Position numbers and translations under genes: made by a program
Notes under the pieces: model-generated
Databases searched by the model: none
Told to the model about the DNA's origin: nothing
What the model saw: only the letters and a program-made list of their open reading frames with translations
Source: Henriciella sp. AS95
Lineage (GTDB): Bacteria > Pseudomonadota > Alphaproteobacteria > Caulobacterales > Hyphomonadaceae
Length of the DNA stretch: 64,000 nt
Reading direction: 5' to 3'
Assembly (NCBI RefSeq): GCF_038900055.1
Contig: NZ_JBBMQM010000001.1
Location: 3,286,001 to 3,350,000, forward strand
Part shown: positions 1 through 64,000 of the stretch, in pieces
Layout of the letters: each line of letters opens with the position of its first letter
How positions within the stretch are numbered: position 1 is the first letter of the stretch

Positions 1-403
1 CGACATAGAGCCGTCGCACGAAAGGCGTACTGGCGCTCTCTGGCAGTTCAGAGCGTGCGCCATCCACCTTGGCCCGGATCAGCGTCCAGGCATCATCCAC
101 CTCAGTCTCTGTAAGATCCTCGCGAATGAGCACGGTAATTTGCGAGACATTGGCGCGCGACACAGAATGGACTTCGTCAATCTCCGGCAATTCACGGATG
201 GCCGATTCAATCGGATCGGTGACGGTTGCCTCGATGCGCTCTGCATCCGCCCCCGGAAGGGTCGTCAGGACATAGCCATAGCGCTCGACCAGCGTAGGGT
301 CTTCCTGTCGCCCCAGCGTAAGAATGGAGCCGACCGCGCCCGCCAGCGCGATCAGGATAACAAGAATGGAAAGGCGCGGCAGCCGATAGAAGAGCGTTCG
401 CAT
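1..403 (-). CDS. RND efflux transporter, N-terminal part (cut by window edge)
   Basis: Reading the minus strand from the ATG at 403 gives 134 codons that stay open to the window edge. The start (MRTLFYRLPRLSILVILIAL) is the cytoplasmic N-terminus plus first membrane helix typical of AcrB/HAE1-type inner-membrane pumps. It is followed by a periplasmic porter segment with the family-like stretches RQEDPTLVERYG and LPGADAERIEATVTDPIE. RND pumps export drugs, solvents or metals using the proton gradient, together with a membrane-fusion protein and an outer-membrane channel. The gene starts 6 bp after the fusion-protein gene, so the two are surely co-transcribed. About 85-90% of the gene lies outside the window and the substrate cannot be told. 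Confidence 0.9.
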   Translation of the reverse strand, partial: MRTLFYRLPRLSILVILIALAGAVGSILTLGRQEDPTLVERYGYVLTTLPGADAERIEATVTDPIESAIRELPEIDEVHSVSRANVSQITVLIREDLTETEVDDAWTLIRAKVDGARSELPESASTPFVRRLYV

Positions 404-409
404 CGCCGT

Positions 410-1591
410 CTAGCCTTCATTCGCCGTCGTGGCTGTCGGGTCGAGCTTTGGCAGGACAGGCTGTCCCGGCGTGATGCGCTGCAGGCCATCCATGATGATC
501 CGGTCGCCATCCGACACGGCCCCGCGCACATAGGCCCTGTCGCCTTCGCTCTGGATCACTTCCACAAGGCCCGGCCTTGCGCGCCAGACACCGTCTTCCT
601 GCCGCGCAATGTAAATCGACCAGAGACCTCGCTGGCCTTCTGACAAGGCGCTGACCGGCACCCATAAGCCCGGTTCGGAGACATTGCGCTGCAGTTCGAG
701 GCGGACCACAGCCCCTGTCGAGACGGCTGTGTTATCGACGATATCGAAGACTGTCGTGACGGTGCGCTGCCCGGAATCGATGATGCCGGTTACCGCGCGC
801 AATTTTGCAGTCACCGCACCGCGATCGCCGAGCAGTTCATAATCGTGCCCGATGTCCAGTTCGGCCGCCAGGCTCGATGGCAACCCGATGCGCGCTTCGA
901 GAGCGTCAGTTTCGACCAGTTCAAACACAGGGGCGCCCGGCGAAGCGATCGCGCCTTCATCGAAATTCCGATGCGTGATCATCCCCCCATAAGGCGCCGT
1001 GATCCGTGAGAGGTCGATCTGCACCCGCAGCGTCTCGGCCTGTGCGCTCGCCGCATCGATCCGCGCCTTCGCGGTCGTCGCCTGGGCGACCGCCTCGTCG
1101 ACCCGTTGCTGGGCGACATGACCCTTGGCCAGCAGCGCGTTCTGCCGCTCGACCGTCGACATGGCGAGCGCGTGGTTCGCGACTGCTTCGGCGATCTGGG
1201 CCTCAGCGGAAACGAGTTGAGAGCGCAGGCCACGCGTATCGAGGACAGCCAGCGACTGTCCCGCCACGACTCGGTCCCCCACATCGACATCCATTCGAGC
1301 AATTCGCCCACCCGCCGAAAATCCGAGTTCGCTCGTGCGCTTGGCGGACACCAGGCCCGTAAACTTCTCATCGAGATCAAGCGATTGCTGAAGATTGGCG
1401 GTTATCACGTCAACGCTGAGCGGCGTCGGTTTTTCTGAAATGATCAACGGTCCCTCGCTGGAGCGTTGAGTGAGGACGAATGCCCCGAGCCCCGCCAGCG
1501 CAATCAGGATGACCACCAGAAACAGCAGGCCTTTGAGAAAGCTTGGCTTTGGTTCGCGTGGTTCTGAATAGTCGTGATCAGACATGGACAT
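410..1591 (-). CDS. RND efflux periplasmic adaptor (membrane fusion protein)
   Basis: The 393-aa protein has one N-terminal membrane helix (about residues 20-41). Then come a lipoyl/biotinyl half-motif (GFSAGGRIARMDVDVGDRV), a coiled-coil hairpin with Ala/Glu/Gln heptads (about 115-200), the second lipoyl half and beta-barrel (ITAPYGGMITHRNFDEGAI), and a membrane-proximal domain ending near VPVSAL. This is the order of HlyD/AcrA-type adaptors, which bridge the inner-membrane RND pump and the outer-membrane channel. There is no lipobox, so it is anchored by the helix. It lies between the TetR regulator (2 bp away) and the pump (6 bp away). Start M1 or M3 cannot be separated. Family assignment is firm; substrate is unknown. 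Confidence 0.93.
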   Translation of the reverse strand: MSMSDHDYSEPREPKPSFLKGLLFLVVILIALAGLGAFVLTQRSSEGPLIISEKPTPLSVDVITANLQQSLDLDEKFTGLVSAKRTSELGFSAGGRIARMDVDVGDRVVAGQSLAVLDTRGLRSQLVSAEAQIAEAVANHALAMSTVERQNALLAKGHVAQQRVDEAVAQATTAKARIDAASAQAETLRVQIDLSRITAPYGGMITHRNFDEGAIASPGAPVFELVETDALEARIGLPSSLAAELDIGHDYELLGDRGAVTAKLRAVTGIIDSGQRTVTTVFDIVDNTAVSTGAVVRLELQRNVSEPGLWVPVSALSEGQRGLWSIYIARQEDGVWRARPGLVEVIQSEGDRAYVRGAVSDGDRIIMDGLQRITPGQPVLPKLDPTATTANEG

Positions 1592-1593
1592 GA

Positions 1594-2271
1594 CTAATCG
1601 CCCCTCTTCTGGCGTGACGCTCCGGGACGGGCTTCCAGTCCGCGAATTGTAAGATCGGCATGATACTCCACGAACGCATCCCGGCTGAGCGAACTCTGCA
1701 TGACAGACATGTCCGGAAAGGTTGGAAACTGCGCCATCATCATGGCGACGCCGTGCATTGATGCCCAGAGCGCATTGGCTGTGTCGACAAGTGGTAGGTC
1801 TGCGCGAAAATGCCCCGTCTCGACACCTTCTTCGACCAGGCCGACCAGCACCAGGAAAGCGCGGGCGCGGTTCGTATGGCTGATCGGCTCATCATCCGAC
1901 GCTGCCGGCTTGAGCGGTGCCTGAGCCGAGAAGGCTGCAATATAATGATGCGGCTTTTCGAGCGCGGTATTCACATATCCGACAATGCAGGCCCGTGCCC
2001 GCTCCGGAAAGGATTCCGAACACTCATACATGTCATGAACAATGCTCAGAATACGCGCGAAAAATGCCTCTTTCAGCTCATTGACGAGTTCATTCTTGGA
2101 CTCGAAATATTTGTAGATGGCGGCCGGAGAATAATCGATTTCGTCGGCGATTCGGCGAATGGAAAGTCCCGCCTCGCCTTCATCGGCGAACACGCGCTCC
2201 GCCGCTTCCAGAATGGAGTCGCGTACACGCAGCCGCCGTCTCTCGGCGGGAGTAATCATCTGGTCATCCAT
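1594..2271 (-). CDS. TetR/AcrR-family transcriptional regulator of the efflux operon
   Basis: A 225-aa regulator. The N-terminal HTH (about residues 10-60) contains the typical series RDSILEAAERVFADEGEAGL then IADEIDYSPAAIYKYFESKN. The C-terminal ligand domain carries ALWASMHGVAMMM, like the WHG-type TetR C-terminal domains. It is the first gene of the operon with the RND adaptor and pump, so it very likely represses its own operon until a toxic ligand binds. An operator-like dyad lies just upstream (2334-2356). The open frame extends to an ATG at 2286, but the ATG at 2271 has a GAGG 9 nt ahead and is preferred; an ATG at 2259 is also possible. Confidence 0.9.
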   Translation of the reverse strand: MDDQMITPAERRRLRVRDSILEAAERVFADEGEAGLSIRRIADEIDYSPAAIYKYFESKNELVNELKEAFFARILSIVHDMYECSESFPERARACIVGYVNTALEKPHHYIAAFSAQAPLKPAASDDEPISHTNRARAFLVLVGLVEEGVETGHFRADLPLVDTANALWASMHGVAMMMAQFPTFPDMSVMQSSLSRDAFVEYHADLTIRGLEARPGASRQKRGD

Positions 2272-2333
2272 CCACTCAGCCCTCATTGGGGAGAGTGACC
2301 TTCATAAACTGAAACGGACGTTAAGAAAAGACC

Positions 2334-2356
2334 GTTCATTTTGTGAACACCGTTCA
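2334..2356. promoter_or_regulatory. Probable TetR operator (overlapping dyads)
   Basis: Three 5-bp half-sites are evenly arranged: GTTCA (2334-2338), TGAAC (2344-2348) and GTTCA (2352-2356). They form a 5-5-5 dyad and an overlapping 5-3-5 dyad, TGAAC-ACC-GTTCA, a form common for TetR/AcrR repressors. The site lies between the divergent tetR-efflux operon and the nitroreductase gene, so one repressor could control both. The pattern is seen directly; binding is inferred. Confidence 0.6.
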
Positions 2357-2407
2357 CTCGCCCACCCAACTTGCAACTTATTCTTATTCTCATTTTTATC
2401 AGTGACG

Positions 2408-3076
2408 ATGGCTGACAAGACCGGCCTCAGAGCCTATCTAGCGCAGATGACTGAGATATTTCCTCCTGCGCCCGCGGTAGGCACGCCGATGCTTCCCGCT
2501 CGCCCCTCCCCGGAAGCCTGCGGTTTCCTCTCTCTGCGCCGTTCCGCCAACAAGGCAATGCTCACCTCACCCGGTCCAACCGGTGAGGCGCTGAACGAAA
2601 TCCTTGCAACGGCGATGCGCGTCCCTGACCACCGGCGCATGTCGCCCTGGCGCTTCATCATCTTCGAAGGCGACGCACGAGCGAGGTTTGGGCAGGCCGC
2701 CGCAGAGGTCCAACGGTCTGAAGACCCATCTGCGAAGCCTGAAGCCCTTGAAGCGACAAAGACTCTGCTCATGCGGGCACCGACAGTCGTGGCGGTCGTG
2801 TCCAGTCCAACCGATGACGGCAAGACGCCTGTCTGGGAGCAGGAGCTGTCGACCGGTGCCGTCACCTATAACCTCCTCCTCGCCGCCAACGCGGCCGGCT
2901 GGGCCGGTGTATGGCTGACTGAATGGCTCGCCTTCTCCGAGGGCATCAACAAGCTTCTCGGCCTTGAGGACAATGAACGCCTCGCCGGCTACATCTATCT
3001 CGGCACCGCCACCGCTGACCCGCAGGAACGCGCCCGACCGGACGCCGCCCCACTCATCAGCCACTGGTCCGGCTGA
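2408..3076 (+). CDS. Nitroreductase family protein (YdjA-like)
   Basis: About 222 aa from the ATG at 2408; an in-frame ATG at 2447 is the alternative start. The start FLSLRRSANKAML resembles the family's FMN-phosphate-binding RRS motif. TAMRVPDHRRMSPWRFIIFE and ANAAGWAGVWLTEWLAFSEGINKLLGL fit the single-domain YdjA/TdsD-type nitroreductases, which are FMN-dependent NAD(P)H oxidoreductases. The gene is divergent from the tetR-efflux operon with the operator dyad between them, so it may belong to the same detoxification regulon. The physiological substrate is not predictable. The open frame runs further upstream into tetR but that part is a shadow. Confidence 0.85.
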   Translation: MADKTGLRAYLAQMTEIFPPAPAVGTPMLPARPSPEACGFLSLRRSANKAMLTSPGPTGEALNEILATAMRVPDHRRMSPWRFIIFEGDARARFGQAAAEVQRSEDPSAKPEALEATKTLLMRAPTVVAVVSSPTDDGKTPVWEQELSTGAVTYNLLLAANAAGWAGVWLTEWLAFSEGINKLLGLEDNERLAGYIYLGTATADPQERARPDAAPLISHWSG

Positions 3077-3167
3077 GGCCGCAGGCCGCTTTCACTTTTG
3101 GTCAGGTATTGCGCTGATTCATGAGCCCGCTATTTCTGGATCCTGTTGAATCGGGGACAGAAGACGC

Positions 3168-5180
3168 ATGATCAGACTACTCGCCGCCATCATCGCAATG
3201 GCGGCCATCAGCCTTCCGGCCAATGCGTGGAAGAACTATAGCTCGTCGGACAAATTCGACACCGAGTGCCGCGAGCCCAACAATGGCGTTGGCTGCATCA
3301 TCGAGGCCGAACAGGTCTATGTTCGCCCGTCAACAGAGGGCGCCGCCCCCAGGAAGCTGTCGCTGGTGAAGCACTTCATACGCGGCGAGGAAACACTCAT
3401 CCCCATCCTCGAACGCCAGGGCACAACCGGGCCGGCTTACGAGAAATTCGCGCAGGAAAATCTCGGCTTCGGCAAGAATAACTGGCTTTCCTACATCGCC
3501 AATCAGACTGTTCTGACCGGCATTGCGGACGACCAGGGAAACATCCTGCTGCCAGCTGAATACAGATGGGCTTATCCCGTCTCCGACAAGCTCGCCTACG
3601 TGCAACGCCTCGATCTACAGTATGGGTACGTCACGCTGGACGGCACAGCATCTTTTACGCCGACGTCTTTCTACTGGTCGCATATCAATCAACAGTACGG
3701 GAAGACGCCAGATCAGCCTCTCATTGTCCGGTTTGAAGGCCCGACAGATTCAGACGGTCTGAAATCCTACCTCTTCCCGGGCCCGACGGGCGAGATCGAC
3801 CTGACCATCGACCGCGTCGTGGAACGGCGCGAACCGGACAAGGGCAACGACTTTTACGTCTTCAACAACAATCTATACGCCTTTCCCGTGCGCGCCGAAG
3901 ATGGCAGCGAATTCTCTGTCTATGTCGACCCGTTCAAGCTGGAGATCGACCATCTCGGTCCGCAGCTCACCATCATGGCGATTGGTCACTCGCTCGATAA
4001 CAAGCCCCCCAATCAATGGACGCGCCTGAGCCCCAAAAGCATGGATGAACTCGATCGTCTCGCCAGGAGTTCCGGCACGGACTTTGTAAATATGCCGCTG
4101 GAAAAGCGGGGCACGCTCGCCTCCGGCCACGGCGTCTTTGGCGGCGACATCTATGTGCCGCTAAGCTTGGAGGATGGTACGCCGATCGAACTGAAAGACG
4201 GCGCCGTTGGCATGGTGCCACTCTACGTCAACGACCACATGGACATTTCGGTTACAGGCGTACGAGGATGGCTCGTTGTCTACGGCGAAGGGCCGGAGCG
4301 ATACTACCGCTTCATTACCCATGTCGTTGGCGGGCCGGAATTTCATGAGCCATTATCCGGTAACGTGAACGAGCTGGCACCGATCAATGTCAATCTGTAT
4401 GCCGTCAACGCGCTGAAACTGGCAGACGTCTGGGTCGGATCAATGGACGAAGACGTCTACAGCGACATGTTCAGGGGCCAGAACCCCAAAGACATTCCAT
4501 CCATGCCACTTCAAGCCGCCGTGCGCTTCTTCGAAGACCCGGACCTTGGCGCGGCAGGCGGTATTTCTGACTGGTACACGCTCGGAGCTTCCGGGGAAGA
4601 TGCTTATGTCCGCCAGACGGCGGAGCATCGAAATCCGCAATTCTACAAATCATCTCCCGATGATCCGCAAACCCTTGTCACCGAAGAGATCATCAAGCAG
4701 GCACGGGCCCTGTTCGAGGAAAAATACGACTCCCGGATGGGCTATGAATATCCCGAAGAATGGGCCGCCGTTCGCGCCGAGCGCCTCGCGAAAAGCCAGC
4801 GCGAAAAGGCCGATGAGATTCTCGCCAATGGCTACGAAATCGAGTTCAACGACCTCTTCTACACCGTTGCACGGACGCAAGGCGGCAAATACCTCCAGGC
4901 TTACTGGAACAGGTACAAGCAGTTGCCGAATGAGGCCGATGCCAGCGATATCTGCAGCCGTTTCGGCAATAACAGCCGCGAGTGCGGGACCGTCTGGCGG
5001 TGGGCTCAAGCCAAATATGAAGGCCGCGCCGAGGCTGAGCGCGTTGCCGCCGAAGAGTACGCCCGCAAGGCCTACCGCCACCCGATCTTCGACTGGAAGC
5101 CAGATTACCGCCCGCCGCCAAACTATCAGGGCCGCTGCTACAATCAGGGCGATGGCACGGAGAAATGCTTCTACGACTAG
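3168..5180 (+). CDS. Large secreted protein of unknown function
   Basis: 670 aa with a clear signal peptide (MIRLLAAIIAMAAISLPANA, predicted cut after ANA). The mature part has an N-terminal Cys pair (CREPNNGVGC), a stretch with WG-repeat-like character (YGYVTLDGT, about 150-160), a long beta-rich middle and a helical charged C-terminal third. It ends with paired cysteines (CSRFGNNSREC, CYNQGDGTEKC), probably disulfides in the periplasm or outside the cell. There is no lipobox. I do not recognise a named family. It stands alone: a 91-bp gap follows the nitroreductase and an MFS gene follows 55 bp downstream on the same strand. Confidence 0.75.
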   Translation: MIRLLAAIIAMAAISLPANAWKNYSSSDKFDTECREPNNGVGCIIEAEQVYVRPSTEGAAPRKLSLVKHFIRGEETLIPILERQGTTGPAYEKFAQENLGFGKNNWLSYIANQTVLTGIADDQGNILLPAEYRWAYPVSDKLAYVQRLDLQYGYVTLDGTASFTPTSFYWSHINQQYGKTPDQPLIVRFEGPTDSDGLKSYLFPGPTGEIDLTIDRVVERREPDKGNDFYVFNNNLYAFPVRAEDGSEFSVYVDPFKLEIDHLGPQLTIMAIGHSLDNKPPNQWTRLSPKSMDELDRLARSSGTDFVNMPLEKRGTLASGHGVFGGDIYVPLSLEDGTPIELKDGAVGMVPLYVNDHMDISVTGVRGWLVVYGEGPERYYRFITHVVGGPEFHEPLSGNVNELAPINVNLYAVNALKLADVWVGSMDEDVYSDMFRGQNPKDIPSMPLQAAVRFFEDPDLGAAGGISDWYTLGASGEDAYVRQTAEHRNPQFYKSSPDDPQTLVTEEIIKQARALFEEKYDSRMGYEYPEEWAAVRAERLAKSQREKADEILANGYEIEFNDLFYTVARTQGGKYLQAYWNRYKQLPNEADASDICSRFGNNSRECGTVWRWAQAKYEGRAEAERVAAEEYARKAYRHPIFDWKPDYRPPPNYQGRCYNQGDGTEKCFYD

Positions 5181-5235
5181 CCGCTATTCGTGATCGGGCA
5201 TTTCCAAATGCCATGAAACCCACCACAAGAACCGC

Positions 5236-6444
5236 ATGTTCGCTTTCCTGAAGACAAATGCCCGCTGGATCGCTGGCGGCTTCCTGCTGACCTTCTTCTC
5301 ATCCTTCGGCCAGACCTTCTTCATCGGCCTGTCCGGGGAAGAGCTGCGCGCGAAGTTTGATCTCACCGACGGCCAGTTCGGCCTGACCTATATGCTGGCC
5401 ACGCTCGGCAGCGCGGCAACCTTGCCGTTCCTGGGACGAACATTGGACCACATGCCAGGCCGCAAGGTGGCGCTCTTCGTCATTCCACTGCTGGCGCTCG
5501 CCTGCCTTCTGATCAGCTATGCGCCATCGGTCATCGTGATGATCGCCGCGCTCTACATGCTGCGCCTCTTCGGACAGGGCATGATGACCCATACCTCGCT
5601 GACGGAAATCGGCCGCTGGTTTGCCGCCGGACGGGGGCGGGCAACCTCGCTCGTCGTGCCGGGCCACCAGACAGGCGAGGCGCTTCTTCCCGTCACCTTC
5701 ACGCTGATTGCAGCTGCGCTTGGCTGGCAAGCCGCATGGATCTGCGCGGCGGTGCTTCTCATCGTCTTTGCCCTTCCCGCCATACAGCTTCTCTGGCGCG
5801 TTGAGCGCACGCCGCATTCGGCCGCCCCAGACGATCCGCCCGAGCGAACGGCTCGCGACTGGACCCTGAAAGAGACAATCCGCGACCCCAATTTTTACCT
5901 GCTGCTCGTCGGCGTACTTGCGCCCCCATTCATCGGCACGACGGTTTTCTTCCATCAGGACTACATGATCGAACTGCGCGGCTACAGCCCGTACGCCTTT
6001 GCCGGCGCCTTCCCCATGATGGCGGCGACGACCGTCACATTCTCACTGATTTGCGGGGCGCTCGTAGACCGGTTAGGGGCGAGCCGTCTGCTCCCTTATT
6101 TCCTGCTCCCGCTCGCCGTCGCCAGCGCTGCCGCAGGACTGCTCACGCCGGTCTGGGGCATATATGTCTTCATGGTCCTCATGGGCGTCAGCTATGGATT
6201 TACCTCCACCCTGCTCGGCGCGCTCTGGCCGGAAGTCTACGGCATCAAATATCTCGGCTCGATCCGGTCGATCATTGTTGCCGCAATGGTCTTCTCCACG
6301 GCGCTCGGCCCCGGCCTCACCGGTGCCCTCATCGACGCAGGCATCGAATTGCCGACCCAGCTGCTCTGGATGTCCGGCTGGTGCCTCATTGCATGCCTCG
6401 TACTGGGCATGATCTCACCGAAACTTGCCGCGCGTAGCCGCTAG
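5236..6444 (+). CDS. Major facilitator superfamily transporter
   Basis: 402 aa, about 12 hydrophobic segments, with a family-A-like loop between helices 2 and 3 (GRTLDHMPGRKVALF). The central loop with charged residues (RVERTPHSAAPDDPPERTARDW, roughly 195-216) separates the two six-helix halves. It acts in the inner membrane as a secondary transporter. The closest type by eye is the OFA/monocarboxylate-like MFS group, but the substrate is not predictable. Its stop codon overlaps the convergent acyl-CoA dehydrogenase stop by 4 bp, so no terminator fits between them. Confidence 0.88.
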   Translation: MFAFLKTNARWIAGGFLLTFFSSFGQTFFIGLSGEELRAKFDLTDGQFGLTYMLATLGSAATLPFLGRTLDHMPGRKVALFVIPLLALACLLISYAPSVIVMIAALYMLRLFGQGMMTHTSLTEIGRWFAAGRGRATSLVVPGHQTGEALLPVTFTLIAAALGWQAAWICAAVLLIVFALPAIQLLWRVERTPHSAAPDDPPERTARDWTLKETIRDPNFYLLLVGVLAPPFIGTTVFFHQDYMIELRGYSPYAFAGAFPMMAATTVTFSLICGALVDRLGASRLLPYFLLPLAVASAAAGLLTPVWGIYVFMVLMGVSYGFTSTLLGALWPEVYGIKYLGSIRSIIVAAMVFSTALGPGLTGALIDAGIELPTQLLWMSGWCLIACLVLGMISPKLAARSR

Positions 6445-8207
6445 GCCAGATCGAACAGCGCTTCACCCTCAGACAGGAAGCTGTCGCCGCCGCGCGTAAT
6501 GCCGGACACCCGCCCCGGCGCTTCAGCAAGCGAGGTTTCCGCAAAGAATCCAGCCAGAGCGGTCATCCGCCCGCGCAAGGCGCCACTCTCTTTGCGCCCT
6601 TCCAGCGCGGCCATTGTCAGGAAGTGCCCGCCAATGACATCGCCAGCCAGTTTCAGATAGGCCGTTGCGCCGGACAGGCCTTTTTCCTTTTCAGCTTTCA
6701 TCGCCTCGACCATCCAGCCCGTCGCTTCGGTGAGTGCATCGGCGGCAGCGGCCAGCCGGTCGGCAATCTGGACAAGCTGAGGATCATTCGTTTCACGCGC
6801 TGACGTCGCCGTATCTTGCACTTCGGCGATCATGTCGGACATCGCTTTACCGCCCGCCATGGACAGCTTTCGGCCGACGAGATCAATCGCCTGAATGCCG
6901 TTTGTACCTTCATAGATCGGCGCAATCCGGGCATCGCGGTAAAGCTGCGCCGCCAGCGTTTCGTTCATGAAACCCATGCCGCCATGAATCTGCACGCCAA
7001 GGTTTGCCACATCGACCCCGACATCGGTCGCCCAGGCTTTCGCGATGGGCGTCAGCAACTCCTCGCGCAGTCTTGCCGCCTCCTTCTGGGCTGCATCCTC
7101 ACTCGTCTCGGCCAGATCAGCCGCGACACCGCAGGCATAGCAGATCGCGCGCGCCGCCATCACGTCAGCCCGCATTGTCGTCAACGTCCGGCGCACATCG
7201 GCATGGTGGAGAATCGGCGCGGGGCCATCAACGCCCTCGACTTTGCCCTGTTTACGCTCCTGTGCGTACGCATAGGCCGTCTGGTACGCCGCCTCGCCGA
7301 CGCCGACGCCCTCGAGGCCAACATTGAGCCGCGCCGAATTCATCATCGTGAACATGCAGGCGAGGCCTTTATTCTCTTCGCCAACGAGCCAGCCTGCCGC
7401 GCCGTCATACTCCATGACGCAGGTCGGAGACGCATGGATACCGATCTTCTTCTCTAGACCGATACACTGGACCTTGTTTCGCTCACCCAGTGACCCGTCA
7501 TCCTTCACCATCACCTTCGGCACGACGAACAGCGAAATGCCGCGTGAGCCCTCCGGTGCATCCGGCAGGCGCGCAAGAACAAGGTGGATGATATTCTCCG
7601 CCATGTCGTGATCGCCCCAGGTGATATAAATTTTCTGGCCGGTAATCGCATAGGATCCATCGCCATTCGGCACGGCCTTCGTTTTCAGGGCGCCGACATC
7701 AGAGCCAGCCTGCGGCTCGGTGAGGTTCATTGTTCCGGTCCATTCGCCGCTCACCAGCTTGGGAAGATACTTTTCCTGCTCTTCGCGCGAGCCATGAGCG
7801 ACCAGCGCCTCAATCGCCCCCAGACTGAGCATCGGACAGAGGCCGAAGCTCATATTTGCCCCATGAATGAGCTCAAGCACAGCATTTGCGAGCACTTTGG
7901 GAAGCCCCTGCCCGCCCCATTCGACCGGGGCGGCAAGGCCCATCCAGCCACCGTCGACGAACTGCTGATAGGCCTCTGCAAATCCATGCGGCGCAACAAC
8001 GCCATCACCGGTCAGTTGCGCGCCTTGCTCGTCGCCGGCCTGGTTCAGCGGGGCCAGGACTTCGGCGGCCAACTTTCCAGCTTCTTCAAGAATCGGATCA
8101 ATCAGGTCCAAGTCGAAGTCTTCAAAGGCGCGGGCTGGCAAACGATCAATTCGTGCCAGTGATTTCAACGCGAACGCAATATCTTCGACTGGTGCTCTAT
8201 ACGCCAT
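6441..8207 (-). CDS. Acyl-CoA dehydrogenase, long form (DmdC-like)
   Basis: 588 aa. It has the acyl-CoA dehydrogenase N-terminal helical domain, then MNLTEPQAGSDVGALKTKA (FAD/substrate-binding middle domain), then QIHGGMGFMNETLAAQLYRDARIAPIYEGTNGIQAIDLVGRK, where the Glu of YEGTN is at the usual catalytic-base region. A C-terminal extension of about 120 residues is typical of the 590-600-aa subgroup that includes methylmercaptopropionyl-CoA dehydrogenase DmdC. It oxidises an acyl-CoA to the enoyl-CoA using FAD and ETF. The frame opens at 8258, but the ATG at 8207 has an AGGAG 9 nt upstream and gives the family start MAYRAPVED. Substrate is unknown. Confidence 0.92.
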   Translation of the reverse strand: MAYRAPVEDIAFALKSLARIDRLPARAFEDFDLDLIDPILEEAGKLAAEVLAPLNQAGDEQGAQLTGDGVVAPHGFAEAYQQFVDGGWMGLAAPVEWGGQGLPKVLANAVLELIHGANMSFGLCPMLSLGAIEALVAHGSREEQEKYLPKLVSGEWTGTMNLTEPQAGSDVGALKTKAVPNGDGSYAITGQKIYITWGDHDMAENIIHLVLARLPDAPEGSRGISLFVVPKVMVKDDGSLGERNKVQCIGLEKKIGIHASPTCVMEYDGAAGWLVGEENKGLACMFTMMNSARLNVGLEGVGVGEAAYQTAYAYAQERKQGKVEGVDGPAPILHHADVRRTLTTMRADVMAARAICYACGVAADLAETSEDAAQKEAARLREELLTPIAKAWATDVGVDVANLGVQIHGGMGFMNETLAAQLYRDARIAPIYEGTNGIQAIDLVGRKLSMAGGKAMSDMIAEVQDTATSARETNDPQLVQIADRLAAAADALTEATGWMVEAMKAEKEKGLSGATAYLKLAGDVIGGHFLTMAALEGRKESGALRGRMTALAGFFAETSLAEAPGRVSGITRGGDSFLSEGEALFDLA

Positions 8208-8327
8208 CTCATGCATCTCCTGGATATGTGCTATGGAGAAAAACCTGTTGGTCGCCATAAAACTGAATGCGACCTAGGTTAACCTCAGCAGAACAGTTAT
8301 ATGTCGGATATTCAAAGGAGATCGTCC

Positions 8328-8948
8328 ATGCGCAGAATTATCGCATCCCTGTCAGTCGCAGCCCTGCTATCGGCACCTGCCCTCGCAGAACAGACGCTTG
8401 ATGGCGTCGCCGCAGACACCTACCAGCTCGACAAGACCCACGCCTTTCTGACCTGGACCGTCGAACACAATGGTCTGTCCAGCTATACGGTCAATTTCAC
8501 GGATTTTGACGCGACGCTGGAGTTTGACCCGGAAGATCTTTCGGCCTCGTCAGTCACGGTCACGATCGATCCGATGGGCCTCGAAACCAACTACCCGGAC
8601 GACGCCAAGCGCGGCGAGTGGCATGAAGAACTCTCCACCGATGATCGTTTTCTGAATGGCGACGAGCATCCCGAGATCACATTCGTTTCGACCAGCGCAG
8701 AACAGACGGGCGACTTTACTGGCACCGTCACGGGTGACCTCACCTTCCTCGGTGTCACCAAGCCGGTCACGATGGACGTCACCTATAATGGCGTTGGAAA
8801 TGTTCCCTGGTACGGCGACCGCGACATTCTGGGCTTCACGGCGACCACAACAATCAATCGGTCGGACTTCGGCATGGATGCCATGCTCGGCATGATTTCC
8901 GACGAAACCAAAATCGAATTCTCAGGCGAATTCCTGCAGAACGAATAG
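8328..8948 (+). CDS. YceI-family periplasmic protein
   Basis: 206 aa with signal peptide MRRIIASLSVAALLSAPALA and a single YceI lipocalin-like beta-barrel: YQLDKTHAFLTWTVEHNGLS, FDATLEFDPEDLSASSVTVTI, then HPEITFVSTSA and DLTFLGVTKPVTMDVTYN. YceI proteins bind long isoprenoids such as polyisoprenoid quinone-like molecules in the periplasm. The start at 8328 is chosen because an AGGAG sits 7 nt upstream and the signal peptide then begins correctly; the frame opens earlier at 8301. It is the first of three YceI-domain genes in a row, presumably one operon. Confidence 0.93.
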   Translation: MRRIIASLSVAALLSAPALAEQTLDGVAADTYQLDKTHAFLTWTVEHNGLSSYTVNFTDFDATLEFDPEDLSASSVTVTIDPMGLETNYPDDAKRGEWHEELSTDDRFLNGDEHPEITFVSTSAEQTGDFTGTVTGDLTFLGVTKPVTMDVTYNGVGNVPWYGDRDILGFTATTTINRSDFGMDAMLGMISDETKIEFSGEFLQNE

Positions 8949-8977
8949 TCCACACGAACCATTTAAGGCTCAGCCCT

Positions 8978-9724
8978 ATGAAACTCTCTACCTACCTGCT
9001 CGCAGGCGCGAGCGCCCTTCTGATCGCGGCCTGCTCACAAGGCGACGACTCGATTGATGTCGAGGCCGATGCACCGCCAGCCGAAACCGAAGTGTCCGAG
9101 ACCGACACCACAGAAACCGAAACGCCTGCACCGGAAGCTTCTGAAGGTGATATCGTCGCGCCTGCGGCCACCTACAGCCTCGAGCGGTCGCACGCTTTTC
9201 TCTCCTTCACCGTCATCCATAACGGCTTGTCGGAATATACGGTCGACTTCACCGACTTTGACGCCACGCTGGATTTCGACCCGGACGCACCTGAAGACTC
9301 AAGCCTGACGGCGACGATCGATCCGCTGGGCCTGAACGTCAATTACCGCGCCGACTACAAGGCTGGTCACCCGGACAGCGAATATGACAACTGGCCAGAA
9401 GCGCTGAGCAAGGATGCTCGCTTCCTCAATGCGACGGAGTTTCCCGAAATCACGTTCGTCTCCACCGACATTTCCACGACCGGAGACAATACCGGCACGG
9501 TGACAGGCGATCTGACCTTTCTTGGTGTCACGCGCCCTGTGACGCTGGATGTGACCTACAATGGTGCTGGCAGCGCACCCTGGTACGGCGAACGCACCCT
9601 GATCGGCTTCGACGCCTCCACGACGTTGAACCGTTCCGAGTTTGGCCAGGATTCCATGTCCGGCGTCATTTCCGACGAAGTTGTCATCGAGTTCTCAGGT
9701 GAATTCCTGGAGAATGAAGAATAG
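8978..9724 (+). CDS. YceI-family lipoprotein
   Basis: 248 aa. The lipoprotein signal ends in the lipobox LLIAAC, with Cys19 as the lipidation site. A 35-residue acidic Thr/Glu/Pro-rich linker follows. The YceI domain (YSLERSHAFLSFTVIHNGLS through DLTFLGVTRPVTLDVTYN) is clearly paralogous to the preceding gene, so the pair looks like a tandem duplication with one copy soluble and one membrane-anchored. It lies 29 bp after the first YceI gene and 18 bp before the cytochrome b561-YceI fusion. Confidence 0.93.
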   Translation: MKLSTYLLAGASALLIAACSQGDDSIDVEADAPPAETEVSETDTTETETPAPEASEGDIVAPAATYSLERSHAFLSFTVIHNGLSEYTVDFTDFDATLDFDPDAPEDSSLTATIDPLGLNVNYRADYKAGHPDSEYDNWPEALSKDARFLNATEFPEITFVSTDISTTGDNTGTVTGDLTFLGVTRPVTLDVTYNGAGSAPWYGERTLIGFDASTTLNRSEFGQDSMSGVISDEVVIEFSGEFLENEE

Positions 9725-9742
9725 CACGAATCTAAGACCAAA

Positions 9743-10936
9743 ATGACATCATCAGCCCGTTACAGCGCCGTCGCGATTGCCCTTCACTGGGCAATCGCGC
9801 TCGGCATCATTGGTATGATCGCCCTCGGTTGGAACATGGAAGGCAATGAAAGCCTCTACCAGCTCCACAAGTCGATTGGCATCACCATCCTGATCCTGAC
9901 CATCGCGCGAATCATCTGGCGTGTGATGAACCCGCCCCCGCCTTTGCCGGAAGAGATGAAGCCGCTTGAGAAGACAGCGAGCCATCTGGTGCACTGGGCG
10001 TTTTACGGGTTGATGCTGGCCATGCCCCTTACGGGCTGGCTTCTGGTCTCGACGTCATATGATTTCGACATCCCCACCGTCCTCTACGGCCTGGTAAGCT
10101 GGCCCGACATTCCCGGTGTCGGCTTCCTTGCGAATGAGACCGGTCACGCGATTGTTGAATTTGTCCATTCCAAGCTCGCCTGGGTCGCCATCGCCCTGCT
10201 TGTGCTGCACGTCGCGGGGGCTGTGAAACACGAATTCTCCGCCGAAGAAGGCGTGCTGAAGCGCATGCTTCCCGGACTCTTCGGCAAGACCACCCGGCCA
10301 TCCCCGCCACCGCATGGCTTCCTTGTCGCCTTTGGTGCCGCCATCGCTGTATTCGCCCTGATTGCATTCGTGCCAAAGTTCTTTTCCGGTGGGTCCGGCA
10401 CTGCCAACGAAACGCCGCTTTCCTCAGAGAGTGGCGCTTCCAACTGGACCGTGGACCATGGCCAGTCCGGCATTTATTTCTCCGGCACGCATGACGGCAA
10501 TGAGTATGAGGGCGAGTTTGGTGACTGGAGCGCCGACATCCAGTTCGATCCGGATAATCTTGAAGATGCCAGCGCCGTCGTCACGGTTCGCACAGCATCC
10601 GCCAATGCCAGCAAGAAGCTTTACACCGACAGTCTGAGATCGGCCGAATGGTTCAACGTCAGTGACTTCGCGACCGCCACCGCCACACTGTCCAACTTCG
10701 AGAAGACGGGCGACGATGCCTATGAGGCGGACCTCACGCTCGCCATCAAGGAGAGTTCGGTCACGGTGCCTTTCACATTTGAACTGGACATCGATGGCGA
10801 CGAAGCCCGCATGAAAGGCGAGGCGACGGTCCAGCGCACACCCCTCAATCTCGGCCAGCAATCTGACCCGACGGCTGACTGGGTGGGTGAAGACGTGCTG
10901 ATCGACGTTGAAGTCCTGGCCTCGCGCAAATCCTGA
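9743..10936 (+). CDS. Cytochrome b561 fused to a YceI domain
   Basis: 397 aa. Residues about 1-180 form a four-helix cytochrome b561 of the prokaryotic YceJ/CybB type, with His residues in or near helices (AIALHWAIALG, YQLHKSIGIT, SHLVHWAFYG, LLVLHVAGAVKHEF) that fit haem b ligands. A further helix at about 193-212 leads into a C-terminal periplasmic YceI domain (WTVDHGQSGIYFSGTHDGNE to the end). In E. coli yceJ and yceI are separate neighbouring genes; here they are one polypeptide. Inference: electrons pass between the quinone pool and an isoprenoid or quinone held by the YceI barrel. It is the third gene of the YceI cluster. Confidence 0.92.
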   Translation: MTSSARYSAVAIALHWAIALGIIGMIALGWNMEGNESLYQLHKSIGITILILTIARIIWRVMNPPPPLPEEMKPLEKTASHLVHWAFYGLMLAMPLTGWLLVSTSYDFDIPTVLYGLVSWPDIPGVGFLANETGHAIVEFVHSKLAWVAIALLVLHVAGAVKHEFSAEEGVLKRMLPGLFGKTTRPSPPPHGFLVAFGAAIAVFALIAFVPKFFSGGSGTANETPLSSESGASNWTVDHGQSGIYFSGTHDGNEYEGEFGDWSADIQFDPDNLEDASAVVTVRTASANASKKLYTDSLRSAEWFNVSDFATATATLSNFEKTGDDAYEADLTLAIKESSVTVPFTFELDIDGDEARMKGEATVQRTPLNLGQQSDPTADWVGEDVLIDVEVLASRKS

Positions 10937-10960
10937 TTGAGTGGTAAGCGCGGGCGCATC

Positions 10961-11896
10961 ATGACAGCCCCTGTGCTCAAACCGGACCACGACGCCATAG
11001 AGCGCGCAGCCGCCTGCCTCGCGGACGGCGGCCTCGTCGCCATGCCAACCGAGACGGTGTATGGCCTCGCCGGTGACGCGACCAATCCTCAAGCCGTTGC
11101 GCGCATATACAGGGTAAAGGAACGACCCGTTTTCAACCCGCTCATCGCCCACCTCGCCTCGATTGAGGCGGCATTCGAACAAGGCGACTTCAGCGATAAG
11201 GCACAAGCGCTCGCCCACCGCTTCTGGCCGGGCCCGCTTACCCTGGTGGTCAACGCAACCGATCAAACGACTGTCTGCGACCTTGCACGCGCCGGGCTTG
11301 GCACGCTCGCAGTCCGCGTCCCCGCCCATCCGGTTGCGAACGCCCTTCTCCAAACTGTCGGGCGGCCGCTGGTTGCGCCGTCGGCCAATCCTTCCGGCCG
11401 TATCAGCCCGACCAGCGCTGCCCATGTTGCCGCCGATCTTGGCGACAAGATCGATTTCATTCTAGATGGCGGCGATTGTTCTGAAGGTCTGGAATCGACG
11501 GTGATTGATGCGCGCGCAGACACCCCCGTCCTGTTGCGCTCCGGCACGCTGGGGCCCGACGATATCGCCAGCGTCTGGCCCGGCCTGACGCGCGGCGGTG
11601 AAGCTGGCGCACCGATATCCCCCGGCCAGCTGCTGCGTCACTACGCGCCCGATGCGCGTCTCCGGCTCAACGCTGACGCCCCTGAATCGGGCGAGGCCTA
11701 TCTCGGCTTCGGGCCCGGCGAGGCGACGCTCAACCTCTCCTCATCCGGCAACCTCGCTGAGGCCGCTGCCAACCTGTTTTCAATGCTGCGCAGGCTCGAT
11801 CAGTCGCATGACAGGATCGCCGTCGCGCCTATCCCGGAGACGGGTCTGGGGCTTGCGATAAATGACCGTCTGGAACGCGCCGCCAATCGCGACTAA
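10961..11896 (+). CDS. tsaC: L-threonylcarbamoyladenylate synthase (Sua5-type)
   Basis: 311 aa from the ATG at 10961; the frame also allows a TTG at 10937. The YrdC domain shows GLVAMPTETVYGLAGDA and RIYRVKERPVFNPL. The C-terminal part has the Sua5 domain signature PGQLLRHYAPDARL, so this is the longer Sua5 form rather than short E. coli TsaC. It makes threonylcarbamoyl-AMP from threonine, bicarbonate and ATP, the first step of t6A37 modification of ANN-decoding tRNAs. It sits immediately after the b561-YceI gene and 9 bp before the PaiB-like gene, so it may be read from the same transcript. Confidence 0.93.
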   Translation: MTAPVLKPDHDAIERAAACLADGGLVAMPTETVYGLAGDATNPQAVARIYRVKERPVFNPLIAHLASIEAAFEQGDFSDKAQALAHRFWPGPLTLVVNATDQTTVCDLARAGLGTLAVRVPAHPVANALLQTVGRPLVAPSANPSGRISPTSAAHVAADLGDKIDFILDGGDCSEGLESTVIDARADTPVLLRSGTLGPDDIASVWPGLTRGGEAGAPISPGQLLRHYAPDARLRLNADAPESGEAYLGFGPGEATLNLSSSGNLAEAAANLFSMLRRLDQSHDRIAVAPIPETGLGLAINDRLERAANRD

Positions 11897-11905
11897 AAGG
11901 AAAAC

Positions 11906-12511
11906 ATGCACCCGGCTCCGGCCTTCCTCGATACTGACCGCGACCGGCTCCTACGCCGGATCGATGCCTGGCCTTTTGCGCTCGTCATCGCTGTCGCAGA
12001 CGGCAGGCCGGTCGTGGCGCACACGCCGGTTCTGGTCGACAAGGCTGGCCTGCTCAGTTTCCACCTGTCCCGGGGCAATCCCGCCACCGCCGCGATTGAA
12101 CGGTCCGGACGCGCCCTGATCGTCTTTTCCGGGCCCAACGAATATATCTCACCGGACTGGTACGAGACCGCAGACCAGGTCCCGACCTGGAATTATCTTT
12201 CCGTCGAGGCTGAAGGAACCACCAGCATCATGGACGAGACGAACACGGCATCCTTCCTGGACCACCTCTCAGAACGCTTCGAAGACGAGCTTTATCCAAA
12301 GCCTGCGTGGACGCGCGACAAGATGACCCCTGGCCGTTTTGAAGCGATGCTGGGCGGCATTACCGCCTTCAATCTCACGCCAGAAAGGCTACAGGGCATC
12401 ACCAAGATCAGTCAGAACAAATCCGCTGAAACCCGCAAACGCGCGGCTGCACACTTGAAAGCGGTCGGCGGAGACCCAACCATCTCTGCCATGATGGAAA
12501 GAGACGCATGA
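11906..12511 (+). CDS. FMN-binding negative transcriptional regulator family protein (PaiB-like)
   Basis: 201 aa. The start MHPAPAF, the segment VAHTPVLVDKAGLLSFHLSRGNPA and the block IVFSGPNEYISPDWYE...VPTWNYLSVEAEG match PaiB-type proteins, a split-barrel flavin-binding fold named after the Bacillus sporulation/protease repressor. Whether such proteins regulate transcription in Proteobacteria is unclear; many are probably flavin or haem-binding enzymes. It ends with a 4-bp ATGA overlap into the FAD-linked oxidase gene, so the two are translationally coupled. Confidence 0.85.
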   Translation: MHPAPAFLDTDRDRLLRRIDAWPFALVIAVADGRPVVAHTPVLVDKAGLLSFHLSRGNPATAAIERSGRALIVFSGPNEYISPDWYETADQVPTWNYLSVEAEGTTSIMDETNTASFLDHLSERFEDELYPKPAWTRDKMTPGRFEAMLGGITAFNLTPERLQGITKISQNKSAETRKRAAAHLKAVGGDPTISAMMERDA

Positions 12512-13917
12512 CCGCCCTGCCCGCCGCATTCCTCGATAGCGCAAAATCCGTACTCGGCCCGAAAGGCTGGAGCGAAGACGCCGAAAAGCTGAACGAGGTC
12601 GCCTCGCCCTGGCGCGGCATCTGGCCGGGCGAAACGCCCTTTCTCGCGATGCCTGGCTCAACGGAAGAAGCAGCCAGCCTCGTAAAGCTCTGCGCTGAGC
12701 ACCGCGTCGCTCTGGTCCCACAGGGCGGCAATACCGGCCTTGTTGATGGCGGCACGCCACACGGAGAAATCACCGTTTCCATGCGGCGCATGAACAAGGT
12801 TCGCGCGCTCGATACGCTGAACAACTCGCTCACCATCGAAGCGGGTGCCCCTCTCGTGAACGCGCAAACAGCCGCCGATGAGGCAAACCGGCTGTTTCCG
12901 CTCTCGCTCGGCTCTGAGGGGCAGGCGACAATTGGCGGGCTCATCTCGACCAATGCCGGCGGCGTGGCTGTCCTGCGCTATGGCATGATGCGCGATCTCA
13001 TTCTTGGCCTGGAAGTTGTCCTTCCATCGGGCGAGATCTGGGACGGTCTGTCGGGCCTTCGCAAGAACAATACGGGTTACGATCTCAAACACCTGTTCGC
13101 GGGCGCCGAGGGAACGCTCGGTCTCATCACGGCTGCTACGCTGAAGCTCTTTCCCAAGGTCGCCAAGGCCACCGCCTGGGTCATCTGCGAGACGCCTCAG
13201 AATGTGGTCGACCTGCTCGCCCTTACTCGCGATCATGCCGGCGACACGGTCACCAGCTTTGAGATTATCCCGGCCAATGCGATCGAGATGGTGCAGAAAG
13301 ACGTGCCCGATACGCGCGATCCTGCGCCCTCGCCTTTGCCGTGGCGCGTCCTCATCGAAGTCTCGATGGCGCGCGAGGACCAGGCACGCGAAACGCTGAT
13401 GAGTGCCCTCAGCGACGCCCTGGAAAAAGGCCTCGCCGACAATGCCATTATCGCTGAAAGCGGGCAGCAGGCCGAAAGCTTCTGGCATATCCGCGAGACG
13501 ATTCCGCTCTCAAAGCGCGCCTACGGAACCGCCGTCAATCATGACGTCGCCGTGCCCGTGTCCGCGATCCCGGATTTTCTAGCCGCCACAAAAGCGGAAA
13601 TACAGAAAGTGGTGAGCGAAGCGGACATTGTGGCCTTTGGCCATGTCGGCGACGGCAACCTCCACTATTCCGCCTGTGAGCCGAAAGGCGCGGCAGACTC
13701 AAAGCTGTCAAATCATGCAGGCGAGATCACCCGGATCGTTCACGAACAGGCCATGCGGTTTGGCGGTTCGATCAGCGCCGAACATGGTGTCGGTCGCCTC
13801 AAACGCGATGAGCTTGCCGGGATCCGGCCGAAGGCTGCGACCGATACGATGCGCGCCATCAAGACCGCGCTCGACCCGCTCGGGATCATGAATCCAGGCC
13901 GCGTCGTCAGCGTGTAG
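12508..13917 (+). CDS. FAD-linked 2-hydroxyacid dehydrogenase (GlcD/D-2-hydroxyglutarate type)
   Basis: 469 aa. The PCMH-type FAD domain includes LVPQGGNTGLVDGG and GLISTNAGGVAVLRYGMMRDLILGLEVVLPSGE. The C-terminal FAD-oxidase domain has the metal/substrate motif FGHVGDGNLHYS and ends EHGVGRLKRDEL...LDPLGIMNPGRV. This is the family of D-lactate, glycolate subunit D and D-2-hydroxyglutarate dehydrogenases, which oxidise a 2-hydroxyacid to the 2-oxoacid. No glcE or glcF partner is present, which favours a single-subunit D-2-hydroxyglutarate or D-lactate enzyme. It overlaps the PaiB-like gene by 4 bp. Confidence 0.9.
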   Translation: MTALPAAFLDSAKSVLGPKGWSEDAEKLNEVASPWRGIWPGETPFLAMPGSTEEAASLVKLCAEHRVALVPQGGNTGLVDGGTPHGEITVSMRRMNKVRALDTLNNSLTIEAGAPLVNAQTAADEANRLFPLSLGSEGQATIGGLISTNAGGVAVLRYGMMRDLILGLEVVLPSGEIWDGLSGLRKNNTGYDLKHLFAGAEGTLGLITAATLKLFPKVAKATAWVICETPQNVVDLLALTRDHAGDTVTSFEIIPANAIEMVQKDVPDTRDPAPSPLPWRVLIEVSMAREDQARETLMSALSDALEKGLADNAIIAESGQQAESFWHIRETIPLSKRAYGTAVNHDVAVPVSAIPDFLAATKAEIQKVVSEADIVAFGHVGDGNLHYSACEPKGAADSKLSNHAGEITRIVHEQAMRFGGSISAEHGVGRLKRDELAGIRPKAATDTMRAIKTALDPLGIMNPGRVVSV

Positions 13918-13947
13918 ACGGCAAACGGGCAGAGCGGTCCGCCTGTG

Positions 13948-15111
13948 TCAGGCGTCGCGAACCGCCCTGCCTCTGCCGGAAGCCAGGACAAGCAGCGCAA
14001 CCAGCGCAATACTCGTCCCCTGGGAGGAAAACACTTCCAGCATGATTGCGAAAAACCAGGCCGGCAGCCCCTTGGACGGCCCTTCCTGGTTGAGAACCGC
14101 GGGGCCACCTTCACCCAGCAGGCTGAGCCGCGCGGCTTCAATCTTCGCCTCTAGCGCAGCTCGGCGCTTGGCAAGACCAAGTTCGTTTTGCGCGTCGCGA
14201 TAGGGCTTCTGATGCGTGCGCCCTGCTTCTTCGACCCCGCGCAGATAGGCCTCAAGCCCCTCAACGGACCGTGTTTCGGCCGGAATGCCTTCAAGCTGAC
14301 GGACGTAATCGGCAATCTGCGCCTCTATCAGAGGGCGCGCCGCTGCCGCTTCGGCTTCGGCCTCGATGCGGGCATCGCTGTTCGACTGCATGAAGAGCGC
14401 TGTACCGAGAACGCTGGTGGCGGCGCCGGCAAGCGCAAACACAAGCGCCCGCGCGCCCTCTTTGCGCCTTCCGCCCGACACGTGCCACCAGAAGAATGTG
14501 AAACCGCCAAACGAACAGACCGTCGCGATCACCCCTGCCCAGCCCCAGATCCTGCCCTGCACCGGGTCGGCCACGCTGGCCCCGAACGCCTGGTAATTGG
14601 CAAAAGCCGAGAGACCGGCTGCCGCCAGCCCTGCTGCCAGGAAGACCAGCGACAGCAAACAGATGATGAGCGTCTCGAACACGCTACGCCGGTGCTGGCT
14701 CTTGACGGGCTCTTGCGGCGCTTCATCGGCCGGTTTTGAAACGAGCTCCTCCATGAGTTCGGCCTGCCAGACCTGCTCTTCGGCCACCGCAGGCGCGACC
14801 GTCTCTTTCGGTGCTGCCGGTACGGGCGCGCGGTCGGCATGAAGCGGAATGATCTCAGCCTCGGAGTACACCTCCGCGTCCTGCACGATTTCGGCGTCTT
14901 CCAGTTCGCTGAGATATGTCTTGATCGGCGCGGCAACGCCGCAATTTGAACATCTTGCCTGACCGGTCGAAAGGCTGAGCTTCAGAGCCCGCGGCGCATT
15001 ACAGGCCGGGCACTCAACGCGCGCACTATCGCCATCGCCAAAAAGCTCGCCAAATCCGTGCGCAACCAAGAGAGACCACAGTTCGCCGGTCCGTTCCTGA
15101 ATAGCTTCCAT
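13948..15111 (-). CDS. Zinc-ribbon membrane protein of unknown function
   Basis: 387 aa. The N-terminus holds a zinc ribbon with two Cys pairs (CPAC at 34-37 and CSNC at 54-57). An acidic, Pro/Ala-rich linker follows (about 65-140). Three membrane helices (about 150-180, 192-212 and 225-243), a charged coiled-coil region rich in Glu, Ala and Arg (about 245-340) and a last hydrophobic helix near the C-terminus complete it. The ribbon may bind nucleic acid or protein on the cytoplasmic side. I do not recognise a named family. It is convergent with the FAD oxidase gene (30-bp gap). Confidence 0.75.
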   Translation of the reverse strand: MEAIQERTGELWSLLVAHGFGELFGDGDSARVECPACNAPRALKLSLSTGQARCSNCGVAAPIKTYLSELEDAEIVQDAEVYSEAEIIPLHADRAPVPAAPKETVAPAVAEEQVWQAELMEELVSKPADEAPQEPVKSQHRRSVFETLIICLLSLVFLAAGLAAAGLSAFANYQAFGASVADPVQGRIWGWAGVIATVCSFGGFTFFWWHVSGGRRKEGARALVFALAGAATSVLGTALFMQSNSDARIEAEAEAAAARPLIEAQIADYVRQLEGIPAETRSVEGLEAYLRGVEEAGRTHQKPYRDAQNELGLAKRRAALEAKIEAARLSLLGEGGPAVLNQEGPSKGLPAWFFAIMLEVFSSQGTSIALVALLVLASGRGRAVRDA

Positions 15112-15181
15112 GAAATTTCGCCCTGTTTACCAATAAACTCGCCCAATAAGCGAACACAAACAGAACAAAACGGGAATTTTG

Positions 15182-15721
15182 TCAAGACCTGTCGACAAGC
15201 ACAGCGACGAACACCGCCGGTTGGTTTCCCTCGACCACCCAGGCATGATTGGTCGCGCGCTGGACCACCACCTGGCCGGGTTCGATAATGGCCTCGTCCT
15301 CATCAAGCAGCAGTTTGACCCGTCCGCTGATCAGGATGATCGCATCGATCGTGTCAGTCTTGTGCATGGCCGGATGACGGCTCGTATCGGGTTGATGGTC
15401 GCCGGCTCCCATCTCCTCAAAGCGAGCCCGTGTAAAAGCGCGCATGTCCTCATCGGAAATGCCTTCAGGGGCTGGCTCGATGGCAAACCAGCGGATCTTG
15501 ACCCCGTTCTTTGGCGGCGAGAGCAAGGGTGTGCCTTGGCCCTTGTCTTCAGTCTCGGCAGCATCGACCGGTCCACTCAGCGTGTCGGTCCATATCTCAT
15601 AGAGCCCGCCGAGCTCGCCGCTCTTGAATTCGGCCGCCTGAGGGCCGTCAATCATGATGCGCGAACGACCCGCCTCATCTTCGCCCGTCACGACCCTGCG
15701 CAATTTCAATCCATCACTCAT
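15182..15721 (-). CDS. Cupin-domain protein
   Basis: 179 aa. The start at 15721 is set by a GGAGG 7 nt upstream; the frame opens 15 nt earlier. The C-terminal half is a single cupin barrel: HPAMHKTDTIDAIILISGRVKLLLDEDEAIIEPGQVVVQRATNHAW gives the usual two cupin motifs, with His and Glu-type ligands only partly kept. Cupins of this sort are small-molecule enzymes or binding proteins, and the substrate cannot be read. It is divergent from the desaturase gene across a 172-bp gap. Confidence 0.85.
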   Translation of the reverse strand: MSDGLKLRRVVTGEDEAGRSRIMIDGPQAAEFKSGELGGLYEIWTDTLSGPVDAAETEDKGQGTPLLSPPKNGVKIRWFAIEPAPEGISDEDMRAFTRARFEEMGAGDHQPDTSRHPAMHKTDTIDAIILISGRVKLLLDEDEAIIEPGQVVVQRATNHAWVVEGNQPAVFVAVLVDRS

Positions 15722-15816
15722 GGTGTTTCCTCCCATCTGTAGTTATGGCCAGCGCGGCCTGTGCGACACAATCGCGCTCCAAAGCAGTCTTGCCATCACT
15801 TTGCCTCTTTCGAAAA

Positions 15817-15833
15817 CTGATAATCATTCTTAA
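15817..15833. promoter_or_regulatory. Fur-box-like A/T-rich element
   Basis: The stretch TGATAATCATTCTTA matches the core of the Fur consensus (GATAAT followed by ATCATT) in the gap between the cupin and desaturase genes, about 60 bp before the desaturase start. Desaturases are di-iron enzymes, so iron control would make sense. Only one partial box is seen. Confidence 0.25.
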
Positions 15834-15893
15834 GAGTCTGATAGTCGATGCAGGCGACACTGCACCTGTCACGACGTTCCTCAGGAGGGCTGA

Positions 15894-16790
15894 ATGCCGA
15901 AGATTCCGCGTTCAATCGCGATACCGAAGAGCTGGAAGACGTTCAATTTTGCGAGCTGTTTTTCCGCTTTCATCTATCCGGCACTCGGGATCGCCCTGCT
16001 CACCACCATGGTGGCGCTTGGGTTCGCCCTGACCCACATCGAACTGAAGCTCTGGTACCTGCCGCTTTCGCTCGGTGTGATCGCTTTCACGGTCTTCATC
16101 TGCAATGCTGGCATCGGCCCGCTTCACCGCCTGATGCAGCACCGCGCCGGCGAAATGCGCTGGCCTGCGCAGGTCATCACCATGCTGAACCTCGTCATTG
16201 CGATGCAGGGCGAAGTGAAGGACTGGGTCAATTATCACTCCCAGCACCACCGCTTCGCTGACGGTCCGGGCGATCCGCATAATCCGTTTGAGTCCAAACG
16301 CTGGGCCTGGGTCGGCTGGATCCTGTTCCGCGACCAGAAGGATATGATGCGCCCGATGCCAATGTGGTTGAAGAACCACCCGGTCATTGTCTGGATGGAC
16401 GGCTTCTACAACTCGATCTCGCTGGTGGTGCACCTCTTCATCCCTGCCGCGATCTATCTGATCGTATGGGCCGCTGGCGGCTCACTCGTCCTGACGGCGA
16501 TCATTCATGCGAGCGTCGTCATCGGACGCGCCATCCAGTTCCACGCAACGACCTACGGCATCAACGTGCTCGGCCATCTCAAGACGCCGGCCTGGGCCGA
16601 CCACATGATGGCTCTGCTGACCGGTGGCGAAGCGTTCCACGACCATCATCATGATGAGCCGATTTCCGCCCTCCACCGTCCTCGCAAGGGCGTCTGGAAC
16701 CGCATTGTCGATTACAACGGCACGATGCTGCTTCTGTACGAGAAGATCGGCTGGGTGAAGAACCTCAAGATCGCTCCGCAATTTGCGTGA
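15894..16790 (+). CDS. Fatty-acid desaturase (acyl-CoA delta-9 desaturase type)
   Basis: 298 aa with a strong ribosome-binding site (AGGAGG, 5 nt before the ATG). It has about four to five membrane helices and the three histidine clusters of the membrane di-iron desaturases: HRLMQHR (box 1), HSQHHRF (box 2) and FHDHHHDEP (box 3). The box spacing is that of the delta-9/stearoyl-CoA type. It would insert a double bond in acyl chains at the inner membrane using oxygen and a reductant, adjusting membrane fluidity. The Nudix gene overlaps its end by 4 bp. Confidence 0.92.
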   Translation: MPKIPRSIAIPKSWKTFNFASCFSAFIYPALGIALLTTMVALGFALTHIELKLWYLPLSLGVIAFTVFICNAGIGPLHRLMQHRAGEMRWPAQVITMLNLVIAMQGEVKDWVNYHSQHHRFADGPGDPHNPFESKRWAWVGWILFRDQKDMMRPMPMWLKNHPVIVWMDGFYNSISLVVHLFIPAAIYLIVWAAGGSLVLTAIIHASVVIGRAIQFHATTYGINVLGHLKTPAWADHMMALLTGGEAFHDHHHDEPISALHRPRKGVWNRIVDYNGTMLLLYEKIGWVKNLKIAPQFA

Positions 16791-17377
16791 AGGGCAAGGC
16801 TGGCAAACCGCCTGTCAGCAATCTCGAACGGACGGTCCTGTCTGACGACTGGGCCGTCCTTTCAAAATATGACTTCGACATAAAATGCAGCGACGGCGCG
16901 ACCGAGCATCTCAATCGCGAAATCTACCATCGCGGGGATTCCGTTGCGGTGTTGCCCTACGACCCGGAGCGAAAGACCGTCCTGCTGATCCGTCAGTTCA
17001 GGCTGGCAGCCTATCTGGTCGATGGATCAGAGGCTCTGATAGAAGCGTGTGCCGGCGCAATCGAGAATGAAAGTCCGGAGGCGTCCGCAAGACGGGAGGC
17101 GCTGGAAGAACTTGGCTATAAGCTGATGGCGCTTGAGCCCGTGATGGAAGCGTTCTCCAGCCCCGGCAGCATGACCGAGCGCTTCTTCGGCTTTCTTGCA
17201 AACTATTCGCCCGCCGACCGGAAAGATGCCGGTGGCGGGCGTAAGGATGAAGGCGAGGATATCGAGGTTCTGGAGATGCCGCTCGACGAAGCAGTTTCGC
17301 TTGTCCGCGCAGGCGACATCCGCGACGCCAAGACAATCGCCTTGTTGCAGGCCCTGAGACTGAGCCAGCTCAGCTAG
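16787..17377 (+). CDS. Nudix hydrolase (ADP-ribose pyrophosphatase / NudK-like)
   Basis: 196 aa with a GTG start overlapping the desaturase stop. The Nudix box is complete: GAIENESPEASARREALEEL followed by GY, with the REALEELGY metal-binding helix. VLLIRQFRLAAYLVDGSEALIEACAG upstream is the pattern of ADP-ribose or GDP-mannose pyrophosphatases (NudF/NudK group). A Gly/Asp/Glu-rich loop (DAGGGRKDEGED, about 146-157) lies before the last strand. It hydrolyses a nucleoside-diphosphate-X; the exact substrate is not certain. Translational coupling to the desaturase is evident, functional coupling is not. Confidence 0.88.
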   Translation: MKGKAGKPPVSNLERTVLSDDWAVLSKYDFDIKCSDGATEHLNREIYHRGDSVAVLPYDPERKTVLLIRQFRLAAYLVDGSEALIEACAGAIENESPEASARREALEELGYKLMALEPVMEAFSSPGSMTERFFGFLANYSPADRKDAGGGRKDEGEDIEVLEMPLDEAVSLVRAGDIRDAKTIALLQALRLSQLS

Positions 17378-17403
17378 GCTCAGTCACCAGCGGGCGACCA
17401 CAC

Positions 17404-17739
17404 TCAGGCCGTCTGGTCTTCAACTTTCGCGTCGGCCGCATTCTTCATGACAGATTGCACGCCATTGTCGCGGCCCGACTCGGTTTTGTAGGTCTGCGAG
17501 GTGCCGACAACCTGGCCATTCGATGCTTTCACGTTGAACATGAATTTGTCCGCACCAGCCGATTTCTTTTCAAACCGCGCTTCATTGGCCGAATTCGTCT
17601 TGACGGACTCGATGCCTTTTACGGCGCTGGCGTGCTGCTTGTAGCCCTCGCTCGTCAGGATGATCTCGCCATTGCCGGCCTTGAGACGGAAGCGAAACTC
17701 ACCCGCCTTGTCTTTAAAGAGCTCGAATTTAGCTGCCAT
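17404..17739 (-). CDS. YegP/DUF1508 family protein
   Basis: 111 aa made of two tandem DUF1508 repeats: FELFKDKAGEFRFRLKAGNG...SEGYKQHASAVKGIESVKTN and RFEKKSAGADKFMFNVKASN...SQTYKTESGRDNGVQSVMKN. Each unit has the beta-beta-beta-helix pattern of the YegP fold. The function is unknown. An AAGGA 8 nt before the ATG supports the start. It is convergent with the Nudix gene (26-bp gap). Confidence 0.92.
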   Translation of the reverse strand: MAAKFELFKDKAGEFRFRLKAGNGEIILTSEGYKQHASAVKGIESVKTNSANEARFEKKSAGADKFMFNVKASNGQVVGTSQTYKTESGRDNGVQSVMKNAADAKVEDQTA

Positions 17740-17830
17740 GTTCTGTTCCTTTTACTACAGATCGCAGGAATTGATCCTTATCCGGGATCGCTCCGCTCGC
17801 GGCCAAAGTCAAGTTGGCGGGCGACCGCCA

Positions 17831-17995
17831 TCATGTCTCCAGAAACAGGAGCCCGCGCAGGGCATAGGCCACCACAGCGACAACAATCACGCTCGCCGCC
17901 GCGAGGCCGACAAACCAGAGGAGCCTCTTGCCGATGGGACGCTGCGATGCGCCCGTTTCGTCCGGGCCTTCGGGCTCGAGCAGCCCCTTAATCAT
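17831..17995 (-). CDS. Small cytochrome bd accessory protein (DUF2474/CydX-like)
   Basis: 54 aa. A short polar N-terminus (MIKGLLEPEGPDETGASQRP) precedes one membrane helix (LLWFVGLAAASVIVVAVVAY) and a short tail. The IGKRLLWFVGLA start of the helix recalls the DUF2474 small subunits found after cydAB operons, which stabilise the oxidase as CydX does in E. coli. The ATG at 17995 overlaps the 3' end of cydB by 8 bp; a longer frame from 18043 is possible but runs deep into cydB. Position is the main argument for the function. Confidence 0.75.
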   Translation of the reverse strand: MIKGLLEPEGPDETGASQRPIGKRLLWFVGLAAASVIVVAVVAYALRGLLFLET

Positions 17996-19028
17996 GATAA
18001 GCCTCTTCCGGATCGACCTTGCCCCAGAAGAGTGAGTAGACATAGGCGGTATAGATCAGGATGACCGGCAACATGATGGCGGCGCCGACCAGCATCAGGC
18101 CCAGTGCATTGTCTCGCGCGGCTGCTTCCCAGACGGTGACTTCGAATGGCACCAGATTCGGGAACAGGCTGACCGCCAGGCCGAGGAAACCGGACAGGAA
18201 AATACCGACAGAGAAAAGATAGGGCCGCCAGTCGGGCGCGTGGACATGAAGCATCAGGTCGCGCGCCGCGAGGATCACCATTACGAGACCAAAGATCGGA
18301 ATCGGAGACAGCGGCAGAAGCTTGCCCAGCTCCATATGGGCCATCGAAAAGCCCCAGCGTTCCGTCACGCGCGGGTCAATCGACAGCGTCGCGAGACTGA
18401 CCGCGGCAAAACAGACACCGACAGCAATCAGCGCCATCAAAGCCCGCTTGCGCGCCCGTTTCTGGACCTCGCCTTCCGTCTTCAGGATCAGCCAGCAAGC
18501 GCCCAGAAGGACGTAGCCGATGGCCACCGAGACAGCGACAAGGAGCGAGAAAGGCGTCAGCCAGTCAAGCGGCCCGCCTGCAAAGGACCGGCCTTCCACC
18601 GTCACGCCCTGGATGAACCCGCCAAGGATCAGCCCCTGCGCCAGCGCAGCCGCCAGTGATCCGCCAAAGAAGGCCCCATTCCAGAAGAGCCGTGTCGGTT
18701 TTCGCACGGCCTTATGCCGAAACTCAAAGGCCACACCGCGGAAAATGAGGGCCGCGAGCATCAGCAGGACTGGCAGATACAAGGCCGGCATCAGAATGGC
18801 GTAGGCCAGCGGAAACGCAGCAAACAGGCCGCCCCCGCCGAGGATCAGCCAGGTCTCGTTCCCATCCCAGACCGGCTCGATGGTCGCCGTCATCAGATTG
18901 CGTTCGTCATCGTCCTTGGCAAGGCCGGTGAGAATGCCGATGCCGAGGTCCATGCCATCGAGCAGGACGTACAGCATCACCGCTGTCGCAATCAGAAAAG
19001 ACCAGATAAGCGGAAGATCGAGTTCCAT
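17988..19028 (-). CDS. cydB: Cytochrome bd ubiquinol oxidase subunit II
   Basis: 346 aa from the ATG at 19028, which has AGGGG 7 nt ahead; the frame stays open further but the upstream part falls in cydA. The start MELDLPLIWSFLIATAVMLY followed by LLDGMDLGIGIL is the CydB signature. ATIEPVWDGNETWLILGGGGLFAAFP, FRGVAFEFRHK and about eight to nine membrane helices complete the match. With CydA it forms the quinol-oxidising, oxygen-reducing terminal oxidase, used at low oxygen or under cyanide/NO stress. It is operonic with cydA (10-bp gap) and the small accessory gene. Confidence 0.95.
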   Translation of the reverse strand: MELDLPLIWSFLIATAVMLYVLLDGMDLGIGILTGLAKDDDERNLMTATIEPVWDGNETWLILGGGGLFAAFPLAYAILMPALYLPVLLMLAALIFRGVAFEFRHKAVRKPTRLFWNGAFFGGSLAAALAQGLILGGFIQGVTVEGRSFAGGPLDWLTPFSLLVAVSVAIGYVLLGACWLILKTEGEVQKRARKRALMALIAVGVCFAAVSLATLSIDPRVTERWGFSMAHMELGKLLPLSPIPIFGLVMVILAARDLMLHVHAPDWRPYLFSVGIFLSGFLGLAVSLFPNLVPFEVTVWEAAARDNALGLMLVGAAIMLPVILIYTAYVYSLFWGKVDPEEAYHD

Positions 19029-19038
19029 CGGAGCGCCC

Positions 19039-20457
19039 CTATTCTGCCGGCTTTGGATCGGGTGTTGGCATTTCAGCCTTGTCGTCGACAGAGCCGAGCG
19101 GGCTGCCAGGCGCGCGATGTTCGCGTTCTGGCGGATCGGTCGGATCATCGCCAAAGCCTCGCGTCGCAATCCGCGCCATGTAGACCGTGCCGGCCGTAAA
19201 GACGATCGCATAGACGATCATGAAGATCAGCAGCGACGTCGCCACCTGGCCGGTCGTGACGGGCGCCACGCTGTCTTCCGTCCGCAGGAAGCCATAGACA
19301 GTATAGGGCTGACGGCCGACTTCAGCCGAGATCCAGCCTGTCAGCACCGCGATAAAGCCAAGCGCGCCCCCGGGGACAGCCAGCATGTGGAAGACACCCG
19401 GCTTGTCGATACGGTTCCGCCACCACAGGACGGCGCCCCAGATACCAAGCAGCAGCATACCGAGTCCGGCGCCAACCATGATGCGGAACGCCCAGAAAAC
19501 GATAAAGACCGGTGGGCGATCTTCTTCGGCGAAGTCCTTGAGGCCCTTGAGCGGCCCCTCGGCACCCGCGAACAGGTAAGGGCTGGTTCCGGGAATTGTC
19601 AGTTCAGCGATGTTGCGTTCGTTTTCTTCGTCCGGAATGGCAAACAGCGTTGTGCCCTGGACATCACGCGTTTCCCACCAGCCTTCCATCGCCGCAACCT
19701 TGGCCGGCTGATACTCGTGCGCCACCTCGCCAGACCAGTGCCCGGCCCAGATTTGCAGCGGCATGAGAAGGGTTAGCGTCCCTGCCGCCATCCGGATCTG
19801 CCACCGGGTCGGCTCGCTGGAATGCTTGCGGATGACCTGCCACGCACCGGCCGCCATGACCACGGCTGCCGTCGTGATAAAGGCGGCGAGCATCATGTGG
19901 ACGTAACGGGACGGGAAGCTCGGATTGAAGATCACCGCCCACCAGTCCGTTGCGTAAAAGTTACCCGTTTCCGGGTCCGTCGCAAAGCCGACCGGCGTCT
20001 GCATCCAGCTATTGGCCGAAAGAATCCAGAAGGCCGAAATCGTCGTGCCGAACGCAACGGCGCAGGTCGCGATAAAGTGGAGCTTGTTGCCCACGCGCTT
20101 CCAGCCAAACAGCATCACACCGAGGAATGTCGCTTCCAGGAAGAAGGCGGTCAGCACCTCATAGCCAAGCAATGGCCCGATCACGCTGCCAGCCTTGTCT
20201 GAAAACACCGACCAGTTCGTTCCGAACTGATAGGACATCACCACACCGGACACCACGCCCATCGCAAAGGCGAGCGCAAAGATCTTGATCCAGTGAAGGT
20301 AGAGCCGCTTGAAGACGTCCCGTTTGGTCCACAACCACAGCCCCTCGCAAACAGCCAGGAAAGCAGCCAGGCCAATCGTGAAGGCCGGGAATAGAATGTG
20401 AAATGATACAACGAATGCGAACTGCAGCCGCGACAGGATTAAGGCGTCCAGTTCCAT
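19039..20457 (-). CDS. cydA: Cytochrome bd ubiquinol oxidase subunit I
   Basis: 472 aa. Haem-ligand regions are visible: VSFHILFPAFTIG with His20 (haem b595/d side), SFPSRYVHMMLA with a His, and WAFRIMVGAG with the Met expected for haem b558. The quinol-side motif reads GWISAEVGRQPYTVYGFLRT. The length and the short loop after helix 6 suggest the short-Q-loop, CIO-like form rather than the 522-aa E. coli CydA. The C-terminal tail is charged and Pro-rich. First gene of cydA-cydB-small protein. No CydDC genes are seen nearby. Confidence 0.95.
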   Translation of the reverse strand: MELDALILSRLQFAFVVSFHILFPAFTIGLAAFLAVCEGLWLWTKRDVFKRLYLHWIKIFALAFAMGVVSGVVMSYQFGTNWSVFSDKAGSVIGPLLGYEVLTAFFLEATFLGVMLFGWKRVGNKLHFIATCAVAFGTTISAFWILSANSWMQTPVGFATDPETGNFYATDWWAVIFNPSFPSRYVHMMLAAFITTAAVVMAAGAWQVIRKHSSEPTRWQIRMAAGTLTLLMPLQIWAGHWSGEVAHEYQPAKVAAMEGWWETRDVQGTTLFAIPDEENERNIAELTIPGTSPYLFAGAEGPLKGLKDFAEEDRPPVFIVFWAFRIMVGAGLGMLLLGIWGAVLWWRNRIDKPGVFHMLAVPGGALGFIAVLTGWISAEVGRQPYTVYGFLRTEDSVAPVTTGQVATSLLIFMIVYAIVFTAGTVYMARIATRGFGDDPTDPPEREHRAPGSPLGSVDDKAEMPTPDPKPAE

Positions 20458-20582
20458 ACACAGCCTCCACCGAATATTTCAGTACCCTAAGTACATTCGC
20501 CCCAGCTTACAAATCAGGCATCCGGACGCGCGTCAGGATGGCGCAATCTCATTCGCCCAGATGCCGAAACCCGCTGTTCAAG

Positions 20583-21092
20583 CTACGGAAACAGCTTGTC
20601 TGCTTCATCCACGCCGAGCGCGGCATGAACGCAAAGGCGGGTAATATGCAGCTGCACCGAAAGCGTGCGCATGGCGTGCTCCATGCGCACGGACTTGTGC
20701 GACAAGCCGCTCTTCAGCCAGCTGCGCTCCACGAGATTGATGCGGCAGCTATCGGGTCCAGTCGAGGTGAGCGTATAATCTCGCCTGTTCTTGATAACCG
20801 CACTCAGCGGTTCGTCGCTTTCGAAGCGGGTTTCCAGACTGATGCTGGACGGCCACTGAAAGTCGATGACATCGAACACGTATACAATGTCCGGATTGAC
20901 GGGATTGGTCGCCCGAAACCGCCCCATGCATCCAACCGGTTCTTGAAGAAACAGGAATCCGCGCTCCCGAAACGCATTGCCAGGCGCCGAAAAATCAAGA
21001 AGCTCAAACAGGCGCTCGATTGGCGCATCTGCCGTCTGCTCAACCTCGACCTTTACGGCTCCTTCTGACTGGAGCTGACGCGCAAAATTCAT
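20583..21092 (-). CDS. SRPBCC-like (polyketide cyclase/START-type) protein
   Basis: 169 aa. The N-terminal strand KVEVEQTADAPIERLFELLDF is the usual opening of SRPBCC hydrophobic-ligand barrels (strand, then a helix starting APIERLF). SISLETRFESDE and DSCRINLVERSWLKSG fit the antiparallel sheet, and a C-terminal helix follows (SVRMEHAMRTLSVQLHITRL). The ATG at 21092 has a GGGAG 8 nt upstream; the upstream TTG in frame is ignored. The ligand is unknown. It is divergent from the HAD gene. Confidence 0.65.
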   Translation of the reverse strand: MNFARQLQSEGAVKVEVEQTADAPIERLFELLDFSAPGNAFRERGFLFLQEPVGCMGRFRATNPVNPDIVYVFDVIDFQWPSSISLETRFESDEPLSAVIKNRRDYTLTSTGPDSCRINLVERSWLKSGLSHKSVRMEHAMRTLSVQLHITRLCVHAALGVDEADKLFP

Positions 21093-21279
21093 GGAGTGGT
21101 CTCCCTCGCCCAAGCGATCGCCATTTTCGTTAATCTGTCTTTCCGCTGGTTTGCGGAATTGTTTGAAATTTGATCGAACGGCACCGATCGCTGCTTTTCG
21201 CGGATGAAAGCTTCGTCACAAACAGACCTCAGCAAGTCCGTGGTTGAGCCCATCACGGCACGCGGCTAACAGTGTCGCC

Positions 21280-21900
21280 ATGCCCCGATACAAACTCATA
21301 GCCTGGGATTTTGACGGCGTTCTCAATGCCAATATTGAGGATGGCATCTTCACCTGGATGAAGACTTTCAACGAAGACACCGGACTGTCCGTGCAATCGC
21401 TCGCGACCTATCTGTTCAATGGTCGCTTCCAGCAGGCCATGATTGGGCAGGCGGACCTTCATGAACTGGTTGGCGAGTGGGCAGAGACCGAAGGTATTCC
21501 CCACCGCGCCGGCGAAGTGATCGACTACTGGTTCGACAAGGACCACATCCCGGATGAGCAGACCCTTGCCATCGTCCGCAAGGCGCGCGCTGCCGGGATC
21601 ACAAACGTCATTGCCACCAATAATGAAGTCTACCGGGCCGACTGGATCGAGGAACAGGGCTTCGGTGAACACATGCACACCGTGTTCGCCGCCGGCCGCA
21701 TGTGCCTCGCCAAGCCGGACCTCGCCTACTTCGCCCATATAGAAGAGGCGATGGGCTGCACCGGCCGCGAGATCATCCTCGTCGACGACATGGAAGAGAA
21801 CGTGCTCGCCGCCCGCGACCATGGCTGGGATGCCTTCCACTTCAAACCCGGCTGCCATGACGCGCTTGTCAGGGCGATCGGGCTGCCGGCAACCGCCTAG
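21280..21900 (+). CDS. HAD-superfamily hydrolase
   Basis: 206 aa. All four HAD motifs are readable: motif I WDFDGVLN (Asp10, Asp12), motif II VIATNNEV, motif III lysine in CLAKPDLAYF, and motif IV ILVDDMEENV. The helical cap between motifs I and II (about 15-85) marks subfamily I. These enzymes are phosphatases or dehalogenases; the substrate cannot be inferred. The ATG at 21280 is used since it starts directly before the first strand, although the frame opens at 21244. Confidence 0.88.
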   Translation: MPRYKLIAWDFDGVLNANIEDGIFTWMKTFNEDTGLSVQSLATYLFNGRFQQAMIGQADLHELVGEWAETEGIPHRAGEVIDYWFDKDHIPDEQTLAIVRKARAAGITNVIATNNEVYRADWIEEQGFGEHMHTVFAAGRMCLAKPDLAYFAHIEEAMGCTGREIILVDDMEENVLAARDHGWDAFHFKPGCHDALVRAIGLPATA

Positions 21901-21903
21901 GCA

Positions 21904-21956
21904 CCAGCAGCATCGAGGCGCGAGAAGACAGCCTTCGCCGCGCCTAAAGCTGCTGG
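21904..21956. other. Nested inverted repeats between convergent genes
   Basis: CCAGCAGC (21904-21911) pairs with GCTGCTGG (21949-21956), and inside it AGGCGCG (21916-21922) pairs with CGCGCCT (21939-21945). The structure lies between the HAD stop and the kinase-fusion stop, which it overlaps. No T-run follows on either strand, so it is at best a non-canonical termination or RNA-stabilising element. Confidence 0.35.
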
Positions 21957-24658
21957 CTCGTTCTCGCCACCAGCTTTGGGTCGCTCTGAATGGCAATCAG
22001 TTCATCAACAATGGCCTGGAGTGCGTCGACATCATCGGGAGTGTGCTTGCCTGCGAGAATGCGCTGTCTGAGTACTGCAGCAGGAAGCAAAAGATCCCAA
22101 CGTGTTGCTGGAGACGCAATCTCCAGCAAGTCCCGGCGCACCCCCCCAAGGATAACGCCGGCTTCATCAACACAGCCGGTTTCCAGACAGATGACCGAAA
22201 GATGATAGTCTAGCAGATGCACGCCGGCATAATCTTCACCTACCGACGCTGCAAAACCGTCCCGAGCCGCGCGAATAGCGCGAGCAGCCTCTGCATATTT
22301 CTCGGCTTCAACGAGTGTAATCCCTTCGTTTGCCAGATAAGCCAGACACTGCATGTGCTGCTCTCCATGGGAGGCGCACACACTCTCACGCAGACGAGTA
22401 AAAATCTCCGCAGCCTCAGTCCATCGCGCAAGATCGCCATACAGGACACCAAGGTCGTTCATGGCTTTCAGGGTCTGTGATCCGTCGGGCCCAAATATCG
22501 CCTCCAGTTCGCTGACGGCCTCAAGAATTGTCTTCTCGGCGAGTTCATCCTGCCGATTATACATGTAAGTGGCTCCGAGAAGGCTCTTGGCGCTGGCCAG
22601 CTCCCACTCTTCTAACACACCATCGGCGTAGGGTGGCTCAAGCAGTGGTTCCAGCAGCGAAATCCCAAGGTCGTGCTGTTCTGTCCGGCTGTACACCTGA
22701 GCAAGATTACGCATGATCACAGAACGCATGGTGAGGTTTTCGGCATTTTCCTCGTCGAGCACCTCCAATGCGGTCTCGAACCAGTAACGGGCGTCTTCAA
22801 TCTGGAGTTCCAGCAAGGCGAGCCGGCCTTTGGAGTGCGCATGGCGAAACCGCACCACCCCCTCAAATTCGCCTCCGGACGCTTCCTCGGCGCGCTTCAG
22901 AACATCCGCAGCGGCGTCAAATTCAGAGTTCCGCACGAGTGCGTCTGCCAGGTCGAAACGAGCGGTTTGCACTTGCGGACTGGAAGGCGGGTAGAGGCTT
23001 TCCGACAATGTCAGCGCCTTTTGATATGCTGACGCGCTTTCAGAAAAGCGCCCTAGCCCGCTTTCGACGCGTCCCAGCGTTTGCAAAAGGTATATCTGTG
23101 TTTCGCTATCATCGGCATAGATCTCCGGCATGATGTCACTGGCACGGGACAATGCATCCGCAACGGTCTGTTCTGGCGAGCCACCTTGTGTTCTGGGATC
23201 ACCGCTGACCAGGATTTCTGTCAGAAATCTATTGGATGCTTCCACCCGCTGGCTGCTAACACGCAGCTTCTCATTCGCTTGATTTGCTGACCAGGCGAAG
23301 CTCGTCGACCCGACAAGCGCAACAATGAGAGCGCAGGCTGTTGAGACGATCCACGGTCGTTGTGCGCGTATGCGTCTGAGTTTCGCATCCGCTTCCTGTG
23401 AAAGAGTTTCGAGTTCGAGCTGGTCCTGCCATTCCCGCTCGTGCTTCCAGAAATGTGTCAGCTGGTCTGCCAACTGGCCGGCAGACCGTAACCTCAATTC
23501 GGCATCGCCGCGCACCGCTGCAGCAATAAACTCTCGCAACAATGGATGCTCGATATCGCTTTCCCAACCGGATGCGAGCGGCTTGTCTATATCTCCAGCC
23601 ATAATCTGGTAGACGATAATCCCTAGAGAGTAGATGTCTCCGAGCGTGCTGGACGGCTGACCACGCATCCGTTCGGGTGCCATATAGACCGGCGTTCCGT
23701 GTTCGGGGTTTTCCTGAATATCAACGGTAAGGCCCATCATGGTGAGATTGGCCTGATCAAGAGCCTTCCTGTCGGTCAATCGGCTACTGCCAAGATCAAT
23801 TAGTTTGATCTGATGTTTGTCCTCGTCATTGCCCGGCGCCGGTGAAATCACGATGTTCGAGGGCTTGAGGTCGCCGTGTAAAATCCCGAGTTCATGAATT
23901 CTGGCGACCGCTGATACAACGTTTCCCGATAGGGCAATCCGCTCCACAAAAGTCAGTTCGGAAAGCCGGTTGTTGTTGCGCGCCCATTTCTGGAAGTCCT
24001 CGCCGGCAACTTCGCATTCGATGAAGAACGGTTCGGTTTCGAAATTCCAGTCGATGATCTCTGCAATCGGCAGAGGGTCCGTCAATGACTCCTTTGCAAG
24101 CCGGAACAGCGTGACCTCGCGTTTCAGCGAAGAAAGCGCCTCACCGGAACTCGCAAACTTGAAGATGCGCTGTTCACCCGTTTTGGCATGCTGGGCCATC
24201 CAGACTTCGCGATCGGACTGAGACGACAGCTGCGATGCCAGCAACCAGTTGGAGCGCTGCGGAACAGCCTGACCTTGCTGAAACTCGTAAGCGCTGTGCA
24301 GCTTCCTGCCGACAGCCTGACGCTCAATGGGTCCCAGGAATCGATAGCCAATCCGTGGGTGTGTTACGATCCGCTGTGCCGCGTCCTCTCCGAGAGCCTT
24401 TCGCAACTTTGCTATGGCGTTTGGCAAGACGTTTTCGACCGTAATGACGCCGGGCCAAACGGCCTCAAGAAGCTCATCCTTCGTGAGGACCTCGTCGACA
24501 TTTTCGACGAGCACCCGAAGCAAATGCAAAGGTGTACGCTCGACGTCAACTTGCTCGCCAGCCCGTTTCAAGGTCATGGCGGCAACGTCAAAAATAAGAT
24601 CAGCAAAACGGTAACGATACTGAATGGCCTCAGAACGTTCCGATCTCATATCACTCAT
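21944..24658 (-). CDS. Winged-helix / Ser-Thr kinase / TPR membrane fusion protein
   Basis: 904 aa. Residues about 14-110 are an OmpR/CadC-type winged helix (LTKDELLEAVWPGV, NVLPNAIAKLRKALGED, HPRIGYRFLG). Residues about 135-400 are a Hanks-type kinase: lysine in RIFKFAS (K167), Glu181, HGDLKPSN with Asp263, DLG (288-290), MAPER and DIYSLG. The glycine-rich loop is poorly kept. One membrane helix (about 436-457) follows a basic segment, and the rest (about 470-900) is tetratricopeptide-like helical repeats, predicted to be periplasmic. This suggests a one-piece signalling protein in which TPR sensing controls a cytoplasmic kinase and a DNA-binding domain. The start has GAGGTGA directly upstream. 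It is convergent with the HAD gene; targets are unknown. Confidence 0.88.
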   Translation of the reverse strand: MSDMRSERSEAIQYRYRFADLIFDVAAMTLKRAGEQVDVERTPLHLLRVLVENVDEVLTKDELLEAVWPGVITVENVLPNAIAKLRKALGEDAAQRIVTHPRIGYRFLGPIERQAVGRKLHSAYEFQQGQAVPQRSNWLLASQLSSQSDREVWMAQHAKTGEQRIFKFASSGEALSSLKREVTLFRLAKESLTDPLPIAEIIDWNFETEPFFIECEVAGEDFQKWARNNNRLSELTFVERIALSGNVVSAVARIHELGILHGDLKPSNIVISPAPGNDEDKHQIKLIDLGSSRLTDRKALDQANLTMMGLTVDIQENPEHGTPVYMAPERMRGQPSSTLGDIYSLGIIVYQIMAGDIDKPLASGWESDIEHPLLREFIAAAVRGDAELRLRSAGQLADQLTHFWKHEREWQDQLELETLSQEADAKLRRIRAQRPWIVSTACALIVALVGSTSFAWSANQANEKLRVSSQRVEASNRFLTEILVSGDPRTQGGSPEQTVADALSRASDIMPEIYADDSETQIYLLQTLGRVESGLGRFSESASAYQKALTLSESLYPPSSPQVQTARFDLADALVRNSEFDAAADVLKRAEEASGGEFEGVVRFRHAHSKGRLALLELQIEDARYWFETALEVLDEENAENLTMRSVIMRNLAQVYSRTEQHDLGISLLEPLLEPPYADGVLEEWELASAKSLLGATYMYNRQDELAEKTILEAVSELEAIFGPDGSQTLKAMNDLGVLYGDLARWTEAAEIFTRLRESVCASHGEQHMQCLAYLANEGITLVEAEKYAEAARAIRAARDGFAASVGEDYAGVHLLDYHLSVICLETGCVDEAGVILGGVRRDLLEIASPATRWDLLLPAAVLRQRILAGKHTPDDVDALQAIVDELIAIQSDPKLVARTSQQL

Positions 24659-24821
24659 ATCACCTCGTTAGAGTTTCGTTATTGCGCCGTTAGGACTTGT
24701 CTGCCGAGCACTGCGATTGATGCAAGCCTTAATCGGCAACCGATAAGGCGAGACGCTCAAATGAACGCCTCCCAGAGCCAGTTGATTGCCGATCTGACGC
24801 TTTACGGGAAAGGCAATAGAC

Positions 24822-25319
24822 ATGGCGTTCAAGAAAAAGTTCGACTTCAGGAGAGGCACCGTTATTTCATCTCAGCGAATGAGCGAGACTCATGTCTCAG
24901 GAGGCGGACATCATTCAATTAGCTCTCACACCTCCCATTGGTCAGAGCTCAGGGTCAAATGGGACAATGGTTCGCAGAGTGATGTCAATGTATCCGGGAA
25001 GTACTCTCCGGGCGACCAGGTCGCTGTCCTGTGGTATGGCAAAAAGAAGGTTGGCGACAAGAACATCACCACCGGGTCGTATTGGTCCAAACGGAACAAA
25101 TTCAACCCGGTGGGCTCGTTCTTTTTCTGGTTATTCTTTTCGATTGTCGTGATTATCGGTCTGGTGGCTTCGGCATTTTTGGGCCCTTTGGCCATCTTCG
25201 CCTGGGGCTTCATTGGATGGGCAGCTTATGCGGTCAATGAAGTCATGACCGTACATCGCCAAACATGGAAAATACTTTCGCTGATCGACGGTGAAACGCA
25301 AAGCGTCGAGAGTCTCTGA
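24822..25319 (+). CDS. Two-helix membrane protein of unknown function
   Basis: 165 aa. The N-terminal half is polar and beta-like, with a Ser/His-rich patch (SGGGHHSISSHTSHWS, about 26-41) and a segment resembling an OB/SH3-like barrel (VKWDNGSQSDVNVSGKYSPGDQVAVLWYG). Two membrane helices (about 98-119 and 121-142) follow, then a short cytoplasmic tail. I do not recognise a family. It is divergent from the kinase fusion over a 163-bp gap, so a shared promoter region is possible. Confidence 0.7.
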   Translation: MAFKKKFDFRRGTVISSQRMSETHVSGGGHHSISSHTSHWSELRVKWDNGSQSDVNVSGKYSPGDQVAVLWYGKKKVGDKNITTGSYWSKRNKFNPVGSFFFWLFFSIVVIIGLVASAFLGPLAIFAWGFIGWAAYAVNEVMTVHRQTWKILSLIDGETQSVESL

Positions 25320-25409
25320 CTTGAAACGCTGACAATACTCTCCAGCGGCGTTATATGCCCAAGCATACGAAACCTTTGCACGGGCCCTTGAACCCGCTGG
25401 AGAGCTAAA

Positions 25410-26591
25410 ATGAAGACCGTCAATCAGAGCGCCCCGACGGGCGAGCTCAATTCGCTTGGCTTTGCCAAACCCCCATCCGAAACGCGCGTCGTCGCTGCCA
25501 TGTCTGGCGGTGTCGACAGCTCTGTTGTCGCCGCGATGCTGGCCGATGAAGGCTATGACGTCGTCGGGATCACACTTCAGCTCTACGATCATGGCGCGGC
25601 CATCGAGAAGAAGGGCGCCTGCTGCGCGGGTCAGGACATCCACGATGCCCGCAATGTCGCCGACCAGATCGGCATCCCGCATTACGTGCTCGACTATGAG
25701 AGCCGGTTCCGCGAACAGGTGATGGAAGATTTCGCCGACACTTATCTCGCCGGCTCAACGCCCATTCCGTGCATTCGCTGTAACCAGACGGTTAAATTCT
25801 CCGATCTCCTCGCGACCGCGAAGGAGCTTGGCGCTGACTGCCTTGCGACCGGACATTATATAAGACGGGTCGATACCGAGAACGGGCCGGAGCTCCACCG
25901 CGCCGCTGACCCGTCGCGTGACCAGTCCTACTTTCTCTTCGCGACCACGCATGAGCAGCTCGACTATCTGCGCTTCCCGCTCGGCAACCTTCCGAAGACC
26001 GAAGTTCGCGTGCTTGCAGAAAAGTACAAACTACCGGTCGCCGCAAAACCGGACAGCCAGGATATCTGCTTCGTGCCTCAAGGCTCTTATGCGGACGTCG
26101 TGAAGAAGATGCGTCCCGGCTCCGGTCGCGGCGGCGATATCGTGCACCTTGATGGGCGCGTGCTCGGCCAGCATGAGGGCGTGATCCACTATACGATCGG
26201 CCAGCGCCGTGGTCTTGGCGTGGCGACGGGAGAGCCGCTCTTCGTCGTCAGGATCGACGCCGCCTCGCGCCAGGTCATCGTGGGCCCGCGCGAAGCCTTG
26301 CTGACGGCTGGCCTCACAATGGAAGAGCTGAACTGGCTTGGCGACGGCACGCTGAAGGAAGCCTGCGACGCCGCCCAGCCGGTTCTTGCACGTGTAAGGT
26401 CCACAAGAGAACCGCTGCCCGCAAAGCTTGGATGGCACGAAAATAAACCTGCAGTGTATTTCACGCTACCCGAAGAGGGGGTCGCCAAGGGTCAGGCGTG
26501 CGTGCTGTACGAATTGTCATCTAAAAATCGTGTAATGGGCGGAGGTTTTATTGCGTCCACAATTCCGGCGGATGAGCGCGTTTCGGCCTGA
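25410..26591 (+). CDS. mnmA: tRNA-specific 2-thiouridylase
   Basis: 393 aa. The PP-loop [16 protein letters not shown] (residues 29-44) binds ATP. The two catalytic cysteines lie in [15 protein letters not shown] and [11 protein letters not shown], both at family positions. MnmA transfers sulfur to C2 of U34 in tRNA-Lys, -Glu and -Gln. The N-terminus is about 25 residues longer than in E. coli before the PP-loop, as is common in alphaproteobacteria. It is a stand-alone gene, followed by a 196-bp gap before sciP. Confidence 0.96.
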
Positions 26592-26730
26592 ATCTGCATG
26601 ATTCTGTGCAGATCCGGCACACTTGCCCCATGCCGGGACAGGTTTGCGAACACGGATTTAACACGTCCGGGAAGAACGTTTTCAATTTTCATGAAAACTC
26701 ACAAATCTCGCTGAAATCTGATTTAACACG
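26590..26730. promoter_or_regulatory. sciP upstream region: GANTC sites and repeated CtrA-like half-sites
   Basis: Two GANTC (CcrM methylation) sites, GAATC at 26590-26594 and GATTC at 26600-26604, flank a 7-bp inverted repeat (ATCTGCA at 26592-26598, TGCAGAT at 26607-26613). The 11-mer GATTTAACACG occurs twice (26655-26665 and 26720-26730), each containing a TTAAC half-site like those used by CtrA. Together these suggest cell-cycle control of sciP. The sequences are seen; regulation is inferred from Caulobacter. Confidence 0.45.
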
Positions 26731-26787
26731 CGTGCTGTAGAACCATTTTTATAGGCGCAGAAGCGTCTTCGGTATCAACCGCTAAGA

Positions 26788-27072
26788 ATGGTGGAACTCA
26801 TGGCGCAGCAGAATGCGAGAACTTTGAGCGTAAAAGGGCCTGACGGCCTTCCAATGACCCGGGAAGATCTCCCGCCCCCCGGAATTAGCCGCTGGGTGAC
26901 TCGCCGCAAGGCCGAAGTCGTCGCGGCTGTCCGGGGGGGACTTCTTTCCCGAAAGGAAGCGTGCGATCGCTACGCCCTGACGGAAGAAGAACTGAACGGG
27001 TGGTACAAACTTTACGACAAGCACGGCACCAAAGGCCTGCGCACCACACGTCTACAACAATATCGCGCCTGA
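26788..27072 (+). CDS. sciP: CtrA inhibitor SciP (DUF1153)
   Basis: 94 aa. The core RWVTRRKAEVVAAVRGGLL followed by SRKEACDRYALTEEELNGWYKLYDKHGTKGLRTTRLQQYR is the SciP/DUF1153 helix-turn-helix. In Caulobacter SciP binds near CtrA sites and CtrA itself and blocks activation of CtrA targets in G1. Here it directly precedes the flagellar-type cluster, as in Caulobacter, and ctrA is 4.6 kb further on. The ATG at 26800 (GGTGG 5 nt upstream) is an equally plausible start. Confidence 0.94.
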   Translation: MVELMAQQNARTLSVKGPDGLPMTREDLPPPGISRWVTRRKAEVVAAVRGGLLSRKEACDRYALTEEELNGWYKLYDKHGTKGLRTTRLQQYRA

Positions 27073-27118
27073 TCCCCTTCGGCATCTGGCACTCCATCGC
27101 GGCTCCTCGACACCAACG

Positions 27119-27133
27119 TTAAAGCGCCGTTTA
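27119..27133. promoter_or_regulatory. CtrA-box-like site before the short fliF gene
   Basis: TTAA (27119-27122), seven bases, then TTTA (27130-27133) is one mismatch from the TTAA-N7-TTAA CtrA consensus. It lies 73 bp before the fliF start, as expected for a CtrA-activated class II flagellar operon promoter. Binding is inferred. Confidence 0.5.
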
Positions 27134-27205
27134 CGCTGATAGAGCATTTTGCGTTCAGACCCTGCCACTGATTTCAGGTGGCACCCTGTAGCGGAAAAAG
27201 GCTTC

Positions 27206-27886
27206 ATGTCAGCGACTAAGTCCAACATGCCCGGAGGCACGCGGCTCGCCTTGCTCGCAGCGCTGGCGATCACCGCGTGCCTCTTCGCATGGCGGTCCAA
27301 CAGCTTCCTGACCGATCATCGCCTTGATCGCAGCGAACTGACCCCGGCCCAGGCCGAACTCACCAATCTGCTCGAACCGGTTCTCGGCCGCGGCGACGTG
27401 CGCGTCGCCATCCATCAGGCCGCTGATGGCGGACAGAGCTTCCTGATCCTGGTCAATCGACCCAAGGAAGCCTTTGCCATCGATCCGCAGAAATATGATC
27501 AGGTCTCGATGATCCTGGACGCCGCCGCCGGCTATGATGCCAGCGTCGACAGACTGCAGATCCAGCCGATTGTATTTGCGTCGGGCCTGTCTGGCGGATT
27601 TTCAGCGGGTCAGCTCATCGAACTTGGCGGATTGCTCGTTATAGGCGGGTTGCTGGCCTTCCTTCTATTGACCAACAGGCAGGAGCAGCCGGTTGCCGCG
27701 CCCGCTTCACCGCGCGTCGACCTGCCCGCAAATGATACGCCTCGCCTACACGCAAAGCAGGTTCCAGACCTTCCGGCCAACAATGACAGCGCCGCCGAAG
27801 CCCGCCGGATTGCACGTGAGAATCCGCAGGAAACGGCAAAAATCATTAGAAGCTGGATCAATTCCAGCGAGGATGGAGGCTCATGA
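27206..27886 (+). CDS. fliF: Strongly shortened FliF-like MS-ring protein
   Basis: 226 aa against about 530-560 in ordinary FliF. It has one N-terminal membrane helix (about 13-29) and a single small periplasmic domain. That domain matches only the core of the third ring-building motif: LTNLLEPVLGRGDVRVAIH, then DQVSMILDAAAGYDASVDRLQIQPIVFA. A second helix (about 137-155) and a cytoplasmic tail follow, ending RRIARENPQETAKIIRSWI, the FliG-binding FliF C-terminus. The first two ring domains and the beta-collar are absent. There is no room upstream for the missing part: sciP ends 133 bp away. The frame opens at a TTG at 27149; the ATG at 27206 is better. It overlaps fliG by 4 bp. Confidence 0.8.
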   Translation: MSATKSNMPGGTRLALLAALAITACLFAWRSNSFLTDHRLDRSELTPAQAELTNLLEPVLGRGDVRVAIHQAADGGQSFLILVNRPKEAFAIDPQKYDQVSMILDAAAGYDASVDRLQIQPIVFASGLSGGFSAGQLIELGGLLVIGGLLAFLLLTNRQEQPVAAPASPRVDLPANDTPRLHAKQVPDLPANNDSAAEARRIARENPQETAKIIRSWINSSEDGGS

Positions 27887-28827
27887 GCCTGCCAGCACTA
27901 ATTTCTGACCACCGCTCTGCTTACGGACGCGGCGTCGCCCGCGCCGCCCGATTGATGAATGCGCTTGGGCCTGCCGCCGCAGGTGTCTGGGCAGAATTGT
28001 CGCCTGAGGAAGCCGACCAGCTCAGCGTCGCCATGAATACGCCTGCACCCTATCGAACCGACACCGGTGAGGCCGACGATGCGGCTGACTTTGTCCGCAG
28101 CTACATGGCCCATCCAGTCCAGGCGGAGTCGTCACCAGCCAATTCCGTCTGGTCCCGTCTCAGCCAGCTCGCCCCTGAGCATATCGCCCGCAGCTTTGAG
28201 CAGGAAAACCCGCAGGTCATCGCCGTAATCCTGTCCCGTCTCGCGCCTGACGCGGCCGCAAACACTGTGCGCGCCCTTCCACGCGAAACGGCGACCGCTG
28301 CCCTTCAACGCCTGCTCCACCTCGGCCGAATCCGCAAAGAAGCCATGCAGGTGATCGAGCTTGCGGTCGGCGACCTCATTGCCTCTGGCTCCGGCACTTC
28401 CAGCAATGACGGTCATGAAGCCGTCGCACGTATATTCGACGAACTGGATGGCCGCGGCGAAAGCGGTCTCCTGGCCTCTCTCGACCAGAACGAGCCTGGC
28501 AGCGGACAGCGTATCCGCGCCCTGATGTTTACCTTTAACGACCTGGCAGGTCTCACTCCGGCCGCCATCCAGACCATTCTGTCCTCTGTTGATCGCTCTG
28601 TTCTGGCGATTGCGCTGAAGGGCGCTCGGGCGCCCGTTCGAGATGCGTTTCTGCGCAATATGACCAAGCGTGCAGGCGATCTTCTCCTGACTGAAATAGA
28701 CGCCATGGGCCCGGTCCGCCGCGCCGAAATTGAAGACGCACGCCAGGATATCACACGGCTCGCCCGGACCCTCGCCAAGCGCGGAGACATTCTCTCTGCC
28801 AACGACCAGGATGAGCTTGTCGAATGA
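27883..28827 (+). CDS. fliG: Flagellar switch protein FliG
   Basis: 314 aa. A divergent N-domain (ARAARLMNALGPAAAGVWAELSPEEADQL) is followed by a middle domain (SFEQENPQVIAVILSRLAPDAAANTVRALP) and a clear C-domain (RIRALMFTFNDLAGLTPAAI, ALKGARAPVRDAFLRNMTKRAGDLLL, DAMGPVRRAEIEDARQDI). Of the E. coli torque residues, K264, R281 and R297 are conserved and D289 is Glu; D288 is Thr. So the motor interface looks largely intact. In the flagellum FliG links the MS ring to the C-ring and meets the stator. It overlaps both neighbours by 4 bp and is in the same operon as the short fliF. Confidence 0.93.
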   Translation: MSLPALISDHRSAYGRGVARAARLMNALGPAAAGVWAELSPEEADQLSVAMNTPAPYRTDTGEADDAADFVRSYMAHPVQAESSPANSVWSRLSQLAPEHIARSFEQENPQVIAVILSRLAPDAAANTVRALPRETATAALQRLLHLGRIRKEAMQVIELAVGDLIASGSGTSSNDGHEAVARIFDELDGRGESGLLASLDQNEPGSGQRIRALMFTFNDLAGLTPAAIQTILSSVDRSVLAIALKGARAPVRDAFLRNMTKRAGDLLLTEIDAMGPVRRAEIEDARQDITRLARTLAKRGDILSANDQDELVE

Positions 28828-29183
28828 GCCAATCAAAGCGCACCACCGTCACGCCCTTCGGCTTTCGCAGCGATTTCTCCGCGCCGGAAGACGCCCAGCA
28901 GGAGACCCGCATCTCCATCAGCGTCGCCGAGCTAGCCGCCCTCCTGGAAGACACACGTCAAAGCACGGCGGCCCTCATCCGCAATGAGCAGGTCGAACAG
29001 CAGGCCGAAGCGATCCGCAGCACGACTCAACAGCTAAAAGCAGCGCTGGCGCAGATTATAGACCTCGCCGAAACACTTGAAAGAATTGATCTTTCTGAAG
29101 CCGACCGCCAAGACATCAACACGCAGGTCAGCCGGATCGCATCAGAAATGATTGACGGCCAGGGCAATCTTTTCCAATCCTGA
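28824..29183 (+). CDS. Short FlbE/FliH-like protein
   Basis: 119 aa. The N-terminal piece has TTVTPFGFRSDF, then a helical, coiled-coil-prone body rich in Glu/Gln/Ala (about 32-115). It occupies the place of flbE (fliH) between fliG and fliN in Caulobacter, but is much shorter than a normal FliH/FlbE of about 200 residues and lacks a recognisable C-terminal FliI-binding part. The identity rests mainly on gene order and helical character. It overlaps fliG by 4 bp. Confidence 0.6.
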   Translation: MSQSKRTTVTPFGFRSDFSAPEDAQQETRISISVAELAALLEDTRQSTAALIRNEQVEQQAEAIRSTTQQLKAALAQIIDLAETLERIDLSEADRQDINTQVSRIASEMIDGQGNLFQS

Positions 29184-29273
29184 GGCATAGATTTTCCGGG
29201 CAGGACGATAATGTTCATTTCCCGGAAACCATTCAGCGCGAGGCTTGTGATTCGCTGCTACGGAGACCCGGAC

Positions 29274-29534
29274 ATGACGAATAACCGCGCACTCGAATCC
29301 AGCCTGATGGATGTGCCAGTCCGCGTGGATGTCGTCCTGGGCGAGGCCCGCATGCCGATCGAAACGCTGCTCAATCTCGGCCCGAGCGAAATCGTGGCGC
29401 TCGAAAAGAAAACCAATGAGCCTGTCGATATCTATGTCTCGGACCGGCTCATGGCACGTGGCCGCCTGGTCGTCTCAAACGGCGAGCTCGGTGTTAAGCT
29501 TTCCGAGATCGTGGACGAAAAGCACGCGGCCTGA
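29274..29534 (+). CDS. fliN: Flagellar switch protein FliN
   Basis: 86 aa from the ATG at 29274 (GGAG 8 nt upstream); the frame opens earlier at 29211. It is a single SpoA domain: MDVPVRVDVVLGEARMPIETLLNLGPSEIV, then EPVDIYVSDRLMARGRLVVSNGELGVKLSEIV. This is standard FliN, the C-ring component that, with FliM, binds CheY-P and the export ATPase. No fliM is next to it. It stands 90 bp after the FlbE-like gene. Confidence 0.94.
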   Translation: MTNNRALESSLMDVPVRVDVVLGEARMPIETLLNLGPSEIVALEKKTNEPVDIYVSDRLMARGRLVVSNGELGVKLSEIVDEKHAA

Positions 29535-29601
29535 TAGGCTTTTGAAATTGCCGGATGCTCGATAGCTGCAGGCTATCCACAGTTCTTTCGCATAGATTTC
29601 C

Positions 29602-29656
29602 GACTCCCTAACAAATCAACAGATTTCGTTAACCTTTCCGCGCCAAGGTGTGATTC
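29602..29656. promoter_or_regulatory. flhF upstream region with two GANTC sites and a TTAACC half-site
   Basis: GACTC (29602-29606) and GATTC (29652-29656) are CcrM-type sites, and between them GTTAACC (29629-29635) is a CtrA-type half-site without a clear second half. The 143-bp gap before flhF probably carries its own cell-cycle-regulated promoter. This is inference from pattern only. Confidence 0.35.
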
Positions 29657-29677
29657 CAGAAGTGGAGTTTATTGCCC

Positions 29678-30685
29678 ATGCGCATGAAAATGTTCGCAGC
29701 TGAGAGTTTCGAAGCCGCCAAGGCGGCGATCTTTGCCGAAATGGGCGAAGATGCGATTATCCTGTCTGAGCGTGAAGTACCTGGTGGCGTGGAAGTTCGC
29801 GCCGCGACCGACAAACTTGGCGGCGGCATGGTCCCGAGTGAGCCACGCTTCCTGACACGGATGCACGCCAATAACGGTCATGGCCGCGCGAACGAGAACC
29901 CGCTTCGCAACCGGGTCCGCGACGCCCTCCTCTGGCATGGCGCTCCACAAAGATTTGCAGACCGCGTTGCTGACGCCGGCGCACCGTTGAGTGCCAAGTC
30001 TAAAGACCCGTCCGAAATCATGGCATCGGGCCTCGACGCCCTTATTACCTGTGATCCGATACCGGCAATGCCGACGCGCGACATCCTGCTGGTCGGTCCG
30101 CCCGGACATGGCCGCACGGCAACCGCAGCGAAAATGACCCGCCGCGCCGCCGTCACGAATACCGAAATCCTTCCCGTGGCCGCCGACCTCGATGCGACAG
30201 CTGGCGGTGCCCAACTGGCCGCTTATCTCGAACTCGAGCAGCGCCAGATCCGTTCGGCCAGCACGCCGGACACTCTTTTCGAACTGCTTCGCGGCGCCCG
30301 CAAGGACGGCTATCGCTGCGTTATCGACCTGCCGGCGATTGTCCCCTTCGATGAAGAAGACATGGCCAGCCTTAAAGATCTGATCGCCGTTATCGACGCC
30401 GAACCGGTTCTCGTCATCTCGGCAGAAGGCCACCCCGACGACCAGGCAGAAGCTGCGCGTGCCTTCGCCGATGTTGGTGTGCGCCGCGCAATCGTTACCA
30501 AGCTGGATGTGACCCGCAGACGCGGCGGCATTGTTGCAGCGCTATCGAACGCTGGCATCGCCTTCTCACATCTTGCCGTGACCCCGTTTATTGGCGGCGG
30601 GCTCGTCCCGGCTGCCCCAGCACGGCTATCGAAAATACTGCTGGAAGAAGCTCCGGCAGACATCGCTTTGAGAGGAGCTGCTTGA
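29678..30685 (+). CDS. flhF: FlhF-like SRP-type GTPase with degenerate GTP-binding motifs
   Basis: 335 aa. The N-terminus MKMFAAESFEAAKAAIFAEM, then GEDAIILSEREVPGGVEV, is the FlhF B-domain. The G domain is recognisable but altered: the P-loop reads GPPGHGRTATAAKM with Arg146 in place of the Walker A lysine, the DTAGR motif reads IDLPAI, and the G2 region ADLDATAGG lacks the conserved Arg. G4 (TKLD, 274-277) is kept. FlhF normally sets polar flagellum position through GTP-dependent dimerisation. This copy may bind GTP weakly or act as a scaffold. flhG follows 1 bp later. The first frame codon is a TTG at 29672; the ATG at 29678 is used. Confidence 0.87.
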   Translation: MRMKMFAAESFEAAKAAIFAEMGEDAIILSEREVPGGVEVRAATDKLGGGMVPSEPRFLTRMHANNGHGRANENPLRNRVRDALLWHGAPQRFADRVADAGAPLSAKSKDPSEIMASGLDALITCDPIPAMPTRDILLVGPPGHGRTATAAKMTRRAAVTNTEILPVAADLDATAGGAQLAAYLELEQRQIRSASTPDTLFELLRGARKDGYRCVIDLPAIVPFDEEDMASLKDLIAVIDAEPVLVISAEGHPDDQAEAARAFADVGVRRAIVTKLDVTRRRGGIVAALSNAGIAFSHLAVTPFIGGGLVPAAPARLSKILLEEAPADIALRGAA

Positions 30686-30686
30686 T

Positions 30687-31538
30687 ATGAGCTTCATGCT
30701 TCCAAAATCCATGGACAGGCCATCGGATACGCCAGGCAAACGCACGCCTGCGCGTGTCCAGCCCGGTTCCATAATCGCCGTCGCGTCCGGAAAGGGTGGC
30801 GTCGGCAAGACATTCATGTCCATCACGCTTGCCAGCGCCATGGCGCAGGCCGGCCAACGGACCCTGCTCGTCGATGGTGACCTTGGTCTCGCAAACGTCG
30901 ACGTCCAGCTCGGTATCGCACCCGAGACGGACCTCGCAGCCGTCGTCGCAGGCTGGATCGAGCTTGAAGACGCTGTCATCAATGTCGATGGCGGCGCTGG
31001 CCAGGGCGGATTTGACGTTCTTCCGGGCCGCTCTGGTTCCGGCACACTGGCAGAGCTCGACACCGACGAGGTGTCACGCCTGACAGCAGGCATCTCGGCC
31101 CTCTCTCTCCAGTACGACAAGATCATTCTCGACCTCGGCGCTGGCATCGAAGCCAACTGCATGCGTCTCGCCCGTTCGGCCGATCGCGCCTTAATGGTTA
31201 TTACTGACGATCCGGCCTCGATGACGGACGGCTACGCCTTCATCAAGGTCCTTCGCGGTTATGCGCCGGATGTCGAGCAGAGTATCATTATCAACCAGGC
31301 GACAACACGCGCCATGGGCCAGCAGACTTACGAGGCTATTGCCCGCGCGTCGAAACAGTTTCTCGGTTTCCGCCCGGCACTTGCCGGGATTGTCATGCGT
31401 GATGAGAAGGTCAGGGATGCGATGCGTGCGCAACGGACTCTGATATCCACAGATCCTTCAGCGCAGCCGGTCCAGGACGCGATCGCGATCGCTCAGACTC
31501 TTATTGGTAACAGCGGCGGGCAGAACCTTCACTGTTAA
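30687..31538 (+). CDS. flhG: FlhG/FleN MinD-like ATPase
   Basis: 283 aa. An intact deviant Walker A (VASGKGGVGKTFMSITLA, about 31-48), LLVDGDLGLANVDVQLG (switch I region) and KIILDLGAGIE (Walker B/switch II) identify the FlhG branch of MinD ATPases. Residues 1-28 form a short N-terminal extension. FlhG counts polar flagella, stimulates FlhF GTPase and chaperones C-ring assembly by handing FliM/FliN to FliG. It is translationally adjacent to flhF. Confidence 0.93.
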   Translation: MSFMLPKSMDRPSDTPGKRTPARVQPGSIIAVASGKGGVGKTFMSITLASAMAQAGQRTLLVDGDLGLANVDVQLGIAPETDLAAVVAGWIELEDAVINVDGGAGQGGFDVLPGRSGSGTLAELDTDEVSRLTAGISALSLQYDKIILDLGAGIEANCMRLARSADRALMVITDDPASMTDGYAFIKVLRGYAPDVEQSIIINQATTRAMGQQTYEAIARASKQFLGFRPALAGIVMRDEKVRDAMRAQRTLISTDPSAQPVQDAIAIAQTLIGNSGGQNLHC

Positions 31539-31574
31539 GACGTATGAACAAAGTTGGGCAATTTTCTGCCCGCG

Positions 31575-31649
31575 TTAAATTCTTGGTAATTAACGGTACG
31601 TAGATTCACATTGGTTAACAACGCGGCTACGGTTGTCGCTGACTGATTC
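31575..31649. promoter_or_regulatory. ctrA promoter region: CtrA-like boxes and two GANTC sites
   Basis: TTAA (31575-31578), seven bases, then GTAA (31586-31589) is a one-mismatch CtrA box; further TTAA sequences occur at 31590-31593 and inside GGTTAACA near 31613-31620. GATTC at 31603-31607 and at 31645-31649 are CcrM sites. In Caulobacter ctrA is autoregulated and its P1 promoter is sensitive to GANTC methylation; the same design is plausible here. Confidence 0.55.
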
Positions 31650-31661
31650 GGGAGCAAGGAA

Positions 31662-32387
31662 ATGAGAGTTCTTCTAATCGAAGACGACAACTCCGTCGCC
31701 CGCAGCATAGAACTGATGCTGAAGGCTGCAGGATTCAATATTTACACCACCGACCTCGGTGAGGAGGGCGTCGACCTCGGCAAAGTGTACGAGTACGATA
31801 TTATTATCCTCGACCTGTCTCTCCCTGATATCTCCGGCTACGAAGTGCTCAAGCAGCTCCGTATGAGCCGCGTAAATACTCCTGTTCTGATTCTTTCAGG
31901 CAATCCAGACATTGAAGCGAAAGTTAAAACGCTCGGTTACGGTGCAGACGATTACCTAACCAAGCCGTTTAACAAAGACGAGCTGATTGCCCGCATCACG
32001 GCAATCGTTCGCCGCTCCAAAGGTCACGCTGAAAGCGTCATCCGCACTGGCGAAATCCTGGTCAATCTCGATGCCAAGACCGTCGAAGTCGATGGCGACC
32101 GCGTCCACCTGACCGGCAAGGAATACCAGATGTTCGAGCTTCTTTCCCTCCGGAAGGGCACGACGCTGACCAAGGAAATGTTCCTCAACCACCTTTATGG
32201 CGGCATGGACGAACCTGAACTGAAGATCATCGACGTCTTCATCTGTAAGCTCCGCAAGAAGCTCGCAAAAGCGACCTCCACCGCCGATAATCCGGGCGGC
32301 GAGCACTATATCGAAACCGTCTGGGGCCGCGGCTATGTCCTGCGTGACCCGAAAAAATCGAAAGACGAGGCGCTGGCAGCGGCCTGA
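31662..32387 (+). CDS. ctrA: Cell-cycle master response regulator CtrA
   Basis: 241 aa. The receiver domain has the acidic pocket (IEDDN), phospho-acceptor Asp51 in [10 protein letters not shown], and KPFNKDEL. The OmpR-type winged helix contains [52 protein letters not shown] and [13 protein letters not shown], essentially the invariant CtrA DNA-binding domain. The C-terminus ends in two alanines, as needed for ClpXP turnover. It controls flagellar, pilus, division and DNA-methylation genes. A strong terminator follows. Here it lies directly downstream of flhG, with sciP on the other side of the cluster. Confidence 0.97.
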
Positions 32388-32412
32388 CGCTCTCTTTCAT
32401 CCGAACAGTCAG

Positions 32413-32446
32413 AAAACCCCGGCCAAATGGTCGGGGTTTTTGTTTG
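32413..32446. terminator. Rho-independent terminator after ctrA
   Basis: AAAACCCCGGCC (32413-32424), loop AAAT, GGTCGGGGTTTT (32429-32440), then further T (TGTTT). The 12-bp stem with A-run and T-run flanks works in both directions and lies between ctrA and the convergent DUF1353 gene. Confidence 0.93.
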
Positions 32447-32459
32447 AGTGAAAGCCAAC

Positions 32460-33242
32460 CTATGAACTAACTTCAGAAACGCCCACAATGCAGACTGTCA
32501 GCGCCCAAAGTTGCGCCCGAAGCTCCGGATCAGGGTCAGGTGCTGCAACAGGACTCTCCCGGAGCCATGCCAGCTGGTACGGAATAGGCTCCAAGCACTT
32601 ACCGAAGTAGCACTTATTGTAGAAACGAAGCTCTTCCCAATCGCCAAATGGCTTGCTTCCGAAGTTACGGACCGCCCAGTTGACGAACCAGGCATCGCGT
32701 TCTTCGACCTCGTAAAACTTCATGATCCCAAGAAGGGCTTGATCGGCTATCGCCCTTTGCTTTTTGTTACCTGCTTCGCCGACCGCATAAAGCCAGTCGT
32801 GAATGATTGAAGCAGATAGTGCCTTTTTAGTGCTCCTAGTCAGAGGTCGAGCGAAATCCGGCTTCGAATAAAGGTCGGTTACGAATCCGGCAGGCACTGA
32901 CACTGATAAAATTTTTCCCCTCGACGGACCTTCAGGGAGTAGAACGCGAAAGTTGTAGGTATCCAGCAAAGCTTGCGCGGCTCTACCATTTTGGTCGTAA
33001 TCGTCATAATCAATATGAGCAGTCTCGACGTAGTAATCGGCCCCTTGTGAAGACCTGTCGCAACGGTCAGGCTCCAACATCTCTTCTATGTCGGCAACGA
33101 TGCTGTAGGATGTGAGAAGGTTTGGCAGGGAGTTTAGAGATTTTGATCCCAAGCCCACAGATTCCGGCAAAGAACTACAGCTCGTGCAACTAATCGCAAC
33201 GAGAACTGACCACTTACGAGCTTGTTCACAAATCCCCAACAT
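32460..33242 (-). CDS. DUF1353-containing putative lipoprotein
   Basis: 260 aa. A hydrophobic N-terminus (SVLVAISCTSCSSLPE) looks like a lipoprotein signal with Cys around residue 19 or 22. The middle matches DUF1353: VPAGFVTDLYSKP, then ALSASIIHDWLYAVGEAG and RAIADQALLGIMKFYEVEERDAW with VRNFG. DUF1353 is a small domain of unknown role found in phages and bacteria. The gene is visibly more A/T-rich than its neighbours and has no partner, sitting between ctrA and mscS, so it may have been acquired. Confidence 0.75.
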   Translation of the reverse strand: MLGICEQARKWSVLVAISCTSCSSLPESVGLGSKSLNSLPNLLTSYSIVADIEEMLEPDRCDRSSQGADYYVETAHIDYDDYDQNGRAAQALLDTYNFRVLLPEGPSRGKILSVSVPAGFVTDLYSKPDFARPLTRSTKKALSASIIHDWLYAVGEAGNKKQRAIADQALLGIMKFYEVEERDAWFVNWAVRNFGSKPFGDWEELRFYNKCYFGKCLEPIPYQLAWLRESPVAAPDPDPELRAQLWALTVCIVGVSEVSS

Positions 33243-33316
33243 GCGGTCGAGAATAAATATATCCTCTAAGATTGTCTACGCACAACCAAAAGATGTTAAC
33301 GAGTGACAATGAAGGC

Positions 33317-34714
33317 CTAGCCCTCGCCTTTGCCGCCGCCACCTTCGGCTTCGCCCTTGTCGCCGCCCTCGCCTTCCACGCCTCTTCCCGCAGCGCGCGG
33401 CCCTTTGGACGACTTTGACGACTGACGCTTCGACGCGGCCACGCTCTCGCTTTCCTGCGTGTCTGGCACGTCATCATCGTCGCCGCCTTCTGCCTCACCA
33501 GAAGACGCATCGGCCGCCTCATCATCCTCGTCAGACGGCGGGGTGAACGCCTCAGGCGCAAACCCATCCGGCATTTTCTCGAAATAGAGAGACCGGCTCG
33601 GGAAGGCAAAGCTCGCCCCCTCGTCTTCAACGATCTTCTTGATGTGGAAGGCCAGCTGTTCCTTGATGGCCAGCCACTCGCCCCAGACCGTGGTCTTGGT
33701 AAAGCAATAGACCATGATGTTGACCGAGCTGTCGGAGAACTCGTCGACATGGACGAAGGTCGAGACGTCCGCAGCCGGCGCGAAATCGTCACTGTCGGCG
33801 ATATAGCTCTCAATCGCGCCGCGAATGGCCGCAAGCTGGTCATCGGTCGTGCGATATTCCAGCCCGATCTTCCAGTAGATCCGGCGATGCGTCATGCGCG
33901 AGAAGTTGGTCAGCGGATTATCCGCGAGCTTCGAGTTCGGCACATAGACAGGTGCCTTGTCAAAGCGGCGCACGGTCGTCGAGCGGAAGCCCACATCCTC
34001 AACCGTGCCCTCGACGACACCGTCCACGAACACCCAGTCCCCTTTGGAGAGGCGGCGTTCGCCGATGATTGTCATCCCGCCAATAAGGTTCTTGAACAGG
34101 TCCTGCGCGCCCAGCGCGACAGCGACGGACAGGAGCGACAGCGAGGCAAGGAATGGCAGCACAGGCACGCCCCACACGTCCAGGACCGCCGCACCGCCCA
34201 CAAAGACGACAATCGCTTTCAGAATACGGCTTATCCAGCCCAGGAACGTCTCGCCGAATATGCGGCGCATGCCTCTGATGAGGAGAAGCAGCGGCGTGAT
34301 CATCCGGAAGATCGCCCAGAAGATGGCGCCGATGACGATCGATTTGGTGACAGCGATGAAGAAGTCGTCGACTTCGCCTTCCGCCCCCATCGCCTGAGCG
34401 GCAAAGAAGATGCCTGCTGAAATCGGCAGCAGCGTCAGAGGCGGCTTGATCGCCTTGACCAGATTGTCATCGAATTTGGTTTGGGTTTTGCCAGCGAGCT
34501 TGCCAATTGTTCCCGCAATAATATGCGCGACCAGGCCGCGCACAAGATAGGCCACGAGCAATATGACAATGGCGAGGACACCCCGGCCGATCGGTTGGCC
34601 CAGGAAACCGGTGTTGAGGACCTCGTCGACCTGGGTCCAGTAATCCATGAGCGTGGAAATAATACCGAGATCCTCGGTATTTACGCTCTCGCCCTCTTGT
34701 GCGCCAAAGATCAT
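33317..34714 (-). CDS. MscS-family mechanosensitive channel
   Basis: 465 aa. Several membrane helices (from about residue 44) lead to the pore-lining helix and beta domain: LASLSLLSVAVALGAQDLFKNLIGGMTIIGERRLSKGDWVFVDGVVEGTVEDVGFRSTTVRRFD, the MscS signature region. The alpha/beta vestibule ends near residue 390. A low-complexity tail of about 70 residues, acidic then Gly/Lys/Glu-rich, follows and is not part of the family. It opens under hypo-osmotic membrane tension. It is read toward ctrA, after dnaK, but a terminator lies between it and dnaK. Confidence 0.9.
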   Translation of the reverse strand: MIFGAQEGESVNTEDLGIISTLMDYWTQVDEVLNTGFLGQPIGRGVLAIVILLVAYLVRGLVAHIIAGTIGKLAGKTQTKFDDNLVKAIKPPLTLLPISAGIFFAAQAMGAEGEVDDFFIAVTKSIVIGAIFWAIFRMITPLLLLIRGMRRIFGETFLGWISRILKAIVVFVGGAAVLDVWGVPVLPFLASLSLLSVAVALGAQDLFKNLIGGMTIIGERRLSKGDWVFVDGVVEGTVEDVGFRSTTVRRFDKAPVYVPNSKLADNPLTNFSRMTHRRIYWKIGLEYRTTDDQLAAIRGAIESYIADSDDFAPAADVSTFVHVDEFSDSSVNIMVYCFTKTTVWGEWLAIKEQLAFHIKKIVEDEGASFAFPSRSLYFEKMPDGFAPEAFTPPSDEDDEAADASSGEAEGGDDDDVPDTQESESVAASKRQSSKSSKGPRAAGRGVEGEGGDKGEAEGGGGKGEG

Positions 34715-34735
34715 ACGGTTCGGACCCTTATAGTA

Positions 34736-34761
34736 AAACGCCCCGCAGAATCTGCGGGGCG
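34736..34761 (-). terminator. Rho-independent terminator after dnaK
   Basis: On the minus strand GCCCCGCAG, loop ATT, CTGCGGGGC (34761-34741) is a perfect 9-bp GC stem followed by GTTTTAC (34740-34735). It lies 28 bp after the dnaK stop and separates dnaK from mscS. Confidence 0.9.
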
Positions 34762-34788
34762 CCTGATTTTACATTACGCTACGAAGCT

Positions 34789-36702
34789 CTAGGCCGACTT
34801 GCGGTCGTCGTCCACTTCTTCAAAGTCAGCATCGACGACATCGTCATCACCGTCAGCGGCTGCATCGGCTTTCGCGTCTGACTCAGCCGAATCGGCCTGC
34901 TGGCTCGCATAAATGGCTTCGCCGAGCTTCATGGCTGCCGTCATCAGAGCCTGATGCTTGGCCTGGATGTCGGCAAGATCTTCGCCTTCCGCAGCCTTTT
35001 TAAGCTCTTCAGACGCTTTCTCGATCTCGGCCTTCACCTCTGCGTCGACCTTGTCGCCATGCTCGGAGAGCTGCTTCTCGGTCTGATGAGCGAGGGCCTC
35101 TGCACCATTCTTGGCTTCCACCAGTTCGCGGCGCTTCTTGTCAGCCTCTGCGTTGGACTCGGCGTCCTTCATCATGTTCTTGATTTCATCGTCAGAGAGG
35201 CCGCCATTCGCCTGAATGGTGATCTTCTGCTCTTTATTGGTCGCCTTGTCCTTGGCGCTGACCGACACGATGCCGTTGGCGTCAATGTCGAAGGTCACTT
35301 CAATCTGCGGGACACCGCGCGGTGCTGGCGGAATGCCTTCCAGATTGAACTGGCCGAGGATCTTGTTGTCGGCCGCCATCTCGCGCTCACCCTGGAAGAC
35401 GCGGATCGTCACGGCCGGCTGATTGTCTTCAGCGGTCGAGAAGGTCTGACCCTTCTTCGTCGGGATTGTCGTGTTGCGGTCGATCAGACGTGTGAACACA
35501 CCGCCGAGCGTCTCGATACCGAGCGACAGAGGCGTCACGTCGAGCAGGACAACGTCTTTCACGTCGCCTTGCAGCACGCCGCCCTGGATCGCAGCACCGA
35601 TGGCCACAACCTCATCCGGGTTCACGCCCTTGTGCGGCTCCTTGCCGAAGAAATCCTTCACGGCAGACTGAACAGCCGGCATGCGGGTCATGCCGCCAAC
35701 GAGAACGACTTCGTCAATCTCGGAGGTCGACTTACCAGCATCGGCAAGCGCTTTCTTACAAGGATCGATGGTGCGCTTCACAAGGTCCTCGACGAGGCTC
35801 TCGAATTTCGCACGGCTGAGCTTGATGTTCAGGTGTTTCGGGCCGGTCTGGTCAGCCGTAATGAACGGCAGGTTCACTTCGTACTGGCTGGCAGATGACA
35901 GCTCTTTCTTGGCTTTCTCGGCTTCTTCCTTCAGGCGCTGCAGGGCGAGCTTGTCTTTCGACAGGTCGATGCCCTGGTCCTTTTTGAACTCGGTCACGAG
36001 GAAGTCGACGATGCGAAGGTCGAAGTCTTCACCGCCGAGGAAGGTGTCGCCATTGGTCGAAAGCACTTCAAAGACACCATCACCGATTTCGAGGATGGAC
36101 ACGTCGAACGTACCACCACCGAGGTCATAGACGGCGATCGTCTTGTTGGTGTCCTTGTCGAGGCCATAGGCCAGCGCAGCGGCCGTCGGCTCGTTGATGA
36201 TGCGGAGCACTTCGAGGCCCGCAATCTTGCCGGCATCCTTGGTCGCCTGACGCTGGGCGTCGTTGAAGTAGGCCGGAACGGTAATCACGGCCTGCGTGAC
36301 CTCGTCGCCGAGATAGGCTTCAGCGGTCTCTTTCATCTTGGTCAGGATGAAAGCGGAGATTTCCTGCGGCGCGTATTCCTTGTCGCGGCCTTTGACCCAG
36401 GCGTCGCCATTATTGCCCTTCACGATCTCGAAGGGCGAGATTTCCTTGTCCTTCTGCGCGGTCGGGTCATCGAACTGACGGCCGATCAGGCGCTTGATCG
36501 CATAGAACGTAAAGTCCGGGTTGGTGACGGCCTGACGGCGCGCCGGCATACCGATGAGGCGTTCGCCGCCTTCGGTGAAGGCCACAACAGACGGGGTCGT
36601 GCGTGCGCCTTCGGAGTTTTCGATGACCTTGGCTTCTCCGCCATCCATGACGGCCACACAACTATTGGTGGTGCCGAGGTCGATACCAATGATTTTTCCC
36701 AT
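34789..36702 (-). CDS. dnaK: Molecular chaperone DnaK (Hsp70)
   Basis: 637 aa. The ATPase domain opens [20 protein letters not shown], with [27 protein letters not shown] and [14 protein letters not shown]. The substrate-binding domain has [19 protein letters not shown] and the lid ends in the acidic tail typical of Hsp70. It folds and protects proteins with DnaJ and GrpE. The ATG at 36702 is chosen over an upstream in-frame GTG at 36711. A sigma-32-type promoter is visible upstream (36831-36858). dnaJ is not adjacent: the next gene is mscS, beyond a terminator. Confidence 0.98.
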
Positions 36703-37034
36703 TTTTATCACTCTCTTGTTTTAGCCGCCGCCGCTTCGCTCTTGGGGCCTGTCGGGCAGCGCCCTGAAACGGCAGCTCTTGGATTGTGAACTGTGCGCCT
36801 GCAGGGGCAGACGCGTCTTACTGCTGCGATATGGGAAGGCGATGCGCAGGCTCAAGAGGCTGGCTCACATTTCGGTGAGGTCACTGCGTGAAATCGCTGT
36901 AATTCCAGTGTGCAATAAGGACTCGTCCCTATCGGCCGCTCGGTCAGGTCAACACCACGAGTTTTTATGGCCTCACCTATGGTCATAAACCGTTAACCAT
37001 ACTTATATGGGCGCCAGTTCTGTGGGAGGACGCA
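36703..37034. other. 332-bp intergenic region between dnaK and the OmpA-domain gene
   Basis: No gene is seen here. On the minus strand it carries the dnaK leader (about 120 nt) and a sigma-32-like promoter. Near the other end TTAACCAT (36993-37000) matches the 8-bp CtrA-type half-site found upstream of many alphaproteobacterial genes and may regulate the OmpA-domain gene, whose ATG is 35 bp further on. Confidence 0.6.
36831..36858 (-). promoter_or_regulatory. Sigma-32 (RpoH) promoter of dnaK
   Basis: Read on the minus strand: CTTG (36858-36855), 17 nt, then CCCATAT (36837-36831). The alphaproteobacterial RpoH consensus is CTTG-N17/18-CYTATNT, so only one base differs. The predicted transcript starts about 120 nt before the dnaK ATG. 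Confidence 0.75.
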
Positions 37035-38021
37035 ATGATCAAGCTTTTTCGCGCTGCCATTCTGGCAGCTTCAGTCGCTATAACGCCAGCCATCACGGTC
37101 GCTCAGGATATTGACGGCGCCGTCGAACATCCAATGTTCGAGCGCTATCCAGGCCAGGTGATCGCCTGGCAGCACATCGAGAATTACCAGCCCTATACGG
37201 TGCCGGTCGGACCGGTGACCGGCTACCGGCGCATCGACGACCTCATCGAGACCGAAGGCCGGCTGACGCGCACCTTCTACAAATATGAAGGGACCGACCG
37301 CACCTGGTCTGAAATCTACAAGAACTATCTCGATGCGCTGGAAGCTGAGGACTTCGAGATTCTCGGCAAGGGCATGTCGGCGGACCGGCGCGGCAGTGAT
37401 GTCGGCTCGCGCACCTGGCAGGAGGTGTATTTTATCCTCGATCCCCTGAGCAAGGGCGGCGAAGCCAACACGATGAAGGCCGGCACATCGACCTCCGGCG
37501 GGGCTGGCAGCATCGTCGCGAAGAAGGACCGCGCCGAAGGGACCGCCTATGTCGTGATCACGGTAGAACAGCATGCTGAGGCGTATGTCGGCACACTGAT
37601 CGACATCGTGGAAGTCGAAGCGGCCGAGACAGGTCTGGTCGTTGTCGATGCCGAAGCCATGGGCTCTGACATTGAGGAATATGGCCGGGTCGTGCTCGAC
37701 GGCATCGTCTTCGATTTCGACAAGGCAACCCTGAAAGCCGAATCCAAACCGGCTCTCGACGCCATCGCGCAATATCTCAATGCCAATCCGGACAAGAGCT
37801 TCTACGTCGTCGGCCACACCGACTCCAAAGGGACGTTTGCCTATAACAGCAAACTCTCCTCAGACCGCGCCATGGCCGTCGCAGACGCCCTCAAACAGGA
37901 CTATGACATCGCCTCTGACCGCCTCGAGCCCCACGGCGTCGGCCCGCTGTCTCCGGTTTTCTCCAACTCCGGCGACGCCGGCAGAGAGAAGAACAGACGT
38001 GTGGAACTGGTGGAGCGGTAG
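37035..38021 (+). CDS. OmpA-family peptidoglycan-binding protein with DUF4892-like N-terminus
   Basis: 328 aa. The signal peptide ends ITVAQ (about residues 1-24). Residues about 30-200 resemble DUF4892: HPMFERYPGQVIAWQHIENYQPY, then TRTFYKYEGTDRTWSEIYKNY. Residues about 215-328 are an OmpA/MotB C-terminal domain: IVFDFDKATLKAESKPALDAIA, then VVGHTDSKGTFAYNSKLSSDRAMAV and NRRVEL, with the peptidoglycan-contacting Asp and Arg. It is a periplasmic or outer-membrane-associated protein that tethers to the cell wall. It is single-gene, preceded by a CtrA-like half-site. Confidence 0.9.
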   Translation: MIKLFRAAILAASVAITPAITVAQDIDGAVEHPMFERYPGQVIAWQHIENYQPYTVPVGPVTGYRRIDDLIETEGRLTRTFYKYEGTDRTWSEIYKNYLDALEAEDFEILGKGMSADRRGSDVGSRTWQEVYFILDPLSKGGEANTMKAGTSTSGGAGSIVAKKDRAEGTAYVVITVEQHAEAYVGTLIDIVEVEAAETGLVVVDAEAMGSDIEEYGRVVLDGIVFDFDKATLKAESKPALDAIAQYLNANPDKSFYVVGHTDSKGTFAYNSKLSSDRAMAVADALKQDYDIASDRLEPHGVGPLSPVFSNSGDAGREKNRRVELVER

Positions 38022-38050
38022 GCAGACCAACTCGCGAAGGAACTAGCTGA

Positions 38051-38491
38051 TCAAACGGATTGTGCGCCAATCTCAGCGCCAATTGGCTTCCACTCAAGAA
38101 CGCCGTACCGGATGATCAGGTAGCCCCAGAGCATTGACGGAATTCCGCAGACGAGCGCTTCAACCCATGCCTGTGGCAGCAGGATGAGCAGCCCAAGGCT
38201 GAATACGACAATCATTAGGAAAGCGCCGCCCACCCACAGCGAAAATGTAAGCAGCCGCAGCTCAGTCGCTTGCATGACGGGCGAGGATATGAGGCGGCAA
38301 AACAGGACAGTGCCGTACATGATGCTTGGCGGCAGGATCAGCCAGGCGAGCTGCGATCTATCTAGGTCGGTGATCTGCAGCGCCTCTGCCAGAGCCGGCA
38401 GTGGATTGAGCGGACCGATCGCAAACCAGGCGAGCATCAGCATCAGAAAGCGGTACTTCCGGGTCCGCAGCATCGGCGCAGTCTCGGTCAT
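38051..38491 (-). CDS. Four-helix membrane protein of unknown function
   Basis: 146 aa with four likely membrane helices (about 14-36, 47-66, 78-103 and 107-129). No motif or family is recognised. The ATG overlaps the stop of the upstream membrane-protein gene by 4 bp, so the two are translationally coupled and probably function together. Confidence 0.7.
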   Translation of the reverse strand: MTETAPMLRTRKYRFLMLMLAWFAIGPLNPLPALAEALQITDLDRSQLAWLILPPSIMYGTVLFCRLISSPVMQATELRLLTFSLWVGGAFLMIVVFSLGLLILLPQAWVEALVCGIPSMLWGYLIIRYGVLEWKPIGAEIGAQSV

Positions 38492-39516
38492 GATACGGAC
38501 ACCGCTTCGCTGTCGGAGGGGTCTGCCGATTTGTCCGAACCATCTTTCCAGCCGTATACGAAGAACCGTGTGATGAGGATCCCGACAAGCGACGCGGCCA
38601 GAATTGGAAGGCCGCCAAACGCCCCTGCGAAAAAGGCCAGAAATGCCACGCCATCGCTGACGCTACCGAAACGGATCAGACTTGTCAGAGCCGCGCCGCA
38701 TAATACGGCGACCGGAAAGAAGCCGACCGCAACGACCAGTCCCTTTGCCAGCATTATCCAGAAATTGCTGACCCGCGGCCCAAGCCAGGAATAAAAGACT
38801 GCATATGCCACCAGATAGGCCGCCAAAACGCCTATCGCTGTCGTACTGCCCGCTCGACCGATGCCCAACGTGTCGCGTCCGTCCGCCATCACAAGAAGCA
38901 CACCGAAGCTGAAAAGCGTTACAGGATTGGCGACACAGGAGAGCACTGCCGCAGGAAGCACCGTTGTATCAGGATCGCGGAACAGGCCTGCGGCCTGATT
39001 CGAAGTCGTAAGTTTTTCTGTCGCCCCAGGCTCCTCCGCGTCGAAGATCCGGAAATAGGCTGAAGCGCAATAGAGAAGGCTCGCTGTGAAAAGCACCATC
39101 ACAATCGTTGTGATCGGGAGCATCCAGTACTGGCGAAAAATGAACCCGTCAAAGATTCGGTCCAATGGTATGCCGCGAAAAGCCGCGCGGCTCCCACGCA
39201 GCACAACACTCAATGGTAGCAAAACCAGATCAGTGATCAGCGTCGCCAAGAATCTGTACGTGATCGGTGCGGTCAGGGCGGCGATCCATACGAAACGCAG
39301 ACTGCCGCCAAACCGCCGGCCGATCCAGACGAGCGCCATGCTCCAGATCAGCGCCACAAACGCTCTGTTCGCGAGTATTTCCAGATAAGGCATAATCAGG
39401 AAAACCCGCCGAAAGCGAATTGCGCTGTAAATCTCTCCAAAAGCCAGCATCGCAAGCGCGATGATGACCGCCGAATAAAACAGTCGACGTCTGGTTTTAG
39501 CCTTCGAAACTGACAT
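38488..39516 (-). CDS. Polytopic membrane protein of unknown function
   Basis: 342 aa, about eight hydrophobic segments, a basic N-terminus (SVSKAKTRRRLFYS) and a charged C-terminal tail (KDGSDKSADPSDSEAVSVS). No family is recognised. It forms a two-gene unit with the 146-aa membrane protein that overlaps its end. It follows grpE on the same strand at a distance of 97 bp. Confidence 0.72.
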   Translation of the reverse strand: MSVSKAKTRRRLFYSAVIIALAMLAFGEIYSAIRFRRVFLIMPYLEILANRAFVALIWSMALVWIGRRFGGSLRFVWIAALTAPITYRFLATLITDLVLLPLSVVLRGSRAAFRGIPLDRIFDGFIFRQYWMLPITTIVMVLFTASLLYCASAYFRIFDAEEPGATEKLTTSNQAAGLFRDPDTTVLPAAVLSCVANPVTLFSFGVLLVMADGRDTLGIGRAGSTTAIGVLAAYLVAYAVFYSWLGPRVSNFWIMLAKGLVVAVGFFPVAVLCGAALTSLIRFGSVSDGVAFLAFFAGAFGGLPILAASLVGILITRFFVYGWKDGSDKSADPSDSEAVSVS

Positions 39517-39613
39517 GAGGCTTCGCTCCGCTCGCGCAGAACTCGCCTAGCCAGTTTCCATCAACAAACCGCTAAAATTTAAGGTTGATTTATGCGCCAG
39601 CCGACGCAGCAGC

Positions 39614-40213
39614 CTAGTTCGTCTTGCCCGCGCTCACCGCAACCATCGCCGCTCTCAGCGTCCGTTCGCCGATCTTCCAGCCAGACTGGAAGGTTTCCGC
39701 GATCGTGCCGGCGGCGTGCTCGGACGGGATCTGGCTGACCGCCTGGTGCATGTTCGGGTCGAAGGTCGCACCCGGCGCTGCATCGATCGCCGTCACGCCG
39801 TGGCGTGCGAGCACTGTGTGCAGCTCCTTCTGCGTCATCTCGATGCCGCCGAGCAGGTTCTGTCCGGCCTCCGTCAGCGCCTCGCGCTCATCATCCGGCA
39901 GGGCGCCGAGTGCCCGTGCAAGATTGTCGGACACGTTCAGCAGGTCTGCGGCAAACTTCTCAACGGCATAGACGCGCGCATCAGCGACTTCCTTGGCAGC
40001 GCGCTTGCGGACGTTTTCAGCCTCGGCGAGCGTGCGCAACAACTGGTCCTTTGCGATGGCAACCTCGCCTTCGAGTTCGGCCATACGCGTTTCAATCTCA
40101 GCCGCTGCGTCTTCTGCAGTCGCGGCCTCTTCCAGCGCTTCGGATTCAGGAGACCCCGCATCCAGCGTCTCGGTTTCTACAGCCTCTGGCGGTCTTTTCT
40201 GGTCATCACTCAT
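39614..40213 (-). CDS. grpE: Nucleotide exchange factor GrpE
   Basis: 199 aa. An acidic, disordered N-terminus (about 1-45) precedes the long helix (ELEGEVAIAKDQLLRTLAEAENVRKRAAKEV) and the four-helix/beta-wing part with GIEMTQKELHTVLARHGVTAIDAAPGATFDPNMHQAV, the standard GrpE signature. It releases ADP from DnaK. It lies 14 bp after hrcA, in the same operon, about 3 kb from dnaK. Confidence 0.97.
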   Translation of the reverse strand: MSDDQKRPPEAVETETLDAGSPESEALEEAATAEDAAAEIETRMAELEGEVAIAKDQLLRTLAEAENVRKRAAKEVADARVYAVEKFAADLLNVSDNLARALGALPDDEREALTEAGQNLLGGIEMTQKELHTVLARHGVTAIDAAPGATFDPNMHQAVSQIPSEHAAGTIAETFQSGWKIGERTLRAAMVAVSAGKTN

Positions 40214-40227
40214 AGTTATTCACTCTT

Positions 40228-41307
40228 CTAGCTCTGTTGCCGCTCGCCAAGAATCTGCCCGACCACACGCGCCGTATAATCCACCATCGGAATAACACGG
40301 GCATAATTGAGACGGGTCGGACCGATCACGCCGAGCGCGCCAATAACCTGTCTTGATGCGTTCATATAGGGAGCAACAATCAGGCTTGAACCCGACAACG
40401 GAAAAAGCCTGTTCTCCGAACCGATAAAAAGCCTGACGCCTTCAGCTTCCCGCGTTGAATCCAGAACGTCCAGCATACTCTGCTGGCGTTCCAATATGTC
40501 GAACAGCTGGCGCACCTGTTCCATGTTCTCGGCCGCCTGCGCATCGGCCAGAAGGTTTGCGCGGCCATGCACGATCAGCGCTCGCTCCTCACCAGGCACC
40601 TGCCCGCCCCATTCGGCGAGGCCCTGCTCGACAAGACTTGTCGCCGCCTGGTCCAGCTGCGCGCGCCGCTCACTGATTTCTTCGCGAACCGCCTGCGCGG
40701 CCTCGCGAAGCGTGCGGCCTTTCATACGGGCGGCGAGGTAATTACCAGCCTCGATGAGCGTCGTTGCCGGCAGCCCGGGAGGGATTTTGACCAGCCGGTT
40801 CTCTACATCGCCCGCTTCATCAACAAGAATGCACAGGGCCTCGCCTGTCGCTAGCGGCACAAACTCGACATGACGGACCGGCCGTTCCCGCGTTGGCGAA
40901 GACACAAGCCCTGCCCCGCCCGCTAGCCCCGACAGCAAGGATGACGCCTCTTTCAGCACGCCCTGCATATCGCGGCCACTGGCGCGCAGCCGATCCTCAA
41001 TCTCGGACCGGTCAGCCTCCGTCGGCTCACCCATTTCAAGAAAGCCATCCACAAACAGCCTGAGCCCGATATGGGTCGGCATCCGCCCGGCTGAAATGTG
41101 CGGACTATCGAGAAGCCCCAGATCGGTGAGGTCCGACATCACATTGCGGATCGAAGCCGGTGACAGGCCAATCGTCCCCTTTGACAGCGTACGGGACCCG
41201 ACCGGCTCACCGGTCTGCAGATACGTCTCCACAATCTCGCGAAAGATCAGCCGCGAGCGTGCATCAAGGCTTTGCAGAAGGCCGGTGTGGGGGGCTTTAT
41301 CGCTCAT
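40228..41307 (-). CDS. hrcA: Heat-inducible transcription repressor HrcA
   Basis: 359 aa. The N-terminal winged helix ([68 protein letters not shown]) is the HrcA DNA-binding region; the rest is the GAF-like dimerisation domain with [39 protein letters not shown]. HrcA represses genes with CIRCE elements, typically groESL in alphaproteobacteria. No CIRCE site was found in this window. It is in operon with grpE. Confidence 0.97.
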
Positions 41308-41343
41308 CTCGCGGGAATCAATATGGATTGCAATCTATAGTTT

Positions 41344-41370
41344 CAATAGGGCGTTTTTACTTGGACCAAG
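41344..41370 (-). promoter_or_regulatory. Sigma-32-like promoter of hrcA-grpE
   Basis: On the minus strand CTTG (41370-41367), 16 nt, then CCTATTG (41350-41344). This fits CTTG-N16/17-CYTATNT with one mismatch. The implied start is about 30 nt before the hrcA ATG. The same DNA lies in the promoter zone of the divergent MFS gene. Confidence 0.5.
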
Positions 41371-41396
41371 CGTGGAAATCAGCTTGTCTGGACTAT

Positions 41397-42794
41397 ATGA
41401 CGACCGTGCCAGCAAAACTGCCCCTTTCGCAAGTCATCGCATACGGTTCAGTCGGAATTCCATTCGGGGCCGTCAGCCTTCCGATGGCGGTGTTCATCGC
41501 GCCTTTCTATGCCGAACAGATGGGGCTCGGCACCGCGCTCGTTGGCCTGATCTTCATGCTGCTGCGCTTCTGGGACCTGGTGTCGGACCCTGTCATGGGC
41601 TGGCTGGTCGATACCAAACCGACGCGCTCCGGCAAGGTGAAGCACTGGCTCATCCTGGCCGTTCCCATTGTCCTGCCCGCCGTCTGGCTCATCTATAATC
41701 CGGTCGGCCCACCCGTCTCGCCGCTCTATCTCGCCGCCGTGATGTTCTTCTTCTACATCGGCGCGACCATGATCCTCACGCCTCATCAGGCCTGGGCGCC
41801 TTACATCGCGACCTCCTATGATGAGCGCTCCCGTCTCTTCATGTGGCGAGAGCTTTTCACCGTCGGCACCATGCTGGTCATGCTGGCGCTACCGACCATC
41901 CTGGCGCGCGCAGGCGATGTATCCCGCGCCGAGCAGATTTCGGTGATGGGCTGGTTCCTGGTCATTGCCCTACCCATCACGATCACGCTGGCCGTGTGGC
42001 GCGTGCCGGATGCCAAGGTCGACGCCGATGCCCCCAAGGCCGATTTCAGCCCCCGCGCGATCATGACCGCCCTGCGACAGCAATCTCTGTGGCGGCTGCT
42101 GCTGGCGGAAATCTGCATCGGCATCGCCATCGCCGGAACCGCCGGCACATTCCTCTTTGCGGCAGAGTGGGGATTTGGCGTCATCGACCTCGCCCCCCTC
42201 GTCCTCATGTGCCACTTCATTGCAGGCTTCGCAGCCATGCCCTTCTGGGTGTGGGTGTCGAAGCGCTCCGAGAAATACATCGCCGTGCGCACCGTCTGCC
42301 TGTGGTCTGCGGCCACATTCAGCCTGTATCTCGTTTTCGCGCTGATGGGAGGCGGTCTGATCCCGCTCGTCTTTGCGGTGGTCGTTTCGGGCCTCGGCTA
42401 TGGGTCGCCCTTCATCCTGCTACGCTCCATGATGGCAGACCTGGTCGAGGCCGAGCAGGTGCGCGGCGGGCAGAACCGGGCCGGGCTCTACTATTCGATG
42501 ATGTCGACCGCCTACAAGATCGGCGCGAGCTTCGCGATCGGCATCCCCTACATCCTGCTGGGCCTCGTTGTCGGCTTTGTCCCCGGCGGCGAGAACTCCG
42601 ACGGCGCAGTGCTCGGGCTGATGCTCGTCTTCGTCGGTGTCCCGGTTATTGCCTATACGCTCGCCGCGCTGCTGATCTGGACCTTCGACATCACCCGGAC
42701 CGAACAGGCAAAATCAGCTGCAGCCATAAATGCGGGTGGACAAGGCACTCTGGAATCGCTTCACCCCCCGGTGAGAAAAGGAGATGCCCCATGA
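41397..42794 (+). CDS. MFS transporter, GPH (glycoside-pentoside-hexuronide) type
   Basis: 465 aa, 12 predicted helices. [23 protein letters not shown] and [13 protein letters not shown] are the typical start of the GPH/MelB-type family, and [24 protein letters not shown] and [29 protein letters not shown] match its conserved loops. These are cation-coupled sugar or drug symporters; the substrate is unknown. The frame is open back to 41160, but that part overlaps hrcA, so the ATG at 41397 is used. Its end overlaps rph by 4 bp, an unusual insertion between hrcA and rph. Confidence 0.88.
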
Positions 42795-43516
42795 CGACAC
42801 TCGTGCGCCCATCCGGCCGCGCTGCTGACCAGCTTCGCGATATTGTGCTTGAGACCAATGTGACCCGCTACGCCGAAGGCTCCTGCCTGGCGAAGTTTGG
42901 CCATACCCATGTTTTGTGCACCGCCAGCTGGCAGGACAATGTCCCGCCATGGCTGCGCGGACAGGGTAAGGGCTGGGTCACCGGCGAGTATGGCATGCTG
43001 CCCCGCGCCACACACACACGCGGCCGCCGCGAAGCCACGGCCGGCAAGCAGTCTGGCCGCACGCAGGAAATCCAGCGCCTGATCGGCCGCTCGCTGCGCT
43101 CTGTCGTCGATCTCACGGCCCTTGGAGAGAACCAGCTCACCATCGACTGCGACGTCATCCAGGCCGATGGCGGCACGCGTACGGCCTCGATCACAGGCGG
43201 CTTTGTCGCCATGGCGCTGGCGCTGAAATACATGCGCGAAGAAGGCGTCATCAAGACCGACCCGATCCAGAAACAGGCCGCGGCCATCTCGGTCGGCCTT
43301 TTCAAGGACCACCCGGTCCTCGACCTCGACTACCCCGAAGACTCCGGCGGCGAAGGCGACATGAATGTCGTGATGAGCTCAGATGGCGGCTTCATTGAGA
43401 TCCAGGGCACCGGCGAAGAACGCCCGATGACGCGGCCCGAAGTCGAGGAACTGCTGAAGCTCGCTGAAAAAGGCTGCAACGAGTTGTTCGAAGCGCAGAA
43501 AAAGGCAATCGGCTAG
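42791..43516 (+). CDS. rph: Ribonuclease PH
   Basis: 241 aa with a good ribosome-binding site (AAAGGAG, 7 nt before the ATG). [31 protein letters not shown]-like [38 protein letters not shown] and [22 protein letters not shown] are the RNase PH signatures with the phosphate-binding Arg residues. It trims the 3' end of tRNA precursors by phosphorolysis. In many alphaproteobacteria rph is divergent from hrcA and followed by rdgB and hemW; here an MFS gene and a 3-kb accessory block break that order. Confidence 0.96.
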
Positions 43517-43596
43517 TCCCGCCACTCGACTTATGCACCCATACGGCCCTACCTTAGCGTTAGCTCACCACGAAGCCGTAGGACGCCAACATTCAC

Positions 43597-44076
43597 ATGA
43601 CCGAATGGAGATTTAGATTTCGTTCAGCGCCCTTCGCCGTGATTGCCTGGATCATGGCTGGCCCGCTGACGCCAATTTACTCGGTGTGGATCCTTTGGCT
43701 TAGCAAAGAGTATGGCTTTTCCTCCCCTGAAGATTGGGAATATGTCCGTAGTTTTTGGTATATAACTGGCTTGCCCAGCACGATTGCTGTCAGTCTGGGC
43801 TATTTCCTGTTTCTGCAATTACAAACCAAGACGCAGAGGAAAACCGCTCAAATCGTGATCGTGTCCGCAATAGTCGTTTGGCTTGGCACGATCGCATGCG
43901 TGTTGTTTCAAACGTCTCCTGATGCCTCATTTTTCTTCGAGCAGGGCTTGGTATTTGCATTTCTCTCCGTCGTTCCCGCAGGCTGGATGACGTTCGTGTC
44001 GTGGACTGTTGTCAGAGCTGTTGGGTTGAGCCCGATAAAACCGGAGCTCGGTCCGGAAGAACTCAAAGAGGCATAG
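43597..44076 (+). CDS. Four-helix membrane protein of unknown function
   Basis: 159 aa, four hydrophobic helices (about 12-31, 52-73, 82-104 and 115-138). No family recognised. The DNA is visibly more A/T-rich than rph and the genes further on, suggesting recent arrival. It stands alone, 80 bp after rph. Confidence 0.65.
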   Translation: MTEWRFRFRSAPFAVIAWIMAGPLTPIYSVWILWLSKEYGFSSPEDWEYVRSFWYITGLPSTIAVSLGYFLFLQLQTKTQRKTAQIVIVSAIVVWLGTIACVLFQTSPDASFFFEQGLVFAFLSVVPAGWMTFVSWTVVRAVGLSPIKPELGPEELKEA

Positions 44077-44104
44077 GCGTCGAGCCTGCTAGCGTGCGCC
44101 GCAG

Positions 44105-44563
44105 CTATTCGGTCACCGGCCGGTTAACACTGCCCCCGAAGCTCTCCAGCCCGTACATGGCAAGCTGCAGGCTCTGCGCGATCCGTTCGGCCCGCTGCAT
44201 GAAATAGTCCACCGTCTCCTCGCCGGGCGCGATCTCTTCCAGCGTCCGGCGAAAAAGCCCAAGCCATAGCCCGAAATCCTCGCGGCTTATGCCGTCCAGC
44301 TTCATATGCGCCGGCACCGGCTTTCCGGAATAGCGTCCGGCATTCAGTGCGACCGACGCCCAGAAATCCTTCAGCTTGGCCAGGTGTTCGGGCCAGTCAT
44401 CCACCTCGCCATTGAAGATCGGCCCGAGACGCGGATGCGCCCGAATCCGTGCATAGAAGGTCTCGACCAGCAATGAGATGAAAGCGTCGTCTATGCCGAG
44501 ACGCGCAGCATTCTCCTGAATGGCGCGGCGGCGCTCCTCGGCGGAACGGACTTGGTATGTCAT
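44105..44563 (-). CDS. Group III truncated haemoglobin
   Basis: 152 aa. The 2-on-2 globin pattern of group III (Campylobacter Ctb type) is visible: ISLLVETFYARIRAHPRLGPIFN, WPEHLAKLKDFWASVALN, YSGKPVPAHMKLDGIS with the proximal His, and FGLWLGLFRRTLEE. Such globins bind oxygen or NO and are linked to microaerobic and nitrosative stress. The frame opens at 44605; the ATG at 44563 with AAGGG upstream gives the normal length. It is convergent with the membrane protein gene. Confidence 0.92.
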   Translation of the reverse strand: MTYQVRSAEERRRAIQENAARLGIDDAFISLLVETFYARIRAHPRLGPIFNGEVDDWPEHLAKLKDFWASVALNAGRYSGKPVPAHMKLDGISREDFGLWLGLFRRTLEEIAPGEETVDYFMQRAERIAQSLQLAMYGLESFGGSVNRPVTE

Positions 44564-44611
44564 GTCACGCCCTTGGGCGAAGGGCAGCCAGAGGTCGATA
44601 CGCACATACCC

Positions 44612-45121
44612 CTAATCGCGCGGCTCCGGCTTCTCGCGCCCTTCCCATGTCACCTCGCCGTCCCAAAGCGATATGGTCGACAGGCTCATCTTGGCTGAGC
44701 CATCGACAGGTTTGCGTGAGAACGAGACGTACATCATCGAATCGCTGGCCGGATCGTAGATGCGGCGCACGGCAAGCTGCTTGAAGATCAGCGAACGACC
44801 CCGGTCCCAGACTTCCTCGCCGGAGCGATCAAGATCGATCTTTCCGATGACAACCGGCCCTGTCCGCACGCACGAAATCGAAGAGTTTGACGGGTCCTCG
44901 AACCAGTTACCCTTGCCGATCCGGTCCCAGACGCCGCGGTCGAAATAGGCGATGTGGCAGGTAATGCCCCGCACTTTCGGATCGGCCAGCCGGTCAATCT
45001 TGATCTCATTGCCAAGCCAGTCATTCTTGAACTCACCCGCCTCGCGGTCACTGCCCGTGCAGGCGGCGAGCGATAACGCGTAGAGCAAGGCAATCGAACA
45101 GCCTGAGACTGATTTTTTCAT
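44612..45121 (-). CDS. creA: CreA family lipoprotein
   Basis: 169 aa. Lipobox SLAAC (Cys21) follows a short signal. The mature part matches CreA: NDWLGNEIKIDRLADPKVRGITCHIAYFDRG, SSISCVRTGPVVIGKIDLDRSGEEVW, LIFKQLAVRRIYDPASDSMMYVSFS. CreA is a conserved periplasmic protein of unknown function; E. coli CreA is not known to be a lipoprotein in the way this sequence suggests. The gene lies 49 bp before the globin gene start on the same strand. Confidence 0.9.
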   Translation of the reverse strand: MKKSVSGCSIALLYALSLAACTGSDREAGEFKNDWLGNEIKIDRLADPKVRGITCHIAYFDRGVWDRIGKGNWFEDPSNSSISCVRTGPVVIGKIDLDRSGEEVWDRGRSLIFKQLAVRRIYDPASDSMMYVSFSRKPVDGSAKMSLSTISLWDGEVTWEGREKPEPRD

Positions 45122-45138
45122 TCGCTTCGTATCTCCAA

Positions 45139-45167
45139 GGCTTGGCTTCGTGTGTGTTCAACGAAGT
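45139..45167. repeat. Imperfect hairpin
   Basis: GGCTTGGCTTCGT pairs with ACGAAGTACCAAGCC across a short loop (two extra bases in one arm). It lies between creA and the two REP-like hairpins at 45187-45271 and may belong to the same repeat unit. Confidence 0.5.
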
Positions 45168-45186
45168 ACCAAGCCGACGGTTGCTT

Positions 45187-45271
45187 CCCCACGGCTTGTC
45201 CGTGGGGCCCATCATCGAATCTAACACAATAAGCGGTGGCAGGAGATGGGTGCCACGGACAAGCCGTGGCA
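45187..45271. repeat. Pair of inverted REP-like palindromes
   Basis: Hairpin 1 is CCCCACGG-CTTGT-CCGTGGGG (45187-45207). Hairpin 2 is TGCCACGG-ACAAG-CCGTGGCA (45251-45271), the reverse complement of the same unit. GGCCCATC (45206-45213) and GATGGG (45245-45250) extend the pairing. This is the arrangement of REP/BIME repeats: two inverted palindromes with conserved flanks. It sits next to the GIY-YIG gene, 17 bp beyond its stop. Confidence 0.75.
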
Positions 45272-45287
45272 AGGCGCATAACACGTT

Positions 45288-45590
45288 TCACCTGAATGGA
45301 AGCGTCATCGTCAGGTCCTTCCAGTCAGGATTAGCCTCTTCGATCAGATTGATTTTCCATTGGCGCGGCCAGGTCTTGATCCTGCGCTCGCGATGATTGG
45401 CTTCGGCAATGCCATCATGAAATTCGCACCAGACGAGCTTGTGACAACCATACTTCGCAGTGAAAGCCGACCCATGCCCCGACTTATGCTGGCCAATCCG
45501 TGTCCATAGGTCAGACGTCGATCCGGTGTAGATCGTCCCGTTCTTACGATTCGCCATCATGTATGTGGCTACGAGGTCGAAGCGCGCCAC
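45288..45590 (-). CDS. GIY-YIG superfamily nuclease-like protein
   Basis: 100 aa. The domain reads YMMANRKNGTIYTGSTSDLWTRIGQHK, with the GIY and YIG motifs in the relaxed forms IYT and the TGSTSDLWTRIGQH block, then KLVWCEFHDGIAEANHRERRIKTWPRQWKINLIEE, the UPF0213/YhbQ-like form. Such single-domain proteins are of unclear function; many are mobile-like and occur as multiple paralogues. REP-like palindromes lie immediately downstream. Confidence 0.88.
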   Translation of the reverse strand: MARFDLVATYMMANRKNGTIYTGSTSDLWTRIGQHKSGHGSAFTAKYGCHKLVWCEFHDGIAEANHRERRIKTWPRQWKINLIEEANPDWKDLTMTLPFR

Positions 45591-45602
45591 CCGTGAACCA
45601 CG

Positions 45603-45848
45603 CTAAGCCGCCGCTTCATCATCCTTCGCCGCTGTCCCGTCTTCTTCTTCATCGAAGACGAGAATGTCACCTGGCTGGCAATCGAGCTCGCGGCAGAGCG
45701 ATTCCAGTGTGGAGAAACGGACGGCTTTTGCCTTGCCGGTTTTCAGAATGGAGAGGTTCGCGAGCGTTACGCCTACACGGTCTGACAGCTCGGTCAGGGA
45801 CATGCGCCGCTCCAGGAGAACGCGGTCGAGAGTTACACGAATGGCCAT
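45603..45848 (-). CDS. Xre-family helix-turn-helix regulator
   Basis: 81 aa. A compact HTH_3/HTH_26 domain: VTLDRVLLERRMSLTELSDRVGVTLANLSILKTGKAKAVRFSTLESLCRELDCQPGDIL, with an acidic tail. This small HTH type (YozG-like) regularly pairs with DUF2975 membrane proteins, as here 16 bp away, and most likely controls that operon. Confidence 0.92.
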   Translation of the reverse strand: MAIRVTLDRVLLERRMSLTELSDRVGVTLANLSILKTGKAKAVRFSTLESLCRELDCQPGDILVFDEEEDGTAAKDDEAAA

Positions 45849-45864
45849 ATCTGTTCTCGGCCTC

Positions 45865-46395
45865 CTAAATCGTCATCTTCTCTTCCTCACGCAGGCGGCT
45901 TCCTTCTCGGAAGACCTGCGCCAGGATGAAAAGCGCTACCACTGCAGCCCATGCTGCAAGGTTTATGCTCAGCCGCACGGGCTGGTCGGAGCCAAGATCC
46001 ACAAATGCATTGAGCAGAATAACTGTTACGTACCGCCCCAGTTCCACCGCGCCGATGGCGACCGCGATACGGGTCAGGCGCGGGCCATTGTCGGGCACAA
46101 ACGGGTCCCCGTCGGCGAGCGTGTTCAGGATCGCCTTGAGCTGCATGCAGACATAGATGATGCCTGGCGCAAATACGACGAGTCCTGCAAGGCCCGCTAC
46201 GAATTGACCGGGTTTCACATCCTCGACATAGGTCTCCATGCCGGGCACTTTCACCGCGCCGCCATTCAGGCTTCCAATGAGGCCCGCACTGATCAGGAGA
46301 AACGCAATAATGCCGGCGATGACAGCGATCCAGATGATCACTTGCATCAGCATGGACAGGAAAGCTGCCATGGAGTTTTGCTGGCGGACACTCAT
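45865..46395 (-). CDS. DUF2975 membrane protein
   Basis: 176 aa with four membrane helices (about 12-37, 65-84, 112-135 and 142-163). The middle loop carries LADGDPFVPDNGPRLTRIAVAIGAVE, the DUF2975 hallmark. Function unknown; the pairing with a small Xre regulator is the usual arrangement, and together they may form a membrane-linked regulatory couple. Confidence 0.88.
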   Translation of the reverse strand: MSVRQQNSMAAFLSMLMQVIIWIAVIAGIIAFLLISAGLIGSLNGGAVKVPGMETYVEDVKPGQFVAGLAGLVVFAPGIIYVCMQLKAILNTLADGDPFVPDNGPRLTRIAVAIGAVELGRYVTVILLNAFVDLGSDQPVRLSINLAAWAAVVALFILAQVFREGSRLREEEKMTI

Positions 46396-46445
46396 ATACG
46401 TTCGGTCAATCCTTAGGTACGAAGCCGGTATCCGTAAGCCGAAAC

Positions 46446-46458
46446 CGGTAATTTACCG
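46446..46458. promoter_or_regulatory. Palindromic operator candidate before the DUF2975-HTH operon
   Basis: CGGTAA-T-TTACCG is a perfect dyad with a one-base centre, 51 bp upstream of the DUF2975 start and also in front of rdgB. The size suits a small Xre dimer. Binding by the HTH protein is inferred. Confidence 0.4.
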
Positions 46459-46510
46459 TTAAACGATAATACTATTCATCAAGAATGCAAGATGGAAGGC
46501 ACATTCAGTC

Positions 46511-47113
46511 ATGACTCGCACACTTGGAAAAGGCCGATTGGTTGCCGCCACCCACAACAAGGGAAAAGTGAGAGAGCTCAAGGACTTGTTCGAGCCTGTT
46601 GGGATGGAGGTTGTATCCGCCATCGAGCTTGATCTTCCCGAGCCGGACGAAACCGAGCTGACATTTTCCGGTAACGCACTGATCAAGGCCCGCGCCGCCT
46701 GCGAAGCGACTGGCGCACCCGCCCTGTCAGATGATAGCGGCCTGGAAGTCACCGCCCTTGGCGGCATGCCCGGCGTCCACACGGCCATCTGGGCTGGTGA
46801 GCCGCGCGATTTCTACGTCGCCATGCAGAAGGTGGAAGACCTGCTTCAGGACATGGATGCCCAGGATCGCAGCGCCCGCTTTGTCTCCACGCTCGCTGTC
46901 GTCTGGCCGGACGGTCATGAGGAAGTCTTCGAAGGCAGCGTGGACGGCACGCTTGTCTGGCCCCCACGCGGCGACAAGGGTTTCGGCTATGACCCGGTCT
47001 TCGTCGCAAACGGAGAGACAGAAACCTTTGGCGAGATGGACCCGGCGAAGAAGCACGCCATGAGCCACCGCGCCGACGCATTCCGGAAGCTGAAAGCCGC
47101 CCTGCTCCCATGA
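46511..47113 (+). CDS. rdgB: Non-canonical purine NTP pyrophosphatase (RdgB/HAM1)
   Basis: 200 aa. [15 protein letters not shown] at the start, [21 protein letters not shown] and GFGYDPVF are the HAM1 signatures. It hydrolyses dITP, XTP and similar nucleotides and so protects DNA from deaminated bases. hemW follows with a 4-bp overlap, a widely conserved alphaproteobacterial pair. Confidence 0.96.
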
Positions 47114-48267
47114 GCGCTGCCCTGCCCTTTGGGCCGGATTACGGCTTCGGCCTCTACATCCACTGGCCGTATTGCTCAAAGATCTGCCCCTATTGCGACT
47201 TCAACGTCTATGCCGCGAAAGACCGCGACAACCGCCCGCTTTTGGACGCCATCGCACGCGACCTTGCCCGCCATGCCGATGACCTGCCGGATCACCCTCC
47301 TCTCGGCTCGGTCTATTTCGGAGGTGGCACGCCCTCTCTGATGGCCGCTGGCGATATCGCGCTGCTGGTCGAACTCGCCGAGCGCAGCTTCGGCCTCGCC
47401 CCTGGCGCGGAGATCACGCTCGAAGCCAACCCGAATGATGTGATCAGTGCCGACCTCGAAGCCTGGGCAGCAGCCGGCGTGAATCGCCTCTCAATCGGCC
47501 TCCAGTCTCTCGACGACGACGCGCTTGCTTTTCTCGGCCGGGACCATGACGCGGCCAGCGCCCGCAAAGCCGTCGAACGCGCCGCCGGGCCCTTCCCGAA
47601 CCATTCCATCGATCTCATCTACGCCCGCCCGGGCCAGTCCGCCGAAAGCTGGGAAGCCGAACTTACCGATGCCCTCTCCCTCGGCGCGCCGCACCTGTCT
47701 CTGTACGAACTCACCATTGAGGAACGCACCGCCTTCGGCAAGCGCGCTGCGCGCGGCGAACTTGTCCCGATGGAGGATGATGACCAGGCGGATCTCTATG
47801 AGCTGACGCAGCAGATCACCGAAGCCCACGCTCTGCCCGCTTATGAAGTCTCGAACCACGCCCAGTCCGCCGACACACAGTCGAAGCACAATCTAACCTA
47901 TTGGCGCGGCGGCGACTGGATCGGCCTCGGCCCCGGTGCGCATGGGCGGCTGACCATAGATGGCCATCGGGTCGCCACGCATGCGGCGCCAAAGCCTGCC
48001 GACTATATGACTTCAATAGAAAGCCCTCCGGCCCACGACCCGCTCAGCGACATCGACAATGTTCGAGAACTCCTCGCAATGGGCCTGCGCCCCTCAGAGG
48101 GCATCGAGATGGCGCGGATAGAGGCAATCGGCGGCGTGCCGCTCGATGAGGAAACCGTCGCGACGCTGCGCTCGAGCGGTTTGATCAGGACGATCGGCGA
48201 CAGGATCGCCCTCACCGCCGAAGGCCGCCTGCTGGCAGACCGCATCGCCGCAGAGCTTTCGCCCTAG
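47110..48267 (+). CDS. hemW: HemW, radical SAM haem chaperone
   Basis: 385 aa. The radical SAM cluster motif is [45 protein letters not shown] and [10 protein letters not shown] follow in family order, then the HemN-like C-terminal region ([22 protein letters not shown]). HemW delivers haem to target proteins rather than oxidising coproporphyrinogen. It overlaps rdgB by 4 bp and its end overlaps the convergent SDR gene by 4 bp. Confidence 0.94.
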
Positions 48268-49079
48268 TCTTTTTCAGTTTTCCGGAACCGCTTCGACTGC
48301 TGCTTCATCACGGCGCGGCCAATCGGGTCCGGCAGGATCTTGGTCAGCGTCGCGAGACCCTTGTTCACAGCGCCGGGCACCACAACTGGCTGACCTTTGG
48401 TCACCGCGTCGATGCCTGCTTCGACAACAGGTTCGGCCTTCATCCACATCCAGTCCGGCGACTGATCCGTCATCTCGCGCGTGCCGTTCACATCGTGAAA
48501 CTCGGTCCAGGTGAAGCCCGGGCAAAGCGCCGTACAGTGAATATTGTGTCCCGCCGCCTGCGCCTCGGCATGAACGCTTTCGGAGAACTTGATCATCCCG
48601 GCTTTCACGCTGGCATAGAGCGTATGACCGCTTGATCCCGGCGCATAGCCCGCCAGGGACGCCACATTGATGATCCGGCCGAAATCCCGCTCCGCCATGC
48701 CCGGCAACAGCTTGTGCACCAGCTCTATCGGGGCCGTATACAGCACGCGAATGAACTGCTGCTGCTCTTTCCAGCTCGTATTGAAAAAGGTGCCCGGCAG
48801 GCCGTAGCCCGCATTATTGACCAGCGCATCGACATGCCGGCCAGCCTCTTTCAGCTCGTGCAGGATCGTATCGACACTCTTTGCCAGAGCGAGGTCCTGC
48901 GAGATGGTAATCGTCGCGACCTTGTACTTTTCCTCAATTTCCCGCGCGAGCTTGTTGAGCCGGTCGAGCCGCCGCGCCGTGAGCGCGATATCCCAGCCCT
49001 TCGCTGCGTACTGACGCGCGAATTCCGAACCGATCCCGGCGGACGCCCCTGTGATCAGGGCCAGCCTGTTATTCGCCAT
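48264..49079 (-). CDS. Short-chain dehydrogenase/reductase
   Basis: 271 aa. The cofactor motif TGASAGIGSEFARQYAAKG, NNAGYG, the catalytic YASVKAG (Tyr-x-x-x-Lys) and a Ser just before (INVASLAG) are the classical SDR set. The C-terminus is basic ([13 protein letters not shown]). The substrate is unknown. It starts 11 bp after the methyltransferase gene on the same strand, and they may be co-transcribed. Confidence 0.92.
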   Translation of the reverse strand: MANNRLALITGASAGIGSEFARQYAAKGWDIALTARRLDRLNKLAREIEEKYKVATITISQDLALAKSVDTILHELKEAGRHVDALVNNAGYGLPGTFFNTSWKEQQQFIRVLYTAPIELVHKLLPGMAERDFGRIINVASLAGYAPGSSGHTLYASVKAGMIKFSESVHAEAQAAGHNIHCTALCPGFTWTEFHDVNGTREMTDQSPDWMWMKAEPVVEAGIDAVTKGQPVVVPGAVNKGLATLTKILPDPIGRAVMKQQSKRFRKTEKD

Positions 49080-49090
49080 TGCTTGCTCCT

Positions 49091-50155
49091 TTAAGCTTTC
49101 CGCCAGACATTCACTTTTGTCAGGAAGGCAATTTCCGTCCGTTCCAGTGCGAACCCGGCCTCTCCCATCGGCGCTTCAAAATCCCAGCCGAGATACGCTT
49201 TGTAATACGGCTCGTGAAAGCCTTCAGGAAAGTATTCCAGAATACCGTCGAGCTTCTCATTGTCCTTGAACTGAAGACTGTCGGCGATGATGAACACCCC
49301 GCCCGGCTTCAGCACGCGGGCCACTTCAGCCATCACCTGCTTGCGCGTCTTCTCCGGCAGCTCATGAAACAGGTAGATCGAAACCACAACGTCCAGAGAC
49401 GCATCCTTCAGCGGGATTGCCTCGGCCAGACCTTCGATGATCTCGACCTGCGGCCACGGCGCTACCTGTTTTCGCGCGCGCTCGGCATAGTTCGGCGACA
49501 GATCGAGCCCGCTTGCCTGAAGGCGCGGAAAGGCCCGCATCGTCTCGCGCAGAAAGCGTCCGGTCCCGCAGGCAAGATCAAGCAGCTGAACGTCGCGCTG
49601 GTCGCAGCCTTTCAGCTCATGCGCAATCTCGGCCAGCGCGGCCCGCCGCATCGCATCAGCAGAGCCGGTAAACAGTGCTTCGACCTGATGGTCATAGAGC
49701 TGCGCGCTCTCATCCGACAGCCAGCCATCGGTCTGGTAGTGGAAGTTCTGGCGGTAATAGGCCGGATAGCGATTATGCCCTTCCAGCTGGTCGCGGACTT
49801 CCGATCCGTCGCGCGCCACGCGCCGCCGGTCGACCTCTTCGACATCTTCCATGAAATGCCGCGCCCGCTTCACCGCTTTGGGCAAATCGATCAGCCTGAA
49901 GTCTTCGGGCGGCGGATAAAGCCCGGCCTCGATATTGGCCCGGTCTGTCGCGAACAGTTTGAAATAGCTCGCCCGCAATTCTTTCGTATCGACCGGATTG
50001 GACGGTTTGAAAGCGGGCTCACCGGGCCGATTGAATCCCGCAGACCTCCGCTTGGCGATCGCGTATTGTGCGCCATACCAGGCCGAGCGGATACCTTGAG
50101 CGGCGGTATAACGCGCCCGGCCTGCCGTTTTCTGTGCGTTATCGAACAATCCCAT
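49091..50155 (-). CDS. Class I SAM-dependent methyltransferase
   Basis: 354 aa. A long N-terminal part (about 1-185) of unclear fold precedes a Rossmann methyltransferase domain: LLDLACGTGRFLRETMRAFP (motif I), GLDLSPNYAERARKQ, and VVVSIYLFHELPEKTRKQVMAEVARVLKPGGVFIIADSL (motifs IV-VI). It methylates an unidentified substrate. It is divergent from the glycine-zipper gene. Confidence 0.88.
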   Translation of the reverse strand: MGLFDNAQKTAGRARYTAAQGIRSAWYGAQYAIAKRRSAGFNRPGEPAFKPSNPVDTKELRASYFKLFATDRANIEAGLYPPPEDFRLIDLPKAVKRARHFMEDVEEVDRRRVARDGSEVRDQLEGHNRYPAYYRQNFHYQTDGWLSDESAQLYDHQVEALFTGSADAMRRAALAEIAHELKGCDQRDVQLLDLACGTGRFLRETMRAFPRLQASGLDLSPNYAERARKQVAPWPQVEIIEGLAEAIPLKDASLDVVVSIYLFHELPEKTRKQVMAEVARVLKPGGVFIIADSLQFKDNEKLDGILEYFPEGFHEPYYKAYLGWDFEAPMGEAGFALERTEIAFLTKVNVWRKA

Positions 50156-50313
50156 ACCTCAAAAGATGGGGCAGTGTTCAAACAAGGTCCAGTGCGTCAT
50201 ATATTGCATTGAAAATAATTGACTTTTTTCTTCAGCCTGCGTTCAGTTTGATTTGCTATAGTGCGATCTGAAGACATGTGGGCCTTTGACGCCCCGTGCT
50301 GAAAGGAGAATAC

Positions 50314-51099
50314 ATGTCCAATATGAAGTTGGGTTTTATTGGAAGTATCGCGGCACTCGCCATGGCTATGCCAGCCGCCGCGCAAGGCTATGGCTATGAC
50401 AATGGCTACAATAGCTACAACGGCTACGATAATTACGACTATCAGCAGCCAACCCGTTACAATTCAGGCTGTGACGCGGCAAAACGCTCAAACCAGACGG
50501 CAGGCGGCGTCCTTGGCGCTGTGGCCGGCGGTCTGATCGGCGCAGCCATTGCTGACGATGATGATGATAACCACCGCCGCCGCGGCCATCGCTATTCACG
50601 CGGCTGGGACCGTGGCTACGGCTATGGATATCGCGGACGCGGCCATCACCGCGACAACAATAATGACCAGCTCGCCGGCGCTGTGATCGGTGCCATCGTT
50701 GGCGGTGTTGCCGGTAGCGCCATTGGCGGCAGTGCAACCAACTGCAACCAGGCCCGTGCCCCTCGCCAGGTTTACAATGCGCCCCCACAGCAGCCTCGCC
50801 AGGTCTATGGCGGCCAGCAATATGGTGGCCAGTACGGCTACGATAACAGCCAGCAAGTCACCTATGGCACGAACAATTACGGCTATGATGATGGGTATAA
50901 TGGAGAAGAGCTGTACGGCTCCCAGTATGACCCGGGCTATGGCGCGACGACGACCGGCTACAATGCCGGCTACACGCAGGGCTATGACAGCGGCGAATGC
51001 CGCACCGTCTACCGCGACCGCTATGTGAACGGTCAGCGTGTCAGCGAACCAGCGACCGCCTGTAATGTTGGCGGCGACCGCTGGGAATTCGTCGACTAG
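50314..51099 (+). CDS. Gly/Tyr-rich envelope protein with glycine-zipper segments
   Basis: 261 aa. The start at 50314 has AAGGAG 5 nt upstream. The signal peptide ends MPAAAQ. The mature protein is unusual in composition: Gly/Tyr/Asn/Asp repeats (YGYDNGYNSYNGYDNYDY), two glycine-zipper hairpins (GGVLGAVAGGLIGAAIADD and LAGAVIGAIVGGVAGSAIGG) separated by an Arg/His/Gly-rich loop, then Gln/Tyr-rich repeats and a C-terminal Cys pair. Glycine-zipper 2TM proteins (RcnB/17-kDa antigen-like) sit in the outer membrane or periplasm. Function unknown. Confidence 0.8.
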   Translation: MSNMKLGFIGSIAALAMAMPAAAQGYGYDNGYNSYNGYDNYDYQQPTRYNSGCDAAKRSNQTAGGVLGAVAGGLIGAAIADDDDDNHRRRGHRYSRGWDRGYGYGYRGRGHHRDNNNDQLAGAVIGAIVGGVAGSAIGGSATNCNQARAPRQVYNAPPQQPRQVYGGQQYGGQYGYDNSQQVTYGTNNYGYDDGYNGEELYGSQYDPGYGATTTGYNAGYTQGYDSGECRTVYRDRYVNGQRVSEPATACNVGGDRWEFVD

Positions 51100-51130
51100 A
51101 AACAACCAGGGACGGTTAGAAACGGGCCCC

Positions 51131-52699
51131 TCAGCCCGGAACGAGGGCCGCGATCAGTCGCGGCCCTTTTTCTTTCATGGCGTCCTCGAACGCCGCGTCG
51201 AACTCTTCCGCCGTCGTGGCCGCCGTTGCAGGCACGCCCAGACTTTGCGCCAGGCTCACCCAGTCGATATCCGGCTCACCAATGGCCAGCATGTCCTTTG
51301 CCGTCGGCCCAGGATTGCCAGCGCCCGTGCGGTGCAGCTCGATGTTCAGGATCCGGTAGGTGTGGTTGACGAAGACAACCGTGGTCACGTCACAGCCTTC
51401 ACGCACCATGCTCCACAGCGCCTGCACAGTGTACATGCCCGCGCCATCCCCTGAGAGGGCAATGACTTTCCGGTCTGGCGCCGCCACGGACGCGCCGAGC
51501 GCCAGCGGCAGGCCCTGCCCGATCGCGCCGCCGGTCAGCATCAACCAGTCATGTGGTTCGGCATCCTGCGTCGACATAAAGACTGGCAGGCTGTTCGACA
51601 CGCCATCATCCGAAACAATCGCATTCTCCGGCATATGCCGCGCAATGCTCGCCCCGACCGTCGCCGCGTTCAGTTCCCCCGTCGGCGCATCAGGCTTTTT
51701 CAGCGCAGCTGGCGCAGCCGCATCCTTCGCGCCCAGCGCATCGGCGAGGATTTCCAGCGTCGTCGCACTGTCAATGTCATGCCCGCCAAGGCTGAGCGTT
51801 TCGCAGCCTTCCGGCACGAGCAGGCTCGGCTTGCCGGGATAGGCGAAGAAGGCCGCCGGCAGCGACGTCCCCGCAACAAGCATCAGATCCGTGCCTTCAA
51901 TGTCTGCCATCGCGCCTTCAGCAAAATACTGCATCCGGTCCGGCGTGAAGACGCCAGCCCCCCGGCGCATCTTCCAGTAAAACGTGTCGGTCATGACCCG
52001 AACACCCGCCGCTTTCAGGCGGGCCGCCTGGGCCAGCCCAGCCTCGGTCAGCGCCGTGCCATTGATCAGGATCATCGGAGACTTTGCCTTGCCAATGGCC
52101 TCAACGGCGGCGTCGATCTTCACTTTCGGCGTCTGTAGCAGCGCTGGAACGGACGTCTTGCCGCCGCTCTGCCCGCCTTCGGTCCAGGCCGAATCCGCCG
52201 GCAGGATCAGCGACACAGGCCCCGGCTCAGGCCCAAAGCTGGCCGCATAGGCTTCCGCAGCGAGCTTGCCTGTGACCTCGACGCTGTCGGCTGACTTGAT
52301 CCAGATCGAGTTCGGCCCGGCCAGACCCATAATGTCGGAATTGAGCGGCGCATCATAGCGCCGGTGATCTACGGCATGGTCCCCGATCACATTGATCATC
52401 GGCGTATGCGCGCGCTTGGCATTGTGGATGTTCGCACCGCCATTGAGATAACCCGCCCCAAGATGCAGCAGCGTCATCGCCGGCTTGCCCGCGATCCGCG
52501 CATAGCCATCGGCGGCCCCCGTCGCGACGCCCTCGAACAGGCAGAGCACAGACTTGATCCGCGTTTCCCGGTCGAGCGCTGTGACAAGATGCATTTCCGA
52601 CGTGCCCGGATTGGCAAAACAGGCCGTCACACCATTGTCTGCCAGCGTTGAAACCAGCGCGTCGGCACCTGTCATCGTCTTTGTTTCGGTGTCAGCCAT
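51131..52699 (-). CDS. Thiamine-pyrophosphate-dependent enzyme (acetolactate synthase / benzoylformate decarboxylase group)
   Basis: 522 aa. Three ThDP-family domains: N-terminal pyrimidine-binding (ADALVSTLADNGVTACFANPGTSEMH, CLFEGVATGAADGYARI with the catalytic Glu), a central domain and the C-terminal PP-binding domain (LSGDGAGMYTVQALWSMVREGCDVTTVVFVN-HTY, the GDG-N motif). There is no adjacent small subunit, and the length is shorter than IlvB, so this may not be a biosynthetic acetolactate synthase. It lies 39 bp after the CoA-ligase gene on the same strand. Confidence 0.88.
   Translation of the reverse strand: MADTETKTMTGADALVSTLADNGVTACFANPGTSEMHLVTALDRETRIKSVLCLFEGVATGAADGYARIAGKPAMTLLHLGAGYLNGGANIHNAKRAHTPMINVIGDHAVDHRRYDAPLNSDIMGLAGPNSIWIKSADSVEVTGKLAAEAYAASFGPEPGPVSLILPADSAWTEGGQSGGKTSVPALLQTPKVKIDAAVEAIGKAKSPMILINGTALTEAGLAQAARLKAAGVRVMTDTFYWKMRRGAGVFTPDRMQYFAEGAMADIEGTDLMLVAGTSLPAAFFAYPGKPSLLVPEGCETLSLGGHDIDSATTLEILADALGAKDAAAPAALKKPDAPTGELNAATVGASIARHMPENAIVSDDGVSNSLPVFMSTQDAEPHDWLMLTGGAIGQGLPLALGASVAAPDRKVIALSGDGAGMYTVQALWSMVREGCDVTTVVFVNHTYRILNIELHRTGAGNPGPTAKDMLAIGEPDIDWVSLAQSLGVPATAATTAEEFDAAFEDAMKEKGPRLIAALVPG
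51146..51172 (+). terminator. Rho-independent terminator of the glycine-zipper gene
   Basis: GGGCCGCGA (51146-51154), loop TCAG, TCGCGGCCC (51159-51167), then TTTTT. The perfect 9-bp stem ends the plus-strand transcript. It overlaps the last codons of the opposite-strand TPP-enzyme gene, where it encodes the protein's end. Confidence 0.92.
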
Positions 52700-52738
52700 G
52701 TCAGAATTTACTCCCTGTACGGACGGGTACTCACCGCC

Positions 52739-54604
52739 CTATTTGATTTCGATAATGTCAGCGTCTGGTTGCTTGGCGAACAGCCGCTCGACGTCAGCCG
52801 CGCGCAGCGCCTGCACCTTACTCTGATTAAGATAGCCCTTTTCGGTGATCTCACCGGCATCGGCCTTGGGCATGTCCTTTTGCAGCAGGATACGCGCAAC
52901 GCGCGATGCGGCATTCGGGTGCTTGCGATTATAGTCGAGCAGCCCGTCCTTCACGGCCGCCTTCACCTGTTCGTCCTCAGCCAAGTCTTCAAGCGGTACA
53001 TTTCGTCCGGTTTTCCGACGGCACCACCCCTCATTGAGGAAGCCGAGCAGCGCAATGCGGTCCTGGTTGAGGCCGCACACCACGACATCCGACAGCGCCC
53101 CATCGACGGCTTCAACCGCCTTGATCCGCACCGTGCCCGCAGACACCCATGTCCCATTCGACAGCTTGAACTCCTCGGCGATCCGGCCATCGAAGGCGAG
53201 GCCCTCATTCGGGTCGTCCGGATTCTTGAACTTCACCGCGTCGCCAAGGCAGTAATAGCCTTCCTCGTCGAAGACCTCGGCGGTCTTTTCGGGGTTCTTC
53301 AGATAGCCCTGCGTGATGCCCGGCCCGCGCACGCGCAGTTCCATCTTCTCACCCACCGGCACCATCTTCATCTCCGCGCCCGGCAGCGGCAAGCCAAGCA
53401 AGCCCATCGTGTCGCTTGGCCAATGAACATTGGAGATGGTCGGCGAGGTTTCGGTCGCGCCATAGCCAGCAGACAGGCTGATCCGCTCGCCCGTCACCCC
53501 GACGGCCACCTTCTGGATGCGCTCATAAATGTCCTGGCCCAGCGCTGCGCCGCCATAAGCCATCACCATGATGCGCGAGAAGAAGGTTTCCGCCAGCGCC
53601 CGGTCATGCTCCAGCTCGGTCGCAATCGCCGCCCAGGCCGCCGGCACCGTCGTATGCTGGGTCGGCGCGACCTCACGCAGATTGCGCAGCATTTCCGGCA
53701 GGCGGGCCGGTGTCGGCGCGCCCCAGTCGATGTAGAGCGTACCGCCCCAGTCCAGCATGGAGTGCAGGATCGAGTTCGCGCCATATGTATGGCTCCACGG
53801 CAGGAAGCTGATCATCACCTGCGGGCCGTCCGCCATCGCTTCCAGCTTTTCCACGTCCCAGATGGAACGGATCTTCTTGACCATCGCCGCGATGTTCTCG
53901 TGCGTATTGATAACGGCCTTCGGCTCGCCCGTTGACCCGGAGGTCAGCATGTATTTCGCGATGCTGTCACCGCTGATCCGGTCATAAGCAAGATCAACAA
54001 AGCTCGTTGGCTCGGCGGCAAATTCATCCAGCGATTTCGCGTTCACGCCGCTCGGCCTGTTCCTGCGATAGAGCACCAGACGGTCTCCCACATCCATGCC
54101 ATCGAGGCCGCGCTGATACTCTTCGCCATCCTCGACATAGATGAAGGCCGGCTCAGTCAGCGCGTCGATATAATTGAGCCGCGCGAAATCCTGGCTGAGC
54201 GTGGCATAGGCGGGCGTGACGGGCACGACCGGGCTACCGGCCCACATCGCGGCATACATGACCAGCGCATTCTCAATGGCGTTGCGCGACAGGATCATCA
54301 CCGGCTTGTCCTGCCCGGCACCCGCATCGAGGAAGCCCTGCGCCAGCGCCCGGATCTTCGACAGCGCCTCACCATAGGTCACCGTCTTCCAGCCGGGCTT
54401 TGACGGATCGTCCGGATCGCGCTGTGCCAGGAAGATCTGGTCCGGCCGCGCCGAGGCCCAATAGACAATCGGCGCCAGCATGTGCGCCGGATAGGGCCGA
54501 AGCGGCTGGCCGTTTCGCAGCAGGATCGAACCGTCGTCGCGATACGTCACGTCGAGCTTCTGCGGCAGATAAGGAATGTCGCGAAACGGAATATCAGAAC
54601 TCAT
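52739..54604 (-). CDS. Feruloyl-CoA-synthetase-like acyl-CoA ligase
   Basis: 621 aa; the ATG at 54604 has AAGGG upstream and overlaps the K+-channel stop. Adenylation motifs are clear: MLTSGSTGEPKAVINTH (P-loop), FLPWSHTYGAN, GYGATETSPT, and LAFDGRIAEEFKLSNGTWVSAGTVR. The arrangement with the long N-terminal part and KLSNGTWV region is that of bacterial feruloyl-CoA synthase (Fcs). It would activate hydroxycinnamates, such as ferulate, with ATP and CoA. The next gene in the direction of transcription is the TPP enzyme; no enoyl-CoA hydratase/lyase is nearby. Confidence 0.85.
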   Translation of the reverse strand: MSSDIPFRDIPYLPQKLDVTYRDDGSILLRNGQPLRPYPAHMLAPIVYWASARPDQIFLAQRDPDDPSKPGWKTVTYGEALSKIRALAQGFLDAGAGQDKPVMILSRNAIENALVMYAAMWAGSPVVPVTPAYATLSQDFARLNYIDALTEPAFIYVEDGEEYQRGLDGMDVGDRLVLYRRNRPSGVNAKSLDEFAAEPTSFVDLAYDRISGDSIAKYMLTSGSTGEPKAVINTHENIAAMVKKIRSIWDVEKLEAMADGPQVMISFLPWSHTYGANSILHSMLDWGGTLYIDWGAPTPARLPEMLRNLREVAPTQHTTVPAAWAAIATELEHDRALAETFFSRIMVMAYGGAALGQDIYERIQKVAVGVTGERISLSAGYGATETSPTISNVHWPSDTMGLLGLPLPGAEMKMVPVGEKMELRVRGPGITQGYLKNPEKTAEVFDEEGYYCLGDAVKFKNPDDPNEGLAFDGRIAEEFKLSNGTWVSAGTVRIKAVEAVDGALSDVVVCGLNQDRIALLGFLNEGWCRRKTGRNVPLEDLAEDEQVKAAVKDGLLDYNRKHPNAASRVARILLQKDMPKADAGEITEKGYLNQSKVQALRAADVERLFAKQPDADIIEIK

Positions 54605-55383
54605 GAAAAGCCCTTCGTCGGAATTTTGACCACTTCGCCGCAATGCTTGCAGTGGACGGCGTCTCTGTCATGCCGGCTCAGTCCACATGCTTCGCATTCG
54701 ACATTCACCTTGCTGTCGGGTTCGATGATCGCCCGAAGCAGCTGAAGGAACAGCGAGAGGCCCAGGACCATCACCAGAATAGACAGAAAACGGCCGGCCT
54801 GTCCCTGCAGCAGAACATCGCCATAACCCGTCGTGGTCAGGCTGGTCACGGTGAAATAGAGCGCATCTATATAGGTGTGGATATCGGCGTTACGGCCCAC
54901 CTGCGTCGCATAGACGATCGCCGATGTGATGAACACGAAAACGACGAGGTTCGTCACCTTGTCGATCACATGCTCATGGCGCTGGAAGAAAGGCGTCAGG
55001 ACCTTGATGCGCCGTATGAAGGTGAAGGCTCGCACCGCACGCACGGCGCGCAAGATGCGCAGGAACGCAAAATTCGAGACCAGAAGCGGGGCAAACATGG
55101 TCACGATGACGATCATGTCAGCCCAGTTGATCCACTTCAGGAAGAAGCGATGCTTGTGCCGCGTGATGTACAGCCGAGCCAGAAAATCCATAAGGATGAC
55201 CGACCCGATGACGTAGTCGAGCGCATAATGCCCGCGCTCACGCTGATCAAAGGGCGCCCACAGAAAGTAACCGATCGTCAGGATGTCGAAGATGAGCAGA
55301 GCCCACCTGAAGGCAAACGGGCCATTGCCCGTCCCTTCGTAAAGCCAGAAGAGCTGCCGATTGAGACCCTTGCGATCACTCAT
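54601..55383 (-). CDS. Voltage-gated-type potassium channel with zinc-ribbon tail
   Basis: 260 aa. Six membrane helices with a voltage-sensor-like S4 (RILRAVRAVRAFTFIRRIKVL) and the pore motif TSLTTTGYGDVLL (selectivity filter TTGYGD). The C-terminus adds a rubredoxin-like zinc ribbon, CEACGLSRHDRDAVHCKHCGE, with two CxxC pairs, absent in normal Kv channels. It conducts K+ across the inner membrane. The ATG at 55383 is used rather than an upstream TTG. Its stop overlaps the ligase start by 4 bp. Confidence 0.9.
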   Translation of the reverse strand: MSDRKGLNRQLFWLYEGTGNGPFAFRWALLIFDILTIGYFLWAPFDQRERGHYALDYVIGSVILMDFLARLYITRHKHRFFLKWINWADMIVIVTMFAPLLVSNFAFLRILRAVRAVRAFTFIRRIKVLTPFFQRHEHVIDKVTNLVVFVFITSAIVYATQVGRNADIHTYIDALYFTVTSLTTTGYGDVLLQGQAGRFLSILVMVLGLSLFLQLLRAIIEPDSKVNVECEACGLSRHDRDAVHCKHCGEVVKIPTKGFS

Positions 55384-55429
55384 GGCGAGGGTGTCCCACG
55401 ACAACCCTTCAAGATCAATCGGTTAGCTA

Positions 55430-55672
55430 TCAGTCAGATCGTTCAAGCCTGTCACGATCGGGTGCAAGATAAAGCTGAGCGGAATTGTTTTCCGCATGCC
55501 AGATGACATCCTCTACCTTCATTGCGACGCGGCGGCTTTCAATCCAGACGATCTCACCCTTGCGCGGCACGGCAGACATCGTGACCGATGCAAGCTTGCG
55601 ATTTGTCGCCGACTTGTAGAGATCGATACTGATATCCGCTGCCCTAGATTTCAATTGTCCCTGCTGGTCCAT
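55430..55672 (-). CDS. Small protein of unknown function
   Basis: 80 aa, predicted soluble and beta-rich: RAADISIDLYKSATNRKLASVTMSAVPRKGEIVWIESRRVAMKVEDVIWH. No signal peptide, no recognised family. The coding character is good and the reading frame is complete, but there is no clear ribosome-binding site. It lies 46 bp upstream of the channel gene on the same strand. Confidence 0.6.
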   Translation of the reverse strand: MDQQGQLKSRAADISIDLYKSATNRKLASVTMSAVPRKGEIVWIESRRVAMKVEDVIWHAENNSAQLYLAPDRDRLERSD

Positions 55673-55892
55673 TGGTTCGTTTTCCTTCTGATCAGACCGT
55701 TATGACGGGTCCTGAACGACTCAACACTTCGCGCGGCAAGCCGCCGAAGTCCCAACCTGAAATTCAACCGTTCTGAAGCCACTGACCTGCAAAGTTCTGG
55801 ATTTGTCTCGCAAACCCCATTATTTTATCTACTGCTAAATGATACCTTCGCTCTAGGAATTCGAAGACTAACTATTTAAACATTCCGGAATT

Positions 55893-56561
55893 GTGTCACG
55901 TATCTTTGATTTCAGCATCCCGGCCCTGTTTGACCTGTTGCACGAAGACGCTGCATCGGCATTGAAGGCCGAGTCGACGGCTCGCAACTATAAGGACGGC
56001 CAGATAATTCACGTTCAGGGTGAAAACACCGAATGTATGAATTGGGTGGAGTCCGGAGCGATCGCTTTCGGCAACCTCACAGAATCAGACGGCTTCCTCC
56101 AGATGGTGGAGCTTGGCAAAGGTCATCACTATGGCGAATTCGTCTACTACGAATGCCAGCCCCGCAAGCTGTCGGCTCAGGCGATCGGACCGACCGTCAT
56201 CCGCGAAGTGCAGTATCAGAAATTCCGCGCCTTGGTCGAGGAATTCCCCGAGATTCTGAAAGCCTGTTTCCAGGTTACCAGCAGCAAGAACACCCTGCTT
56301 CTTGAGGTGTATGACGATGCGCGCCACCTGCCATCCGCGCAGCGGATCGCCAAGATGCTTGTGATCATCTCACGCGGGCACCGGCCCAATGTTGCCCTGC
56401 CGTTCACACAAGCCGACCTGTCGACCATCCTTGGCATATCCAAAGTGACGGTGAACCAGACTCTGAAAAAGCTGGAAGACCAGAAAATAATAGAGGTGGG
56501 ATACGGCTTCATCCGCGTGTTGAATATCGGCCGTCTACGCCAGTTCGCGACGCTCAGATAA
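55893..56561 (+). CDS. Crp/Fnr-family transcription regulator
   Basis: 222 aa with a GTG start. A cNMP-binding-like domain (KDGQIIHVQGENTECMNWVESGAIAFG, GKGHHYGEFVYYE) is followed by a long dimer helix and an HTH_Crp domain: LPFTQADLSTILGISKVTVNQTLKKLEDQKIIEVGYGFIRVLN. The Fnr Cys cluster is absent at the N-terminus, so it does not sense oxygen by a [4Fe-4S] centre. The effector is unknown. It is preceded by a 220-bp gap without genes. Confidence 0.92.
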   Translation: MSRIFDFSIPALFDLLHEDAASALKAESTARNYKDGQIIHVQGENTECMNWVESGAIAFGNLTESDGFLQMVELGKGHHYGEFVYYECQPRKLSAQAIGPTVIREVQYQKFRALVEEFPEILKACFQVTSSKNTLLLEVYDDARHLPSAQRIAKMLVIISRGHRPNVALPFTQADLSTILGISKVTVNQTLKKLEDQKIIEVGYGFIRVLNIGRLRQFATLR

Positions 56562-56576
56562 ACGTCGATATTACAC

Positions 56577-56590
56577 TTTATCGCGATCAA
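56577..56590. promoter_or_regulatory. Crp/Fnr-type box
   Basis: TTTAT-CGCG-ATCAA is one mismatch in one arm from the TTGAT-N4-ATCAA Fnr consensus. It lies between the Crp-family gene and the S41 peptidase gene, where autoregulation or control of the peptidase would be possible. Confidence 0.3.
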
Positions 56591-56678
56591 GATTCAGCAC
56601 CTTTCCTGCGGTGATGGCTTGACCGGCCCCCTCTGTTTGGCACCTAATTCTACCCCAAGCGTCAGGGACAATCGCATC

Positions 56679-58334
56679 ATGATCACTTCTCGAGCCTTAG
56701 CGGCAGCCGCGTCAGCAGCCCTTCTGAGCCTGTCAGGATGTGGCGGCGGTGGAGGAGGCGGATCATCCAATCCTGCCCCACCAACCGGCGGCGGGTCTGG
56801 TCCGACCTATACCCCGGGCGTGTACCAGGACTCGAGCCTCTACGAGGATCAGTGCGCCGTTCCACGCACCGGTGTGGACCTTGAAGGCCGCCCGTTTCCC
56901 GATGAGCAGGGCTCTCTGCTGGAAGAACAACTCTGGCTGCGCTCTTGGACGGATGAAACCTATCTTTGGCGCACGGAGGTGCCCGATCTCAATCCCAACA
57001 ATTACAGCGCCGCTATTCCTTATTTCGACGACCTCAAAACGAGCGCCGTAACATCATCAGGTGCACTGAAAGACGACTTCCACTTCAGCGAACCAACCGA
57101 GGAATATCTCGCGGCCCGAAACTCAGCGCCGGCGCCTGCCTATGGCGCGAGCTATGCCATCTTGGCAGCAACAGCCCCGCGCGATGTGCGTGTGCGCTAT
57201 GTCGAGCCGGGGTCGCCTGCAGCCGAAACTGTCAGCGGCCAGCAAAAGCTGATCAGAGGCACCAAGCTTCTCACGGTCGACGGGGTCGACATCGTCAACG
57301 CCACCTCCCAGTCAGCGGTGGACCAGATCAACGCGGCGCTCTTCCCGGACACGGCTGGCGAAACCCACACGTTCACAGTCTCGGACCCTGGCAGCGCTTC
57401 CACGCGCAGCGTCACCCTGACCGCAGAGAACATCTCTCGCCAACCCGTCATCCAGACGTCGATCATCTCCACCGCGACGGGCGATGTCGGCTACATAGTG
57501 TTCAATACGTTCAGCCCCTACTCGTCCGAAGAGCAGATCCTCAATGCGATCCGGACTGTGTCTGCTGCCGGGGCCACAGACCTCGTTCTGGACCTTCGCT
57601 ATAATGGCGGCGGCCTGCTCCGCGTGGCGAGCCAGCTTTCCTACATGGTGGCCGGCAATGCGCGCACGAACAACAAGACGTTCCAGAAGCTCCGGTTCAA
57701 TGCCGCAGCGGGAAACACGGACCCGGTTAATGGCGGGAGCAATGATCCTATCCCCTTCTACAAGACCGGTCTCGGCTTCAGCGTGACTGCTGGCACCGCG
57801 CTGCCAACGCTCAATCTTGGCCGGGTCTTCATCCTGACCACTGAACGCACCTGCAGCGCCAGCGAGGCGGTAATCAATGGCCTGCGCGGTATCAATGTGG
57901 AAGTCGTCCTGATCGGCGACATCACCTGCGGCAAACCATATGGCTTCTACCCGACCGGCAATTGTGGACAGACCTATTACACGATCCAGTTCCAGGGCGT
58001 GAACGATAAGGACTTCGGAGACTTCGCCGATGGCTTTGTGCCGAACAATTCTTCGTTCGGCTTTGGCGTCAAATCCCCCGGATGTGTTGTGGCCGATGAT
58101 CTGAACAACCAGTTTGGCGACACTGATGAAGCGCTGCTCTCTGCCGCCCTGCAGTATCGCGCTGACGGAACCTGCCCAACCCCGCCTCCGGGCGCGAGTG
58201 CGGCCGCTTCGGAAAGCACCCCATCGTCTGTCTCACCGTCATCGGGTGCGCGCCTGGAGCTTCCGGAGCCGGGCATCCTGGAAAACAATTTCGACCTCTC
58301 CATGCCCGGTGAGTATCGGGGCCGCACACAATGA
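56679..58334 (+). CDS. S41-family (C-terminal processing type) peptidase lipoprotein
   Basis: 551 aa. Lipobox LSLSGC is followed by a run of seven glycines and a Ser/Pro/Gly linker. A PDZ-like domain (about 165-255: VRVRYVEPGSPAAETV, LLTVDGVDIVNA) and an S41 protease domain (about 270-490: DVGYIVFNTFSP, DLVLDLRYNGGGLLRVASQL, and the catalytic Ser in TTERTCSASEAVINGLRGIN) follow. A C-terminal extension, Ser/Pro-rich, ends the protein. The envelope-anchored protease probably clears or processes periplasmic proteins. It overlaps the next lipoprotein gene by 4 bp. Confidence 0.9.
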   Translation: MITSRALAAAASAALLSLSGCGGGGGGGSSNPAPPTGGGSGPTYTPGVYQDSSLYEDQCAVPRTGVDLEGRPFPDEQGSLLEEQLWLRSWTDETYLWRTEVPDLNPNNYSAAIPYFDDLKTSAVTSSGALKDDFHFSEPTEEYLAARNSAPAPAYGASYAILAATAPRDVRVRYVEPGSPAAETVSGQQKLIRGTKLLTVDGVDIVNATSQSAVDQINAALFPDTAGETHTFTVSDPGSASTRSVTLTAENISRQPVIQTSIISTATGDVGYIVFNTFSPYSSEEQILNAIRTVSAAGATDLVLDLRYNGGGLLRVASQLSYMVAGNARTNNKTFQKLRFNAAAGNTDPVNGGSNDPIPFYKTGLGFSVTAGTALPTLNLGRVFILTTERTCSASEAVINGLRGINVEVVLIGDITCGKPYGFYPTGNCGQTYYTIQFQGVNDKDFGDFADGFVPNNSSFGFGVKSPGCVVADDLNNQFGDTDEALLSAALQYRADGTCPTPPPGASAAASESTPSSVSPSSGARLELPEPGILENNFDLSMPGEYRGRTQ

Positions 58335-58705
58335 GGCGTGCGATCAAGCTTGCGCTGTCCACGCTGGCATCGCTCAACCTGCTCACCGGTTGCACAACCG
58401 CGCAGACCAGCCAGCCGGCGACGCTGACGCGGTCGGATGATGCCACGCTGTCTCGGGTGAAATCAGTTCTGGCTGAGGCGATGGGTCGCCAGAATATCCG
58501 CCTTGGCGCCGGTGACCTGACCGAAGAGACCAGCGTCACCGTCCTGCCGCCCAATCTCGGCCCGCTGGAAACCAACAGCCCCGCCATCCCGGTTCCGTTC
58601 GACATCGTGACGGACGGGCGCCATTGCTTCGTGGTCCGCCGCGAGACGGGCGAAAAGTACCGGCTGTCTGATGTCGATTGCGTCGCGGCAGGCGTCGAGC
58701 CCTAA
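58331..58705 (+). CDS. Small lipoprotein of unknown function
   Basis: 124 aa. Lipobox LLTGC (Cys21). The mature part has a Ser/Thr-rich start, a helical region and a beta-rich end (IPVPFDIVTDGRHCFVVRRETGEKYRLSDVDC) with two cysteines. No family is recognised. The 4-bp overlap with the S41 peptidase gene suggests it is a partner or substrate. Confidence 0.75.
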   Translation: MRRAIKLALSTLASLNLLTGCTTAQTSQPATLTRSDDATLSRVKSVLAEAMGRQNIRLGAGDLTEETSVTVLPPNLGPLETNSPAIPVPFDIVTDGRHCFVVRRETGEKYRLSDVDCVAAGVEP

Positions 58706-58725
58706 AAAAGCCCGACGCAATCAGA

Positions 58726-60129
58726 TCAGGATGCGAGGTGCTTGATCATCACATAGAAATGGTCGAGCCCGTCATAGAAGCTGGACACCAGCATCCGCTC
58801 ATTCAGGCCGTGCGCGTTCACGTCATTCTGCTTCGCCGCAAATCCGCTCACCCCGTAAGTGTCATAGCCGAGATTGCGGTAATGCATGCCGTCCGTGCCG
58901 CCAGCCGACATGTGGGGGATCACCGGTATATCGAGACCGCGGGCCTCAAGCGCCGCATTGATCGCTTCCAGCACATCGTCGCGAAGGCCAGATTCCGGGC
59001 TTTCGACCAGGTCTGAGATCAGCTCGAATTTGACATCCTCATTGCCGACGACCTCTTTCAGCCGTTCCTCTGTCTCCTCGATGCCGACGCCCGGGAAGAT
59101 GCGGCAGTTTACCGTCGCTGTCGCCGATTGCGGCAGGGCATTCTCGGCATGCCCAGCGCGCAGCATGGTTGCGATACAGGTGGTGCCGATCTGCCCGACT
59201 GTCGACGGATCGTCGCGCAGGATTTCGATGGCCCCTTCATTGGTCGGGTCTTCTGCAAAGGTCCGCATCGCATTGCCAAGCTTGTCCAGCCGCCGGCGGC
59301 CAGCGGCATCCAGCGAGGCCCGCGTCAGTTCGCTCGAACGGACCGGGAATTTGTAAGCTTCGATCTTCTTCAGCGCATCGGCGAGTTCATAGATCGCATT
59401 GTCCTTGCGCGGCGCAGATGAGTGCCCGCCCGGATTGGTCACGGTCAGCTCGAACGTCGCATAAGTCTTCTCAGCGCCCTGCACACCATAGGTCATGGCG
59501 TCGCCCTTTGGTCCCAGCGACACACCGCCCGCATCAGCGTTCAGGATGAAGGCCGGCTTTACCGTTTCATCGACCCATTTGGCCTGCGCCCGCGTCGACA
59601 CCATGCCCGTCTCTTCATCGCCTGAGAGCACCATGACGAGGTCCCGGTTCGGCTCGAAGCCTTCTTCCTTGAGGCGGATAAAGGTCGAGACGAGGCTGGT
59701 GACGCCATATTTGTTGTCCGCCGTGCCGCGCCCGAAGAAATAGCCGTCCTCTTCGGTCAGCGTGTAAGGGTCGAGTACCCAGTCCTTGGCGAGCGCGTCG
59801 ACCACATCCATGTGGGCGAGCAGCACGATCGGTTCTTCAGTCGCCTCTTCCGCGCGATACCAGACCACCATGCCCTGCGTCGCCTCGCCATTATTGTCGT
59901 AATCGGAGACTTCGATATCGCCGTCCTCGAACCCGGCATCCTTCAGCACACCAACCAGGTAATCGACCACCTCCGGCACGTTCTCCTGCCCCCGCGCAGA
60001 CCGGGTCTCGACCACATTCTTGTAGATCTCGCGGGCCTCCTGCTCATAGGGCGCACGCTCCTGCGCGAAAGTGGATGGGGCGGCAACAATGAGGGCTGCT
60101 GACAGCAGCAATGAAGGTCTGAAGGCCAT
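58726..60129 (-). CDS. M20-family metallopeptidase, exported
   Basis: 467 aa, ATG at 60129 with GGAG 8 nt upstream, signal peptide ending STFAQ. The di-zinc ligand blocks are visible: VLLAHMDVVDA, GRGTADNKYG, VLSGDEETGMVSTRA, and a late HMSAGGTDGMHYR. The dimerisation domain lies between (VTNPGGHSSAPRKDNAIYE). It hydrolyses peptides or acylated amino acids in the periplasm. It is convergent with the small lipoprotein gene. Confidence 0.93.
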   Translation of the reverse strand: MAFRPSLLLSAALIVAAPSTFAQERAPYEQEAREIYKNVVETRSARGQENVPEVVDYLVGVLKDAGFEDGDIEVSDYDNNGEATQGMVVWYRAEEATEEPIVLLAHMDVVDALAKDWVLDPYTLTEEDGYFFGRGTADNKYGVTSLVSTFIRLKEEGFEPNRDLVMVLSGDEETGMVSTRAQAKWVDETVKPAFILNADAGGVSLGPKGDAMTYGVQGAEKTYATFELTVTNPGGHSSAPRKDNAIYELADALKKIEAYKFPVRSSELTRASLDAAGRRRLDKLGNAMRTFAEDPTNEGAIEILRDDPSTVGQIGTTCIATMLRAGHAENALPQSATATVNCRIFPGVGIEETEERLKEVVGNEDVKFELISDLVESPESGLRDDVLEAINAALEARGLDIPVIPHMSAGGTDGMHYRNLGYDTYGVSGFAAKQNDVNAHGLNERMLVSSFYDGLDHFYVMIKHLAS

Positions 60130-60228
60130 GAATTTTCTCCCGTTTTTCCGGTGTGAGGTGTGCACTCTTGGGCTGACCTTAACGCGCCCGCCAAGAATGT
60201 CAGTTGCGAAATTCTCGCCAGCGCCAGA

Positions 60229-61011
60229 TCACGTCCCCCGCCCGGCAATGACCCGCAGCTTGTCCACCATTGGAGCATTGACTGTTTCCAGGTCGGTGAT
60301 CGCCGTCTCGACATCGGCAAAGCGGATCTGCAGCGCCTCGACCAGCTCCGGATCGGCCCGCAGCAGGTCGGCAGCCACCTTGATCTCACCGGGCGGCAGT
60401 TCCAGCGAGCATGGATAGGCCAGCGAGCCGATAATCGCCTCATAGTCTCCGCTCGGCACGAACCGGTCGCCGCACTGGCGCAGCGCTGCGGCCTGGACAG
60501 GCGCAGGGACCCTCCGGCGAAAAATCGTCCTCACCGGCGCGGCCCGCCCTTCTTCCGCGATCACATCGAGCAACTCCGTGTTAAACAGGCTGATGGCCGT
60601 AGTACGCAGCGTCTCATCCCAGATCAGACCGATCTCACCCGTCGAGAGCAACTCGTCATAGGTCGCGCGGCCGCGGTCGTGATACTTGTACTGCGTCGCG
60701 CGATAGACGCTGACGATAAATTGCTCGTCCGACAAAGGCGCTTCCCCGTAGAGGGAATCCAGTGCCGCGCGTGCACTCCGGCGGACATCCTTGTTGTATT
60801 CCAGGAGGTACTCATAGGCCCACGCCTCATAGCGCAGATCCTCCGTCAGCCGCTCACTGAACACCGCCGCCCGCTCGCGCGTCTCGCGGTCCGCATTCCA
60901 GTTGCCAAGTTGGATACCAAGGAAGACACCCAGCACCACGATCAGCGTTTCGATGAGGACGGTGAACCAGTCCTGCTTGCGGATCGAAGTGGCGAGGCGC
61001 TGGAGGATCAT
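60229..61011 (-). CDS. Membrane-anchored protein, DUF6090-like, unknown function
   Basis: 260 aa. A basic start and one N-terminal helix (VLIETLIVVLGVFLGIQLGNWN, about 18-39) resemble DUF6090 proteins. The remaining helical, charged part is cytoplasmic or periplasmic with two cysteines. No enzyme motif is visible. It overlaps the next upstream gene by 4 bp and is the last of four adjacent membrane-anchored genes on this strand. Confidence 0.72.
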   Translation of the reverse strand: MILQRLATSIRKQDWFTVLIETLIVVLGVFLGIQLGNWNADRETRERAAVFSERLTEDLRYEAWAYEYLLEYNKDVRRSARAALDSLYGEAPLSDEQFIVSVYRATQYKYHDRGRATYDELLSTGEIGLIWDETLRTTAISLFNTELLDVIAEEGRAAPVRTIFRRRVPAPVQAAALRQCGDRFVPSGDYEAIIGSLAYPCSLELPPGEIKVAADLLRADPELVEALQIRFADVETAITDLETVNAPMVDKLRVIAGRGT

Positions 61012-61961
61012 GGCGTTTGATCCACCAGGCGGATCTCGTTTTCCAGAGCGATCCGAAGCGCACCGTCCTCTCGCTTGAGGACGCCGGTGTAGGCATACGC
61101 AGACGACTCTTCGCCAGCCCCCCAGTGGAAGGTCCCGCTGACGGCGACAGCGTCCGTGCCAATCGGGTCAAAGGCCAGATCAAGCCACTCAAACGATGAG
61201 GGCGGGGTCCAGCCGGAGGAGTATAGTTCTGCAATTTCCTGATGCGTCTTGTGTCCGCCCTCGCCGTTCAGGACCATGACGGCCCCCGAACTGGCGTAGC
61301 GCTGAACGAGCGCGCTGCGATCCCCCGCGCGCAGATCGTCGCCATAGGCGGCCATGAAAGCCTCAGCCTCGGTCTCCATGCTGCCGCTGAACGGCACGCG
61401 GATAGAGGCATAATGCTCAACCAGAAAGTCGGGGTCGATGGCCGTGACGATCGGGGCGGCGACCTCGAACATTGGCGTGCCGGCCCAGCCAATCTCCTCG
61501 CGTTCCCACCATCGCTTGGCAAACCGGCTGCCAAAATAGAATGGCGCCGTATTTTCGATATGCCTCTTGGTCCGGGCGCGTTCGACCAAACCTTCCTGCT
61601 CCATGTTGAAAAGGATGTCCCATTGCTGCATAATCGCGACGAGCTGGGTTTCAGCCATCCGCAGCTCGCCATCGGTAAGGTCTACTGGTGAATGGATCGC
61701 CTTCATCCAGGCGTCGGACGCGGCCGGTGAGGCGAGGCTTAATTCCATTTGCGTCATCATGGCCGCCCGCGCCGTTTCGTGGGACAGTCGGCTCATCGAC
61801 GCGCTCTGGCGCACTTCCACGATCAGCACGATCAGGCCGAGCAGCACACCAAGATTAGCCGCCAGCGTCAGCCAGCGATTGACCCGGTCCAGCCGCCGCC
61901 CGTCCGCTCTGGCGGCTGCGTCTTCCTGTTCTGGCTGTTGCGCGTCAGCGACGTCACTCAT
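61008..61961 (-). CDS. Membrane-anchored protein with SnoaL/DUF4440-like C-terminus
   Basis: 317 aa. One helix (about 30-50: LTLAANLGVLLGLIVLIVEV) follows an acidic N-terminus. A helical domain (about 55-190) resembles those of the two small neighbours at 62042 and 62618. The C-terminal part (about 205-317) looks like a SnoaL/DUF4440 cone: SALVQRYASSGAVMVLNGEGGHKTHQEIAELYSSGW, WHWGAGEESSAYAY-like. Function unknown. 4-bp overlap with the DUF6090-like gene. Confidence 0.7.
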   Translation of the reverse strand: MSDVADAQQPEQEDAAARADGRRLDRVNRWLTLAANLGVLLGLIVLIVEVRQSASMSRLSHETARAAMMTQMELSLASPAASDAWMKAIHSPVDLTDGELRMAETQLVAIMQQWDILFNMEQEGLVERARTKRHIENTAPFYFGSRFAKRWWEREEIGWAGTPMFEVAAPIVTAIDPDFLVEHYASIRVPFSGSMETEAEAFMAAYGDDLRAGDRSALVQRYASSGAVMVLNGEGGHKTHQEIAELYSSGWTPPSSFEWLDLAFDPIGTDAVAVSGTFHWGAGEESSAYAYTGVLKREDGALRIALENEIRLVDQTP

Positions 61962-62041
61962 CCTGATCCCCCTGCGGAAACTTTACCGCGAAACGCAGCG
62001 ATGCAAAGAAAAATCGGGCTTTGCGGCGTCCTGTTCGAGGG

Positions 62042-62533
62042 TCATAAAGACATGTTCAGCAGCGGCGCGGTTGGCCCCGCCTCGATCAGTTCATCCACGA
62101 GCTTGCGAAAGTCAGGCGGGAAATGGTGGCGCCGCGCCTTCCAGAAAGACTGGTAGTATTTCGAGGCGAGATGGTCGCGGAAGTGGTTCTGGGTGTAGTG
62201 CCAGAAGTCCGCTTCGAAGACGTTCTTCCGGGCTTGATAGTACATCACCTGATAGCCGCGCGTGACCATCGTATAGAACACGTTGAGCCGCGTTCGGTCC
62301 GCCGGTTCGAACGCATCACCCTCGTGCTCCAGCCCTCGCAGGAATGCGTCCACCATCCCCGCTTCGCTGAGGATCTTCATGTGATCCCGGAATATGTCGT
62401 AATAGCCAACAGCCGTCGCAATGCGCTGCTGGTTGGCCGAGTGACGCAGCTGGAAGCCGACAAAGATCAGCGACGCGATCACCGCGACCGACGAGACAAT
62501 GCCCGCCAGGAAATATATCTGCTCAAGCGTCAT
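62042..62533 (-). CDS. Small membrane-anchored helical protein, unknown function
   Basis: 163 aa. N-terminal helix TLEQIYFLAGIVSSVAVIAS then LIFVGFQLRHSANQQRIAT, and a helical soluble part (DIFRDHMKILSEAGMVDAFLRG, RLNVFYTMVTRGYQVMYYQARKNVFE). Topology and sequence pattern are shared with the gene at 62618 and the N-terminal half of the gene at 61008. ATG at 62533 preferred over an upstream GTG. Confidence 0.72.
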   Translation of the reverse strand: MTLEQIYFLAGIVSSVAVIASLIFVGFQLRHSANQQRIATAVGYYDIFRDHMKILSEAGMVDAFLRGLEHEGDAFEPADRTRLNVFYTMVTRGYQVMYYQARKNVFEADFWHYTQNHFRDHLASKYYQSFWKARRHHFPPDFRKLVDELIEAGPTAPLLNMSL

Positions 62534-62617
62534 CCCGAGTCCCACCCCGGATGAACCTTACCGCGAAACGCGCAATTGCCCAGTGAAAAAAGAAAAGCGA
62601 ACCGGGCCGGGCGTCGA

Positions 62618-63151
62618 TCAACTCACCTCTGAAACAGACCCGCGCTCAGGGGCAAGCGCATCAAAGCACCGGATGTCTTCATAGTATTTTTCGGTCAACG
62701 GCTGGCCCTGAAGAAAGGCGTCCACCTCAGACACAAAGGTCGAATTGAAGCCCATCCGCCCGACCGTCTGCCACCATTTCCGGGTTCGCGGGATGCCCAG
62801 GTGAAGGGCGATCACACCATGATAGGCTTCATAGACAGCCTTGTTGATGATGCCGTCCTTGTACTGAAACCATTCCCATTCGCGCTGGCGCATCGCAGAG
62901 ATCAGGAAGAAGTGCATCTTCGACTGCGTTTCAGGTGACGGCGTCTTCGTGCTCAGGAATGCCTCGCGCAAATCCGGGTTGTCGATCCACTGATAAAGCT
63001 CCTGCTGGGTCTGTTCTATCATCCGCTGGCGCGACTGGGACCGGGCCAGACGGTTCGACTGTTCCACCTGGACAGCGAGATAGACCAGCGTCGCAAGAAC
63101 AGCGATCGCCGATAGCAGGTTTGCAATTGATCCTAGATCACTGAGCGTCAT
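62618..63151 (-). CDS. Small membrane-anchored helical protein, unknown function
   Basis: 177 aa. N-terminal helix SIANLLSAIAVLATLVYLAV, QVEQSNRLARSQSRQRMIEQ, then a helical region with Trp/Tyr-rich segments (MRQREWEWFQYKDGIINKAVYEAYHGVIA). Same architecture as the gene at 62042, so probably a paralogue. Starts are clear (ATG at 63151). Confidence 0.72.
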   Translation of the reverse strand: MTLSDLGSIANLLSAIAVLATLVYLAVQVEQSNRLARSQSRQRMIEQTQQELYQWIDNPDLREAFLSTKTPSPETQSKMHFFLISAMRQREWEWFQYKDGIINKAVYEAYHGVIALHLGIPRTRKWWQTVGRMGFNSTFVSEVDAFLQGQPLTEKYYEDIRCFDALAPERGSVSEVS

Positions 63152-63296
63152 CGCGCATCCATCCCCTGCCGCGAGCTGTCGTCATTAGCCTTCCTGGCAG
63201 CCAAGCTTTGCCCGGCTTTCTCATTAACTACAAGTTTCGGATGACGGGATTCGACAAAGTTCAGCGTGTCCCAGCCATTTCCCGTTTGTTTTTCGG

Positions 63297-64000
63297 CTAA
63301 ACCTCCACAGGCTCCAGCGTTTCATTAAACCGCACTGGCTTGCCGCCGCCCTTTTGCGTGATCTCGCCGTCGCGCATCACGAACTGGCCGCGGATGATGG
63401 TCGCGACCGGCCAGCCCTGCGCCTCGAAGCCCGCATAAGGCGTCCAGCCGCATTTGGCCTTGGACCATTCCTCTGTGATCGTTTCCTTGCGCTTCAGGTC
63501 GACGATGGTGAAGTCAGCATCATAGCCCTCCGCGATCCGGCCCTTGGTCGCGATGCCGAAGACGCGCTGTGGGCCCGCGCTCGTCAGCTCGACAAAGCGG
63601 CGGAGGCTCAGCTTACCATTGTTCACATGCGTCAGCATCACCGGCACGAAGGTCTGCACGCCCGGCATGCCGGATGGCGAGGCGGGATAGGGCCGCTCTT
63701 TCTCCTCGCGCGTATGCGGCGCATGGTCGGTCGCGACCACATCCACGATCCCTGCATTGAGTGCGCGCCAGAGGGCATCCTGATGGCGCTGCTCGCGCAC
63801 GGGCGGGTTCTGCTGGGCAAAGCCCTTCAGGCGGTCATAACAATCGGGCGCGGCCAGCGTCAGATGGTTGGGCAACACTTCGACAGACGCCACATCCTTG
63901 GCATCGCGCAGCAGCTCCATCTCTTCGGCGGTCGAGATATGCAGAACATGGATGCGCTTACCCGTCTTGCGTGCAATCTTGAGCAGCCGCCGCGTCGAGC
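63297..64000 (-). CDS. Dihydroorotase-family amidohydrolase, C-terminal part (cut by window edge)
   Basis: About 234 codons are visible, and the frame is open to the edge. The amidohydrolase motifs include HVLHISTAEEMELL, the metal/active-site block VDVVATDHAPHTREEKE, and VFGIATKGRIAEGYDADFTIVDL near the end, characteristic of class I dihydroorotases and related allantoinase-like enzymes. It converts carbamoyl-aspartate to dihydroorotate in pyrimidine synthesis, or is a paralogue. The N-terminal metal site lies outside the window. Confidence 0.9.
   Translation of the reverse strand, partial: STRRLLKIARKTGKRIHVLHISTAEEMELLRDAKDVASVEVLPNHLTLAAPDCYDRLKGFAQQNPPVREQRHQDALWRALNAGIVDVVATDHAPHTREEKERPYPASPSGMPGVQTFVPVMLTHVNNGKLSLRRFVELTSAGPQRVFGIATKGRIAEGYDADFTIVDLKRKETITEEWSKAKCGWTPYAGFEAQGWPVATIIRGQFVMRDGEITQKGGGKPVRFNETLEPVEV

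Follow-up and report, generated by a model that had tools for sequence, protein, structure and literature searches.

A short-FliF flagellar switch locus in Henriciella, Hyphomonas and kin: a likely stator-coupled rotor without a propeller

What does a flagellar switch locus encode when its FliF is only 226 residues long? Such a locus lies in a 64,000-nucleotide stretch of the Henriciella sp. AS95 genome (the window), where an earlier note, made from the sequence alone, had recognized a FliF of two membrane helices, one reduced ring domain and a FliG-binding tail. The note left two alternatives, a second, full FliF elsewhere or a C-ring-like complex without an export channel, and we found both to be true at once. 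The best explanation as a whole, which we hold as slightly more likely than not, is a propeller-less, stator-driven rotor, most likely with a sensory role. Every recognized part is a flagellar homologue, and the novelty lies in the complete machine.

Identity and structure of the short FliF

The short FliF had no match in Pfam and NCBIfam even at an E value of 1, including PF01514, and its homology to FliF rests on a profile of relatives rather than on a curated model. The profile, built from 22 relatives, matched Salmonella FliF (6scn) at E 9.6e-6. The main aligned stretch (FliF 401-559; 28.8 bits) covers the second half of RBM3, membrane helix 2 and the FliG-binding tail, and a second piece at the start of RBM3 (FliF 240-268) is weak alone (5.8 bits). 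The beta-collar, which lies between these pieces, has no counterpart in the profile. HHalign of the profile against full-length FliF of sister genera gave a probability of 94.7.

An AlphaFold2 model (mean pLDDT 76.8) places a helix, an alpha-beta-beta-alpha-beta domain (block pLDDT 81-97), a second helix and tail helices at the residues listed in Table 1. Foldseek results with this model were weak: KH domains ranked first, and Salmonella MS-ring chains appeared at ranks 19, 29, 36, 40 and 43 (E 0.006-0.014). Based on the profile alignments and the model prediction, we conclude that the protein comprises a pair of membrane helices, a single ring-building domain lacking the beta-collar and a FliG-binding tail. 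The earlier description of its parts therefore held, as did the claim that the first two ring domains and the beta-collar are missing. As a minimal MS-ring protein, only about 226 residues long, it indicates which part of FliF may suffice to hold a C-ring.

Gene order of the window locus

The genes at 26788-32387 run sciP - short FliF - FliG - FlbE/FliH-like - FliN - FlhF - FlhG - ctrA, confirming the order sciP-fliF-fliG-flbE-fliN-flhF-flhG given before. FliG, FliN and FlhG had been said to look functional; FliG and FliN match their families, and FlhG2 is MinD-like with an intact Walker A motif. FlhF2 is recognizable as a family member, with the P-loop Lys replaced by Arg. The FlbE/FliH-like protein is about half-length, as had been claimed (119 aa versus 242 aa in one sister genome, where the start is uncertain), and a family search with it returned no match. 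No flhA lies between fliN and flhF in the window, and in the stretches read, no rod, hook or filament genes were recognized next to those of the module.

Table 1. Features of the window locus and of genes elsewhere in the genome (G000)
Feature	Coordinates	Strand	Basis or remark
sciP (CtrA inhibitor)	26788..27072	+	NF051866 E 2.2e-37; upstream marker of ancestral fliF locus
Short FliF, 226 aa	27206..27886	+	profile match to FliF, HHalign, model, family of relatives
Short FliF membrane helix 1, residues 10-36	27233..27313	+	AlphaFold2 model
Short FliF single ring-building domain, residues 47-122, RBM3 type, no beta-collar	27344..27571	+	profile match, model
Short FliF membrane helix 2, residues 134-156	27605..27673	+	model
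Short FliF FliG-binding tail, residues 194-223, Trp217 invariant	27785..27874	+	profile of relatives, FliF match, model
FliG2, 314 aa	27883..28827	+	FliG_C E 4.6e-35, FliG_M 4.4e-13, FliG_N 9.3e-8
FliG2 C-terminal torque domain with K246, R263, E271, R279	28477..28791	+	residue alignment
FlbE/FliH-like protein, 119 aa	28824..29183	+	position and alignment; most of C-terminal half absent
FliN2, 86 aa	29274..29534	+	FliMN_C E 1.6e-22; start chosen, 29211 a possible upstream start
FlhF2, altered P-loop	29672..30685	+	TIGR03499 E 5.9e-18
FlhG2 (MinD-like ATPase)	30687..31538	+	TIGR01969 E 7.7e-28
ctrA, downstream neighbor	31662..32387	+	NF045991 E 1.1e-121
CtrA-box-like site before short fliF	27118..27134	.	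one mismatch to pattern
Further CtrA-box-like site	26712-26727		
Further CtrA-box-like site	31574-31589		
FliM2	G000:C1:1722163-1723209		unlinked to window locus
MotA2	C1:292766-293656 (G000)		unlinked to window locus
MotB2	C1:2392788-2393465 (G000)		unlinked to window locus
Main flagellar cluster with full second FliF	about G000:C1:3703204-3737000		apparently complete, divergent

Conservation, selection and origin

The short form is conserved with FliG in the Henriciella/Hyphomonas clade of marine bacteria. One query found it in 70/105 family genomes, and reading of loci added G002 and G003; three listed places (G016, G017 and G024) show one stop within the matched stretch, and the frames at G017 and G024 read as 214 and 213 aa. 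Of 80 named loci, 36 have it immediately upstream of FliG, and these are all 36 of the Henriciella/Hyphomonas type; this spread across genomes and loci led us to reject a sequencing or assembly truncation. Hyphomonas polymorpha and Henriciella aquimarina are among the carriers of the module. Where loci were read, sciP adjoined the short FliF in 30/30 and FliG did so in 29/30, the remaining one ending at a contig edge. When 398 genomes of the order were searched, the profile matched 38 outside the family (E 2.5e-11 to 9.9e-4), all in frames of at least 501 aa except for a 75-aa frame at a contig start (G261).

The copy is neither a truncation artifact nor a decaying pseudogene. Decay, which the earlier note had named as a possible refutation, is contradicted by a dN/dS of 0.21 for the short FliF (one pair) and by the relatives, whose frames are open and whose tail is conserved. 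A related possibility, that the whole module is a leftover of the ancestral flagellum in slow decay, draws support from dN/dS values of 0.11-0.21 for four module genes versus 0.03-0.12 for six main flagellar genes, indicating less constraint (synonymous change was partly saturated), and from erosion in G030, G031, G013 and G001. We consider it very unlikely, given that values of 0.11-0.21 themselves argue against decay and that most of the 78 genomes keep the same set, with invariant functional residues in unlinked genes.

Six sister-genus genomes encode a FliF of 548-604 aa at the same place in a matching gene order, so the short form was probably derived at this sciP-fliF place by trimming of a longer FliF. 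In trees, FliG2, MotA2 and MotB2 each form one clade (support 100/100, 100/100 and 100/99). FliG2 was not recovered as sister of the sister-genus FliG; its branch, 2.04 long, is placed next to Sphingomonas-type FliG (support 84/82). Synteny, not the FliG tree, is what supports a common origin of the locus.

Unlinked switch and stator genes

A search for fliM and motAB, which the note had proposed, revealed a second FliM, MotA and MotB, unlinked to the window locus (Table 1). FliM2 occurs in 77/78 genomes of the five module-bearing genera, once as a fragment; G051 gave no FliM2 match, and a G079 match (E 7.9e-4) was left out of the count. The FliM2 profile found nothing among PDB sequences at E 0.01, and a fold comparison of the FliM2 model gave a match to FliM in cryo-EM C-rings (E 5.6e-12). 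At least two MotB were present in 66/66 flagellated clade genomes and two MotA in 65/66. In 27 genomes of five sister genera, two MotA were never found, two MotB were found once, and no second FliM was seen. The pairing of FliM2, MotA2 and MotB2 with the window rotor is inferred from this co-distribution.

FliG2, MotA2 and MotB2 retain most torque or proton-path residues. Equivalents of MotA E98, P173 and P222 are present in 12/12 MotA2 sequences, with R or K at position 90 in 11/12, and the MotB2 Asp is kept in 13/13. FliG2 has K246 and R263 in 19/19, E or D at 271 in 19, and R or K at 279 in 19; the position of E. coli D288 is variable. Because these unlinked FliM, MotA and MotB exist, we regard the module as a probable motor rather than a possible scaffold.

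Relatives without a flagellum

A full second FliF was found in an apparently complete, divergent flagellar cluster of the same genome, in which rod, hook and filament genes were seen by eye and which holds its FlhA. A single FlhA was found in 65 of the 66 flagellated clade genomes (in two pieces in two of them), and none in the 12 flagellum-less ones; the module accordingly has no export gate of its own. The flagellum-less call rests on the joint absence of FlhA, a PF01514 FliF and a FliG1-type match and does not take rod, hook or filament genes into account. G068 and G104, without a FliF match, have FlhA and were counted as flagellated. The 66th genome, G023 (87% complete, about 590 contigs), shows no FlhA or FliF match and was rejected as flagellum-less based on FliG1-, MotA1- and MotB1-type matches.

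The 12 flagellum-less genomes retain FliM2 (12, a fragment in G001), MotA (10), FliG2 (9), a short FliF with its ring domain (8) and MotB (8); three had no FliG match and four no MotB match. All five parts occur together in seven, of which at least three match metagenome-assembled contigs. The set can also decay: in G030, FliF is down to 126 aa with no ring domain, and MotB and two torque residues are gone. Relatives apparently without a flagellum any longer are shown to retain the parts together, which suggests, by inference, a rotary motor for something other than swimming.

These genomes bear on two alternatives. The first, that the module supplies spare rotor and stator parts swapped into the main flagellum under some conditions, fits with most carriers being flagellated and with the absence of K264, D289 and R297 equivalents from FliG1 of the main flagellum. 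It is very unlikely, since seven genomes without FlhA and full FliF retain all five parts and a short FliF would be pointless where the flagellum has its own. The second is a static scaffold or landmark: the short FliF and its C-ring would produce no torque and would only label a site in the cell for FlhF/FlhG and for proteins of the cell cycle or of pili. In its favor, FlhF, FlhG, sciP and ctrA adjoin in the window, FlhF, FlhG and CtrA are present in 20/36 named clade-type loci, the FlhF P-loop is altered, and G088 keeps C-ring parts without a MotB match. Against it, a second MotA/MotB with intact proton-path residues tracks the module, FliG2 torque residues are kept in 8/9 flagellum-less genomes with FliG2, and FlhF/FlhG are absent from the available stretch in 16/36 loci (partly since contigs end). 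We consider a scaffold unlikely.

Proposed machine and its possible output

In our proposal, the window locus supplies the rotor for a dedicated rotary motor that lacks an export gate, a rod and a propeller. Via its single ring-building domain, the short FliF would form an inner-membrane ring and hold a C-ring of FliG2, FliM2 and FliN2, and a dedicated MotA2/MotB2 stator would anchor to peptidoglycan, conduct protons and push FliG2. The machine would derive from the flagellum ancestral to the family and still occupy the original sciP-fliF place, stripped of export-specific parts (FliF RBM1, RBM2 and beta-collar, most of the FliH C-terminal half, and flhA), with swimming left to the second, divergent flagellum. 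Parts, conserved residues and shared locus are shown by sequence; assembly, rotation and location (suggested earlier to be polar) are inferred without physical evidence, as are the pairing of unlinked parts and the output. A stator-coupled rotor without a propeller is nonetheless likely.

Output would most likely be signaling, by a motor that senses torque or ion flux and influences attachment or the state of the cell cycle. In Caulobacter, late flagellar mutants whose rotor is intact signal via MotAB and DgcB and depend on proton flux through MotB, and their rotor, with MotAB and without hook or filament, acts through DgcB and c-di-GMP (PMC7885107, PMC11580411). The sensory output is inferred from this analogy, with no DgcB, CheY or c-di-GMP data behind it, and the case that PMC7885107 makes against a sensor without a tether in Caulobacter counts against it; taken singly, we hold it at clearly less than even confidence. 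An alternative is a powered ring doing mechanical work on the envelope (e.g., budding, stalk or peptidoglycan) instead of signaling. Its part list would be identical, and Hyphomonas cells bud from a stalk (PMC7200025). We found no candidate coupled part, and the short FliF model has nothing beyond the ring domain on the periplasmic side to carry force, making this reading unlikely.

A bolder form of the sensory reading, which we offer tentatively and hold at somewhat less than even confidence, is a third flagellum-descended machine, next to the flagellum with export and motor and the injectisome with export alone. In Henriciella, Hyphomonas and kin, a conserved rotary motor would stand by itself, with neither export nor propeller; it would strain against its own stators, sense load or envelope state, and feed into attachment and the CtrA cell cycle. 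If the rotor is real, these marine bacteria would offer a directly testable system, in which a rotor lacks a propeller by nature and has stators of its own.

Comparison with known systems

The earlier note knew of no described module of this kind, and we found no description in the literature searched. The closest system is the flagellar motor (alphaproteobacterial sciP-fliF-fliG-fliH-fliN-flhA-flhF-flhG), with which the module shares homologous FliF, FliG, FliM, FliN, MotA, MotB, FlhF and FlhG, gene order with six sister-genus genomes, and torque and proton-path residues. It differs in its FliF without RBM1, RBM2 and beta-collar, a FliH-like protein without most of the C-terminal half, the lack of its own FlhA, and retention in genomes without FlhA and full FliF. 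As criteria of a flagellum, a C-ring of FliG, FliM and FliN is present (FliM2 assigned by co-distribution), as is a MotA/MotB stator (the second pair, likewise assigned); an own export gate (FlhA) and, with RBM1, RBM2 and the beta-collar gone, a full FliF are not.

The injectisome, or non-flagellar type III secretion system, is a machine derived from flagellar parts. It keeps export and drops the motor, whereas the module keeps the motor and drops export, with no FlhA/SctV-family export gate of its own. Nonflagellated Lysobacter likewise have a partial flagellar gene set and no flagellum; they lost fliG, fliM, motA and motB and keep the flagellar type III secretion system, the reverse of the module (PMC9927559). 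Caulobacter senses surfaces in a stator-dependent, "mechanical" way (MotAB-DgcB; PMC7885107, PMC11580411), which resembles the output proposed for the module in that a rotor with stators signals without hook or filament. There, the rotor is a mutant state of a full flagellum, whereas the module is an inherited propeller-less form. We do not equate the module with the "hat" structure, also seen in Hyphomonas neptunium, since the hat is present in E. coli and many further species and remains when fliF is deleted (PMC9380563).

Sites were also scored against the CtrA-box pattern; the window holds 5 CtrA-box-like sites versus 1.64 expected, a number equalled in 5/100 shuffles.

A rotor and stator gene set without its own export gate

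Rotor and stator genes, namely, those for a short FliF with FliG2, FliM2, and FliN2 and for the stator pair MotA2 and MotB2, form a conserved set that has no export gate of its own and is retained in several genomes without FlhA. The window corresponds to C1:3286001-3350000 of Henriciella sp. AS95. In this genome (3.87 Mb, estimated to be 100% complete), whose nearest named relatives are Henriciella and Hyphomonas, SciP, a 226-aa FliF-like protein, FliG2, a 119-aa FlbE/FliH-like protein, FliN2, FlhF2, FlhG2, and CtrA are encoded in this order and in one direction. The earlier note had proposed either a second, full FliF elsewhere or a C-ring-like complex without an export channel. A longer FliF (516 aa) does exist, in a seemingly complete main flagellar cluster in which family searches also identified FlhA, FliG (385 aa), FliM/FliN, MotA, and MotB, and in which FlhB, FliR, and rod, hook, ring, and filament proteins were recognized by eye in translations.

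Positions of the module and related features (no prefix, within the window; C1, contig of the AS95 genome; L numbers, fetched loci)
Feature	Position	Size	Remarks
SciP-to-CtrA operon	26788-32387		
Four CtrA-box-like sites	26712-31589		Two form one palindrome
FlhF2	29672-30685		
FliM2	C1:1722163-1723209	348 aa	FliMN_C domain (2.2e-12); neighbors are unrelated genes
MotB2	C1:2392788-2393465	225 aa	Plug and OmpA domains
MotA2	C1:292766-293656	296 aa	
Main flagellar cluster	about C1:3703204-3737000		
FliG1 (main flagellum)	L003:16476-17633		
Protein downstream of MotA2	L254:8711-9277		
Reduced FliF of G030	L267:4005-4385	126 aa	
FliF-type frame of G079	L269:14352-15476	374 aa	
FlhA/FlhF frame of G077	L261:10382-13513	1,043 aa	

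The single 226-aa sequence matched no family even at an E value of 1. A profile built from 22 relatives matched Salmonella FliF in the PDB (E = 9.6e-6), mainly from the second half of ring-building domain RBM3 through membrane helix 2 to the FliG-binding tail; the start of RBM3 aligned as a separate piece (5.8 bits only), and the beta-collar had no counterpart in this alignment. HHalign related the short form to the full-length FliF of sister genera (probability, 94.7), and the tail Trp is invariant (22/22). An AlphaFold2 model (mean pLDDT, 76.8) comprises a helix (10-36), an alpha-beta-beta-alpha-beta domain (47-122), a second helix (134-156), and, after a loose linker, helices in the tail (194-223). 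Foldseek ranked KH domains above Salmonella MS-ring chains (ranks 19, 29, 36, 40, and 43; E = 0.006 to 0.014), and therefore fold comparison alone is insufficient to identify the protein. Across 398 genomes of the order, the profile gave 38 weak matches outside the family (E = 2.5e-11 to 9.9e-4), all in frames of at least 501 aa with the sole exception of one at a contig start.

The short form was found by single-sequence search in 70 of 105 family genomes, spanning 4 of 10 genera, and in the loci read it adjoins sciP in 30/30 and FliG in 29/30. Among 80 FliG loci fetched from named genomes (the best of >500), 36, all of Henriciella/Hyphomonas type, have a FliF of 213 to 241 aa immediately upstream; 20 of the remaining 44 have a longer one (354 to 585 aa, the 354-aa frame lying near a contig end), and in the other 24 no upstream FliF was detectable by the queries used. 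Four contigs titled “Candidatus Sulfopaludibacter” or Acidobacteria (L128, L129, L134, and L135) bear a Hyphomonas-type module, and their names look misassigned. In six genomes from five sister genera the order is SciP, FliF (548 to 604 aa), FliG (358 to 372 aa), FliN, flhA, FlhF, and FlhG; thus, the short FliF occupies the position of the full flagellar FliF. In the FlbE/FliH-like protein, compared with one sister-genus sequence, an F-F motif in the N-terminal part and QGxLF in the C-terminal part survive, with most of the stretch between them gone. Judging from sequence alone, the parts lost from both proteins are those that serve export. FliG2 forms one clade (support, 100/100) on a long branch, with its sister group unresolved.

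The window contains 5 CtrA-box-like sites versus 1.64 expected; together with the location between sciP and ctrA, these would be compatible with cell cycle control, a possibility inferred from the DNA only. In FlhF of the module clade, Arg replaces the P-loop Lys in 5/5 sequences (Lys in 4/5 sister-genus sequences), and this FlhF may not be a working GTPase.

Unlinked partners and conserved residues

AS95 encodes four FliM/FliN-type proteins. One, FliM2, carries an N-terminal LSKAEIEALL that resembles the CheY-binding motif of FliM, and its model matched FliM of cryo-EM C-rings (E = 5.6e-12) as well as crystallized FliM middle domains. Five genera (g1, g2, g4, g6, and g9) contribute 78 genomes, of which 77 have FliM2, G001 as a fragment only; apart from one marginal match, it was not found in 27 genomes of five other genera. 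MotA2 and MotB2 are encoded at two further separate places. At least two MotB_plug matches were present in 66/66 flagellated clade genomes, and two MotA_N matches in 65/66; in the 27 genomes of other genera, MotB_plug occurred once in 23, twice in one, and not at all in three, and MotA_N once in 24 and not at all in three. Trees place the MotA2 sequences (n = 12) in a single clade with support of 100/100 and the MotB2 sequences (n = 13) in another with support of 100/99; the MotB2 tree has long branches. A conserved 174- to 221-aa protein, without a Pfam family above the cutoff, lies downstream of MotA2 in 12/12 loci read and was not found in the stretches around five sister-genus MotA genes.

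Contact pairs named in PMC7564593 join MotA R90/E98 with FliG D289/R281. All 19 FliG2 sequences have K246 and R263, with E or D at position 271 and R or K at 279; the E. coli D288 position is variable. MotA2 retains the E98, P173, and P222 equivalents (12/12) and R or K at position 90 (11/12), and MotB2 retains the proton-path Asp (13/13). In FliG1 of the main flagellum, the E. coli K264, D289, and R297 equivalents are replaced by T, A, and P (both sequences compared); therefore, this divergent flagellum may couple differently to its stator.

Between AS95 and G011, dN/dS was 0.21 for short FliF, 0.14 for FliG2, 0.11 for FliM2, and 0.14 for MotB2, with synonymous change close to saturation in the last two; six main flagellar genes gave 0.03 to 0.12. 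In this one genome pair, the module genes are under purifying selection that is looser than that on the main flagellar genes.

Genomes apparently without a flagellum

FlhA was missing from 13 genomes, one of which (G023) was set aside as a fragmented flagellated genome. In the other twelve (G001, G002, G003, G013, G021, G026, G029, G030, G031, G061, G073, and G088), neither a PF01514 FliF nor a FliG1-type match was found; rod, hook, and filament genes are outside this criterion. These genomes keep FliM2 in 12 cases (a fragment in G001), MotA in 10, FliG2 in 9, ring-domain short FliF in 8 (six by sequence search, G002 and G003 from reading the locus), and MotB in 8. MotA type (G002, G003, G030, and G088) and MotB type (G029 and G031) were assigned by E-value class rather than by tree. 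All five parts occur together in 7/12, namely, G002, G003, G021, G026, G029, G061, and G073 (88, 86, 100, 95, 99, 99, and 93% complete, respectively). The entire sciP-to-ctrA operon is present in G021, G026, and G029, and sciP to FliN in G061, G073, and G088; G026, G061, and G073 are apparently metagenome-assembled genomes. All four FliG2 torque positions are kept in 8 of the 9 FliG2 sequences.

The module has eroded in some genomes. The FliF of G030 has no ring domain and consists only of a pair of membrane helices with a FliG-binding tail; it adjoins a degenerate FliG2 that lacks the K and R279 equivalents, and no MotB match was found in this genome. G031 has FliM2, MotA, and MotB and no FliG match, and FliM2 is the sole survivor of the five parts in G013 and G001. 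Joint loss of torque residues and MotB in G030 could reflect a link between them, albeit in a single case; counter to this, the torque residues are intact in G088 (80% complete), where MotB gave no match.

Proposed mechanism and comparison with known systems

We infer that the short FliF would form a membrane ring, FliG2-FliM2-FliN2 a C-ring, and MotA2-MotB2 a stator, with proton flow predicted to exert torque on the ring in the absence of a rod to rotate. Caulobacter mutants that have a complete rotor and lack the outer parts make more holdfast via MotAB and the stator-associated cyclase DgcB, a response that requires MotB proton flux (PMC7885107, PMC11580411); the former study interprets its data as ectopic signaling and opposes a tetherless sensor. 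By analogy, a permanently propeller-less motor may best be read as a fixed form of a Caulobacter-like signaling device. The output of the module is hypothetical.

Of the flagellar hallmarks examined, the module has the C-ring and stator proteins but neither an export gate of its own nor a full-length FliF. As far as can be inferred from sequence alone, it works like a flagellar motor but belongs neither to the flagella nor to the type III secretion systems. Nonflagellated Lysobacter (PMC9927559) went in the opposite direction, losing fliG, fliM, motA, and motB while keeping a functional export system. We found no account of such a module in the open-license PMC papers searched (subscription papers were mostly outside their scope), and a word search of the main texts of a Hyphomonas CtrA paper (PMC7200025) and a Caulobacterales survey (PMC12700997) gave neither fliF nor fliG.

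Two sister-genus genomes, G079 and G081, each encode an additional FlhA and an additional FliF-type protein, the latter in a 374-aa frame, which would make up a further flagellar- or secretion-like system. In G077, the FlhA and FlhF matches share one fusion-like frame.
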